Of a stretch of DNA of 45,575 nucleotides, positions 1 to 45,575 are shown piece after piece. The stretch is from positions 1 through 45,575 of the forward strand of contig CANJMF010000023.1 of NCBI GenBank assembly GCA_947475895.1, written 5' to 3'. A program made the translations under genes and the position numbers. The DNA comes from Fidelibacterota bacterium (GTDB lineage Bacteria; Pseudomonadota; Alphaproteobacteria; Rhodospirillales; Rhodospirillaceae). A model generated the notes under the pieces. It searched no databases. It was not told the DNA's origin and worked only from the letters and a program-made list of their open reading frames with translations. The stretch's first letter is position 1. Every line of letters begins with the position of its first letter.

Positions 1-108
1 CACTACAACACCAAGCGGCCCCATTCAGCGCTCGGCTATAGGCCACCGGCGCCGGTGGCCTATAGCCCGATTCCAACACCACTCGAACAAAGCAAAGTCA
101 TGCAGTAG
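1..108 (+). CDS. IS3-family transposase, C-terminal fragment (5' end outside window)
   Basis: The window opens inside this reading frame, and only the last 35 residues before TAG are present. They start HYNTKRPHSALGYRPPAP, the conserved tail that follows the catalytic Glu of the IS3-family DDE transposase (OrfB). The catalytic D, D and E residues lie outside the window. The family call rests on this tail motif. The sequence differs from the IS3-type tail at the right end of the window, so the two are different elements or well-diverged copies. Confidence 0.85.
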   Translation, partial: HYNTKRPHSALGYRPPAPVAYSPIPTPLEQSKVMQ

Positions 109-129
109 ACTAACATCTCGACTGGTACA
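109..129 (+). mobile_element. Terminal end of the left IS3-family element
   Basis: Right after the transposase stop the sequence ACTAACATCTCGACTGGTACA resembles the corresponding stretch at the other window end (ACTAACATTCCAATCGGACCA read on the minus strand). IS3 elements end in CA, so the boundary is placed at 129. This is inferred by comparing the two ends. The outer inverted repeat and the target duplication cannot be checked because the other end of the element is missing. Confidence 0.55.
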
Positions 130-603
130 GAAAATCGGTCAGGTCACGCAGGTCTTGAACAGGCGGCTAGAGAAAAAGGACTGTCGGTGGTCGTGACCGG
201 TGTTGTGGAACGCGCGTATATGCCGGCGCACGTGGCGGCGTTCGATATTGCCGTGCAACCCAAAGCGACGGAATATGCATCGCCCTTGAAGGCGTTCGAA
301 TACATGGGCCTCGCGCGCGCCATTATCGCGCCGGCGCAAATGAACATCCGCGAAATATTCACCGATAACGTCGACGCGCTGTTGTTCGCGCCCGACGATC
401 GCGCGTCGTTCTGTGCGGTCTTGCGCCGGATGATCGAGGACGCGGGTCTGCGCGCGCGCCTCGGTGCGGCGGCCGCCGCGTCAATTCATGCGCGTGACTT
501 CACGTGGGACGGCAACGCCCGGCGCATCACGGCAGCCATGGCCGAGCTTGCCGCGCGCAAGCCTACGGTCGGTGATCTCCAATCTGCTGACATTGCGCCC
601 TAG
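130..603 (+). pseudogene. Glycosyltransferase family 4, C-terminal half, cut by IS3
   Basis: An open frame begins directly at the IS end with no start codon and runs to TAG at 601-603. The first in-frame start-like codon is GTG at 187. The protein matches the nucleotide-sugar-binding Rossmann domain of GT4 (GT-B fold) enzymes: a TGVVERAYMPAHVAAFDIAV stretch corresponds to the usual TGxVxxxxxPxxxAxxDxxV, and SPLKAFEYMGLARAIIAP is the donor-binding ExxxxxE-type loop (Glu upstream in TEYASP, Glu in FEYM). The acceptor-binding N-terminal domain is absent, so the enzyme should be inactive. With the following YdcF/ElyC-like gene it suggests a cell-surface polysaccharide locus to the left. Confidence 0.75.
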
Positions 604-639
604 CTCTGCCAAGCTCGTCGTTCCCATTGTGGAGCGACG

Positions 640-1395
640 ATGTACGACACGCTGAAGAACCTGGTCCTGCCCCCGACGAGCCTCGTCTGTGTGCTCGCTA
701 TCGGGCTTGGGCTGGCGGCGGCGGGCCGCCGGAGGGCGGGGTGGGCGGTCATGTTCCTGGGAACCGTGCTGTTCTATGGCCTCTGCACGCCGTATGTGGC
801 GAACCGGCTCAATGGCGCGGTTCAGACGATTCCCGCTCTGTCGGACGAAGCGGCGCGTAAGTCCGAAGCACAAGCCATTGTGGTCTTATCCGGCGGTTTC
901 ATGGCCAATGCGCCCGAGTACGGCGAAGACGTCGTCGATCACGTCACGCTTCAACGTCTGAGATACGCCGCGCATTTACAGCGACTGACGAACCTGCCGG
1001 TGCTGACGTCCGGCGGACAGCTGGATCGGGCGCACATTTCGTTGGCGGCGATGATGAAGCATGCGCTGGAAAACGATTTCGGTGTACCGGTAATGTGGAC
1101 CGAAGATAACTCAGCGGACACTTACGAAAATGCAGCGCGCAGTGCGGCGATCCTCAAGCCCGCCGGCATCACGCGCGTACTACTTGTGACCCACGCTGCC
1201 CATATGCCGCGCAGCGTCGCGGTCTTTACGGCGGCAGGGCTTATTGTCGTGCCCGCGCCGACGGCTTTCCTGCCGCCACTCCACATGACGGCAAGCGACT
1301 TCTCGCCAAGCCTCAGTGCGTTCGCGGATAGTTTTTATGGGTTCTACGAGCTGCTCGGTACGGGTTGGTACGCCCTGCGCCACCGCACCCCTTAA
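640..1395 (+). CDS. YdcF/ElyC/SanA-like DUF218 membrane protein
   Basis: Protein of 251 residues starting at ATG 640, 36 bases after the broken glycosyltransferase. Two hydrophobic segments lie at about residues 15-28 and 36-56 and are followed by a soluble DUF218 domain. Visible family motifs are AIVVLSGG near residue 80, the SADTYENA motif around residue 160 and VLLVTHAAHMPRS around 180, the acidic and histidine-containing pattern of the ElyC/YdcF fold. ElyC-like proteins are linked to lipid-carrier and envelope polysaccharide metabolism; the exact reaction is not settled. A strong hairpin terminator follows, so it is probably the last gene of the interrupted polysaccharide operon. Confidence 0.85.
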   Translation: MYDTLKNLVLPPTSLVCVLAIGLGLAAAGRRRAGWAVMFLGTVLFYGLCTPYVANRLNGAVQTIPALSDEAARKSEAQAIVVLSGGFMANAPEYGEDVVDHVTLQRLRYAAHLQRLTNLPVLTSGGQLDRAHISLAAMMKHALENDFGVPVMWTEDNSADTYENAARSAAILKPAGITRVLLVTHAAHMPRSVAVFTAAGLIVVPAPTAFLPPLHMTASDFSPSLSAFADSFYGFYELLGTGWYALRHRTP

Positions 1396-1401
1396 AAAGC
1401 C

Positions 1402-1438
1402 AAGAGAACCTTCCGAAGGGGGGCGGAAGGTCCTCTTT
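1402..1438 (+). terminator. Rho-independent terminator after the DUF218 gene
   Basis: Inverted repeat with arms AGAGAACCTTCC and GGAAGGTCCTCT (one mismatch) around a G-rich loop, then a short T run. It begins seven bases after the stop codon of the DUF218 gene. Confidence 0.75.
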
Positions 1439-1542
1439 AGGCTGAAGAATCCCGGGCGGCCGGTGGGGGGGGGGACGGAACCGCTGCGGGACTGACATCA
1501 TAACGAGATCACAAAAAGAATGTTCGATGAGCGCAGAGATAA

Positions 1543-2268
1543 TTAATGCAGCGGTGTAATCCGCTGCGTGATCTCTACTCCCGCGTGATCGATGACCGGA
1601 ACCGTGAACATCACTGCCGTCAGCGAGCCATGCGACTTCGTTTGCACGCTGGAATCGGCGTTAATCCGTTGCGCGAGCGCACGGATTATTGCGAGGCGCC
1701 GATTGGACGTGCCGGGTTTAGCAAAGCCGTTCACGTTTTCGCTAACGGCCAGAATCCAGTCGCCGCCTTTATGTCGCATTGTCACGTTGACCGTCGCTCC
1801 CGGCGTACGGGCTATCTGGCTATGTGCGATGTCAGAAAGAAGCGATTCGAGCAATTCACCCAAACACGACAGGATATCGGCAGGAATTAGTCCACTATCG
1901 ACATCGAACAAGCAACCGATCCGCCGCCAGTTGAGAAATTCCGTCTGGCACCTTTTGCAAATAGCAAAAATATAGGCGCAGGCATCGATAGGCTCGTCGG
2001 TGAAGGCGAGACGCGATGTTGAACTCTTGTTCTCCTTCTGTGCGCGCCGCGCTCGTGATGGAGCGATGGGGGACTGTACAGGGAGATTTTTTGCGTCGCT
2101 CGTTGTGGAGTGCCGATAGATGGTGTTTTTCGGAAGCCGTCGTTGGGCTGGCAGCTTCGGCCGTGTGTAAACCATTTTTGACAGTCCTGAATCATCGACA
2201 TAGATCGAGGACACAGAGCAAACCGCGTGCCACTTGTGAATATTGGCGGAAAGCCTCGTGATTAGCAT
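1543..2268 (-). CDS. Orphan histidine-kinase-like ATPase-domain protein
   Basis: Protein of 241 residues. The first 90 residues are basic, Ser/Pro-rich and unlike any domain I recognise. From about residue 115 it resembles the dimerisation and HATPase part of sensor kinases related to ChpT or the HWE group: an IPADILSCLGELLESLLSDI helix in the N-box position, a GDWILAVSENVNGF segment where DxGxG would be, and a terminal GSLTAVMFTVPV strand. The glycine-rich ATP lid is weak and no clear phospho-accepting His is seen, so it may be a degenerate kinase or phosphotransferase. No clear Shine-Dalgarno precedes ATG 2268, so the true start may be inside. It is divergent from the XRE gene. Confidence 0.55.
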   Translation of the reverse strand: MLITRLSANIHKWHAVCSVSSIYVDDSGLSKMVYTRPKLPAQRRLPKNTIYRHSTTSDAKNLPVQSPIAPSRARRAQKENKSSTSRLAFTDEPIDACAYIFAICKRCQTEFLNWRRIGCLFDVDSGLIPADILSCLGELLESLLSDIAHSQIARTPGATVNVTMRHKGGDWILAVSENVNGFAKPGTSNRRLAIIRALAQRINADSSVQTKSHGSLTAVMFTVPVIDHAGVEITQRITPLH

Positions 2269-2317
2269 TGACGTGCAAATGGTGCTGTAAAATTCCTGAT
2301 CATGTGCGTGTGCACAT

Positions 2318-2344
2318 TTCCTAACGATTCTGAAGGGTTAGGAA
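2318..2344. promoter_or_regulatory. Inverted repeat between the kinase-like and XRE genes
   Basis: Perfect 8-bp arms TTCCTAAC and GTTAGGAA separated by 11 bases. It sits in the 203-bp divergent gap, 127 bases before the XRE start and 50 bases before the other gene. It may be an operator, for example for the XRE protein itself, or a leader hairpin. The structure is seen; the function is inferred. Confidence 0.45.
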
Positions 2345-2471
2345 CAAAAATTCTCACCTCGCGTTGAACTGGCGTTCGAGATCTTACACGGTGCTCGAGA
2401 TCAGTCGCTCTTCTGGGGAAGTGGCCGCGAGATACGTGCCGAGTTCAGTTTTTTTTACCAGAGGTGCTGCA

Positions 2472-3002
2472 ATGAACTACACACACGACAACGAAGATAT
2501 CGATGAAGACAAAGGCGAACGTTCCGTTCGCGGCCGAATCAACGGGAAACCGAATCCCATCGACGTCCATGTGGGAGGCCGCCTTCGCCTTCGCCGTACA
2601 CTGCTGGGATTGAGTCAGCAAAAAGTCGGTGACGCGCTCGGTCTCACATTTCAGCAAGTGCAAAAGTACGAACGCGGCGCAAACCGCATCGGTGCGAGTC
2701 GCTTGTGGGATTTAAGCGGCGTGTTGGATTGCCCAGTCTCGTTCTTCTTCGAGGAAATGAACTCCGATGCCGCTAATGCGGCGAAGAAGGCGGAGTCGCC
2801 CGTCAACGATATCGGCGATCCGATGAGCCGGCGCGAAACGCTCGATCTCGTGCGGGCTTACTACCGAATCACTGAAGAGCCCGTGCGTCGCAGAATCTAT
2901 GAATTGACGAAGTCTTTAGGCGCGGCCGATAGCGTTATGCAAAAACCCGAAATGGATAAATCGACGGAAACGTCGGATGAGGCCGCTAATCCTCAGATGT
3001 GA
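2472..3002 (+). CDS. XRE-family helix-turn-helix transcriptional regulator
   Basis: Start at ATG 2472 with Shine-Dalgarno-like AGAGG just upstream; a longer in-frame extension to 2364 lacks one and is low-complexity. The 176-residue protein has a Cro/CI-type HTH at about residues 33-90: GGRLRLRRTLLGLSQQKVG, then LTFQQVQKYERGANRIGASR as the recognition helix, then LSGVLDCPVSFFFEE. This is a common alphaproteobacterial type. The C-terminal half (about 105-150) contains a RRETLDLVRAYYRI helix that may mediate oligomerisation. The last 25 residues are acidic and polar. It is divergent from the kinase-like gene and overlaps the next minus-strand gene by 10 bases at the 3' ends. Confidence 0.88.
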   Translation: MNYTHDNEDIDEDKGERSVRGRINGKPNPIDVHVGGRLRLRRTLLGLSQQKVGDALGLTFQQVQKYERGANRIGASRLWDLSGVLDCPVSFFFEEMNSDAANAAKKAESPVNDIGDPMSRRETLDLVRAYYRITEEPVRRRIYELTKSLGAADSVMQKPEMDKSTETSDEAANPQM

Positions 3003-3391
3003 GGCGCGTCTGACGGGTCTACCGCCACCGCGAAAGTTTCAGTGCTTGCCGAAGCCACCCCAGGCTGAGCGGGGCGGAATGAAGCGAACACGGCGCCCAT
3101 GACTGTTGATACGCCGAGTCCGACAATGACTCCCGCTGCGGCAATGCCAATGCTTGTCGCAGCGGAGTCAAAGAAGCTTGCGACAGCAACTCCGATTGCG
3201 GAGACCACGATCGCAGTCATCTTTACGAGTCCGCTGACTGTATCGACATGCATTGGTGCGCATCCAATCGTTGAAGGTTTCGATCTCCGCGATAACGCAA
3301 CGCGCGCGGTGAAAGAGATTATGCGCAGAGTGACTTGTGGAATCAATACTAATGCGAGAAAAATCGTACACGCGAGTTGTGCCAGGCACAC
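2993..3391 (-). CDS. Hypothetical small membrane protein
   Basis: Open frame of 132 residues from GTG 3391, with no obvious Shine-Dalgarno. Three hydrophobic stretches are visible: residues 3-27, 56-75 and 79-104, the last two Gly/Ala/Val-rich like a hairpin pair. I recognise no family. A shorter version from the ATG at about 3253 would keep only the last two segments. It converges on the XRE gene with a 10-base overlap. It could be a chance open frame, but the clustering of hydrophobic segments and a stop next to the neighbour's stop favour a real gene. Confidence 0.4.
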   Translation of the reverse strand: MCLAQLACTIFLALVLIPQVTLRIISFTARVALSRRSKPSTIGCAPMHVDTVSGLVKMTAIVVSAIGVAVASFFDSAATSIGIAAAGVIVGLGVSTVMGAVFASFRPAQPGVASASTETFAVAVDPSDAPHI

Positions 3392-3501
3392 CAGTTGCGC
3401 GTAGGAAGACGTAAAATCAAATTTATTCGATACTTAGCGCAACTAATTCGGAATTCGCCGCAATGATTCCAAACCGCCGTTTGTAAAAAAATTATACAAA
3501 G

Positions 3502-5436
3502 TTACGCGGTAGGTGTCGTGTCCTCCGCGACGCGGTATCCCATCAACATTCCGCGTTCTTCAAGCGCACGCAAAATAATCGCCGCTGCGATTTCAGCAGA
3601 CTGCTTCGTTGTTTCGATGGTGATCTCGGGATTTTCGGGGCGTTCGTACGGCGACGTGATGCCGGTGAAGTTTTCGATTTCGCCCGCCCGCGCTTTTTTG
3701 TAGAGACCTTTACGATCGCGCTTCTCGGCTTCTCCGACCGGAGTGTCGACAAAGATTTCGAGGAATTCGCCGTCTGCCATCAATTCCCGTGCCATGCGCC
3801 GTTCCGCACGGAACGGGGAGATAAATGACACCAGTACGATCAAGCCGGCGTCGACCATGAGTTTCGAGACTTCGCCCACGCGACGGATGTTTTCGACCCG
3901 ATCTGTATCAGCAAATCCCAGATCGCGGTTAAGGCCGTGGCGGACGTTGTCGCCGTCGAGGAGGTAGGTGTGGCGGCCGAGCGCATAGAGCTGCTTTTCG
4001 ACGAGATTGGCGATGGTCGACTTGCCGGCGCCTGATAAACCGGTAAACCAGAGCACGCATGCTTTCTGACGCTTTAGGGCCGCGCGCGCCGTTTTGTTCA
4101 CGTCGACGGCTTGCCAGTGAATGTTTTCCGCGCGGCGCAACGCCGTGTGGATCATGCCGGCACCAACCGTGGTATTCGTGAGGCGGTCAATAAAGATGAA
4201 GCCGCCGCCGTCGCGGTTCTCTTCATAAGGATCGAACGGAATGGGATGGTCGAGCGCGAGATTTACCGAGCCGATCTCGTTCAGTTCCAACGTCGTCGCC
4301 GCCAATTTCTCCAGCGTGTTGACGTTGACCTTGTGTTTGATCTCGGTGATCGTCGCCGACACGGTTTTTGCGCCGATCTTCATTAAGTAAGGACGGCCGG
4401 GCAGCAAATGCTCTTCGTTCATCCACACCAAAGTGGCGTTCAACTGATCGGCCACTGCGGGCAACGATACAGGCGTCGAAAGTACATCTCCGCGGCTGAT
4501 GTCGATTTCATTTTGCAACGTGATGGTGATCGATTGACCGGCGATGGCTTCGGCCAAGTCACCGTCTTGCGTCACAATGCGCACGACGTGGCTTTCCTTG
4601 CCCGACGGCAGAACGCGGACTTTGTCGCCAGGTCTGATGGAACCGCTGCCAATAGTGCCCGAAAATCCCCGGAAATCGAGATCGGGTCGGTTGACCCACT
4701 GCACCCACATGCGGAAGGGCGCTTGATCGGCAACATCGTCGACCTTCACCGTTTCCAGATGCTGCATAAGCGTGGGGCCCGTGTACCAGGGCATCGCATC
4801 GGTTTCGGTGGTGATGTTGTCGCCCTTAAGGCCCGAGATCGGAATCGCCAACACATTTTCGAAGCCAATTTGTTTGGCGAAGGCGCGATAGTCGGCGACG
4901 ATCTTGTCGAAGACGTCCTGAGAATAGCCAACCAGATCCATCTTATTGACGGCCAGGACGATGTGCTTGATGCCGATCAGCGATACCAGGAACGAGTGGC
5001 GGCGGGTTTGAACCAGCACGCCTTTGCGCGCATCGATCAGAATGACCGCGAGATCGGCGGTAGAGGCGCCGGTGACCATGTTGCGCGTGTACTGCTCGTG
5101 GCCGGGCGTGTCGGCGACGATGAACTTGCGCTTGTCAGTGGAGAAGAAACGGTAGGCGACGTCGATGGTGATGCCTTGCTCGCGTTCGGCAGCGAGGCCA
5201 TCGACCAGCAACGCGAAGTCGATTTCCTGGCCCTGAGTTCCGACTTTTTTAGAATCGCTTTCGAGGGCGGCGAGTTGATCCTCGAAGATCATCTTCGAGT
5301 CATACAGCAGGCGGCCGATCAGCGTAGATTTGCCGTCATCGACGCTGCCGCAGGTAATGAAGCGCAGCAGCCCCTTATTCTGGTGGACCTCCAGATACTT
5401 CAGAATGTCCTTTTCAATGAGGTTGGATACGTCCAC
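3502..5436 (-). CDS. cysNC: Bifunctional sulfate adenylyltransferase GTPase subunit / APS kinase
   Basis: Protein of 644 residues that fuses CysN and CysC. Residues 1-440 are an EF-Tu-like GTPase: [10 protein letters not shown]-loop at 30-38, DTPGHE at 109-114 and NKMD at 164-167. GTP hydrolysis drives formation of adenosine 5'-phosphosulfate (APS) by CysD. From about 455 comes the APS kinase domain with P-loop GLSGAGKST at 466-474, the [12 protein letters not shown] motif and an ISPF segment, which phosphorylates APS to PAPS. The start is GTG, sharing one base with the cysD stop (TAGTG), so translation is probably coupled. Length and domain order match NodQ/CysNC proteins. Confidence 0.97.
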
Positions 5437-6338
5437 TAGAAGTATCCTTCCTGCTTCTTCTTCTCCATCGATGCGGCTTGATCGTGGTCAATGATGCGGC
5501 CTTGGCGCTCGGAGCTTTTGGTCAACAGCATTTCTTGAATGATATCGGGCAATGTCGCGGCTTCGCTTTCCACTGCGCCGGTCAACGGGTAACAGCCCAA
5601 CGTGCGGAAACGCACGCTCTTCATCATTGGCTTTTCGCCGGGACGCAGCGGCATGCGCTCGTCATCCACCATGATGAGGGTGCCGTTGCGTTCCACCACA
5701 GGACGTACGGCCGAATAGTACAACGGCACGATTGGGATCTTCTCAAGGTAGATGTATTGCCAGATGTCCAACTCGGTCCAATTGGAGATTGGGAACACGC
5801 GGATGCTCTCGCCTTTGTGCTTGCGCGCATTATATAGGCGCCACAGTTCCGGGCGCTGTTGCTTTGGGTCCCACCGGTGCTGGGTCGAGCGGAACGAGAA
5901 GATGCGTTCCTTGGCGCGGGACTTTTCCTCGTCGCGTCGGGCACCACCGAAAGCCGCGTCGAATTGATACTTGTCCAGGGCCTGTTTCAGGCCTTCGGTT
6001 TTCCACATGTCGGTATGCAGCGCCGAACCATGATCGAAGGGGTTGATGTTTTTCGCCTTGGCTTCGGGGTTCTGATAAACCAGCAGTTCGAATCCCAGTT
6101 CCTTGGCCATGCGCTCGCGCATCTCGTACATGGCTTTGAACTTCCAGGTCGTATCCACGTGCAGCAATGGGAACGGGGGCTTCGATGGATAAAACGCCTT
6201 CGCCGCCAGATGCAGCATCACGGCGCTATCTTTGCCGATGGAATAGAGCATGACGGGGTTTTCGCACTCAGCGACAACCTCGCGCATGATGTGGATGCTC
6301 TCGGCTTCAAGACGTTGAAGGTTGTTCAGATGGGACAT
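5436..6338 (-). CDS. cysD: Sulfate adenylyltransferase subunit 2
   Basis: ATP sulfurylase catalytic subunit of 300 residues that forms APS from ATP and sulfate with CysN. The start chosen is the ATG that gives [20 protein letters not shown], the usual N-terminus; a longer frame to 6461 adds 41 unrelated residues. The PP-loop SIGKDS is at residues 33-38. Further family marks are [29 protein letters not shown] and the C-terminal QEGYF. First gene of a two-gene operon with cysNC, divergent from the siroheme and sulfite-reduction genes. Confidence 0.97.
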
Positions 6339-6675
6339 CGCGCCAGACGGTGATAAGTTCGAAAAGGACGTTTGCGGACAACAGCAAAGGACACGCCGGC
6401 CAGGATGGCCGCGTGCGCCTTTAATCGTGTGGCGGGTTATATAGAGTGCCCGGGTGGGCACCGCCTGCTATCTAGGGCCGCGAAGGCGGAATTGCGCGAT
6501 ACGAGAATATAATCCTATAAATAAGCGACACCGTAGGTAATTTTTGCGGCCTAAAGCCCGTAATGTTGCGGAAGCGGAGAATAATGTTCCGTTTTTGCCC
6601 TGTCCGACTTATCTCTACTTCTCACAGCGCGCGGAGTTTGCTCCGGGCGTGATCCTTATTGGCGAAAGGCTTTTC
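6339..6675. promoter_or_regulatory. Divergent cysD / cobA control region
   Basis: A 337-bp gene-free gap between the two arms of the sulfur regulon. On the plus strand TATAAT stands at 6508-6513 as a candidate -10 box, without a convincing -35. On the minus strand a TATATAAC stretch near 6436-6443 could serve cysD. A GGCCA/TGGCC hairpin lies in the cysD leader near 6397-6409. I recognise no riboswitch and no clear activator site. The shared position suggests joint sulfur-dependent control, which is inference. Confidence 0.4.
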
Positions 6676-7470
6676 GTGGCGACTTTCGATGCATTGTCCA
6701 ACTCCGGCAAACGCCCGCCCTTAGGCCGGGTGACGCTGGTGGGCGCCGGTCCGGGCGACCCGGAGCTTTTGACGCGCAAAGGATATAAGGCGCTGCAGAA
6801 GGCCGACGTGGTGTTTTTCGACGATCTGGTGTCGCCGGATATCATCGACATCCTTCCGGAAACCACGCGCTGCATTTATGTGGGCAAGCCGCAAGGCACG
6901 CCGCATATCGCCCAGGAAGATATCAGCGCGCAAATGATTGCCGCCGTGCGCTCGGGCGAAAATGTCGTGCGCCTGAAGGGCGGCGATCCCATGGTGTTCG
7001 GCCGTAGCGGCGAGGAAATCGAAACGTTGCGCGCGGCCGGGATTGAGGTCGACGTGGTGCCCGGCATCACGGCCGCGACCGGTGCGGCGGCATCGACGCG
7101 CATTTCGCTCACGCACCGTGATTATTCTGCGCAGGTGAGTTTCGTCACCGCCGTGCGGCGCGAGCGCACGCTCGCCGATATTCGCGGGCTGGCCGGCGTC
7201 GGTAAGACGCTGGTGGTCTACATGGGCATTAATCGTGCTGCGGCACTGACCGAAGCCTTGAAAGCCGACGGCGTATCGAAAGATTTGTTTGTCGCGATTG
7301 TCGAGAATGCAACCCGCGCCAACGAACGCGTTGTCGTGACCACGGTGGCAGAGTTGGCGCCTACGATCGTGCGCGAGAATATTCATAGCCCCGCTCTATT
7401 TATTGTCGGCGACGTGGTGCGGACGTATCAGCCCGCCGTTGTTTCTGAACACCATTCTCAAAACGTTTAA
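6676..7470 (+). CDS. cobA: Uroporphyrinogen-III C-methyltransferase (SUMT)
   Basis: S-adenosylmethionine-dependent methylation of uroporphyrinogen III at C2 and C7 to precorrin-2, the first step of siroheme synthesis. I place the start at GTG 6676, preceded by GAAAGG at good spacing; an ATG at 6544 in frame adds 44 residues that do not look like the family. Motifs: VTLVGAGPGDPELLTRKG near residue 18, VVFFDDLVSP, VRLKGGDPMVFGRSGEE around residue 100, and VVPGITAATGAAA. These are the SAM and substrate loops of the tetrapyrrole methylase family. It is the stand-alone C-terminal half of CysG; the dehydrogenase half is a separate gene 5 kb downstream. Confidence 0.95.
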   Translation: MATFDALSNSGKRPPLGRVTLVGAGPGDPELLTRKGYKALQKADVVFFDDLVSPDIIDILPETTRCIYVGKPQGTPHIAQEDISAQMIAAVRSGENVVRLKGGDPMVFGRSGEEIETLRAAGIEVDVVPGITAATGAAASTRISLTHRDYSAQVSFVTAVRRERTLADIRGLAGVGKTLVVYMGINRAAALTEALKADGVSKDLFVAIVENATRANERVVVTTVAELAPTIVRENIHSPALFIVGDVVRTYQPAVVSEHHSQNV

Positions 7471-7475
7471 GTAAA

Positions 7476-7793
7476 ATGGCCCCACCAAAACCAATTTCAA
7501 AAATTCTCACCGCTAATCGCCTGACAAATGGCGAGACACTTTTTTATGCGGCGTCGGGCACTTGGTCAGCATTCGTTACCGAGGCAAAAATCGTCACGAC
7601 CCAAGAAGGCGTGGACGAGTTGACTAAGATCGGCGCGGATGCTTACGCCGCTAATCAGGTTATCGACGTGAACGTCATCGACGCGACGGCCGACGGCGAT
7701 ATCAAGCCTAAGGATATTCGCGAGATCATTCGCGCAACTGGCCCGACCGTGCGCCTCGATCTCAATAAATCTATGTCGCCCGCTGGAAAGTGA
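7476..7793 (+). CDS. DUF2849 protein of the sulfite-reduction operon
   Basis: Protein of 105 residues, five bases after cobA. It opens with ILTANRLTNGETLFYAASGTW and contains the VDVNVIDAT-like strand (IDVNVIDATADGDIKPKDI), both usual in DUF2849. This small family sits between the SUMT and cysI genes in many alphaproteobacteria. No catalytic residues stand out. Its job is unknown; a role in sulfite reductase assembly or electron transfer is suggested only by gene position. Confidence 0.88.
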   Translation: MAPPKPISKILTANRLTNGETLFYAASGTWSAFVTEAKIVTTQEGVDELTKIGADAYAANQVIDVNVIDATADGDIKPKDIREIIRATGPTVRLDLNKSMSPAGK

Positions 7794-7796
7794 GTC

Positions 7797-9452
7797 ATGT
7801 ACCTTTACGATAACTTCGATCAAACCATTACGCAGCAGCGGATCGGCGAGTTTCGCGATCAGGTCCAGCGCCGCCTTAAGGGCGAACTGACGGAAGAACA
7901 GTTCCGTCCCTTGCGCTTGATGAATGGCCTCTATTTGCAGCTGCATGCCTACATGCTGCGCGTGGCGGTGCCATACGGCACATTGTCAGTGGTGCAACTG
8001 CATAAGTTGGCCGACATCGCGACCAAGTACGACCGCGGGTACGCCCATTTCACCACGCGCCAGAACATTCAATATAACTGGATTAAGCTGGAGCAGATGC
8101 CCGACTTGTTGGCCGAGCTTGGTAGCGTGGAGATGCACGGTAATCAGACATCGGGCAATTGCATTCGTAACGTCACCGCCGACCAATTTTCAGGCGTGGC
8201 GGGTGATGAAATCGACGACCCGCGCGTGGCATCGGAAGTCATTCGCCAATGGTCAACGTTCCACCCGGAATTCGCGTGGTTGCCGCGCAAATTTAAGATC
8301 GCCGTCACGGGCGCCGCGCACGACCGCGCGGCGATTCAGTTTCACGATATCGGCCTACAAATCGTTCGTAACGAAGCGAGTGAGGTGGGTTACCGCGTGT
8401 TCGTCGGCGGCGGCATGGGCCGGACGCCGGTGATTGCCACCGAAGTGCGGGCGTTCCTGCCCAAGGACGAGCTGCTGTCGTACCTCGAAGCGATCTTGCG
8501 CGTGTATAACCGCTATGGCCGCCGCGACAACATGTACAAGGCGCGCATCAAAATTCTCGTACGCGAGCTGGGCGCCGAAGAATTCATCCGCCAAGTCGAA
8601 GAAGAGTGGCAAGCGAGCGACCGCGCGCTTGTGAATCTTCCGCCGGCGGAAGAAGACCGCGTTCGCAAGTTCTTCGCCGATCCGCCGTACGAAAAGATCG
8701 CTGTTCCCGTCGCGGCCTTCGAAGACGCACGCAAGAATGATAAGGCGTTTGCGCGGTGGGTTGCTACCAACGTGCATACGCATAAAGTGCCCGGCTACGG
8801 CGCGGTGACGATTTCGCTGAAGCCGCCGGGCGGCATTCCCGGCGACGCGACCGACAAACAGATGCACGCGGTCGCCGACCTTGCCGAAAAATATAGCTTC
8901 TCCGAAGTGCGCGTCACGCACGTGCAGAACTTGGTTCTGCCTTATGTAAAGCTCGCCGACTTGCATGCAGTCTGGCAGGCGCTTGGGAAAATCGGCTTCG
9001 CTGACGCCAATATCGGTTTGGTCTCGGACATCATCGCGTGCCCGGGCCTCGATTATTGCGCGCTGGCAAATGCGCGTTCGATCCCAATCGCGCAGCAGAT
9101 CAGCGAGCGATTCGCCGATCTCGACCGCCAGCACGACATTGGTCCGCTGCAGATCAAAATTTCCGGCTGCATCAATGCCTGCGGGCATCACCACGCCGGT
9201 CACATCGGCATTTTGGGTGTCGATAAAGCGGGTGTTGAGTTTTATCAGATCACGCTTGGCGGTGCGGCCGACGAAAATGCGGCCATCGGCACACTGATCG
9301 GCGCCGGGTTCTCGGGCGACGACATCCTCGGCGCGGTGGAGAAGGTGATCGACACCTATCTCGAGCTGCGCCAGTCCGGCGAAACATTCATTGATGCTTA
9401 CCGTCGCGTCGGCGCCGCACCCTTTAAGGAAAAGCTCTATGGCCGTCGTTGA
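7797..9452 (+). CDS. cysI: Nitrite/sulfite reductase hemoprotein subunit (assimilatory)
   Basis: Protein of 551 residues that reduces sulfite to sulfide with six electrons using siroheme and a 4Fe-4S cluster. Cluster and siroheme cysteines are visible at C415 and C421 (ACPGLDYCALA) and C458 and C462 (SGCINACGHH). The N-terminal half has HFTTRQNIQYNWIKL and HGNQTSGNCIRNVT, where anion-site and siroheme-contacting Arg and Asn residues are expected. No CysJ flavoprotein is nearby, so electrons may come from a ferredoxin or a different partner. It starts three bases after DUF2849 and overlaps DUF934 by 14 bases, so it is clearly in one operon. Confidence 0.95.
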   Translation: MYLYDNFDQTITQQRIGEFRDQVQRRLKGELTEEQFRPLRLMNGLYLQLHAYMLRVAVPYGTLSVVQLHKLADIATKYDRGYAHFTTRQNIQYNWIKLEQMPDLLAELGSVEMHGNQTSGNCIRNVTADQFSGVAGDEIDDPRVASEVIRQWSTFHPEFAWLPRKFKIAVTGAAHDRAAIQFHDIGLQIVRNEASEVGYRVFVGGGMGRTPVIATEVRAFLPKDELLSYLEAILRVYNRYGRRDNMYKARIKILVRELGAEEFIRQVEEEWQASDRALVNLPPAEEDRVRKFFADPPYEKIAVPVAAFEDARKNDKAFARWVATNVHTHKVPGYGAVTISLKPPGGIPGDATDKQMHAVADLAEKYSFSEVRVTHVQNLVLPYVKLADLHAVWQALGKIGFADANIGLVSDIIACPGLDYCALANARSIPIAQQISERFADLDRQHDIGPLQIKISGCINACGHHHAGHIGILGVDKAGVEFYQITLGGAADENAAIGTLIGAGFSGDDILGAVEKVIDTYLELRQSGETFIDAYRRVGAAPFKEKLYGRR

Positions 9453-9939
9453 TCGTAACGGTCCCATCGCGGACTCTTGGAAGCGTCTGGCCGATGATGC
9501 CCCTGTGCCGCAAGGTGGCTCGGTTATCGTTTCCCTTGCGCGCTTGAAAAGCGACGACAATGCGTTGTTCGCCGCCGCCAAAAACGTCGGCGTCGAGTTC
9601 GCGGGCGATGTGAACTTAGAGGAAGTGCTGGCCTACCTGCCGCGCTTGTCATTGATCGTCGCGCGTCTCACGACCATGCGCGACGGGCGTCCATTCTCGA
9701 TCGGGCGTCTCTTGCGCGAACGTCACGGCTACAAAGGCGATTTGCGCGCGGCCGGTCCATTTATTCCCGACCAGGTCCTCTTCCTTTTGCGTGTCGGATT
9801 CACCACCTTCGAGGTGGATGAAGGTTTCTCTATCGACGCCTTGAAGCGTGCCGTCGCGGCCTTTACCGCTTGGTATCAACGCAGCGCCACGCCCGCCACC
9901 CCGACCGTGATTGAACTGCGTCATCCTGGAAACAAATGA
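9439..9939 (+). CDS. DUF934 protein of the sulfite-reduction operon
   Basis: Protein of 166 residues whose ATG lies inside the last codons of cysI. It shows the DUF934 signature: VSLARLKSDD near residue 33, then LIVARLTTMRDGRPFSIGRL and the FLLRVGFTTFEVDEG segment. The family is almost always encoded between cysI and cysH and is often annotated as an oxidoreductase by association. No cofactor motif is visible. A partner role to CysI or CysH is inference from linkage. Its stop overlaps the cysH start (ATGATGA). Confidence 0.9.
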   Translation: MAVVDRNGPIADSWKRLADDAPVPQGGSVIVSLARLKSDDNALFAAAKNVGVEFAGDVNLEEVLAYLPRLSLIVARLTTMRDGRPFSIGRLLRERHGYKGDLRAAGPFIPDQVLFLLRVGFTTFEVDEGFSIDALKRAVAAFTAWYQRSATPATPTVIELRHPGNK

Positions 9940-10664
9940 TGACTCTCGACCTCGATCGTCGCGCCGCGCAATTGAACGAACGCCTCGGCACTGCCGATAC
10001 GCTCGAGATCTTGCGCGTGACGATGACCGAGGCATTTCCGGGCAAAGTGGCGTTGGTGTCGTCTTTCGGCACGGAATCGGCGGTGCTGTTGCATCAACTT
10101 GCACAGATCGATAAAGCCGCGCCGATTATTTTCCTTGATACCGGCAAGCTTTTCGGCGAAACCAAACGCTATCGCGATCAACTGATCAAGTTGCTAGGCC
10201 TTACAGGCGTGCAATCTGTAGCGCCCGATCCGGCTCAATTGTTAGAACGCGATCCGAAAGGCTTGTTGTGGTCGCAGCATCCCAATGCCTGTTGCACGGT
10301 GCGCAAAGTCGAGCCGCTTGCGCGCGCTCTTAAGCCCTATGACGCCTGGTTCACGGGACGAAAAGCATTCCAAGCATCGACCCGCGCGGATGTGCCGGTG
10401 TTTGAGGTCGACGAAGGACGTATCAAGGTCAACCCTTTGATCCATTGGACGAAGACCGATCTCGACGCGTATTTCGCGCAGTACGATTTGCCGCGTCATC
10501 CGCTCGAGGCCGACGGTTATCTGTCGATTGGATGCATGCCGTGCACGTCGCGCGTCGAGGCGGGTGAAGACGCCCGCGCAGGCCGTTGGCGCGGCAGCGA
10601 TAAGGTCGAATGCGGCATTCATCTGCCCGCGGGCCAAACAGCGCCCGCGTTGGCCGAACCTTAA
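9936..10664 (+). CDS. cysH: Adenylyl-sulfate (APS-type) reductase
   Basis: Protein of 242 residues that reduces sulfonucleotide to sulfite. The PP-loop-like SSFGTESAV is at residues 42-50. It has the cluster-binding cysteine pairs C119-C120 (ACCTVRK) and C200-C203 (GCMPCTSR) and the catalytic C226 in ECGIH. The CC and CxxC pairs bind the 4Fe-4S cluster of APS reductases and are missing in enterobacterial PAPS reductases. The operon partner CysNC nevertheless makes PAPS, so the physiological substrate is uncertain; some cluster-bearing CysH enzymes accept both. The start may be 9936 or the next ATG at 9939. Confidence 0.95.
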   Translation: MMTLDLDRRAAQLNERLGTADTLEILRVTMTEAFPGKVALVSSFGTESAVLLHQLAQIDKAAPIIFLDTGKLFGETKRYRDQLIKLLGLTGVQSVAPDPAQLLERDPKGLLWSQHPNACCTVRKVEPLARALKPYDAWFTGRKAFQASTRADVPVFEVDEGRIKVNPLIHWTKTDLDAYFAQYDLPRHPLEADGYLSIGCMPCTSRVEAGEDARAGRWRGSDKVECGIHLPAGQTAPALAEP

Positions 10665-10682
10665 GATCGCCCGGCTGCAAAA

Positions 10683-11390
10683 ATGGGCGGCATAATTCTC
10701 AATACGCGCCCGGCCATTTACCGAGACCGTGTGCATAAAGCTTTCGCCGATCTCGGTTGGCCGATTGTCGATTGCGCGGTGATGGTGCCGCAATCCATCA
10801 GCGCGTTTTTCCCGCCGCCCGACCAATTCGACGCCATCGTTTTCACGAGCCCATTGGCCGTGCGATTTTTCCCGAGTGCCGCGACGTGGCAATCAAAAAA
10901 GGTCTACGCACTGGGTCCCGGAACGGAAGAGGCCGCAAAAGACGCCGGATTCGGCGACATCGTGCGCACAGGGTTTGATGCGGAAGATATGGTCTATATC
11001 TTGGATAGAGCGCCCTTCACCAAAGCGTTGTACGCTTCGGGTGAGGATGTGACGGTCGATCTCGCTAAAAATCTTCCCGGACGCGTTCATCGCGTGACAC
11101 TTTACCGCATGATCGCACGGGTGGATCTGCCGGATGAGATTGCCGTCGCGCTGAAAAACGGCACGCATGTGATTGCGCCGCTGTTTTCTAAACGAAGTGC
11201 CAGTGTGTTGAGTGACGTTTTGACAAAAGCCGGATTGAACCAAAGCAATACGCACATAACAGCCGTTGGCATCAGCCAGGACGTTGTCGCGGGTCCCGGG
11301 CCATGGCGCACAAGTGCGGTTGCCGCGCAGCCGACGCTAGAAGCCGTTGCCGCCGCAGCCCAAAGTGTGATTGAGGAAACAAAGCTATGA
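10683..11390 (+). CDS. hemD: Uroporphyrinogen-III synthase (HemD)
   Basis: Protein of 235 residues, 18 bases after cysH. It fits the low-identity HemD fold of two alternating domains: ILNTRPAIYRDRVHKAFADLG at the start, AIVFTSPLAVRFF around residue 52, VYALGPGTEEAAKDAGF, ALYASGEDVTVDL, VTLYRMI and a late VVAGPGPWRTSAVAAQPTLEA. The TSxxAV and YxxG.xT strands are the typical marks. It would cyclise hydroxymethylbilane to uroporphyrinogen III, the substrate of CobA. It overlaps hemB by four bases (ATGA). Confidence 0.85.
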   Translation: MGGIILNTRPAIYRDRVHKAFADLGWPIVDCAVMVPQSISAFFPPPDQFDAIVFTSPLAVRFFPSAATWQSKKVYALGPGTEEAAKDAGFGDIVRTGFDAEDMVYILDRAPFTKALYASGEDVTVDLAKNLPGRVHRVTLYRMIARVDLPDEIAVALKNGTHVIAPLFSKRSASVLSDVLTKAGLNQSNTHITAVGISQDVVAGPGPWRTSAVAAQPTLEAVAAAAQSVIEETKL

Positions 11391-12391
11391 CGCACCCCAC
11401 TGGGAAGTTTCCCGCTACGCGTATGCGGCGTCTTCGTGCCGCGACGTGGAGCCGCCGTTTAGTGCGCGAAACGACGTTGACGACCGATGATTTGATCCTG
11501 CCGTTGTTCGTGGTCGAAGGCACGGGCGTTCGACAGCCGATCCAAAGCCTCGCGCGTGTCGAACGGTTGTCGATCGATCAGGTGATTGAAACCGCCAAGA
11601 CGGCGCGCGATCTGGGAATCCCGGCGCTGGCGCTGTTCCCGGCCATTGAAACATCACTCAAGGACGCCGAGGGCCGCGAGGCGATCAATCCGAAAAACTT
11701 GCTATGCCGTGCCGTTCGCGCGCTCAAAACGGCTGTGCCGGAGATCGGCATTATTTGCGACGTAGCGCTTGATCCCTATACGACGCACGGCCACGACGGG
11801 CTTTTTGTGGACGACGACGTGGTTAACGACGCGACTGTCGAGGTGTTGGTGAAGCAAGCCCAGACTCTGGCCGAAGCCGGCTGCGATGTCGTCGCGCCGT
11901 CCGACATGATGGATGGACGCATCGGAGCGATCCGCACGATGCTCGAAGCGAAAGGTTTCGTGAGCACGATGATCCTGTCGTACGCGGTGAAATACGCGTC
12001 GGCCTTCTATGGCCCGTTCCGCGACGCAGTGGGATCAAAGGGTGCGCTCGGAACGAAAGGCAAGCACACCTACCAAATGGACGCCGGCAACGTCGATGAA
12101 GCCTTGCGCGAAGCATCGCTCGATGTGGAAGAGGGGGCCGATATGATCATGGTAAAGCCCGGTATGCCCTATCTCGACGTGATCGCGGCGGTAAAGGCGC
12201 ATGTAAATGTGCCGGTACTCGCTTACCAAGTGAGCGGTGAATACGCGATGTTGGCCAATGCTGCCGCAGCTGGCGCGTTCGATCATGTGGCGGCCTTTCG
12301 CGAAGCCCTGGTGTCGTTCAGGCGCGCCGGCGCATCGGCGGTGCTCACCTACGCCGCGCTCGATGTCGCGCGCGCACTGGCCGGAAAATAG
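11387..12391 (+). CDS. hemB: Porphobilinogen synthase (delta-aminolevulinic acid dehydratase)
   Basis: Protein of 334 residues that condenses two 5-aminolevulinate molecules to porphobilinogen. Schiff-base lysines are visible at K202 (SYAVKYASAFYGPFRDA) and K257 (MIMVKPGMPYLD). The metal loop reads DVALDPYTTHGHDG from residue 125, with aspartates where zinc enzymes have cysteines, so this is the magnesium-dependent, zinc-independent type common in alphaproteobacteria. An allosteric magnesium site is likely from family knowledge. Its place between hemD and the precorrin-2 dehydrogenase ties general tetrapyrrole supply to the sulfur operon. Confidence 0.97.
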   Translation: MTHPTGKFPATRMRRLRAATWSRRLVRETTLTTDDLILPLFVVEGTGVRQPIQSLARVERLSIDQVIETAKTARDLGIPALALFPAIETSLKDAEGREAINPKNLLCRAVRALKTAVPEIGIICDVALDPYTTHGHDGLFVDDDVVNDATVEVLVKQAQTLAEAGCDVVAPSDMMDGRIGAIRTMLEAKGFVSTMILSYAVKYASAFYGPFRDAVGSKGALGTKGKHTYQMDAGNVDEALREASLDVEEGADMIMVKPGMPYLDVIAAVKAHVNVPVLAYQVSGEYAMLANAAAAGAFDHVAAFREALVSFRRAGASAVLTYAALDVARALAGK

Positions 12392-12402
12392 GACGTATTG
12401 AG

Positions 12403-12951
12403 GTGACCGCCGCGCCTCATTACCCCAAGATGTTTCCGCTGATGCTGAACATCACCGATGTTGCGGTGATGGTGGTCGGCGACAACATGACAGAACGGCT
12501 CGATATGCTGCGCGAGTATGGTGCTGCGAATGTGCACACCTTCGCCCATGCAACCCCGCCGAACGACGCGGACTTCGATCGCATTAAGCCCCGGCTCGTC
12601 TTTATTTCAGACGCCGACGACGCTCTGGCTACGGACCTGCATAAGCGCGCCCATGCGGCGGGCGCGTTCGTGCATGTGCAGGACCGCATCCCCTTGTGTG
12701 ATTTTCATCTTCCGGCGCGTATTCGGCGCGGTCATCTGCAAGTAACCATTTCAACAGACGGGTCCGCCGCCGGTCTCTCGCGTGTTCTACGCCAACACCT
12801 GGAAGAAACGAAATTCGGGCCAGAATGGGCCGATCGGGTCGATGAGGTGGCCGCCGCGCGCCAACAATGGAAAGCGGAAGGCCGTTCGATGAGCGAGATC
12901 GGAAAAGCCCTTGTGACCTTCGTTGTCGCCCGCGGCTGGCTAAAACCCTAG
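12403..12951 (+). CDS. Precorrin-2 dehydrogenase / sirohydrochlorin ferrochelatase-like protein
   Basis: Protein of 182 residues, the stand-alone equivalent of the CysG N-terminal domain (Met8/SirC family). It would oxidise precorrin-2 to sirohydrochlorin and may insert iron. Seen: MFPLMLNITDVAVMVVGDN at the start, RLVFISDADDALATDL, then VHVQDRIPLCDFHLPARIRRGH, which matches the family VNVVDxxxLCxFxxPA, and LQVTISTDGSAAGLSRVLR. The usual VVGGG nucleotide loop is VVGDN here, so NAD binding may be altered. The start could be GTG 12403 or ATG 12430, which gives the usual MFPL start. Last gene of the plus-strand cys/hem run. Confidence 0.82.
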   Translation: MTAAPHYPKMFPLMLNITDVAVMVVGDNMTERLDMLREYGAANVHTFAHATPPNDADFDRIKPRLVFISDADDALATDLHKRAHAAGAFVHVQDRIPLCDFHLPARIRRGHLQVTISTDGSAAGLSRVLRQHLEETKFGPEWADRVDEVAAARQQWKAEGRSMSEIGKALVTFVVARGWLKP

Positions 12952-13046
12952 CAAAATCGAGTGATCACAAGGCTTTATGCACCGAGGCCGCTTAGTCTAG
13001 GATAGAGCAGTCCTAAGGTTGGGCAGGGCGTGATCCGGGCAACATC

Positions 13047-16000
13047 ATGACGAGTGAGGTGCTGGCTCTAATCGCCATCGTAGCGGCGCTGGTTGCGGCT
13101 GCGTCGCTGACGCGTCAGCTCTTCGATCGCATCCGTCTTGAGCGCGCCCTTCGCCAGCTTGAAAGCGATCTTTCGCTGACGGAAAAAGTCGCGCGCCTCG
13201 GTTATTGGCATCGCGGCGCGGATGAAACTATCGCCACTTGGTCCGCCGGAACCTTTGAGGTCTTCGGTCAGGATCCCAAAACTTTTGTCCCAAATCAACA
13301 GGCCGTTCGATCGCACTTCTCCGAAGACGGCGTTCGACGCTTAGCCGCGATGGTCGTGCCGAAAGAAGGCGAGGGGCACGAGGAGGAGTTTCGCATTCGT
13401 TGCGGTGACGGGTCGATGAAGGATGTCGCTATTTCCGTGCGATATCGGTTCAATCGCGCCGGAAAATACATCGGCGTCTTTGGGATTGTCGCCGACATCA
13501 GTATTCAAAAACGTGAGCAACGCGAGCGGGCGGAGCGCGAAGAGAAACTCGACCTCGCAATAAGCGCGACTGGTGCGATCACATGGGAAGTCGATCTCGC
13601 GAATAATATTGTGCGCACTTCACCTCAATGGGCGCAGACCCTGGGGTACGAGCAAACCGAAATGTCGCGCGACATTTTTCGTGCGATGGTTCATCCCGAC
13701 GATCTTGGCCGCACTGACCGTATTGTTGGCCAAGCGATCAAAGCGCGCGAATCTTGGAGTGTCGAATACCGAACGCGCCACAAAAATGGACATTATCTTT
13801 GGTTTCATAGTCGCGGGCGCATCATTGAATATGATGGCGATGCGCCAATCCGCGCGGTAGGTACCTTTGCGGATGTTACCGAACGCCGCCAAGCAACTGA
13901 CCGCCTCGCGCGGACCGCACGAGATGCGCATCTGCTGCATGCCGCGACTTTGCTCGCGATCAATTCGACGTCGTTTGAGGATATTGTCAGACGCGCCATC
14001 GACCTTGTGTGTGAAACGACGAGCTGGCCGGTCGGGCACGCGTTTGTCGTGCAGCACGCCGACGCAGTAGAAATGATTTCCATGGATATCTGGCGCGATG
14101 CCGACGAGCAGCGCTACGCTGTTTTGCACCGTGTCAACGAGGGGCTCACTTTTGGGCCCGGTGCGGGGCTTCCCGGCGAGGTGTGGCTCACACGACGACC
14201 CACATGGATCGAAGATATTCACGCCGATACGCGTTTTGCACATCTCCAAATTCCCGAACTCAGAAATTTGCGCGCCGCTGCCGCGTTCCCGATTGTGATT
14301 GGCGCAGATGTGCGTGTTGTTCTTGAGTTCTTTGCGGATGCTCCACTGTCGCCCGATGCAGATCTTCTGCGGGTCTTTGAGACGTTGGGCCTGCAGCTGG
14401 GGACTTTCATTAAGCGCATCGAGGACGATGAACAATTTCGTCGGAATCGCGAATCTCTCGCTTTGGCGGTACAGGCCTCCCAAGCTGGCCACTTTGATAT
14501 CGACGCGAATCAAAATGCTTTCTGGTCGCGGCGCGCGCGCGAAATTCTCGCGATCACCGACGATAGTCAGCTTCCAAAAGCGACGTCTCTGCCGCAATGG
14601 GTTCACCCAGAGGATCTGCCCGAGTTTCTCGCCGAAATCGAACAGTTCCGCGTCAGCCACGAGCCACTCGATGTTGAGGTTCGCATACGCCGCGCGACCG
14701 GCAGTTATATCTGGACTCATATTCGCGTCATTTACTTCGTGAGCGGCGCCGGTGCTGCTGCGCGAGCAATCGGGCTTATGCGCGACATCTCGGGCGCTAA
14801 GGCGGCGCAACGCAAGTTGGAAGCCAGTGAAGAGCGTTTCCGCCTGTTAGCCGACAACGCATCGGATGTGATTGTATTGTCTGATGAAGATCGCCTCATT
14901 AGTTACGTTTCTCCTTCAATCAGACGGCTCGCGGGTTACCTTCCTGATGAGTTGATAGGAAGGAATGCCTTTGAATTGGCGCATCCCGACGATCAACTCA
15001 GTCAAGCAGCCCGAGAGGAGCTTCGGGGCTCGGACACAATGCGTCGCGAATGGCGCATGCGTTGCAAGGACGGGCGCTGGATATGGATTGAATCAACAGG
15101 TTCCCTCGTGCGTTCGTCCTCGGGCGGCTCAGGTAATATGATTGTCGCGGCCTGGCGTAATATTACCGACCGGGTGGAACGCGAAGCCGAGCTGGCGGCG
15201 ACCCGCGACCATCTGAAAGCGCAAGCGGAAGAGTTGGCCCTGGAACGTGAGCGCGCCGAACGCGCAAGCGCTGCGAAGTCGCAATTTTTGGCCATGATGA
15301 GTCACGAACTCCGCACCCCCATGACCGGCGTTCTGGGGATGGCGGATCTTTTGCTGCTGAGTGGACTTGATGCGCAGCAAAAAGACTTAATGAACTTTTT
15401 AACGCGGTCCGCGCGATCTCTTTTGGATTTGCTCAACGACATTCTCGACTTCTCGAAAATCGAGGCCGGTCAGCTTGACATTGAGGCAATCCCCTTCCGG
15501 TTGTCGGAAGTCATCGACGATGTTCGTACACTTTTCTCGCCGATAGCGTCGGGTAAAGGGCTTACCTTGGATACGCATTTGCCGCCGACTTATCTCGACA
15601 TCGTTATCGGGGATCCAAAACGTCTACGGCAAGTTCTGTCGAACCTTGTCAGCAACGCGATCAAGTTTACAGTATTAGGCAGCGTCACCATGCGCGTGAC
15701 GCAGGAGGCCCTAGGCCCCGGAAAAGTGGGTCTTCACTTCAGCGTCAGCGATACCGGCATTGGTATGGCGACCGAAAACATGCAGCGCCTATTCCAACCC
15801 TTTGTGCAAGCGGACGCCTCGACCTCGCGCAAATACGGCGGAACAGGATTGGGCTTGGCGATTTGCCGGCACTTGGTCGAAGCCATGGGCGGAGAAATCG
15901 CGGTCAATTCGACGCCAGGCCAAGGCTCGGTCTTCTCGTTCTCGGTGGGACATGATCGCGCGGCGCGACCGAAGCGCATCAGCCTTATGGCGGGCGACGA

Positions 16001-16820
16001 ACAGATTTTGCAAGGCGAGGCGAAGGCGCCCGTTGGCCGGTCCATCCTGGTGGCCGAGGACAACGAGACGTCGCGCTATCTGATTTTGTTGATGCTGGGC
16101 CGGCTTGGTCACACCGTGCATGTGGTCAACGATGGTGCGCAAGCCCTCGCGGCGGCGCAAGAAAACCCCTACGACATTATCCTCATGGACATGCAGATGC
16201 CCGTCATGGACGGCGCCGATGCAACGCGCGCGATTCGCCTGCTCGATACACCGGTTGCCAAGATGCCGATCATCGCGTTGACGGCAGATGTCATTGGAGA
16301 TCAGCAAGGCTCCTATCTGAAAGCCGGCGTGAATGTCGTGGTCAGTAAGCCGGTCGATTGGACGCTTCTGAATGCTGAGATCGCGCGGCTTACCGGCACG
16401 GTGGACACAGCTTCGCGCGTAAAAACCCGCCGTGAATCAAGGCGCGCGCGCACGCCCGAGCCGGAAGAAGGGGCGATCCTGGACGAGGTCGCGCTCAAGG
16501 GATTGAGCGATGCGTTGGGTGATACCGTGTTGTCGACCATGCTACTCAGCTTCAACGGCAACATGCTCAAATATCGGGACGATCTGTTGGCGGCGGTCGC
16601 GGACGGCGATCTGAAACAAGCCAAACGCACCGCTCATGCGCTCAAAGGTTTGTGCGCGCAGTTCGGAGCCATGCGCGCCAGCGATCTTGCCAAGATTATC
16701 GAGGTTGATGCGACCACGCTGGACGAGGTGCGTCCCATAATGCCGGACTTAATAGAATGCGTAGCGGCGACGGAAAAGGCGCTGGTTGCGCGTCATGCGG
16801 CGAAAGTGCCGGCAACCTAA
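13047..16820 (+). CDS. Hybrid sensor histidine kinase with four PAS, GAF, receiver and Hpt domains
   Basis: Protein of 1257 residues. A single N-terminal membrane helix (about 4-20) leads into PAS-like repeats at 45-152, 165-280, 465-585 and 590-710, with a GAF domain at about 295-455. HisKA holds H753 in SHELRTPMTGVLG. The HATPase domain follows with N866/N870, DTGIG at 902-906 and the GGTGLGLAI lid. A receiver domain carries D1048 (IILMDMQMP), and a C-terminal Hpt domain carries H1197 (AHALKGL). So it holds a full His-Asp-His relay and lacks only the final response regulator. The nearby REC-GGDEF and single-domain regulator are candidate outputs. The signal sensed is not visible; redox or light cofactors cannot be called from PAS sequence alone. 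Confidence 0.93.
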   Translation: MTSEVLALIAIVAALVAAASLTRQLFDRIRLERALRQLESDLSLTEKVARLGYWHRGADETIATWSAGTFEVFGQDPKTFVPNQQAVRSHFSEDGVRRLAAMVVPKEGEGHEEEFRIRCGDGSMKDVAISVRYRFNRAGKYIGVFGIVADISIQKREQRERAEREEKLDLAISATGAITWEVDLANNIVRTSPQWAQTLGYEQTEMSRDIFRAMVHPDDLGRTDRIVGQAIKARESWSVEYRTRHKNGHYLWFHSRGRIIEYDGDAPIRAVGTFADVTERRQATDRLARTARDAHLLHAATLLAINSTSFEDIVRRAIDLVCETTSWPVGHAFVVQHADAVEMISMDIWRDADEQRYAVLHRVNEGLTFGPGAGLPGEVWLTRRPTWIEDIHADTRFAHLQIPELRNLRAAAAFPIVIGADVRVVLEFFADAPLSPDADLLRVFETLGLQLGTFIKRIEDDEQFRRNRESLALAVQASQAGHFDIDANQNAFWSRRAREILAITDDSQLPKATSLPQWVHPEDLPEFLAEIEQFRVSHEPLDVEVRIRRATGSYIWTHIRVIYFVSGAGAAARAIGLMRDISGAKAAQRKLEASEERFRLLADNASDVIVLSDEDRLISYVSPSIRRLAGYLPDELIGRNAFELAHPDDQLSQAAREELRGSDTMRREWRMRCKDGRWIWIESTGSLVRSSSGGSGNMIVAAWRNITDRVEREAELAATRDHLKAQAEELALERERAERASAAKSQFLAMMSHELRTPMTGVLGMADLLLLSGLDAQQKDLMNFLTRSARSLLDLLNDILDFSKIEAGQLDIEAIPFRLSEVIDDVRTLFSPIASGKGLTLDTHLPPTYLDIVIGDPKRLRQVLSNLVSNAIKFTVLGSVTMRVTQEALGPGKVGLHFSVSDTGIGMATENMQRLFQPFVQADASTSRKYGGTGLGLAICRHLVEAMGGEIAVNSTPGQGSVFSFSVGHDRAARPKRISLMAGDEQILQGEAKAPVGRSILVAEDNETSRYLILLMLGRLGHTVHVVNDGAQALAAAQENPYDIILMDMQMPVMDGADATRAIRLLDTPVAKMPIIALTADVIGDQQGSYLKAGVNVVVSKPVDWTLLNAEIARLTGTVDTASRVKTRRESRRARTPEPEEGAILDEVALKGLSDALGDTVLSTMLLSFNGNMLKYRDDLLAAVADGDLKQAKRTAHALKGLCAQFGAMRASDLAKIIEVDATTLDEVRPIMPDLIECVAATEKALVARHAAKVPAT

Positions 16821-16824
16821 CGCG

Positions 16825-17751
16825 TTAGAGTGCAATCGTGATGCCTTTAACGCGGTTGCGGCCTTCGGTTTTGGCGGCGTAAAGCTGTTTATCGGCGGCC
16901 TCGACGAGGCGGGCGACTTCCACTTCCGCTGTCGGAATAACGCAGGCGGCTCCTAAGCTGACCGTTACATGCTCCGCAGCTTTTGAGCCCGCGTGCGGAA
17001 TGCGTAAATCCTGCACGGCGGCGCGAATGCCCTCCGCCACGGCGACCGCGCCCGGCAAAGCTGTGTCAGGCAAAAGTGCCACGAACTCTTCGCCGCCGTA
17101 ACGCGCCAGTAAATCCGCGGGGCGTTGCAGTGCTGCGGCCGCTGCGTGTGCGACGCGTTGCAGGCAGACGTCGCCCGGGCCGTGGCCGTAGGTGTCGTTG
17201 AATTGCTTGAAGTGATCGACGTCGATCATGATGACGCCGAGGGACTGTCCCACGCGCGCGAGGCGGCGCCATTCGCGCGTCAGCAGTTCATCGAACGCCC
17301 GGCGGTTGGCGATACCTGTGAGGGCGTCCATGCGGGCAATACGTTCCAGCGCATCGCGGCTTTGTTTGAGCTCCAGGTGGTTGCGCACGCGCGCGCGTAA
17401 AACCGCCGGGTTGATTGGCTTGGTGATGTAATCAACGCCGCCCGCATCGAAACCGTTCACCTCATCGTCGGGCGAGGTGTTGCTGGTGAGGAAGATGATG
17501 GGAATGCTAACGAGCGTCGGCTGCGTTTTCATGCGGCGACAGACGTCGAGGCCGCTCGCATCGGGCAAACCCACGTCGAGCAAAACGAGATCGAGCCGCT
17601 CATCAAGCGCGGCCGTTACAGCTGCTGCTCCCGTGCTCGCCGAGATGATGTCGTATTCAACCGATAGGACGGCCGTCAATAGTGCGAGGATCGCTTCGTC
17701 GTCTTCAACGACCAGCACCCGCGGCTTTACTGCCCCGTTTGTGTCCTTCAT
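16825..17751 (-). CDS. PleD-like response regulator diguanylate cyclase (REC-GGDEF)
   Basis: Protein of 308 residues from ATG 17751; a 22-residue longer frame begins with TTG and is less likely. The receiver domain (about 10-130) has the phospho-acceptor D59 in LVLLDVGLPDASG and the KP pair in ITKPINP. The GGDEF domain has MDALTGIANRRAFDE, IDVDHFKQFND and an active GGEEF at 219-223. An RxxD inhibitory site (RPAD) sits five residues before it, so product inhibition by c-di-GMP is expected. Convergent with the hybrid kinase four bases away. Phosphorylation by that kinase is plausible but inferred. Confidence 0.93.
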   Translation of the reverse strand: MKDTNGAVKPRVLVVEDDEAILALLTAVLSVEYDIISASTGAAAVTAALDERLDLVLLDVGLPDASGLDVCRRMKTQPTLVSIPIIFLTSNTSPDDEVNGFDAGGVDYITKPINPAVLRARVRNHLELKQSRDALERIARMDALTGIANRRAFDELLTREWRRLARVGQSLGVIMIDVDHFKQFNDTYGHGPGDVCLQRVAHAAAAALQRPADLLARYGGEEFVALLPDTALPGAVAVAEGIRAAVQDLRIPHAGSKAAEHVTVSLGAACVIPTAEVEVARLVEAADKQLYAAKTEGRNRVKGITIAL

Positions 17752-17825
17752 CCCTGGACCTATTGCTGGTTTTGTGTCAAAACTCGACTGTGCCAACCTA
17801 CTGAAATCGTTGCCCAATTCGTACC

Positions 17826-18299
17826 ATGAGTCAACCGCTCATCCTGACATCCTTTGATCGCATGCGTTTCATGGTCGTTGATGACGACCGGACGCTGATC
17901 GAACTCGTTGAGGCGATGCTTTTAATGGCCTCCGTCGGTGGCGTCGTGAAAGCGACGAGCTGTCTAGCGGCGATCAATATTCTCGCGGATCGCACCAAAA
18001 AAGTGGACTGCATTATCTGCGACCAAGGTATGCCGACCATGAGCGGGCTCGAGTTTTTGAAGGAAATCCGTGCCGGCCGTCACGCCCATATCCCGCGCGA
18101 TTTGTGTTTTATTATGCTGACCGCGCACGGCGACGAAGCCGTCGTACGCGGGGCCTTGGGGCTGGACGTGAATGGTTATGTGCGAAAGCCGGTGACGAAA
18201 GACAGTCTCGTCAAAGCCATCCATCGGGCTTTTAACCGCACCATCGCACTCAAGCCGCCTGAGGAATACGCGGCCGTCGTGCTGCCCCCCAATACCTGA
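17826..18299 (+). CDS. Single-domain CheY-like response regulator
   Basis: Protein of 157 residues made of one receiver domain. FMVVDDDRTLIELVEAML gives the acidic pair near residue 19, IICDQGMPTMSGLEFL the phospho-acceptor Asp near residue 65, FIMLTAHGD the conserved Thr, and VRKPVTKDSL the conserved Lys. There is no output domain, so it is likely a phosphate shuttle or protein-binding regulator. It is divergent from the REC-GGDEF gene with a 74-base gap and shares a signalling cluster with the Hpt-bearing kinase. Confidence 0.9.
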   Translation: MSQPLILTSFDRMRFMVVDDDRTLIELVEAMLLMASVGGVVKATSCLAAINILADRTKKVDCIICDQGMPTMSGLEFLKEIRAGRHAHIPRDLCFIMLTAHGDEAVVRGALGLDVNGYVRKPVTKDSLVKAIHRAFNRTIALKPPEEYAAVVLPPNT

Positions 18300-18368
18300 C
18301 CTAAGTTCCGGCGTGTGCTTTCGCCCGCGTGCCGATGGGTCTAAACTCCGATTTCAAGGATTTTGGAC

Positions 18369-18797
18369 ATGACGAAATACGCGCGCGCGGCGCTCATCGG
18401 CTTCGTTTTGACATGTGCGGCTGGTGCTGTATCGGCGGCGGAGCCGCGCGATCTCGGGATGTTGGCGCTCGCGGAAAATCTTCGCTTCAAACTGGCGCGC
18501 CCCGCGCCGCCCGATACGGCGACATGGGCCGGGCTGGTAAATCAGACCGTCTTTATCGGGCAACGCCTCGGTGTGTTCAGCGACCAGCCTGTCGTCGCTT
18601 CCCGTGTGGACGGCAACTATGTCGTGGTCGTGACAGGTCGCGGCGCGGTCATCGGCGCCGATCCTGACCAAGTGCTGGGGCGATTGCTGCACTTTCTGGC
18701 GACGGTCGATCAAAGCGGCGCGTGGGCGGCGCCGGGGGGTATCGCCGATCAAAGATTGACCGATACGCTGTCCTATCTCGTGTCCGAACTGCGCTAG
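18369..18797 (+). CDS. Small secreted protein of unknown function
   Basis: Protein of 142 residues from ATG 18369 (AAGGA upstream). A clear signal peptide is visible: basic start, hydrophobic core ALIGFVLTCAAGAVS and a cleavage site after SAA. The mature part of about 120 residues is mixed alpha/beta with no cysteine pair or metal motif; GNYVVVVTGRGAVIGADPD is the most strand-like part. I recognise no family. It lies four bases ahead of hrpB and so may be cotranscribed with it. Confidence 0.65.
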   Translation: MTKYARAALIGFVLTCAAGAVSAAEPRDLGMLALAENLRFKLARPAPPDTATWAGLVNQTVFIGQRLGVFSDQPVVASRVDGNYVVVVTGRGAVIGADPDQVLGRLLHFLATVDQSGAWAAPGGIADQRLTDTLSYLVSELR

Positions 18798-18801
18798 CGG
18801 C

Positions 18802-21294
18802 GTGACATTGGCGCAATCCTTACCGATCGATGCGATTCTCGCCGACGTCGCCGCAGCGTTGCGCGACAATCCCACAGCCGTTGTGCTGGCAGCACCGGGC
18901 GCGGGCAAAACCACACGCATTCCGCCGGCGCTGTTGGATGCATCGTGGCTTGAGGGCAAGAAGATCGTCATGCTGGAGCCGCGGAGGTTGGCCGCGCGCA
19001 TGGCGGCAGCGCGCATGGCCGCTGAGCGGGGCGAAGCGCTGGGCGAGACGATTGGATTTCGCGTGCGCCTGGAATCCAAGGTGTCGGCGCGCACGCGCAT
19101 CGAAGTGGTGACGGAAGGCATTTTAACGCGACGTTTGCAGTCGGATCCTGAGCTTGCCGGAACCGGACTTTTGATCTTCGACGAATTCCACGAACGAAGT
19201 CTGGATGCCGATCTGGGACTAGCGTTGGCGCTTGATATTCAACGGGGCTTGCGACCCGATCTGCGAATTCTGGTGATGTCAGCGACGTTGGACGAGCAGG
19301 GCGTTTCGGCGTTGCTGGGCGGCGCGCCGGTGATCGCGAGCGCGCATCGGCCGTTTCCCGTGACGACGCGTTATCTCGATAAGCCCGCAGGCGACGACAC
19401 GACGCGCGAAATGACCTCGCTCATTCGCCGCGCGCTGGAGGAAGAAGACGGCAGCGTACTGGCGTTCCTGCCGGGCGAGGGTGAAATTCGCCGCGTGCAG
19501 GATGCGCTGGCGCAAGACCTGCCGGACAATGTGCGCATTGCGCCGTTGTTTGGTGCGTTGTCGCCCGATGAGCAACAACGCGCGGTCGATCCGCCACCGC
19601 CGGGCCTTCGCAAGATCGTGCTGGCAACGACGATTGCCGAAACCAGCTTGACCATCGAAGGCGTGCGCATCGTGGTCGATTGCGGCTTTAAGCGCGCACC
19701 CCGGTTTGATACGCGGCGCGGTATGACTGAACTCGCGACGGTACGGGTGTCGCGCGCATCGGCCGAGCAGCGCCGTGGCCGCGCGGGCCGGCTTGGACCA
19801 GGTGTGTGTTATCGCTTGTGGACGGAGCCGGAAGATCGGGGGCTGGTGCCTTACGATGAGCCGGAAATGCGCGTGGCGGATTTGGCCCCCCTCGCGCTCG
19901 ATCTTGCTGCCTGGGGTGTTTCCGATCCGACGCAGTTGCCGTGGATGACGCCGCCGCCGGCGGGCGCTTACGCCCAGGCCATAGAGCTTTTGCGGCGCTT
20001 GGATGCGGTCGATGGAGTGGGGCGCATTACGTCCGAAGGCAAGGCCATGGCGGCGCTGCCGCTGCATCCGAGGCTGGCGCATATGGTTCATCGCGGCGCG
20101 GAGCTGGGGCACGGCGCATTGGCCGCCGACATGGCGGCGCTGTTGTCGGAGCGGGATATTCTGCTCGGCACGCGCGATCCCGATGTGCGGCTGCGGGTCG
20201 ACGTGCTTCAGGGCAAAGAGCGTGGGAGCAATATTCATCGCGGCGGATTGGCGCGGGTGCGTGCGGCGGCGAAGCAAATTCGCGGGATTGCGAAAGCGAA
20301 GGACACGATTTCGAGTTCGGAAAACGCGGGCATCCTTTTGGCACTGGCGTATCCGGATCGCATCGCGCAGCGGCGCGGACCGGGCGGCAAGTTTCGTTTA
20401 TCCGGCGGTGGAAGTGCGGCGGTGGCGGAGACGGATGCTTTGGCCGCGCAGGAATATCTGGCGGTGGGAGACTTGGACGGCGCGGCGCGGGATGCACGTA
20501 TTTATTTGGCGGCGCCGGTGACGCGGGCTGAATTGGAAGACGTGTTCGCGGCCGATATCGCAGACGTGGACGAGGTGCGCTGGGATGGGCGCGCGGAAGC
20601 GGTGCAAGCGAGCCGCCAGCGGCGCTTGGGTGCGCTGGTGCTTGAGGACAAGCCGCTGCGCGATGCGAATACCGATTTGCTGCAGGCGGCGATGATCGAG
20701 GGTGTGCGCGCCATGGGCATGGCGGCGCTGCCTTGGAGCGACGGGGCGAAGGCGCTGCAGGCGCGTGTGAACTTCTTGCGCAAGGCTTGCCCCGAAGATG
20801 CGTGGCCAGATATGAGCGACGGGGCGCTGACGGAAGCGCTGGAGATTTGGCTGGGGCCATATCTGAGCGGCGTGACGCGCCGGGCGCATCTGACGAAGGT
20901 GGATGTGAACGAAGCGTTGCGTTCGCTGTTGCCTTGGCCGCTGCCGAACAAACTCGATCAAATGGCGCCGACGCATTTAGCGGTGCCGTCGGGTTCGCAC
21001 ATCGCGGTGGATTACGATTGCGACGGTGGGCCGGCGCTGCATGTGAAGTTGCAGGAAGTGTTTGGCCTCAGCGATACGCCCACAGTCGCGGGAGGACGCG
21101 CACCCGTGACGTTGCATCTGCTATCGCCTGCCAGGAGACCTTTGGCCGTCACGCGCGATCTGCGCAGCTTTTGGAGCAATGTGTATCCGCAGGTGCGCGG
21201 CGAGATGCGCGGCGACTATCCGCGCCACAATTGGCCGGAAAATCCCATGACGGCGGTGGCGACTGTGCGGACGCTCAAACCGCGCGGCACGTAA
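18802..21294 (+). CDS. hrpB: ATP-dependent RNA helicase HrpB
   Basis: DEAH-box helicase of 830 residues from GTG 18802. Visible motifs are GAGKTT at 33-38 (motif I), the DEFH box at 127-130 followed by ERSLDADLG (HrpB proteins have this DExH form), MSATLD (motif III) around residue 155, TTIAETSLTIEGV (motif V) and QRRGRAGR (motif VI) around 325. The C-terminal third has the HrpB-specific domain with LPWPLPNKLDQMAPTHLAVPSG-like text and ends in the HrpB tail (YPRHNWPENP). Length matches the family. Function in RNA metabolism is assumed from the family. Confidence 0.96.
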   Translation: MTLAQSLPIDAILADVAAALRDNPTAVVLAAPGAGKTTRIPPALLDASWLEGKKIVMLEPRRLAARMAAARMAAERGEALGETIGFRVRLESKVSARTRIEVVTEGILTRRLQSDPELAGTGLLIFDEFHERSLDADLGLALALDIQRGLRPDLRILVMSATLDEQGVSALLGGAPVIASAHRPFPVTTRYLDKPAGDDTTREMTSLIRRALEEEDGSVLAFLPGEGEIRRVQDALAQDLPDNVRIAPLFGALSPDEQQRAVDPPPPGLRKIVLATTIAETSLTIEGVRIVVDCGFKRAPRFDTRRGMTELATVRVSRASAEQRRGRAGRLGPGVCYRLWTEPEDRGLVPYDEPEMRVADLAPLALDLAAWGVSDPTQLPWMTPPPAGAYAQAIELLRRLDAVDGVGRITSEGKAMAALPLHPRLAHMVHRGAELGHGALAADMAALLSERDILLGTRDPDVRLRVDVLQGKERGSNIHRGGLARVRAAAKQIRGIAKAKDTISSSENAGILLALAYPDRIAQRRGPGGKFRLSGGGSAAVAETDALAAQEYLAVGDLDGAARDARIYLAAPVTRAELEDVFAADIADVDEVRWDGRAEAVQASRQRRLGALVLEDKPLRDANTDLLQAAMIEGVRAMGMAALPWSDGAKALQARVNFLRKACPEDAWPDMSDGALTEALEIWLGPYLSGVTRRAHLTKVDVNEALRSLLPWPLPNKLDQMAPTHLAVPSGSHIAVDYDCDGGPALHVKLQEVFGLSDTPTVAGGRAPVTLHLLSPARRPLAVTRDLRSFWSNVYPQVRGEMRGDYPRHNWPENPMTAVATVRTLKPRGT

Positions 21295-21518
21295 ATTCGG
21301 CCTCAGTTACAGAAACAACCGGGGTCCTGCGATGAACGCGCGATAAACAAGAAGACTCAAATGCTTGCCGGCGTTTCTTCGCGGTTCTAGCGACGGAAAA
21401 ATTCGCGCTTTCTCTTTTGCGCGCAACGACATAAGAAAAAGTGAAACAACCCCATGCACGCCCGTTGGCGCCGTTTTTGAGGTGTCGAACGGCTTGACGG
21501 CTAAATAAAATTCAATTC
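21295..21518. other. Gap between hrpB and the Kai operon kinase
   Basis: A 224-bp stretch between two converging genes. I see no gene, and neither a strong hairpin nor a T tract that I would call a terminator. Confidence 0.4.
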
Positions 21519-23255
21519 CTACCGATCAATAAGATCGCGGATCTTGTCGGACAGGGCACCCATGTCGAAGGGCTTGGTCATGACTTCCATGCCCGGTTCG
21601 AGGTGGCCGTTTCCGATGGCGGCGTTTTCGGCGTAGCCGGTGATGAAGAGAATTTTCAGATCCGGCCGAACAACACGCGCAGCGTCGGCCACTTGGCGGC
21701 CGTTCATGCCGCCGGGAAGGCCTACGTCCGTCACCAGCAGATCAATCCGCGTACCCGATTGAATGATGCGCAGACCTGCCGGTCCATCGGGGGCTTCGAT
21801 GGCCGTATAGCCGCATTCTCTGAGCACTTCCAAAATCAACATGCGGATGGACGCTTCGTCGTCGATCACAAGGACGACTTCGTCGCCGCCATGATTCATT
21901 AGCGCGGTTTGAGGTGGGTGCGCTTGCTCGGCGTCCCCATGATAGCGGGGGAGATACAGGCACATGGTCGTGCCTTGGCCTAACTCGGTGTAAATGCGGA
22001 CCTGGCCGCCCGATTGACGCGCGAAGCCGTAGACCATGGATAGTCCAAGGCCGGTTCCCTGACCGAGCGGCTTCGTGGTGTAAAAGGGATCGAAGGCATG
22101 AGCAATAACTTCGGGCGTCATGCCGCTGCCTGTATCGCTCACGCATATGGAAAGATATTGACCCGGCGCGAGTTCGCGTTCCGCCGCCGCGCGATCATCC
22201 AGCCACTTGTTAGCCGTCTCGATGGTGATGCGTCCGCCACCCGGGGCCATGGCGTCACGGGCATTGATGCAAAGATTGAGAATAGCGTTTTCAAGCTGCG
22301 CAGGGTCGATGCGCGCGGTCCACAGCCCGGCAGCACCAACAATCTCGAGCGCGATATCGGGGCCGACGCTGCCGCGAATGAGATCTTCCATACCGCTGAC
22401 CAGCTTGTTCACGTCGGTCGGATGAGGATCGAGCGTTTGCCGCCGCGAGAAGGCGAGCAGCCTTTGCGTCAGTGACGTGGCGCGCTGTGTCGCGGTGGTC
22501 GCATTCTCGATGTAACGCTCAATGCCGGAAAGGCGATTTTGCGAGAGGCGGCGCGCCATGAGCTGAAGGTTTCCGCTAATGGCGGCCAGCAAGTTGTTAA
22601 AGTCATGGGCGATGCCGCCCGTCAGCTGCCCTACGGCTTCCATTTTTTGCGCTTGACGTAATTGCCCCTCGACGCGCTCGCGATCTCGGCTCTCGGCCAA
22701 CAGTCTTTCATTGGCCTCCATTAACTCATGATTTTGGCGCACGCGCTCGGTCAGATCGCTGACAATACCGCAGATGATGGGTCCGGTTTCACTGATGAGG
22801 TTCGCCAATGAAATTTGCACAGGGCGAAGGTGCCCGCCGTCGGCGCGGAATGTGAGTTCGCCGCGCACTTCCTCATCGGCCGCCCGGGTTACAAGATCGG
22901 TCAGCAACGGACGTTCGGCCGGTAGGATGTATTGCTCTAATAGCGTGCCCGCGATGTGGTCGAGGTCCGTGCCGAGCAGTTCGGCGAAGCGGCGATTACA
23001 ATAAAGAATGTGACCATCGATGCTGAGGGTAAGTGCACCTTCGCGCATTTGCTCGACGAGCAAACGGTAAGGACGGTCGGCGCTTTCAAGCGTATAAATC
23101 GTGGTGTTGTCGCCCTTGTTGACAACGAGCGCGTCCACCTCGCCATTTCGAATGGCTTCCAACGTTTCTTGGGCTTCGAGAAGGCGCGCACGCAACTCGG
23201 CGATTTCCGCCGTCTGGGCATCGTTCTGCTTATGGTGATTTAGCGTTGCGCTCAT
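21519..23255 (-). CDS. Hybrid histidine kinase of the Kai operon (PAS-HisKA-HATPase-REC)
   Basis: Cytoplasmic protein of 578 residues with no membrane segment. An N-terminal coiled coil (about 10-38, AEIAELRARLLEAQETLEAI) precedes a PAS domain at 60-172. HisKA carries H217 in GGIAHDFNNLLAAI, the type-4 kinase pattern. The HATPase has an N box (ILNLCINARDAM), DTGSG near 374 and GTGLGLSMVYG. The C-terminal receiver has D510 in LLVTDVGLPGGMNG. The gene start (ATG) overlaps the last kaiB stop by one base (TAATG), so it should be made together with KaiB and KaiC and is the obvious candidate output or input kinase of that module. That coupling is inferred. Confidence 0.92.
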   Translation of the reverse strand: MSATLNHHKQNDAQTAEIAELRARLLEAQETLEAIRNGEVDALVVNKGDNTTIYTLESADRPYRLLVEQMREGALTLSIDGHILYCNRRFAELLGTDLDHIAGTLLEQYILPAERPLLTDLVTRAADEEVRGELTFRADGGHLRPVQISLANLISETGPIICGIVSDLTERVRQNHELMEANERLLAESRDRERVEGQLRQAQKMEAVGQLTGGIAHDFNNLLAAISGNLQLMARRLSQNRLSGIERYIENATTATQRATSLTQRLLAFSRRQTLDPHPTDVNKLVSGMEDLIRGSVGPDIALEIVGAAGLWTARIDPAQLENAILNLCINARDAMAPGGGRITIETANKWLDDRAAAERELAPGQYLSICVSDTGSGMTPEVIAHAFDPFYTTKPLGQGTGLGLSMVYGFARQSGGQVRIYTELGQGTTMCLYLPRYHGDAEQAHPPQTALMNHGGDEVVLVIDDEASIRMLILEVLRECGYTAIEAPDGPAGLRIIQSGTRIDLLVTDVGLPGGMNGRQVADAARVVRPDLKILFITGYAENAAIGNGHLEPGMEVMTKPFDMGALSDKIRDLIDR

Positions 23256-23602
23256 TAGCTACAGCCCGCTGCTTGCGGCTTTAAATCGAGCGCGCGGAGA
23301 ACTTTGTTTACGTCGGAAAGATCGCCGATGATGCGCCGCAAGGGCTCGGGCAAAATCTTTACGACCGTGGGGGCTGCGATAATCTGCGCTTCGGACGCCA
23401 TTTGCGGCTCTTGATAGATGTCCACCACCTCGAGCCTGTAGCGGCCGCTGAGGTGTTGTTCGCAAATCTTGCGAATATTTTCGAGGGCCAATGTCGAGCG
23501 CGGCGTCTGTCCCGTGACAAATAGGCGCAACAGATACTCGGGCGCGCCGGCATCGCGCGGCGTTCCTCCCGCGCAGATATCGGCTGGGGCTTGTGTCGTC
23601 AT
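23255..23602 (-). CDS. kaiB: KaiB-like protein, second copy
   Basis: Protein of 115 residues with the KaiB thioredoxin-like core: [20 protein letters not shown] near residue 23, a [15 protein letters not shown] segment, [20 protein letters not shown] and a final [12 protein letters not shown]. The [15 protein letters not shown] string is the hallmark of the family. In clock KaiB this fold switches and binds the KaiC CI ring. It differs clearly from the first copy (for example FVTG for [13 protein letters not shown] for NPQLAAGDQ). Its start overlaps the stop of the first kaiB by four bases (ATGA). Confidence 0.92.
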
Positions 23603-23943
23603 ACGAACTTGCGTTCACGGATATCGAGACCGACAAGCACTTTTTCAGAATCAGACAGATCGCCGATAATTCTTTTCAAGGGCGGCGGCAAATGCCTGAC
23701 CAAAGTGGGCACCGCAAGAATCTGATCTCCCGCCGCCAGTTGCGGATTTTCCCGGAGATCGATCACTTCGATGGCGTATCGGCCCGCAAGGTGCTGCTCG
23801 CACATGGCTTTGAGGTTTGCGATGGCCGCCAACGACTTTGCCGTTTGCCCAGCGACATAAAGGCGCAAGCTGTACGGAACCGCCGGGTTGGAAAGGGGGT
23901 CCGACGGTTCGCTGCCGGAGGCGCTGGGGCTTTTTTCTGTCAT
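23599..23943 (-). CDS. kaiB: KaiB-like protein, first copy
   Basis: Protein of 114 residues from ATG 23943; an in-frame TTG at 23961 would add six residues. After a 22-residue polar Ser/Pro-rich lead comes the canonical KaiB core: [59 protein letters not shown] and [14 protein letters not shown]. This copy is closer to clock KaiB than the second one. It is located between kaiC and the second kaiB in one tight minus-strand operon. Binding to KaiC is expected from the family, but which of the two copies binds is unknown. Confidence 0.94.
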
Positions 23944-23975
23944 GTTTGACGCATTTTCCAATGTGACGGCGGTTG

Positions 23976-25535
23976 TTAGCGGCGAGATGCCGTCGGGCGT
24001 TTTTTCGGTTTCGCGGCAGTTCGGATGTTTGATGCCTTGGCGAGCGGGATGGTGGGAAAACTTTGTTCCTCGCGCCCTTCGAAAGCGCCCTCGATCACAC
24101 GCAACCCGCGTTTCGTCATGACGTATTGGCGCACCTGATTCGAGTGGCTCATACCGCGCGCTTTCATGAGATACACGCCGCGTGTCCGCCGGCCGGCAAC
24201 CTCGAGGTCCGCGAGCAAAACCCAGGCATCGATCAAGGAGGAAATCCCTTGGTCCATTCCGGAGTGCAGCTCCTGTGTGGACGTAAGGCGCGTGAACACG
24301 GCCGTCACGCCACGCGACTTCAACATGTCCACCATACGCATAAGAGTGTTGTGAATTTCCGATATGCTTCCACGAAAAGCCGAGAGCGGATCGACGATGA
24401 CGACATCGGGGTGGAAATTGTCCATGTCGCGATTCATGCGCGCGAGATGCATTTCATAGCCGTATGTACTGGGGCGCGAAGCCGAAAACCGAAGCAGTCC
24501 TGAGTCGACGTGTTTTTGCAGATCGAGCCCGATCGAAAGCATGTTGCGCACAATCTGCTCTGGCGATTCTTCGAACGCAAAATAGAGGCACTTTTCACCG
24601 CGTTGCGCCGCTGCTGCCGCGAACGACGAGGCGAAGGTCGTCTTGCCGGTGCCCGAGCCACCGGAGAAAAGCACGCTCGATCCACGAAAAAATCCGCCTA
24701 TGTCGAGCATATCGTCGAGCGTGGGGACGCCTGAGCTGACGACGCCGTCCACGATTTTATGAGCGAGGCCGGCGGCGGTGATCGGAAGAACGCTGATGCC
24801 CTGATCGTCTATGAGGAAGGGATATTCATTGGTGCCATGGGCGGAGCCGCGATACTTCACAACGCGCAAACGCCGGGTGATGATTTGCTCATAGGCCACG
24901 ACGTCCAGCAGGATCACGCAATCGGAGACGTATTCCTCCATGCCGTGCCGGGTCAGTTGCCCGTCCCCGCGTTCGGCGGTGATCACAGCCGTAACGCCGC
25001 GCTCTTTCAGCCACGCGAACAAGCGACGCAACTCGGCGCGGAGAATGGCGGTATTCTTTAGGCCGCTAAAGAGCGCCTCGAGCGTGTCGAGCACGATCCG
25101 CTTGGCATTGACGGTTTTGATTGCGTAGTCGATGCGAACGAACAGGCCCTCGAGATCGAAATCACCGGACTCTTCGATTTCGCTGCGCTCGACACGGACG
25201 TAATCGACGGCGATTTTTTTCTGCGCACTTAATCCGGCGATATCGAAGCCGAGAGAGGCAGCGTTAGCGGCGACTTCGTCGGCCTTTTCCTCGAAGGTCA
25301 TGAGGACTCCGGGTTCGTCGTACATGGTCGCGCCGTTCACAAGGTAGGTGAGCGCGAACAACGTCTTTCCGCAGCCCGGACCGCCGCAAACGAGGGAGGG
25401 GCGACCCTTGGGAAGGCCGCCGAAGGTGATGAGGTCGAAGCCTTCGATCCCGGTCGGGGTTTTAGGCAGCTGTTCCCGCTGATTTGGATTGGAATCAACC
25501 GTCGGCGCGGTTTTACCTGAACGTGTCGAGCCCAT
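23976..25535 (-). CDS. kaiC: KaiC-like double RecA ATPase
   Basis: Protein of 519 residues, the same length as the cyanobacterial clock protein. The CI half has P-loop GGPGCGKT at 51-58 and catalytic E82-E83 (MTFEEKADE). The CII half has P-loop GGSGTGKT at 292-299 and E322-E323 (FAFEESPEQ). The autophosphorylation dyad that is Ser-Thr in Synechococcus reads Ser-Ser at 432-433 ([11 protein letters not shown]). The C-terminus is basic ([11 protein letters not shown]) and lacks a clear KaiA-binding tail; no kaiA is in the window. Start ATG 25535 has AGGGG at good spacing. First gene of the kaiC-kaiB-kaiB-kinase operon. Timing, stress or hourglass roles are known for non-cyanobacterial relatives; this one is untested. 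Confidence 0.96.
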
Positions 25536-25571
25536 TGCCTGCCCCTACCTATCTGCCGTCGTTGCACTTTA

Positions 25572-25587
25572 GGTAGCCGGGGCTACC
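25572..25587. promoter_or_regulatory. Palindrome in the kaiC leader
   Basis: Perfect 7-bp arms GGTAGCC and GGCTACC with a two-base spacer, 36 bases before the kaiC ATG. As DNA it could be an operator; as RNA a two-base loop is too tight, so the stem would open by one or two pairs. Function is unknown. Confidence 0.45.
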
Positions 25588-25786
25588 GGATTGTAATTAC
25601 AGGGCTAAAGCGGACTATTTTGCGCGGCGCTCAATCCCTGATCTCGGCCTATAAACGTCTTGTAAGAGAAAATTGATCCGGGGTTTCGCGCCGTTTTTTT
25701 CAACTTTTCCGACTGCGAATTCGGGACGTTACCGGCGCAGGTTTAGGGCGCCTCTTTTAAGAGACGCCTGGAGACCAAATAAAACA

Positions 25787-25844
25787 TATTGATAATCAAT
25801 AATATTATTGCCGTTAAACAATAATTTGTGTATTGATCATCGAT
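25787..25844 (+). promoter_or_regulatory. Two direct operator-like repeats before DUF2975
   Basis: TATTGATAATCAAT at 25787-25800 and TATTGATCATCGAT at 25831-25844 match at 12 of 14 positions and start 44 bases apart, about four helix turns. The first contains the perfect palindrome ATTGAT-A-ATCAAT. They lie 22 to 79 bases before the DUF2975 start in AT-rich DNA. They could be binding sites of the XRE regulator encoded two genes downstream. Confidence 0.45.
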
Positions 25845-25865
25845 AAATAAATCGGGAGATCAAAA

Positions 25866-26417
25866 ATGCCCAGACAACAGCACTTATTCGCGCTCACGCA
25901 CTGGTTGGTCAAAGCGGCCACATGGCTGAGCATCCTCCTCTCGACCGTTTTGGTTCTCGCACTCGCCGGTGTTGTGGTGGCGGCGATGAACCTGGACGGA
26001 AATCATCTCGGCATACCGGCGGAGATCGAAGGTGTTGCGCGCGGCGCTGCTTTAGAGATCGCCGCCGCCGCCGTGGTCGCGGGTCTCTGCTGCGTAGTTC
26101 TCGTTGTCTTTACGTTCCGCGCGATCGAAGGGATCGTCGATACCGCCATCTCCGGCGATCCGTTCGTGAACGAGAATGCCGATCGGCTGGCTCGCGTCGG
26201 ATGGCTTCTTCTTGCCTTGAGCGGTGTTGGATTTGTAGCCGGCGGCGTCATCAAGCTGATGGTTGAGCACCTGGTGCCGGCGAACCTGCACCATCACGTC
26301 GACTTTGGTTTCGGTACGTCACCCAGCGAGCTTCTGGTCGTTCTGCTCGTCTTTGTCCTCGCGCAGATTTTCCGCCGCGGCAGCGAAATGCGCGCAGAGT
26401 TAGAGGGAACGGTTTAG
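25866..26417 (+). CDS. DUF2975 membrane protein
   Basis: Protein of 183 residues with four predicted membrane helices at about 12-41, 62-83, 111-132 and 150-170, the topology of DUF2975. A conserved-looking loop after helix 2 reads GDPFVNENADRLARVGWLLL, a family hallmark. Shine-Dalgarno GGGAGA precedes ATG 25866. It is directly followed by a small XRE gene, a pairing seen in many bacteria (B. subtilis YoaS/YozG). The function is not known; a membrane sensor that sequesters its HTH partner is a common guess and remains inference. Confidence 0.85.
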   Translation: MPRQQHLFALTHWLVKAATWLSILLSTVLVLALAGVVVAAMNLDGNHLGIPAEIEGVARGAALEIAAAAVVAGLCCVVLVVFTFRAIEGIVDTAISGDPFVNENADRLARVGWLLLALSGVGFVAGGVIKLMVEHLVPANLHHHVDFGFGTSPSELLVVLLVFVLAQIFRRGSEMRAELEGTV

Positions 26418-26420
26418 GCC

Positions 26421-26627
26421 ATGCACATCACGGTCAAACTTGACGACATGCTTTACGCCCGACGCATGACACTGACGGACCTCGCGGACAAAGTCGGCAT
26501 TACGCTCGCTAATTTATCCATTCTCAAAACCGGCAAAGCCAAAGCCATTCGCTTCTCGACCCTGGCGGCGATCTGCGCGGCGCTGGAGTGTCAGCCCGGC
26601 GACCTGCTTACATTTAAAACCGAGTAA
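26421..26627 (+). CDS. YozG-like small XRE regulator
   Basis: Protein of 68 residues, almost only a Cro/CI HTH domain: MTLTDLADKVGITLANLSIL gives helices 2 and 3, LKTGKAKAIRFSTLAAICAALECQPGDLL completes the fold. It matches the YozG type that accompanies DUF2975 genes. Three bases separate it from the DUF2975 stop. Likely autoregulates the pair through the AT-rich repeats upstream, which is inferred. Confidence 0.88.
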   Translation: MHITVKLDDMLYARRMTLTDLADKVGITLANLSILKTGKAKAIRFSTLAAICAALECQPGDLLTFKTE

Positions 26628-26639
26628 ATCATCGGCGAT

Positions 26640-26897
26640 TTATTTCTTCGGCAATTGGCCGCCGCTTTTGAGACAGTCTTCAACCGTCACGAAGGGAATG
26701 AATTCCTTGAGCCGATTGTAATTCGGCGTGCCGGGCGGGAAGCAAACACCGTTCGCTTTCTTTGTCGGGGGAACTTGTTGATTGGAGCCCGGCAAACTAG
26801 GCGCGGGGCGCGGCGTGACGACTGGACTCTGTTGCTGCGCGAAGCAGGGTCCGAGATCGATGACGCTTAAAAGCAGGATGAGAAAATATTTCCGCAC
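26640..26897 (-). CDS. Small secreted protein with C-terminal Cys-containing motif
   Basis: Protein of 85 residues from GTG 26897, with GGAGG eleven bases ahead. A signal peptide (FLILLLSVIDLGPCFA) ends before QQQ. After a Pro/Gln-rich linker comes GVCFPPGTPNYNRLKEF and FVTVEDCLKSGGQLPKK, the two-cysteine motif that I recall from many small proteobacterial exported proteins (GVCxxxGTxxYxRxxxFxPxxxxxxCxxxGG). The two cysteines may form a disulfide. Function unknown. Confidence 0.7.
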   Translation of the reverse strand: MRKYFLILLLSVIDLGPCFAQQQSPVVTPRPAPSLPGSNQQVPPTKKANGVCFPPGTPNYNRLKEFIPFVTVEDCLKSGGQLPKK

Positions 26898-26981
26898 GTG
26901 GTTTTTCCTCCGTCACTGTCGCGCGCGTGGTTTCCAGTGTGGCAGAAGGCACGTGAGAGAAGAAGAGGACGTGCAATAAAC

Positions 26982-27006
26982 GGGCGGAGACAAACTGACT
27001 CCGCCC
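26982..27006 (-). terminator. Terminator after the Gln/Gly-rich gene
   Basis: Arms GGGCGGAG and CTCCGCCC with a nine-base loop. Read on the minus strand it follows the stop at 27021 by 14 bases and leads into GTTTATT. Also usable as a barrier for the opposite strand. Confidence 0.65.
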
Positions 27007-27020
27007 GCCCGCGTATCTCA

Positions 27021-27272
27021 TTAGGCCTGGTCTTTAGACCCGGACTGCTTGTCACCTTGTTGCGCGTCGGATTTGGAGCCGCCCTGTTGGTTCTGCTGGC
27101 CTGAACGCTCAGAGCTGTCGCCCTGCTGGCTCTCGCCTTGGTCCTTCTGGCCCTGTTGTCCAGACTTTTGGCCTTGTTGGTTTTGCTGACCAGATTGTTT
27201 CTGATCTTTCTGACCGCCTTGCTGACCGGATTGATTTTTGCCGTCGCGATCTGGCGTGTTGGGTTGAGACAT
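27021..27272 (-). CDS. Extremely hydrophilic Gln/Gly/Lys/Ser-rich protein (hydrophilin-like)
   Basis: Protein of 83 residues from ATG 27272 with AGGA upstream. Apart from the initial Met it has no Ile, Leu, Val, Phe, Tyr, Trp or Cys. SGQQ occurs four times and QNQQG, GQQGG, KDQ and QQGD units recur, so it is built from short degenerate repeats and must be disordered. Composition is that of hydrophilins and LEA-like desiccation or osmotic-stress proteins, though no named family can be called. Shadow frames over the repeat are shorter and have no ribosome site. A terminator follows. Confidence 0.75.
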   Translation of the reverse strand: MSQPNTPDRDGKNQSGQQGGQKDQKQSGQQNQQGQKSGQQGQKDQGESQQGDSSERSGQQNQQGGSKSDAQQGDKQSGSKDQA

Positions 27273-27649
27273 TTTGATTTTCCTTTATGAGGGATTTCTT
27301 CAACGCAAACACAACAACGCTGCGCGATGCGAGTTGCAGATCGGCCAGAAAAGAAATGCTTCACAATGACGGTTATTAATTTGACACGTGACGTGCGCGA
27401 TCGCGCGGCACGCATTAAGAGAGCGCGTTCCGCACGCCTGCAAACGCGCGTTGTTCAACGGGCTCTATCGAAGCTGTAACCACATGTAACGTACGTCTAT
27501 CGTACCGAATAAAGACTCTGGTACGTTTATCCCAGGACGATGAACTGTTCGGCATCATCCGCGATTTCAATCACGGCCCAACTCAAACAACGCTTAGCGG
27601 CGTTGCGCATTTTTCGTCAGCGAATCGTCGCGACGAAAAGGGGGCCAGT
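27273..27649. promoter_or_regulatory. Divergent gap before the LuxR-type gene, with GTAC repeats
   Basis: A 377-bp gene-free stretch. ACGTACGT at 27489-27496, CGTACC at 27501-27506 and GGTACG at 27520-27525 form a cluster of GTAC-centred motifs; the last two make a 6-bp inverted repeat. They lie about 125-160 bases before the LuxR-type start. No clear sigma-70 or EcfG-type promoter was found by eye. Confidence 0.35.
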
Positions 27650-28081
27650 GTGACGGCAGAAAGAAGGGCGTACGTGTGCCCGTCGCCGGACGCGCAGCAA
27701 AGCCAGATGAGCCAGGAAAAGGGCGTACGATCTGACGAAACCCGAGCGAGACAATTTGATTCCAGCGAAGGCTTGGATGAGCACTTTGGGATGGCACAAT
27801 TGATGACAGTTGTACCGGCTAGGACGAAACCAATCGACGATGCGGACGAAGGTGACGATCGTTCGTCGGCGAACGCGAGCGCCAAGGCGCGCCTCAACGC
27901 CCTTACGCGCAGGCAACGCGAAGTAATGATTGGGGTGTGCGAAGGGCTATCCAACAAAGTCATAGCTGAGAGGCTCGACATCAGTCAGCGCACTGTCGAG
28001 TATCATCGTGCCCAGGTCATGAAGCGAACGGCATGTGCATCGCTTCGCGATCTCATACGCCTCGTCATGCGCGCGAGTTAA
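27650..28081 (+). CDS. LuxR/FixJ-type HTH regulator with short N-terminus
   Basis: Protein of 143 residues from GTG 27650, with AAGGGGG at good distance. The first 80 residues are polar, acidic and probably disordered, with no receiver domain. The C-terminal LuxR HTH runs from about 84: LTRRQREVMIGVCEGLSNKVIAERLDISQRTVEYH then RAQVMKRTACASLRDLIRLV. The RTVEYHRAQVMKR recognition helix is FixJ/NarL-like. Without a phosphorylation domain its control must come from elsewhere, such as expression or a partner. Confidence 0.85.
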   Translation: MTAERRAYVCPSPDAQQSQMSQEKGVRSDETRARQFDSSEGLDEHFGMAQLMTVVPARTKPIDDADEGDDRSSANASAKARLNALTRRQREVMIGVCEGLSNKVIAERLDISQRTVEYHRAQVMKRTACASLRDLIRLVMRAS

Positions 28082-28122
28082 TGCGGGGACGTTTGTTCGA
28101 TCAGAGGGGAAGGACGGCTTGG

Positions 28123-28941
28123 TTAGGATGAGCTTCGCTTCAACCACTTTGCCGTATGTCGGCCGCCGAGTTTTTCGGCGAGCGTTGCGCCGAGGTCGCG
28201 CATAGAGTCGTCGAAGCGCCACGGCGGATTGACGATCGCCAATCCGGTGCCGATCAATCCTTGCGTTGCGGGCAGCGTCAACTCGCAGCCAAATATTTCG
28301 GCATCGAGTGCCAGCATTCCGTCGAGGAGGGCGCGGTGGCGCGCATCAACGAGGATTGGATACCAAACGAAGTACACGCCCTCGGCCCATTTCTTGAGGG
28401 CGGCGGCGATTTTCTCGGGCACGCCCGCGTATTCCGTTTTGATTTCATAACTGGGGTCGATGATGACCAAGCCGCGCCGGATGGCGGGCGGCGTTAAACC
28501 GATCATCGCTTCCAGGCCGTCGCGCTTATGAGGCGTGATGCGCGGATCGTCGGCGGCCCAATACCGCAGCGTGCGGTACGCGGTGGGATGAAGTTCGTTG
28601 AGGATCAAGCGATCGTCGGCGCGCATGGCGTGACGCGCGATGGCGGGCGAGCCGGGATAGCGCGTCAGGTGGCCATGGGGATTGAGTTCGCGGAGCAAGT
28701 CAGCCCACAGCCCGGTTTTGGCGGGCAGGTTGGGCCACAGGCGGCCGATTCCCGCCGCGAATTCCTTGGTTTTTCCGGCTTCCGCCGACGTCAGGTCGTA
28801 GACTCCGTCGCCCGCATAGAGATCGATCACGCAAAATGGCTTCTCTTTTTGGCGGAAATGGCCGAGGAGCACCGATAAAGCGATGTGTTTGTGAACGTCG
28901 GCCGGGCCGCCCGCGTGGTAGCTGTGTTGGTAGCTGAGCAA
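28123..28941 (-). CDS. rlmJ: 23S rRNA (adenine-2030-N6)-methyltransferase
   Basis: Protein of 272 residues. MLSYQHSYHAGGPADVHKH is the typical RlmJ start, with the histidines that contact rRNA. SAM-binding strand VIDLYAGDGVYDL is at about residue 38, and the catalytic DPPY-type motif appears as IDPSYE near residue 164. VYFVWYPI follows as expected. Methylates A2030 of 23S rRNA (E. coli numbering) by family knowledge. Stands alone here. Confidence 0.95.
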   Translation of the reverse strand: MLSYQHSYHAGGPADVHKHIALSVLLGHFRQKEKPFCVIDLYAGDGVYDLTSAEAGKTKEFAAGIGRLWPNLPAKTGLWADLLRELNPHGHLTRYPGSPAIARHAMRADDRLILNELHPTAYRTLRYWAADDPRITPHKRDGLEAMIGLTPPAIRRGLVIIDPSYEIKTEYAGVPEKIAAALKKWAEGVYFVWYPILVDARHRALLDGMLALDAEIFGCELTLPATQGLIGTGLAIVNPPWRFDDSMRDLGATLAEKLGGRHTAKWLKRSSS

Positions 28942-29404
28942 GTCTCAAAGCCTCTCGAAAATCGTTAACAGCCGTCGGCTGGATGCCACTCTCTTATATG
29001 CAAAGCGGGGAGTGCGGGCGTTATTGTGCGCCGCGAACTTTTGTTTCTCAAAACCTTACGGCCGCGTCATAAAACGCCAGGGGAGGGTGGATAAGTCATT
29101 CATTAATAAAGAAAAGCTAGGTTTGTGCGGTGCGAAGAGCGCTTTAAGATTTACGTACATTCTGCTATAAACAGAGCCGGAAGATGACCGGGCCTCGCAT
29201 CCCGCCACTTTTGTCGTTCCGTTCTGATGAGATCATTCATGACCGCTGTCAAATGTCAGCATTACGTCAGCATGTCTCCATGATCCCGCCATCATTTCCC
29301 ATCACATAGTACGTCGACGGTCGAAAGGCTGTTACCGGCCAGCCACGCTGCCGGGGGGTTAAGTAAGAAAAACAACGAACGGCAGTAAGGGCTAAGTACA
29401 GAAA
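28942..29404 (+). promoter_or_regulatory. Leader and promoter region of the ndvB-like gene
   Basis: A 463-bp gene-free stretch. TTAAGA at 29144-29149 and TATAAA at 29166-29171 are 16 bases apart and make a fair sigma-70 promoter, which would leave a leader of about 225 bases. TGTCA is repeated in 29240-29275 (GCTGTCAAATGTCAGC). The ribosome site of the gene is weak (AAGGG 13 bases off). Nothing else was recognised. Confidence 0.4.
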
Positions 29405-32044
29405 ATGAGAAAACTGATCGCGCTCCTGTTGGTGTGTGCAGCTTCTGCCGCGCTGTGGGCTTCGTTCGACCGCCCCATCGCCGCACCGAATTGGACCGGA
29501 CTCCTGAAGGGCGTCGCTTACACGCCCTCGCATCTCTACACCGAGGTGCAAAAGGACGAGAACATCACCGACGAGCTGATCATGGGCGATCTCGAGAAGC
29601 TCTCGAAGATCTCGACGCGCGTTCGCACATATTCCACCCGCAACAACCAAGACCGCATCGTCTACCTCGCCAAGGAATACGGCTTGAAGGTGTCGATGGG
29701 CATTTGGCTGGGCGGCAACCGCGACCTGAACGAAATCGAAATCGCCAAAGGCCTGCAGGCCATCAAAGACAATCCCGGTGTCGTCGACCGCGTGTTCGTG
29801 GGTAACGAAGCCATTGGCGTGCGTGCCGAATTGAAGCCGGAAGAAATCGCGAGCTACATCGTTCGCATCCGCCACGCCATCAACAACAAGAAGATCGAGC
29901 TGGGCACCACCGAAGTCATCGGCACCTGGAGCAATGACCCCGAAGGCATGAAGAAAGTCGCCGACGTGTCGGATTATCTGGGCGTGCACTTCCTGCCGTA
30001 CTGGGAAGGCATCTCGGCCAAAGATTCGATGGACTACATCACCGGCAGCTACAACTACATGCTGAAGCAGTACCCGAAGAAGAAGATCGTCATCGGCGAA
30101 ACCGGCTGGCCGTCGGAAGGCCGCGTGAAGAAGGGCTCGGTGCCCTCGGCCGCCATGGAAGCCAACTTCCTGCGCCAGTTCCTGACGCTCGCGACCGCCA
30201 AGAACTTTGACTACTACATCATGGAAGCCTTCGACCAACCGTGGAAAGCCGAACAGGAAGGCGCCGTCGGCGCGTTCTGGGGCATCCTCGACGCCGAAGG
30301 CAATCCGAAGTTCAGCTTTACGGGCGAGCTGTCGTCCTTCGGCCAATGGTCGATGTATGCGGGGATCGCTGCCGGCGTGACCGCGCTCCTCGGCGTGCTG
30401 GCGTTCTTCGCCGTGCCGGCCATGGGCATTCAGGGCTATCTGCTGCTGGGCGGCATGGTCAGCTTGATCGTTACGGGTGCCTTGTTCCTCGTCGACGCTA
30501 TGTCGCTGCGCTATGTGGATTGGAGTGCGCTGGGCGGCGCGGTCTTCGTGATCCCGGCCGCGCTGTTCACCGCGATCTTGTTGCTGACAGAAACGTCGGA
30601 ATGGGCCTTGAGCCTCTGGCGCCGTCGCCGTGGCGCCATGCCGATTATGGAATTGGGCGTGCAGCCGAAGGTTTCGATCCACCTGCCGACGCATAACGAG
30701 CCGCCGCTCATGGTCATGCAGACCCTGAACGCGCTGGCGCGCCTCGACTACCAAAACTTCGAAGTGATCGTGTTGGACAACAACACGAAGGACGAAGCCA
30801 TGTGGAAGCCGGTGGAAGCCCACTGCGCCACGCTGGGCGCCAACTTCCGCTTCTATCACTTCGACAACATGAAGGGTTACAAGGCCGGCGCGCTCAATAA
30901 GGCGCTGGAATTGACGCCCCCCGACGCCACCTACATCGGCGTCATCGACAGCGACTATCAGGTGGCCCCGCACTGGCTGAAAACGGTGATGCCCGGCTTC
31001 ACCGACGCGAAGGTGGCCGTGGTGCAAGCGCCGCAGGATTACCGCGACGCCCATGAAAGCCTGTTCAAGAAGATCTGCTACGAGGAATACAGCACCTTCT
31101 TCCAAGTCGGCATGGTGGAGCGCAACGAACACAACGCCATCATCCAGCACGGCACCATGTGCGTGGTTGCCCGCGCGGCCTTGGAAGAAGTGGGCCGTTG
31201 GTCGGAATGGTGCATCACCGAAGATACCGAACTGGGCTTGCGCCTGTTCGAAGCGGGCTACACCGCGCAATACACACCGGAGAGCATGGGTAAGGGCCTG
31301 ATGCCCGACACCTACGACGCCTACAAAGGCCAGCGTTACCGTTGGGTGTACGGCGCCATGCAAATCATGAAGCGCCACGCCAAGGAGATCTTCCTGGGCG
31401 ATTCCAAGCTGACGTGGGCGCAGCGCTATCACTTCGTTGCCGGCTGGCTGCCGTGGATGGCCGACGCCCTCGCGCTAATCTTCAGCGTTATGGCCATCGC
31501 CTGGACTACGGCCATGTACGTCACGCACACATACTTCCCGGCCATGCACTTCTTCGACGTGCCGCTGACCGCTTTGTCGGGCGTTGCCCTCACGCTGTTC
31601 GCCGTGAAGACGGTGAAGACCATGTGGCTGCACCGCGCCAAGGTGGAAACCGGCTTCGGCGGCGCCGCAGCCGCGGCGCTGACCGGCTTGTCGCTGTCCT
31701 ACACCGTGGGCATGGCCGTGCTGCGCGGCGTGTTCACCTCGTCCATGCCGTTCCTGCGCACGCCGAAGTGCGAAGAGGCAGCTCCCTGGACCCACGCGCT
31801 GAAGATCGCGCGCGCGGAAACCGTGATGCTGTTGGGTACGCTGTTCGCTGTTGGCCTGACGCTGCGTGGAAAATTGGAAGACCCGGCGGAGTTCGCCTGG
31901 TTGGCCGCGCTGAGCGTCATGGCGGTGCCTTACGCCTCGGCGCTGATCGTGGCCTTGGGTTCGACCATCAAGTTGGGCGCCCGCACCGTTCCGGAACCGG
32001 AACTCGCGCCAACCTTGGCCCCGAATATGGACCTCGCCGCCTAA
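29405..32044 (+). CDS. ndvB: NdvB-like GH17-GT2 beta-glucan synthase
   Basis: Membrane protein of 879 residues. After a signal-anchor (4-20) comes a glycoside hydrolase 17 domain (about 32-305) with acid/base E135 (VGNEAIG) and nucleophile E232 (IGETGWPSEG). Three helices at about 315-395 lead to a processive GT2 domain (420-650) with DSD at 515-517, TED at 605-607 and QRYRW at 643-647; five or more membrane helices follow. This is the layout of Pseudomonas aeruginosa and Bradyrhizobium NdvB, which make cyclic beta-1,3-linked glucans from UDP-glucose, the GH17 part probably acting as transglycosylase in the periplasm. Codon use is strongly biased to C-ending codons, hinting at high expression. 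Flanked by its own terminator. Confidence 0.9.
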   Translation: MRKLIALLLVCAASAALWASFDRPIAAPNWTGLLKGVAYTPSHLYTEVQKDENITDELIMGDLEKLSKISTRVRTYSTRNNQDRIVYLAKEYGLKVSMGIWLGGNRDLNEIEIAKGLQAIKDNPGVVDRVFVGNEAIGVRAELKPEEIASYIVRIRHAINNKKIELGTTEVIGTWSNDPEGMKKVADVSDYLGVHFLPYWEGISAKDSMDYITGSYNYMLKQYPKKKIVIGETGWPSEGRVKKGSVPSAAMEANFLRQFLTLATAKNFDYYIMEAFDQPWKAEQEGAVGAFWGILDAEGNPKFSFTGELSSFGQWSMYAGIAAGVTALLGVLAFFAVPAMGIQGYLLLGGMVSLIVTGALFLVDAMSLRYVDWSALGGAVFVIPAALFTAILLLTETSEWALSLWRRRRGAMPIMELGVQPKVSIHLPTHNEPPLMVMQTLNALARLDYQNFEVIVLDNNTKDEAMWKPVEAHCATLGANFRFYHFDNMKGYKAGALNKALELTPPDATYIGVIDSDYQVAPHWLKTVMPGFTDAKVAVVQAPQDYRDAHESLFKKICYEEYSTFFQVGMVERNEHNAIIQHGTMCVVARAALEEVGRWSEWCITEDTELGLRLFEAGYTAQYTPESMGKGLMPDTYDAYKGQRYRWVYGAMQIMKRHAKEIFLGDSKLTWAQRYHFVAGWLPWMADALALIFSVMAIAWTTAMYVTHTYFPAMHFFDVPLTALSGVALTLFAVKTVKTMWLHRAKVETGFGGAAAAALTGLSLSYTVGMAVLRGVFTSSMPFLRTPKCEEAAPWTHALKIARAETVMLLGTLFAVGLTLRGKLEDPAEFAWLAALSVMAVPYASALIVALGSTIKLGARTVPEPELAPTLAPNMDLAA

Positions 32045-32060
32045 CACCGGCTATGGACTA

Positions 32061-32108
32061 AAAAACAAAGGGCCGCCTTAGCAGATGCTGTGGCGGCCCT
32101 TTTCTTTG
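32061..32108 (+). terminator. Strong terminator after ndvB
   Basis: AAAGGGCCGCC at about 32067-32077 pairs with GGCGGCCCTTT at 32092-32102 across a 14-base loop, followed by TCTTTG. A run of A before and T after makes it potentially bidirectional. Confidence 0.88.
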
Positions 32109-32306
32109 TCATTTGCCAACAAGCGATTTCGTTGACATAATTCTCACGGTCGAACTCCGCGCCTAAATGATGCGGAGCGCCATTTTCCTAAATCAATCCT
32201 AACCGACGACGGCTCAATCCTGGGCCGCCGCCCACCTTTGCGCGCGCTTTCAAGAACGGTGTCCTCTCGACGCCGCGCTTTCGCGCGCGCTTTTCAGGAG
32301 GCTTTG

Positions 32307-33005
32307 ATGCCCTTGCGATTCAATCCTTTTTCTTTGCTTGGCGCCCCCGACGACGATGAAGGGCCGAAACCATTGCTTCGGCCCGGTGGTCCCAACCGTA
32401 CCATCATGACCTTAACCGAGCCGGCGGCCCGCCCCATGCCGGAACTAGAATCGGTGAAGGCGTATCAACTCGCACCGATCGACCTGCACCTACCGGCCAT
32501 CGAAACGATTGGACCTGCCGGGCAGGAAGCAAGAGCTAAGGCTGTTTACGGTGAAACAGCCGGGTTTCGCCCGCAGTTGATCGACCCCAACCGAAGCCCT
32601 GACGACCCCACTAACTGGAATCTGGATTCAGCGCGCAAGTTGGCAGAAACGAGAACTGATATCGCCACCATGTTCGGATCTGGCGTGAATGGGAAGATGA
32701 GGTCGGCTGCTCCGCGTGATATGTCCAACCCGATTGAAAAGCGCGAATGGGACAATGCGATGAAGGCCGCTCAAGATTCGTTCAACAGGGAGATCCCAGA
32801 GTTCACGAATTTTTATCATCGGCAGGATGGTGCTCGGGTTAGCCCTCTCAACACTCCGGATTGGGCCAGCAGTCCGTCCCCCGAAGCTGATCGACACGGG
32901 CCGTTTTACAACGTTGGTGGCGTCAGCGACGAAGATGTCAGAAAGGGGCGAGGGATCGCGAAAGGCCCTAATGCGTATATCGATTGGTACAAACTCAAGC
33001 GATAA
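32307..33005 (+). CDS. Unknown protein, possibly a divergent SleB-like wall hydrolase
   Basis: Protein of 232 residues; ATG 32307 has a textbook AGGAGG seven bases ahead. No signal peptide or membrane helix. The first 75 residues are Pro-rich and extended. From 78 the order of landmarks recalls SleB/CwlJ-type hydrolases: AVYGETAGFRPQ with E83 in the YGE position, WDNAMKAAQDS around 148-158, EFTNFYH at 165-171, a PDW at 184-186 and HGPFYNVGG at 197-205. The similarity is by eye only and the spacing is loose, so the family is not certain. A standard SleB signal for export is missing. Otherwise it is a hypothetical protein. Confidence 0.6.
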   Translation: MPLRFNPFSLLGAPDDDEGPKPLLRPGGPNRTIMTLTEPAARPMPELESVKAYQLAPIDLHLPAIETIGPAGQEARAKAVYGETAGFRPQLIDPNRSPDDPTNWNLDSARKLAETRTDIATMFGSGVNGKMRSAAPRDMSNPIEKREWDNAMKAAQDSFNREIPEFTNFYHRQDGARVSPLNTPDWASSPSPEADRHGPFYNVGGVSDEDVRKGRGIAKGPNAYIDWYKLKR

Positions 33006-33024
33006 GCGCTCGTCATTTGCGGAC

Positions 33025-33052
33025 GGCCGCCTGTGCGTTGCGGGAGGCGGCC
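33025..33052. terminator. Hairpin between converging genes
   Basis: GGCCGCC and GGCGGCC, 14 bases apart, between the stop codons of two converging genes. No T tract on either side, so termination would be weak or factor-assisted. Confidence 0.4.
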
Positions 33053-33055
33053 TCC

Positions 33056-34015
33056 CTATTGGCCCCACAACCTTTCTTCGAAGCGGATGTTTTTGGCCGA
33101 CTCGATGCAAACAAGCCGCATCTCGCCCGGCGCGTCTTTTTCGAATGGGCAAACTTCCAAATCGGCAAACACGTTCACGTCGAAGCTGTAGCGCTCTTTG
33201 ATTGCGCCGGGGAGCGTGCCGTATAGGGCCAGCACGCGGTTGGTGCCCACTGGCCAGATACGCGTTGTGAGTGACCCATTCCATTCTGAAATGCGACCGC
33301 GAATCTTGAAACAACTACCGACAATATCGGGATTGGTCTTGCAGTTTTGATAATCGTAACCGCTGACCTTGGCGCGCGGCACAGCGATTTCGTCTGCAAC
33401 CATGCGTTTTGCTCCCGTCGCAAGATCGACCTGATAATGACCTTGCTGATTCACACAATCGTTCGAACGATCCGGTGTTTCGGCGCCGCGATTCGTGTTG
33501 GCTCCACCAAGATAAACGACCACTACGCCTGATTCAGAAAGGCTTTCCGCTACTACCTTTGCTTTGCAAGTATCCCAGCCCAGAATATCCCAAACATTGC
33601 GCCAATGAGGTTCTGGGTTTGCGATATTGATGACGGCCAGTTCTTTCGTCCGCACCCCGTAATCTTCATCGCCGGAGTCGCCATCTCGCTCAAGAAGAAA
33701 CCATTGTCCATCGGCGGATATGTCGGCGATGTTGAAGTATCTCACGTCTTCCACCCTGAAAACCTTTTCGCGGGCTTCGGTCTTTATGTGGAACTCGATC
33801 GTTTGATCGCATTTTTTTGCATCGTCCCTCTTTACCTGACTGACGATATAAACCTCAGTGTCGCCGGCGCTGAGTGTTTGTGTCCGGTAGAGGCGCGTAC
33901 CAACGTGTTCGGGGCAATCCAACGCATAACCTGCTACGAGCGAGGAAGCTCGTGCCGCGCTGCTCAGACAGAGCGACGTTAGAAAAATTGCCCCGAGACT
34001 CGCCGTGAATTTCAT
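33056..34015 (-). CDS. Secreted beta-propeller-like protein of unknown function
   Basis: Protein of 319 residues from ATG 34015, with GGGGGCG ahead; a longer frame to 34039 is less likely. Signal peptide FTASLGAIFLTSLCLSSAARA. The mature protein is rich in beta-strand and has several Cys residues. Segments such as FNIADISADGQWFLLERDGD and ELAVINIANPEPHW resemble blades of WD40/TolB-type propellers, where a strand ends in a SxDGxW turn, but I cannot name a family. Converges on the SleB-like gene across a hairpin. Confidence 0.65.
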   Translation of the reverse strand: MKFTASLGAIFLTSLCLSSAARASSLVAGYALDCPEHVGTRLYRTQTLSAGDTEVYIVSQVKRDDAKKCDQTIEFHIKTEAREKVFRVEDVRYFNIADISADGQWFLLERDGDSGDEDYGVRTKELAVINIANPEPHWRNVWDILGWDTCKAKVVAESLSESGVVVVYLGGANTNRGAETPDRSNDCVNQQGHYQVDLATGAKRMVADEIAVPRAKVSGYDYQNCKTNPDIVGSCFKIRGRISEWNGSLTTRIWPVGTNRVLALYGTLPGAIKERYSFDVNVFADLEVCPFEKDAPGEMRLVCIESAKNIRFEERLWGQ

Positions 34016-34074
34016 AAATCGCCCCCGATTTGCGCACACTATTTTAGCAAAATTAGTGGCGAAAGTGCGACGGG

Positions 34075-34833
34075 TTACGGGCCTTTGATCGATTTATAAT
34101 CCATCCACGGCGTCGATAGTTTGCCGATGGCCGAGAGAATGGCGCTGCGGCGTTCGTGGGCGACTTCGGCCCACCGCGTCACGGTCGTGCGGATGGAGAA
34201 CACGACTGCGAGCGTCGTCGGTAGCTTGAGAAAACCCTGCGTCTCGATGCGCAGATAGAAATCCGTGTTGGTTGCGGGGTTCACAGGCGCGACGGGCGTG
34301 GGCAGGTGCAGTTCGGGCGTTGACGCCAGTCCCCAGTTCTCGCGCATGTAGAGGCGTAAGGGGCGCAGGCGCGCGAGGAAGCGGTCCACCGTCGCGCCGA
34401 CGGCTTCAGCGTATTCCGGTACGGGGGCGTGGGTTTCGATCAGGGTTTTGCCGATCTTGTCGGTGAGCCGCCACCGGTTGGGAAAACACAGCACGCCGGC
34501 GGTGAAAAGGTAGCTGCCGCCGTGGGGTGTGAGGATGCACAGGTCCTCGGCCACCGACTCGGCCAGCGAGGCGAGGGTGGCGAGGTCGCTGCCGGGCTTC
34601 ACGCCGGTAAATCCGCGGCGCGCGATGTGTTCGGCCAATTCGGCAATGGCTAAAGTCGCGGCGGGTTGGAGGGCGAGTACATCGGCGGGCTTGGTTTCGG
34701 CCAGTGCTTTGCGCTTGGCGAGAAGCGCTTCGTCCCCCGGTCGGGGTTTCAGCCAATTGTCCATGGACACGGGCGCCAAGCCCATGCGCAAAGGATGATA
34801 CATGTCGGCATCCGAGGCATCCGGTTCGCTCAT
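34075..34833 (-). CDS. DUF3445 heme-dependent oxidative N-demethylase-like protein
   Basis: Protein of 252 residues. Family marks are MGLAPVSMDNWLKPRPGDEALLAKRKAL near the start, CILTPHGGSYLFTAGVLCFPNRW in the middle, LRLYMRENWGL, and LYLRIETQ-like and FSIRTTVT late strands, ending WMDYKSIKG. DUF3445 includes heme proteins for which an amine demethylase role has been described in relatives; the substrate here is unknown. Divergent from the DUF885 gene with a 65-base gap, so the two may share a control region. Confidence 0.88.
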   Translation of the reverse strand: MSEPDASDADMYHPLRMGLAPVSMDNWLKPRPGDEALLAKRKALAETKPADVLALQPAATLAIAELAEHIARRGFTGVKPGSDLATLASLAESVAEDLCILTPHGGSYLFTAGVLCFPNRWRLTDKIGKTLIETHAPVPEYAEAVGATVDRFLARLRPLRLYMRENWGLASTPELHLPTPVAPVNPATNTDFYLRIETQGFLKLPTTLAVVFSIRTTVTRWAEVAHERRSAILSAIGKLSTPWMDYKSIKGP

Positions 34834-34898
34834 GGCTCTCGTTGTATCCCAACCTGTGGCCTTGGGCTAATATCCGGCTCTCTCATAGAAGTTCTCCC

Positions 34899-36731
34899 AT
34901 GCCGCAGATTTTCCCCCGTTCCAATCGCCGCCGCTTCCTTGCCGGAACCGCCGCTACGTTAGCCGGTGCGTTCGCGCGGCCTCTGCGGGCCGAGGATGAG
35001 TCCCAAGCCAGCACGCGCCTCAACGGCTGGCTGGAAGCGCGTTGGGAAGCCTGGCTCGCTACCAGTCCCATGGAGCAGGCGTATCTGGGGCGCAAAACCA
35101 ATTACGACAAATGGGATGACCTGAGCGAAGCCCACCAGGCGGAAGATTTCGAGCGCGCGCGCAAGGATTTGGAAGAACTGCGCGCCAATTTCCGGGCCGT
35201 GAGCCTGTCGCCCGAGGCGCGGCTCAGTTACCGGCTGTATGCGTTCGTTTCGCGCGAGCGCATGGACCGCTATGCGTGGCGGCATCACGGCTACCCCGTG
35301 AACCAGCTCGAAGGCCTGCATCAGGAGATCGCGACCTTCCTCATCAACGTCCACAGCGTGGAGTCGGTGGCGCAGGCCGACGACTACATCCATCGCCTGC
35401 GGGGAATCGGCCCGCTGATGGAGCAAATCCTCGATCAGATGCGTGCCAACGAGGCGGCCGGCGTGCTCGCACCCCAATTCGTCTACGGTCACGTGGTGCG
35501 CGATTGCCGCAATCTGCTTTCCGGCGCGCCGTTCGATGGCGGTAAGCCCAACGTGCTATGGGCGGACATCACCGCCAAGATCGCGGCCTTAAATGCGCCC
35601 GCCCCCGTGAAGCAGCGTTTGCGCACGGACGCGGAGAAAGCGCTGCTGACGGCCGTGCGGCCCGCTTATGCCAAGCTCATTACCCTATGCGAGGACCAGC
35701 GCACCCGCGCCACCACCGACGACGGGGTATGGAAGCTGCCCAAGGGCGAGGAATACTACGCGCACAAGTTGGCGCAGCAGACCACCACCGACATGACGCC
35801 GGGCGCCATCCACGACCTGGGGCTGTCCGAGGTCGTTCGTATCCATGGCGAGATGAACGCCATCAAGGACAAGGTGGGTTTCAAAGGCAGCCTGCAGGAC
35901 TTCTTCGGGTTCATGAAAACGGATCCGCAGTTTCGTTATCCACAGACCCCGGAAGGCAAGGCGGCCTATCTCGCGCGGGTGGAAGAGATCGTGGCGGCCA
36001 TGAGTGCGCGCCTGCCGGACGTGTTCCTGCGCCAGCCGCGCACCAAGCTGATTGTGAAAGCGGTGGAGCCGTTCCGTGAGGAATCGGCCACGTCGGCGTT
36101 CTACGAGCCGCCCGGTGCCGACGACGGCCGCCCCGGCATTTACTACGTGAATACTTTCGATATGGCGGCGCAGCCCAAATACGAAATGGAGTCGGTGGCC
36201 TATCACGAGACGCTGCCGGGCCATCACATGCAGATCGCGTTGGCCCAGGAGATGGGAGATTTGCCCAGCTTCCGCCGGTTCGCCGATTTCACGGCCTATA
36301 CGGAAGGCTGGGGCTTGTATTGCGAGCGGCTGCCGAAGGAAATGGGGTTCTATCAGGACCCTTATTCGGATTTCGGCCGGTTGGCGGATGAGCTGTGGCG
36401 CGCGTGCCGGCTGGTGGTGGATACCGGCATCCACGCGGCCGATAAAAAGTGGACGCGCGAGAAGGCCATCGACTATTTGCGCGAGAATACGCCCAACGCC
36501 ATCGCCGACATTACCAATTCGATCGAACGTTATATCGTCGATCCCGGTCAGGCGACCGCCTACACCATCGGCATGATCAAAATTCTGGACCTGCGCGAGA
36601 AAGCGAAGGCCGAACTGAAAGACAAGTTCGACCTGCGTCAGTATCACGACGTGGTCTTGAGTCACGGCGCGGTACCGCTGTCGATCCTGACCGAAAATGT
36701 CGACGCGTGGATTAAAGAGATGGCGGGCTAG
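34899..36731 (+). CDS. Tat-exported DUF885 metallopeptidase-like protein
   Basis: Protein of 610 residues from ATG 34899; an in-frame extension to 34704 overlaps the opposite gene and is rejected. The N-terminus has a twin-arginine signal NRRRFLAGTAATLAGAFARP. The zinc-binding motif HETLPGHHMQ is at 436-445, the HExxxGHH form of DUF885, with YTEGWGLYCERL about 40 residues later supplying a further Glu. Such proteins are zinc carboxypeptidase-like enzymes of the periplasm. Tat export suggests it is folded with its metal before transport. The 3' end overlaps the GNAT gene by 20 bases, converging. Confidence 0.93.
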   Translation: MPQIFPRSNRRRFLAGTAATLAGAFARPLRAEDESQASTRLNGWLEARWEAWLATSPMEQAYLGRKTNYDKWDDLSEAHQAEDFERARKDLEELRANFRAVSLSPEARLSYRLYAFVSRERMDRYAWRHHGYPVNQLEGLHQEIATFLINVHSVESVAQADDYIHRLRGIGPLMEQILDQMRANEAAGVLAPQFVYGHVVRDCRNLLSGAPFDGGKPNVLWADITAKIAALNAPAPVKQRLRTDAEKALLTAVRPAYAKLITLCEDQRTRATTDDGVWKLPKGEEYYAHKLAQQTTTDMTPGAIHDLGLSEVVRIHGEMNAIKDKVGFKGSLQDFFGFMKTDPQFRYPQTPEGKAAYLARVEEIVAAMSARLPDVFLRQPRTKLIVKAVEPFREESATSAFYEPPGADDGRPGIYYVNTFDMAAQPKYEMESVAYHETLPGHHMQIALAQEMGDLPSFRRFADFTAYTEGWGLYCERLPKEMGFYQDPYSDFGRLADELWRACRLVVDTGIHAADKKWTREKAIDYLRENTPNAIADITNSIERYIVDPGQATAYTIGMIKILDLREKAKAELKDKFDLRQYHDVVLSHGAVPLSILTENVDAWIKEMAG

Positions 36732-37173
36732 ACGACTCTGGCCGCCAAATCATGTGCACGTGTGGAATGTTGGCTTCCACGAACACGCTGCCTTCGCTGA
36801 TGAAACCGAATTTGCGGTAAAAGCCTTCCACCGCCATTTGCGAATTGATGACGACGGTCGCGACATTGGCGGCCATCAGGCGCGCCATGATGTCTTCCAT
36901 CAGTGCTTTTCCGGCACCCGTGCCGCGCCGGTGTTTCATCACGGCCACACGTTCGATTTTTGAAATGCCGGGGCCGTAGGGGCGCACGCGGGCCGTTCCG
37001 ATGCCCACGCCGTTCTCACTTAAGACGAAATGTTCGCAAAGGCCGTCTTTGTCGTCCCACTCTTCGTGGGCTTCGACGCCTTGCTCGTCGCAAAATACGA
37101 TTTGGCGGATGCGCCGCGCCTCGGACATCCGGCGGGCATCGGTCGCACGGAAGGCTGCGATCTCAAACGTCAT
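36712..37173 (-). CDS. GNAT-family N-acetyltransferase
   Basis: Protein of 153 residues. RRIRQIVFCDEQGVEAHEEWD near residue 20 and the ERVAVMKHRRGTGAGKALM acetyl-CoA loop around 73-90 (RxxGxG/A) are clear, then NSQMAVEGFYRKFGF as motif B. The start region FCDEQGV resembles the ElaA/YjcF group. Substrate unknown. It lies 33 bases downstream of cysK on the same strand and may be cotranscribed. Confidence 0.92.
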   Translation of the reverse strand: MTFEIAAFRATDARRMSEARRIRQIVFCDEQGVEAHEEWDDKDGLCEHFVLSENGVGIGTARVRPYGPGISKIERVAVMKHRRGTGAGKALMEDIMARLMAANVATVVINSQMAVEGFYRKFGFISEGSVFVEANIPHVHMIWRPESSSPPSL

Positions 37174-37206
37174 GCGGGGTTTTTCCAGAACCGCATGACC
37201 ACCGCC

Positions 37207-38244
37207 CTACTTATCGAGCCAAGACGGAACCGGCAGACCCTTTGAACGCAGGAACGCCGGATTGAACAACTTGCTTTGATACCGCGAGCCACCATCGGTC
37301 AGAAACGTGACGATGGTTTTGCCGGGGCCCATCTTTTTGGCCAGACGGATCGCGCCGGCAATGTAGATGCCGGTGGAGCTGCCGACGCAGATGCCTTCGT
37401 CTTTCACCAAGTCGAAAATCAGCGGCAGGGCTTCGGTATCGTGAATCTGGAATTGGTCGTCGATGGGCGCGCCTTGCAGATTGGCGGTGATGCGGCTTTG
37501 ACCAATGCCTTCGGTGATGGAGCTGCCTTCGGCTTTCAGTTCGCCGTGGGCGTAAAAGTTATAGAGCGCCGCACCCATAGGGTCGGCCAGCGCCACGACG
37601 ATGTTCTTGTTGCGCTCCTTAAGCCCCATGCCGACGCCGGCTAAAGTGCCGCCGGTTCCGACCGCGGAAACGAAGCCATCGATCTTGCCGCCGGTGTCTT
37701 CCCAGATTTCGGCGGCGGTTTCGCGGGCATGGCCATCGCGGTTGGCAGTGTTGTCGAACTGATTGGCCCAGATGGCGCCATTGGCTTCGGTCTTGTTGAG
37801 TTCTTCGGCCAAGCGCTGCGAGAATTTGACGTAGTGGTTGGGATCGGACGCGGCGACGGCTTTCACCTCGCGCAAATCGGCGCCCAGAAGGCGGAGGAAG
37901 TCTTTCTTTTCCTGGCTTTGGGTTTCCGGCACCACGATGACGGTGCGATAGCCCTTGGCATTGGCGACGACGGTCAAGCCGATGCCGGTATTTCCAGCCG
38001 TGCCTTCAACAATGACGCCGCCCGGTTTCAGGAGGCCGCGCTTTTCGGCGTCCTCGACGATGAACTTGGCGGTGCGGTCTTTAATAGACCCGCCCGGATT
38101 GGCGAATTCGGCCTTGGCCAGAATGGTGCAGCCGGTGATTTCGGATGCCCTGCGCAATTTAATGAGCGGCGTCTGGCCAATGGCGGCCAAAACATCGGGA
38201 AGGGGTCCACGGGAGGCGAAAGATAAGGGCATAGGTCTAATCAT
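37207..38244 (-). CDS. cysK: Cysteine synthase A (O-acetylserine sulfhydrylase)
   Basis: PLP enzyme of 345 residues that makes cysteine from O-acetylserine and sulfide. The PLP lysine is K55 in NPGGSIKDR. EGTAGNTGIG binds the amino-acid carboxylate and SAVGTGGTLAG the PLP phosphate. At the C-terminus GICVGSSTGIY supplies the pyridine-nitrogen Ser. The length and Ile in GGSIKDR fit the CysK group nearer to cystathionine beta-synthase-like forms. An alternative ATG at 38232 drops four residues. It completes the pathway started by the cys operon at 3.5-10.7 kb. Confidence 0.95.
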   Translation of the reverse strand: MIRPMPLSFASRGPLPDVLAAIGQTPLIKLRRASEITGCTILAKAEFANPGGSIKDRTAKFIVEDAEKRGLLKPGGVIVEGTAGNTGIGLTVVANAKGYRTVIVVPETQSQEKKDFLRLLGADLREVKAVAASDPNHYVKFSQRLAEELNKTEANGAIWANQFDNTANRDGHARETAAEIWEDTGGKIDGFVSAVGTGGTLAGVGMGLKERNKNIVVALADPMGAALYNFYAHGELKAEGSSITEGIGQSRITANLQGAPIDDQFQIHDTEALPLIFDLVKDEGICVGSSTGIYIAGAIRLAKKMGPGKTIVTFLTDGGSRYQSKLFNPAFLRSKGLPVPSWLDK

Positions 38245-38440
38245 CGCTATTTAAAGGAATTTCCCAAGGAATAAGCCAAGGGAGTGGGTTTCATCGGCGC
38301 GGCGGAGAAAAGGCTCCTTCGACCGACACTTATGTATAGCAAGCCTATCTCCAAAACCCAGGGGGTTTGCGGGCGCGGCAGGAGGTTGTAAACAGGTCTA
38401 CCGGCTGCAAATTCAGCTTTTCCGGGTCTCGAGGGACCGC

Positions 38441-39379
38441 ATGACGTCGTTCACGTCGCAATATTATACCTCGCACGATGGCCTCAAGCTCCATTACCGC
38501 GACTATGCGGGACCGGCGACGGCTCGGCTTACGGTCATTTGCATTCCGGGTTTGACCCGCAATGCCCGGGATTTCGAGGACCTCGCGCCTCATCTCGCGC
38601 AAACCTACCGGGTGCTAAGCCCCGATTTGCGCGGGCGCGGCCTGTCGGAATACGCCAAAGACCCTTTCACTTATACGCCGCCTCATTATGTGCGCGACAT
38701 CGCAGCCCTTATGGATGCCACCGGTCAGAAGCAGGTGGCGCTGATCGGCACGTCGTTGGGCGGAATTGTATCCATGGTGCTGTGCGCGATCATGCCGCAG
38801 CGGATTTTGGGCGTGGTGCTGAACGACGTGGGGCCGGAGATCGATCCGGCCGGCCTGTCGCGCATCGGCAGCTACCTCGGCAAAAATAAGCCGGTCGCGA
38901 GTTGGGAAGAGGCCGCCGCCGCCATCAAAGAACTCGACGGTAAGATCTTCCCCGACTACGCGGGCGATACGTGGATTAAAATGGCCAAGCGCCGGTATGT
39001 GCAAACCCCGGAAGGGCCCTTGCGGGCGGATTACGATTTCAATATCGCCAAACCGTTTACGGCCAGCACCGGCAATGCCGACCTGATTCCGTTTTTTCGC
39101 TCGCTGCGCCGCCTTCCGGCCCTGGCCATTCGCGGCGCCACGTCGGATTTGTTGCGGGCGGAAGCGTTCAACCGCATGAAACACATGGTGCCGAACTTGC
39201 GCCAGGTGGTCGTGCCTAACCGCGGACATGCGCCGTATCTGGACGAGCCGGTTGCTTTAAGTGCGCTAGATGCGTTTCTCGACCAATTGCCGTCGCGATT
39301 GGGGTTCTTCACGCGCCTGCGCAGGGCCGTGGGATCGGCCTTTTTCCTAGCAAAATTGAAGATTCAGGGCGTGATCTAA
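38441..39379 (+). CDS. Alpha/beta-fold hydrolase
   Basis: Protein of 312 residues. HG-type oxyanion region IPGLTRNARDFEDLAPHLA at about 35-53, nucleophile S105 in LIGTSLGG, a likely acid in the ATSDLL segment around 235, and a terminal His in NRGHAPYLDEP around 262. It resembles esterases and haloperoxidase-like hydrolases. No signal peptide, so it is cytoplasmic. The last 25 residues are basic and amphipathic. Substrate cannot be called. Confidence 0.9.
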   Translation: MTSFTSQYYTSHDGLKLHYRDYAGPATARLTVICIPGLTRNARDFEDLAPHLAQTYRVLSPDLRGRGLSEYAKDPFTYTPPHYVRDIAALMDATGQKQVALIGTSLGGIVSMVLCAIMPQRILGVVLNDVGPEIDPAGLSRIGSYLGKNKPVASWEEAAAAIKELDGKIFPDYAGDTWIKMAKRRYVQTPEGPLRADYDFNIAKPFTASTGNADLIPFFRSLRRLPALAIRGATSDLLRAEAFNRMKHMVPNLRQVVVPNRGHAPYLDEPVALSALDAFLDQLPSRLGFFTRLRRAVGSAFFLAKLKIQGVI

Positions 39380-39431
39380 GCGCCGAGCGACGGCCATAAA
39401 GGCCGGGCCCAAAAACAAAAACCCGAAAATG

Positions 39432-39462
39432 AAAAACCCGCCGGACCATTGGCCGCGGCGGG
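39432..39462 (-). terminator. Terminator between the hydrolase and the microprotein gene
   Basis: CCCGCCG at 39437-39443 pairs with CGGCGGG at 39456-39462. On the minus strand the stem runs straight into TTTTTC, a good U tract, so it best ends the transcript of the lysine-rich microprotein. On the plus strand the tail is only CTTTCC. Confidence 0.8.
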
Positions 39463-39598
39463 CTTTCCATCACAGTCGGATATCGCGCCGGTACAAACTG
39501 TTCAGGGCGGTGCCCTTAAAGGCGGTGAAGCCTTCCGCTCGCGCCGACGTCGTAACCGTTCTTGTGTGCTGTCCCTAGAAAGTATCTAGAAGAACTAG

Positions 39599-39667
39599 TT
39601 ATTTCTTCTTTGCTTTCTTTTTGGCTTTTTTCTTCGCGACTTTCTTCTTTGCTTTCTTCTTGGCCAT
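39599..39667 (-). CDS. 22-residue lysine-rich microprotein
   Basis: ATG at 39665-39667, stop TAA at 39599-39601, with AGGGG nine bases before the ATG. The peptide starts MAKKKAKKKVAKKK and goes on with two more AKKK units: 17 Lys, 3 to 4 Ala and one Val besides Met. Mixed AAG/AAA codons speak against a simple slippage repeat. Such KKA repeats occur in histone H1-like and AlgP-type tails, which bind DNA or RNA, so nucleic-acid binding is likely by charge. A terminator lies 136 bases downstream and a palindrome 56 bases upstream. The intact ribosome site and terminator are the best support; expression is untested. Confidence 0.6.
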   Translation of the reverse strand: MAKKKAKKKVAKKKAKKKAKKK

Positions 39668-39722
39668 GTTGAATATCCCCTATTCAGGTTTAAGAATTCG
39701 CCCGGGTGCCACAACATAAAAA

Positions 39723-39740
39723 TTCGAATTCACATTCGAA
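39723..39740. promoter_or_regulatory. TTCGAA-N6-TTCGAA inverted repeat before the microprotein
   Basis: Two perfect TTCGAA sites six bases apart form an 18-bp palindrome-like site 56 bases before the microprotein ATG. The position suits an operator. No regulator is recognised for it. Confidence 0.4.
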
Positions 39741-40233
39741 AACATCACCCGAACGAGACGAGATAAACGCAGGTAAAAATAATTAACAAGCGGATTTCCG
39801 CGGGCGTTTAATTTTCTTCTTGATTTATTTCGTGACGTCGTATCCGGCCGGCATGTTTTGCGCGGCGGAGTCGGCGCTCTGTGCGTAAAAGAAACGCATG
39901 CGCATGTGTGTCAACATATCGCGCGCGTTAACGCGCGCGCGCGCGAATCGCAAATGAATCATTCAGGATGAACGCAAGGTGGCGACGGCGAATCCGCATA
40001 TGTCAGCGTGCGTGTCGGTACGCGATACGCAATGTGTTCAAGGTTGGGGTCAAAAGAAAGAAAGCCAATGTTTTCGCGGCTTCTTGTAATTTTTTATCGC
40101 GAAGGCACGAAATGATCGGCGATGTTTGTTCGCGTGTTCGTTAACGCGGGCTCTCAGCTAATTTTTGCAAGGGGCGCAATCAAATTTCTTTGCGCGAGCA
40201 CGTCGGAATATCGGCGCATCCACATCAAAAACT

Positions 40234-40242
40234 TTATCCACA
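40234..40242 (+). promoter_or_regulatory. DnaA box
   Basis: TTATCCACA, an exact match to the consensus 9-mer. A TGTGGAAAA (TTTTCCACA on the other strand) at 40355-40363 is one mismatch off, in opposite orientation. A single perfect 9-mer can arise by chance, so the call depends on the context. Confidence 0.45.
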
Positions 40243-40410
40243 TGCCGATTTTTCCCCGGTTAATGAAATCTTACCGACGGCTGAAGCGCGTTTTGAAAAA
40301 TGCGACTCTTTGCGCGCATGGCGGCGATGAGGTCATTTTTTTTTAGGCGGAGGCTGTGGAAAACCCGAGCGATGCGCGAATCGCGCGGTCAGAGTCGCGG
40401 ATGATTCGCG

Positions 40411-41475
40411 TCAGCTGACCTCGCCGTTCTCCGACATGAAGATCGCGAGCGGGCGTGTTTTCGGGAACTGCCCGAGCACGATCATGGCGATGACGAGCAG
40501 CGGAACCGCCAGCAACATGCCGGCGATGCCCCAAATCGATCCCCATACCGCCAGCGCGACGACCATGAGCAGCGGACTTAAGTTCAACGAACGGCCCATC
40601 AGACGCGGTTCCAAGACATTGCCGATGACGGCGTGCGCCGATGCGAGGATGGCGGTGATGATGGCGAAAAGCGGTACGGAACCATATTGAAGTAACGCCA
40701 GCAGCGCCGGGATCACCACACCGATAACCGGGCCGACGTAGGGAATGAAATTCAAAACAAAGACGAGAAGGCCGAAGAAAGCCGCGAAATCAACGTTCAG
40801 AACGGCGAGGGTGATGTAGGTGATCCCCCCCACCATCAGGCTCATGAGCGTCTTGATCAGGACGTAAGTCTCGGTGCGCCGGCCGATATGCGCGAGCGTC
40901 GCGCGCAGGGTTTGGCGGCGTGCGGGATCGGGGAAAATAGCGTCCAGCTTCCGGTCGAAGGTGCGTTTTTCGAGCAGCGCGAAGATGACGTAGATGAAAA
41001 TCTCGAATGTATTGGCGACGACCGCCTGTAACGCCGCGGCAAAGCGGCCAACCCACATGCCGAGGTCGATCTTTTCCATGACGCTCGTCAACGTAATGGG
41101 TTCGTGTCGATTAAATGTGGAGGCCAGCATGGTGTTGATGCTGATCAGGAGGGTTTCAAAGCGTGCCTGATATTGCGGAGCAGCATCGACGGCCGCGGCG
41201 ATGTTGTCAGCGATCAGTTGGACCAGAACCGCCAGCAGCAGAAGGAAAGAGACAATCGAGGCGGTCATGTTGACCCAGTCCGGCGCTGGGCGGCCGTTGA
41301 TACGGACGCGCTCGAAGATATGCGACAGGGCAATGATCAGGTAGGCAATGAAGATGCCAAGGACCAACGGAATGAAGATGTCCTTGCCCAGGACCAGGAA
41401 GCCGATGGAAACGGCGACGATCCCCAGGGACGAGGCAACGGCGGGCAATGTGATGGGCTGTGATTCAGACGACAT
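40411..41475 (-). CDS. AI-2E family transporter (PerM-like permease)
   Basis: Protein of 354 residues with about eight membrane helices: at 10-40 (two), 65-85, 150-175, 205-230, 235-260, 265-290 and 300-335. The PVIGVVIPALLALLQYGS and NVLEPRLMGRSLNLSPLLMV segments are hallmarks of the family, the latter before the last helices. Members export small molecules or act as Na+/H+ antiporters; AI-2 transport is shown only for few. The ATG lies two bases after the stop of the porin part, so it is the last gene of the phosphodiesterase-porin operon. An inverted repeat CGCGAATC...GATTCGCG lies right after its stop. Confidence 0.93.
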   Translation of the reverse strand: MSSESQPITLPAVASSLGIVAVSIGFLVLGKDIFIPLVLGIFIAYLIIALSHIFERVRINGRPAPDWVNMTASIVSFLLLLAVLVQLIADNIAAAVDAAPQYQARFETLLISINTMLASTFNRHEPITLTSVMEKIDLGMWVGRFAAALQAVVANTFEIFIYVIFALLEKRTFDRKLDAIFPDPARRQTLRATLAHIGRRTETYVLIKTLMSLMVGGITYITLAVLNVDFAAFFGLLVFVLNFIPYVGPVIGVVIPALLALLQYGSVPLFAIITAILASAHAVIGNVLEPRLMGRSLNLSPLLMVVALAVWGSIWGIAGMLLAVPLLVIAMIVLGQFPKTRPLAIFMSENGEVS

Positions 41476-41477
41476 GA

Positions 41478-42764
41478 CTAAAAGAGATTGTAGCCGAAGA
41501 AGATGCGGTAACTCGCCTGGAATATTGTTTCCTTGGCGCGAACCGGCAGCCCGAGGAAGGCGCGCTCGGCCCGTTTGCTGTCCACATGCAGCACTTCCAG
41601 CGTCAGGCGATGGTTATCCACAGGCCGGTAGATATAGCTGAAGGTCAGGCCGGTGCCGTGTTCGTTATTCTTGTCGGGGAAACGATCCTCGTCCGTGGCG
41701 CCGAAGCGGTCCAACCGAAAGCTGACCCGGTTGCGCCCCCAATCTTTGCTAAGAAGCGCGTAGGCCGACCAGTACTTCGTGTAAACGATGGGGCCGACGG
41801 GCGCAGGGATGGTGATGACGGTGGTGTCGCCACTCATCACCTGGGCGATAAAATCGATCTCGGCCGGTAGCTCGACGCGATAGCCCAGAGACCAGAATGT
41901 GGTGCGCCAAGCCCATTGTCCGTCTTTAAGCGCATGATCGTCGGCGCGGTTGTCGTACCACAGGGCCTGAAGGACGCCGAAGTCGGCATAGCGCGCCGAT
42001 CCGCCGACGTAATAGCCGATCTTATTGTCGATCTCGTCGAAGGGAGCATCGGTCGGGGCCTGCTTAAACAGCGCGCCCGTCGGCCGGGTAATGCGGATTG
42101 GCGCCAGCATCAATTGATCGAACAGCCCGGCTTCGCGGTCGTTGAACGACCAACCGCGCCAGGCCAACAGGGTGCCGGCGGGGTCGTTGGCGAAATACAA
42201 TGAACCGGTCAGCCCCAGTTCAAGATCGTCGGTCTGATAAAAGACGGTCGTTTCGCCGCCGATGGTCTTAAGTTCTTCGCCGACCCAGCTGTCGATGGCC
42301 GACGAGGTCAATGTGTAAGGGCTGGTCCAGGCGAGGCCGGTATTTTCCAGGGAGATGGGCGGAAAGAACGCGCCCACGCGTCCGCGTACGCCAAAATTCC
42401 CCGTAGGCGCAGGTTTGTACTGAAGAAACGCCTCGCTGACGTCGATGGCCGTCTTTTGCTGGTCGTTGGCGGTGAGAACGATGTCGCCGCTGAGATCGAA
42501 ACCGAATTTCGGTTGAATGAGCAATACGCCTTCGGCGCGCGGCAAGACGCGGGAGTTACCGCCGGCACCCGCGCCGTAGCGCGTCTTACCAAGCCCGCCG
42601 TCTTCCCACGAGCGTGTGTCACCGGTGACCGCGAAGCGGCCCTCGATATAACCTTTTAAGTCGAGGCTGAAATTGGGCGGCACGCCGTCGTCGGCGCAAG
42701 CCGTGCGCGCCGCAATGAAACAGCCGAGCACGGCTGTTACCAAGATCGGTCGAGATTGACCCAC
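41478..42764 (-). CDS. Outer-membrane porin-like protein, internal start within the fusion
   Basis: In-frame internal gene of 428 residues. GTG at 42762-42764 is preceded by GGGGGAGGAAGAC, a strong Shine-Dalgarno five bases off. The first 23 residues, MGQSRPILVTAVLGCFIAAR plus TACA, form a signal peptide ending before DDG. The rest alternates polar and aromatic residues in beta-hairpins (GYIEGRFAVTG, FGFDLSGDIVLTAND, YYVGGSARYADFG) and ends in Phe, the sorting signal of outer-membrane barrels. As part of the fusion this sequence would be a third membrane helix in an inner-membrane protein and could not reach the outer membrane, so separate translation from this start is the sensible route. 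Transported solute unknown. Confidence 0.7.
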   Translation of the reverse strand: MGQSRPILVTAVLGCFIAARTACADDGVPPNFSLDLKGYIEGRFAVTGDTRSWEDGGLGKTRYGAGAGGNSRVLPRAEGVLLIQPKFGFDLSGDIVLTANDQQKTAIDVSEAFLQYKPAPTGNFGVRGRVGAFFPPISLENTGLAWTSPYTLTSSAIDSWVGEELKTIGGETTVFYQTDDLELGLTGSLYFANDPAGTLLAWRGWSFNDREAGLFDQLMLAPIRITRPTGALFKQAPTDAPFDEIDNKIGYYVGGSARYADFGVLQALWYDNRADDHALKDGQWAWRTTFWSLGYRVELPAEIDFIAQVMSGDTTVITIPAPVGPIVYTKYWSAYALLSKDWGRNRVSFRLDRFGATDEDRFPDKNNEHGTGLTFSYIYRPVDNHRLTLEVLHVDSKRAERAFLGLPVRAKETIFQASYRIFFGYNLF

Positions 42765-45200
42765 GTCTTCCTCCCCCGCGGCGGCGATCCCCGTCGCTGT
42801 GCGTTCATTGCGCCGCGGTGTCCAGCGGGACGCTTGATAGAACGCTTCGAAGTCCTCGGCCGACAAAGGCTTGCTAATGAAATAGCCCTGGCCGGTCTCG
42901 CATCCATAATTCTGAAGAAGCCGCAACGACGCCTCGTCCTCGACCCCTTCGGCTGTAATCTTAAGCCCAAGATTATGGCCGAGTTCGATAGCCGAGCGCA
43001 CAAGAATTAGATCCCCACGGTTCTCGGCAAGCTTCAGCACGAACGATTTGTCGATCTTGATTTCATGGACCGGGAGCCCCTTCAGATAGGCCATGGAGGA
43101 GTATCCGGTACCGTAGTCGTCGATGGACAGCGTTAAGCCCATGGTATTGAGGGCACGCAGGATTTCCAGCGCATGGGCCGGATTTTCCATAACCGCGCTT
43201 TCGGTGATCTCGAGGATCAAAGATTGGGGGCTCACCTCATGGGCCTCGAGCAGGTTGGCGATATCGCTGGGAAGATGGCGGTTGTTGAGATCGCGCGCCG
43301 ACAGGTTGACGGCAATGCGCACGTCGATTCCGTCGTCGTGCCATTTCCGACATTGGCGGACGCCTGCCTCCAGCACCCAGGCGGTCAGTTTCTGAATGTT
43401 GCCGGTTTGCTCGGCCAAGGGAATGAAGTCGTCGGGCGACATAAAGCCGCGTTGGGGATGAACCCAACGGATCAAGGCTTCCACGGCCGTGATCTTTTCG
43501 GTGGAAAGGTCCACCTTGGGCTGGAAGTAGAGCTGGAATTGATCCTCGTCCAAGCCTTGGCGCAATTCACCCATCATTGAGAGCCGTTCGGGCTTATGGG
43601 GATCTAGGACCGGATCGTAAACGGCGTAAGTGCGGCCGCTGCCCTTGGCTTCGTAAACGGCGGTGTCGGCGCGCTGCATCAACAGGCGCGCGTTTTCACC
43701 GTCCTGAGGATAGGCCGCTTCGCCGATGGTGGCCGTGACGTCGATATTGAAACCGCCGATGCTGACCGAACGATCAAAGTGCGACAGGAGGCGCTCGACC
43801 GTCAGTGCCACGGCGGGGTGCTCTTCCATATCGAGCACGATCGCAAACATGTTGTTGGTATGGCGTGCGACCGCGTTGGGTTGCGGCACCAGGCGCACGA
43901 GATTTTTGCCGACCTTGCGCATGAGTTGCTCGCCGGTGTCGTGCCCTAAGGTGTTGGTCAATTCGGAGAAGCGTCCAATTTGCACCAGAAGAACGCTGAA
44001 GGGGCGGCGCGATTCACCGCGTCCGTGAATGATGTCCGTGACGTGGCCTTCAAATGAAACGCGGTTCGGCAAACCCGTCGAGGAGTCGTGACGCGCCTGA
44101 TGTGCGATACGTTCTTCGCGCTCGGCGATGCCATCCATCATCTGATTGAAGGTTTCGGAGAGACGGCCCAATTCGTCATGCTGGGTCACTTGGACTTTTT
44201 CGGCGTAGCGGCCTGCCTGAATGCGGCGCGCAGCTTGATCAAGTACGCGAATGGGCTTTGCGATGCTGCGCGCGACGAACACGGCGCCCACCCATCCGAG
44301 CGCTAGCGTGGCGCCGGTCATGACCACGAGAAGTAAAAATAGCGATTGATAAGGCTGGAGGGCTGAGTCCAACGAGTACTGTAGGACGACGCGTGCCTTC
44401 GGAGCCTTTTCCGGCCCCGCCAGCGTGGTCATTTGCGTGACATAAGGGCTGTTGTTGATGGACATCGTGGTTTGAACGCCGACTGGCGGCGCATTTTCAT
44501 TCATGGCCGTTAGCAATGCATCGCGCGAACTTGCTTTGAGTGTCGAGGCCGCCGTCTTCCATTTGCCGCCAGTGCCGTTAAAGCCGAACGTCACCTCGAT
44601 GGGCAGTGTTGATGTGTGCTGCAATTCGCTCGCGAACGCGTCTGTGATTTCGACGCCGACAACAATCCAGGCAATCGGATCTGGGGCCAAAATAGGAACG
44701 ACGACGAGTTGGTGGATGCGATTATCCAAGACCGTCGTGGTGGCGGCGCGACCTTCGTTGTCGGCGGCGTCGATCATGTCTGGAAATGGAAATTGCGCGC
44801 CGGGTTTTCCGATGCTCACGAAGTTCCCGCCTTCGGCATCGGCCATGCTGCCCGTATCGACGCGAATTTGCCCGTCGAGCGATACCAAGAGGACGCGATC
44901 CGCTTTGATGCGATTGCCGTGATTGTGAAGCACGGACCGGATCGTTGCCCGGTCGTCGGTGGCGACAGCCTGATGGAAAGCGAAATCGCGCGCCATGACC
45001 TCGGAGCCGCTGGCCAACTCGTCGACCTTATACTTTACGCGGGAGTCGACGATATTTTGCGTCAGAACGAGTTGGGTGCGGGCTTGTTCAAGGATGTTGT
45101 TCGTGATGGCCGACTGCACGCGATAGTAGGTGACAGCCTCGACCACGACGAACAACAGCCAGGAAAATAGAATCAGCCGTGTTTGAAAGCTGCGAAACAC
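41478..45200 (-). CDS. c-di-GMP phosphodiesterase fused to an outer-membrane porin-like protein
   Basis: Single open frame of 1240 residues from GTG 45200. Residues 8-28 and 284-311 are membrane helices around a periplasmic Cache/CHASE-like sensor, followed by HAMP (about 310-362) and GGDEF (370-535). The GGDEF motif is lost (TNNMF at 448-452), so no cyclase activity is expected. The EAL domain (545-790) is intact: EAL 574-576, NLSARDL, EITES, DDYGTGYSS, KIDKSF and AEGVED. It should hydrolyse c-di-GMP. From 813 comes a porin-like part with its own signal sequence and a C-terminal Phe (GYNLF). In related genomes I would expect separate genes; here the phosphodiesterase lacks its own stop. Fusion, read-through or a sequence error are all possible. 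Confidence 0.85.
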   Translation of the reverse strand: MFRSFQTRLILFSWLLFVVVEAVTYYRVQSAITNNILEQARTQLVLTQNIVDSRVKYKVDELASGSEVMARDFAFHQAVATDDRATIRSVLHNHGNRIKADRVLLVSLDGQIRVDTGSMADAEGGNFVSIGKPGAQFPFPDMIDAADNEGRAATTTVLDNRIHQLVVVPILAPDPIAWIVVGVEITDAFASELQHTSTLPIEVTFGFNGTGGKWKTAASTLKASSRDALLTAMNENAPPVGVQTTMSINNSPYVTQMTTLAGPEKAPKARVVLQYSLDSALQPYQSLFLLLVVMTGATLALGWVGAVFVARSIAKPIRVLDQAARRIQAGRYAEKVQVTQHDELGRLSETFNQMMDGIAEREERIAHQARHDSSTGLPNRVSFEGHVTDIIHGRGESRRPFSVLLVQIGRFSELTNTLGHDTGEQLMRKVGKNLVRLVPQPNAVARHTNNMFAIVLDMEEHPAVALTVERLLSHFDRSVSIGGFNIDVTATIGEAAYPQDGENARLLMQRADTAVYEAKGSGRTYAVYDPVLDPHKPERLSMMGELRQGLDEDQFQLYFQPKVDLSTEKITAVEALIRWVHPQRGFMSPDDFIPLAEQTGNIQKLTAWVLEAGVRQCRKWHDDGIDVRIAVNLSARDLNNRHLPSDIANLLEAHEVSPQSLILEITESAVMENPAHALEILRALNTMGLTLSIDDYGTGYSSMAYLKGLPVHEIKIDKSFVLKLAENRGDLILVRSAIELGHNLGLKITAEGVEDEASLRLLQNYGCETGQGYFISKPLSAEDFEAFYQASRWTPRRNERTATGIAAAGEEDVGQSRPILVTAVLGCFIAARTACADDGVPPNFSLDLKGYIEGRFAVTGDTRSWEDGGLGKTRYGAGAGGNSRVLPRAEGVLLIQPKFGFDLSGDIVLTANDQQKTAIDVSEAFLQYKPAPTGNFGVRGRVGAFFPPISLENTGLAWTSPYTLTSSAIDSWVGEELKTIGGETTVFYQTDDLELGLTGSLYFANDPAGTLLAWRGWSFNDREAGLFDQLMLAPIRITRPTGALFKQAPTDAPFDEIDNKIGYYVGGSARYADFGVLQALWYDNRADDHALKDGQWAWRTTFWSLGYRVELPAEIDFIAQVMSGDTTVITIPAPVGPIVYTKYWSAYALLSKDWGRNRVSFRLDRFGATDEDRFPDKNNEHGTGLTFSYIYRPVDNHRLTLEVLHVDSKRAERAFLGLPVRAKETIFQASYRIFFGYNLF

Positions 45201-45215
45201 GCAGGGTAAGCCTCG

Positions 45216-45445
45216 CTAGTAGTCGCGCTCATCGACGGCGCCGGGTTTACGCTGGCGACGCTCGCGCTTTAAATCCATTTTTACCGCGATCTCGGCGGTG
45301 CCGTCGGCCGATACGGAGACGGTTTGGCTTTCGCCGGCTCCTTTGCCGCTAGGGTGCCATGTCTTCATGACGTAGTTCCCGGCGGGAAGCTGAGAACTGC
45401 GCGCCCGGCCTTGTCCGTCCGTGGTCGTGACCGGCCCCCACTGAG
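45216..45445 (-). pseudogene. Plastocyanin/methylamine-utilisation-like small protein, cut by IS3
   Basis: C-terminal fragment of about 70 residues before TAG at 45216-45218. It reads DGQGRARSSQLPAGNYVMKT then WHPSGKGAGESQTVSVSADG, an Ig-like or carboxypeptidase-regulatory beta-sandwich edge (LPAGxYxxxxWHP), as in small exported proteins often labelled methylamine utilisation protein. The frame runs into the IS end near 45442-45446, so the N-terminus and signal peptide are gone. It precedes the phosphodiesterase start by 15 bases on the same strand, so it was the first gene of that operon, and the insertion separated the operon from its original promoter. Confidence 0.65.
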
Positions 45446-45461
45446 TGGTCCGATTGGAATG
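45446..45461 (-). mobile_element. Terminal end of the right IS3-family element
   Basis: Reading inward from the boundary on the plus strand: TGGTCCGATTGGAATGTTAG. It matches the left element's end at about two thirds of positions and begins with TG as IS3 ends do. The edge could instead be TGAGTGG at 45442. Only one end is in the window, so the target duplication is not visible. Confidence 0.55.
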
Positions 45462-45575
45462 TTAGTTTAGAGCATGCGTTTGATCCATCAGTTTTGCCGT
45501 TGGCCAGACGATGGCCTCGGGTGCGGGAGGCCGATAACCCAGCGATGAATGCGGACGCACCGTGTTGTAGTGGCG
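45462..45575 (-). CDS. IS3-family transposase, C-terminal fragment (5' end outside window)
   Basis: The last 37 residues before TAA, beginning RHYNTVRPHSSLGYRPPAPE, the conserved tail of IS3 OrfB transposases. The frame continues off the right edge. It shares the HYNTxRPHSxLGYRPPAP core with the left fragment but differs in the remaining tail, so it is a related and not identical element. Confidence 0.85.
   Translation of the reverse strand, partial: RHYNTVRPHSSLGYRPPAPEAIVWPTAKLMDQTHALN

Follow-up and report, generated by a model that had tools for sequence, protein, structure and literature searches.

The minus strand of the window (the whole 45,575-nucleotide stretch analysed here) contains a single open frame, 45200..41478, of 1240 codons (1240 aa) plus a stop, in which a sensory c-di-GMP phosphodiesterase with an EAL domain is continued by a porin-like protein. 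The frame probably represents two ordinary neighbours of a conserved gene row, where the EAL gene has lost its stop codon in the window's lineage and the porin is made mostly from its own GTG start. The presence of separate genes with a stop between them in all 28 other genomes with a readable junction, together with the similar stop-ended tail of the EAL protein in the related locus L011, points to two neighbouring genes and a lost stop.

Composition of the joined frame

The initial annotation had described one 1240-codon frame joining a sensor-HAMP-GGDEF-EAL protein to a barrel-like part, and this description was borne out. Pfam searches with the joined frame revealed the domains dCache_3 (residues 39–276), HAMP (308–358), GGDEF (369–523) and EAL (545–778) and no domain past EAL, and the second part was predicted to form a 16-strand barrel. 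The coordinates of the frame and the GTG start at 42764 were also given correctly, the GTG being read at 42764–42762. The features of the region are as follows.

40411..41475, minus strand: AI-2E family transporter, next gene of the row (Pfam; conserved neighbour)
41478..42692, minus strand: porin-like barrel with 16 predicted strands, and the stop codon (model, fold matches)
42693..42764, minus strand: porin GTG start and signal-like segment, residues 813–836 of the joined frame, with a putative cut expected after ACA
42765..42836, minus strand: C-terminal tail of the EAL protein, residues 789–812, QASRWTPRRNERTATGIAAAGEED, with no stop here (homologous to stop-ended tails in relatives)
42770..42774, minus strand: Shine-Dalgarno-like GGAGG of the porin gene, within the EAL frame (read directly)
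42765..45200, minus strand: dCache_3-HAMP-GGDEF-EAL protein, 812 codons up to the porin GTG (frame, Pfam, alignment)
42867..43568, minus strand: EAL domain, residues 545–778 (Pfam PF00563, E 3.9e-74)
45216..45428, minus strand: 3' part of the gene that precedes the EAL gene, a relative of L010:2738-3400, CarboxypepD_reg (the 5' part lies close to one end of contig C11)
45462..45575, minus strand: 3' end of an rve_3 transposase frame at the contig end, in the same direction as the gene row

The junction in the window and in related genomes

The minus-strand bases of the junction are GCGGGGGAGGAAGACGTGGGTCAA; they read GGAGG-AAGAC-GTG, with GGAGG at 42774–42770, five bases, and GTG at 42764–42762. 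Residues 818–836 are hydrophobic and signal-like and end in TACA|DDG, so the segment needed for the signal peptide that had been assigned to the second part is present, and the assignment is plausible as judged by hydropathy only. Taken together, the EAL gene looks as if it runs straight into another gene whose start is apparently complete. In the alignment, the counterparts of the window's EAL tail, SRWTPRRNERTATGIAAAGEED, include SRWSPRRASQGSSPGAIAAAGE-stop in L011 and SRWSPHFGGRGITGVVAATGG-stop in L009, L010, L012 and L014; the L011 tail ends in IAAAGE-stop, and the EAL and porin genes of that locus lie in one frame with a TAG between them. In L025, L030 and L034, among others, a G-rich stretch, the putative ribosome-binding site of the porin gene, shares bases with the final codons of the EAL gene, whose stop comes just after it. 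The window keeps both the G-rich stretch and the porin start, and the spacer between them is without a stop; one base change or a short indel would be sufficient to account for this.

Scanning GTDB contigs with the porin part yielded 12 loci (L009–L020), and searches of 99 genomes and of 317 genomes of the order gave a match in 30 and 35 genomes, respectively, the window's own genome included in both counts. The 28 genomes with a readable junction are represented by L022–L038 and L040–L044 (22 loci) and by L020, L039, L098, L101, L105 and L106; they include 13 of the 18 congeners among the 99 genomes, the other congeners having no porin match (two) or porin fragments only (three). In every one of the 28, the EAL gene next to the porin gene ends in a normal stop; TAA, TAG and TGA all occur, 10–25 residues beyond the position of window residue 787 or 788. 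The EAL-porin fusion was found in none of them and is seen in the window's genome alone. The count omits L019, L045–L050, L100 and L103, where the stretch holds no EAL end next to the porin (L045 and L103 are both from G026, a genome to which the contig of L020 probably belongs as well); G175, which had a porin match in the 317-genome search; L009–L018, which duplicate L022, L023, L025–L028, L030, L036, L040 and L042 (L011 being the same genome as L026); and L078–L097, L099, L102 and L104, all of them from the window's genome or from genomes represented elsewhere in the count.

The pair of EAL and porin genes is kept in L105 and L106, which belong to another family of the order (porin identity 39%). 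In L101 the EAL gene itself is in pieces, the last of which ends in a stop. Long open porin frames in L025 (860 aa) and L036 (1068 aa) were considered as fusions and rejected, as the EAL stop lies in a frame other than that of the porin. The initial annotation had proposed a search for the same fusion in relatives; a shared fusion is rejected by the intact stop at all 28 junctions, the very arrangement that the annotation itself had set against it.

Several of the relatives carry discordant titles: L009–L012, L015 and L018 are titled 'Candidatus Marinimicrobia' and L014 'uncultured bacterium', and they contain stretches identical with genomes of the window's genus or family. The Marinimicrobia titles of these contigs look wrong; other relatives are titled Rhodospirillaceae.

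The EAL protein

The EAL domain scores far over the curated cut-off (PF00563, 249.4 bits vs. 31.3), and an alignment of 11 sequences indicated that the motifs EALIRW, NLSA, EITES, DDYGTGYSS, KIDKSF and TAEGVED, which we take to be the signature of an active EAL domain, are all intact in the window. The GG(D/E)EF active-site motif is absent from all 11 aligned sequences, the window reading RHTNNMF at this place, so the GGDEF signature is degenerate. The EAL part of the window departs from the alignment at 13 of 264 otherwise conserved columns, the other sequences at 1 to 34; in the tree of the same sequences L011 is the sister of the window (support 100/99), and the end branches of the two are alike in length (0.37 for the window, 0.39 for L011). 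The protein resembles membrane GGDEF-EAL c-di-GMP phosphodiesterases in its HAMP-GGDEF-EAL order, in its intact EAL signature and in a sensor domain presumed to lie on the outer side of the inner membrane; it differs from the known ones in its dCache_3 sensor and in being joined, in one genome only, to a barrel. Among NCBIfam equivalogs (best 25 of 48 families) it falls under every cut-off, the best match being DibA, NF045675, with 395 bits vs. a cut-off of 980. It is most likely still a working membrane c-di-GMP phosphodiesterase.

The porin-like part

Neither Pfam nor NCBIfam searches revealed a match for the second part (residue 813 on) up to E 0.01, so that no named porin family is indicated by sequence, and comparing its sequence with those of solved structures gave no credible relative (one PDB row, E 0.82, with an unrelated name). 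A structure was modelled from a 20-sequence alignment that included the window's sequence (mean pLDDT 67, pTM 0.71); with this moderate confidence, it contains 16 strands and an N-terminal helix at residues 6–21. The Foldseek search indicated porins as the nearest solved folds, with the chitoporin VhChiP, OmpT, OprO/OprP, PorB, Omp32 and DcaP among the matches listed and E-values of 1.1e-11 to 5.7e-8 for the best 50 rows. The predicted 16-strand barrel is shared with Gram-negative porins such as VhChiP (5mdq), OprP (2o4v) and DcaP (6eus), from which the window part differs in its low identity (8–14%, query TM 0.35–0.56 in the best 50 rows) and in having no Pfam or NCBIfam match. A barrel of 16 or 18 strands behind a signal peptide had been looked for, and a 16-strand one is predicted, at moderate model confidence and with the signal seen in hydropathy only. 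'Porin-like' is therefore a reasonable description of the modelled protein, whose family is nameless in Pfam and NCBIfam. The porin part of the window departs at 1 of 77 otherwise conserved columns (0 to 4 in the other sequences), and its end branch of 0.40 is longer than the tree median of 0.22 and was not flagged as long.

The porin-like family, with a length of about 430 aa (window 41481–42764, minus strand), also occurs immediately behind an EAL gene in 28 further genomes of the order. Extra copies of the family were noticed in L039 (G043), where two consecutive porins come after one EAL gene, and at G035:C4:5787-7004.

The gene row and a probable insertion upstream

The conserved row consists of a CarboxypepD_reg-type gene, the EAL phosphodiesterase, the porin and an AI-2E transporter. 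In the window, the AI-2E family transporter starts two bases past the porin stop and its frame is whole; an AI-2E match stands behind the porin in 9 of the 12 loci L009–L020, the stretches of L017, L019 and L020 being cut short there. The CarboxypepD_reg-type gene that precedes the EAL gene has a match in 11 of these 12 loci (all but L019); of the four loci scanned with Pfam, L010 and L013 scored over the CarboxypepD_reg cut-off, L015 and L016 under it.

In the window's genome this first gene is split, with its 3' part matched at window 45228–45428 and its 5' part at C11:89852-90244, near the contig end. The last 136 bases of the window occur five times in full and identical form, this instance counted; a sixth copy is identical but partial, and eleven matches of 53–60 bases are weak. 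The end of C11 (G000:C11:90269-90389, L077) is likewise repetitive, with four identical copies when its own is counted. Repeats are thus located at both break points of the gene, one of them with a transposase end, and the halves lie on two contigs; the simplest reading, with a putative join between the two contigs, would be an insertion sequence within the CarboxypepD_reg-type gene. Contig C11 also carries a TonB receptor facing away, the upstream cyclase described below and SapC.

Topology and processing

Hydropathy suggests an N-terminal membrane segment near residues 5–28, an outer dCache domain and a second segment near 287–317, after which HAMP, GGDEF and EAL would be cytoplasmic. A further hydrophobic stretch, residues 165–183, lies within dCache_3 and was taken as the core of this domain; if it crossed the membrane, the proposed topology would change. 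Since the ribosome-binding site and start of the porin gene are kept, most of the porin would be expected to start at its own GTG. Where ribosomes read on, the chain would re-enter the membrane at the porin signal segment, residues 818–836, in an N-in, C-out orientation, and signal peptidase I could cut it, giving a free porin and an EAL protein with a C-terminal membrane anchor. Because re-entry at this segment would carry the barrel out, read-through would be compatible with the topology, and the earlier verdict that a fusion is 'topologically odd' seems overstated: a cytoplasmic EAL domain followed by an internal signal would place the barrel in the periplasm.

Origin of the missing stop

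The comparison supports the earlier suggestion that either a stop codon was lost, with translation of the two genes coupled, or a base is in error, and the junction looks like an accident of one lineage, or such an error, rather than a new kind of protein. We infer that the loss is real. It is possible, though less likely, that a base or indel error of the assembly has removed the stop and that the two genes are normal in the organism itself. The fusion occurs in a single genome, and, as no second genome of the window's species was found, the evidence for the missing stop comes from one assembly, of 36 contigs. Farther upstream, a frame break interrupts the cyclase gene of this genome (L077:3304-5045; a relative of L010:819-2579, Guanylate_cyc), and one of the genome's nine AMP-binding genes (G000:C4:75910-77011) is apparently split, judging from adjacent coordinates and profile positions; the base errors or decay that these may reflect weigh against the preferred explanation. 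On the other hand, all 10 ACR_tran genes and all 3 Aldedh genes are unsplit, and a search for a high general error rate in the three multi-copy families revealed one apparent split among 22 genes, so that such a rate is not evident in what is a small sample. The cyclase, moreover, has a match in six of the seven relatives given, in one piece in five of them (including L010, the source of the query) and in two pieces in different frames in L009, which implies that breaks in this gene need not be errors of the window's genome.

It is unlikely, but conceivable, that the whole row is decaying: an insertion sequence would have disrupted the CarboxypepD_reg-type gene and possibly the promoter as well, and loss of the stop would have followed under relaxed selection. 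The split CarboxypepD_reg-type gene with repeats at both break points and the frame-broken cyclase are in accordance with this. Against it, a search for decay of the EAL and porin halves in conserved columns and branch lengths revealed none: their conserved residues are kept, the EAL end branch is like that of the sister L011 and the AI-2E frame is whole, although very recent decay would leave no other trace. Since neither half looks decayed, the loss of the stop, if real, would be recent or harmless.

A fusion maintained by selection, in which one chain would tie the phosphodiesterase to the porin in a 1:1 ratio and signal peptidase would yield an anchored enzyme and a free porin, appears highly improbable. 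The frame is open, both halves are conserved and the membrane segments permit a workable topology. There is also a possible precedent in FbcH, the cytochrome b/c1 precursor cut at an internal signal, where a membrane protein ending in the cytoplasm continues into a signal peptide and then into a part that is exported. The likeness lies in this order of parts; FbcH is a settled arrangement in its lineage, whereas the junction of the window is private to one genome, with only putative processing. The absence of the fusion from the 28 other genomes and the porin's own Shine-Dalgarno sequence and start, kept as for a separate gene, both argue against selection. The new link between c-di-GMP breakdown and porin level that had been suggested through the fusion is not supported. 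There is very little chance that the missing stop is both real and used, giving a polyprotein cut into an anchored phosphodiesterase and a porin in fixed proportion, beside the porin made from its own GTG. Title-level literature searches for an EAL-porin fusion, for stop loss between neighbouring genes and for a cupredoxin/EAL operon gave no title on point, nor did those for the FbcH precedent and internal signals among the matches listed.

Two ordinary neighbours with a lost stop remain the preferred reading, and the case illustrates that a lone missing stop between such neighbours can pass for a striking 'fusion'. If read-through were real and used, it would provide an unusual natural polyprotein with one part in the inner membrane and one in the outer membrane. 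Of more lasting interest than the fusion is the arrangement itself, a sensory c-di-GMP phosphodiesterase directly before a nameless porin-like family, which occurs within the genus and the family of the window and, outside that family, in two genomes from a different family of the order; a shared envelope function of the phosphodiesterase and the porin may be tested from this conserved row.
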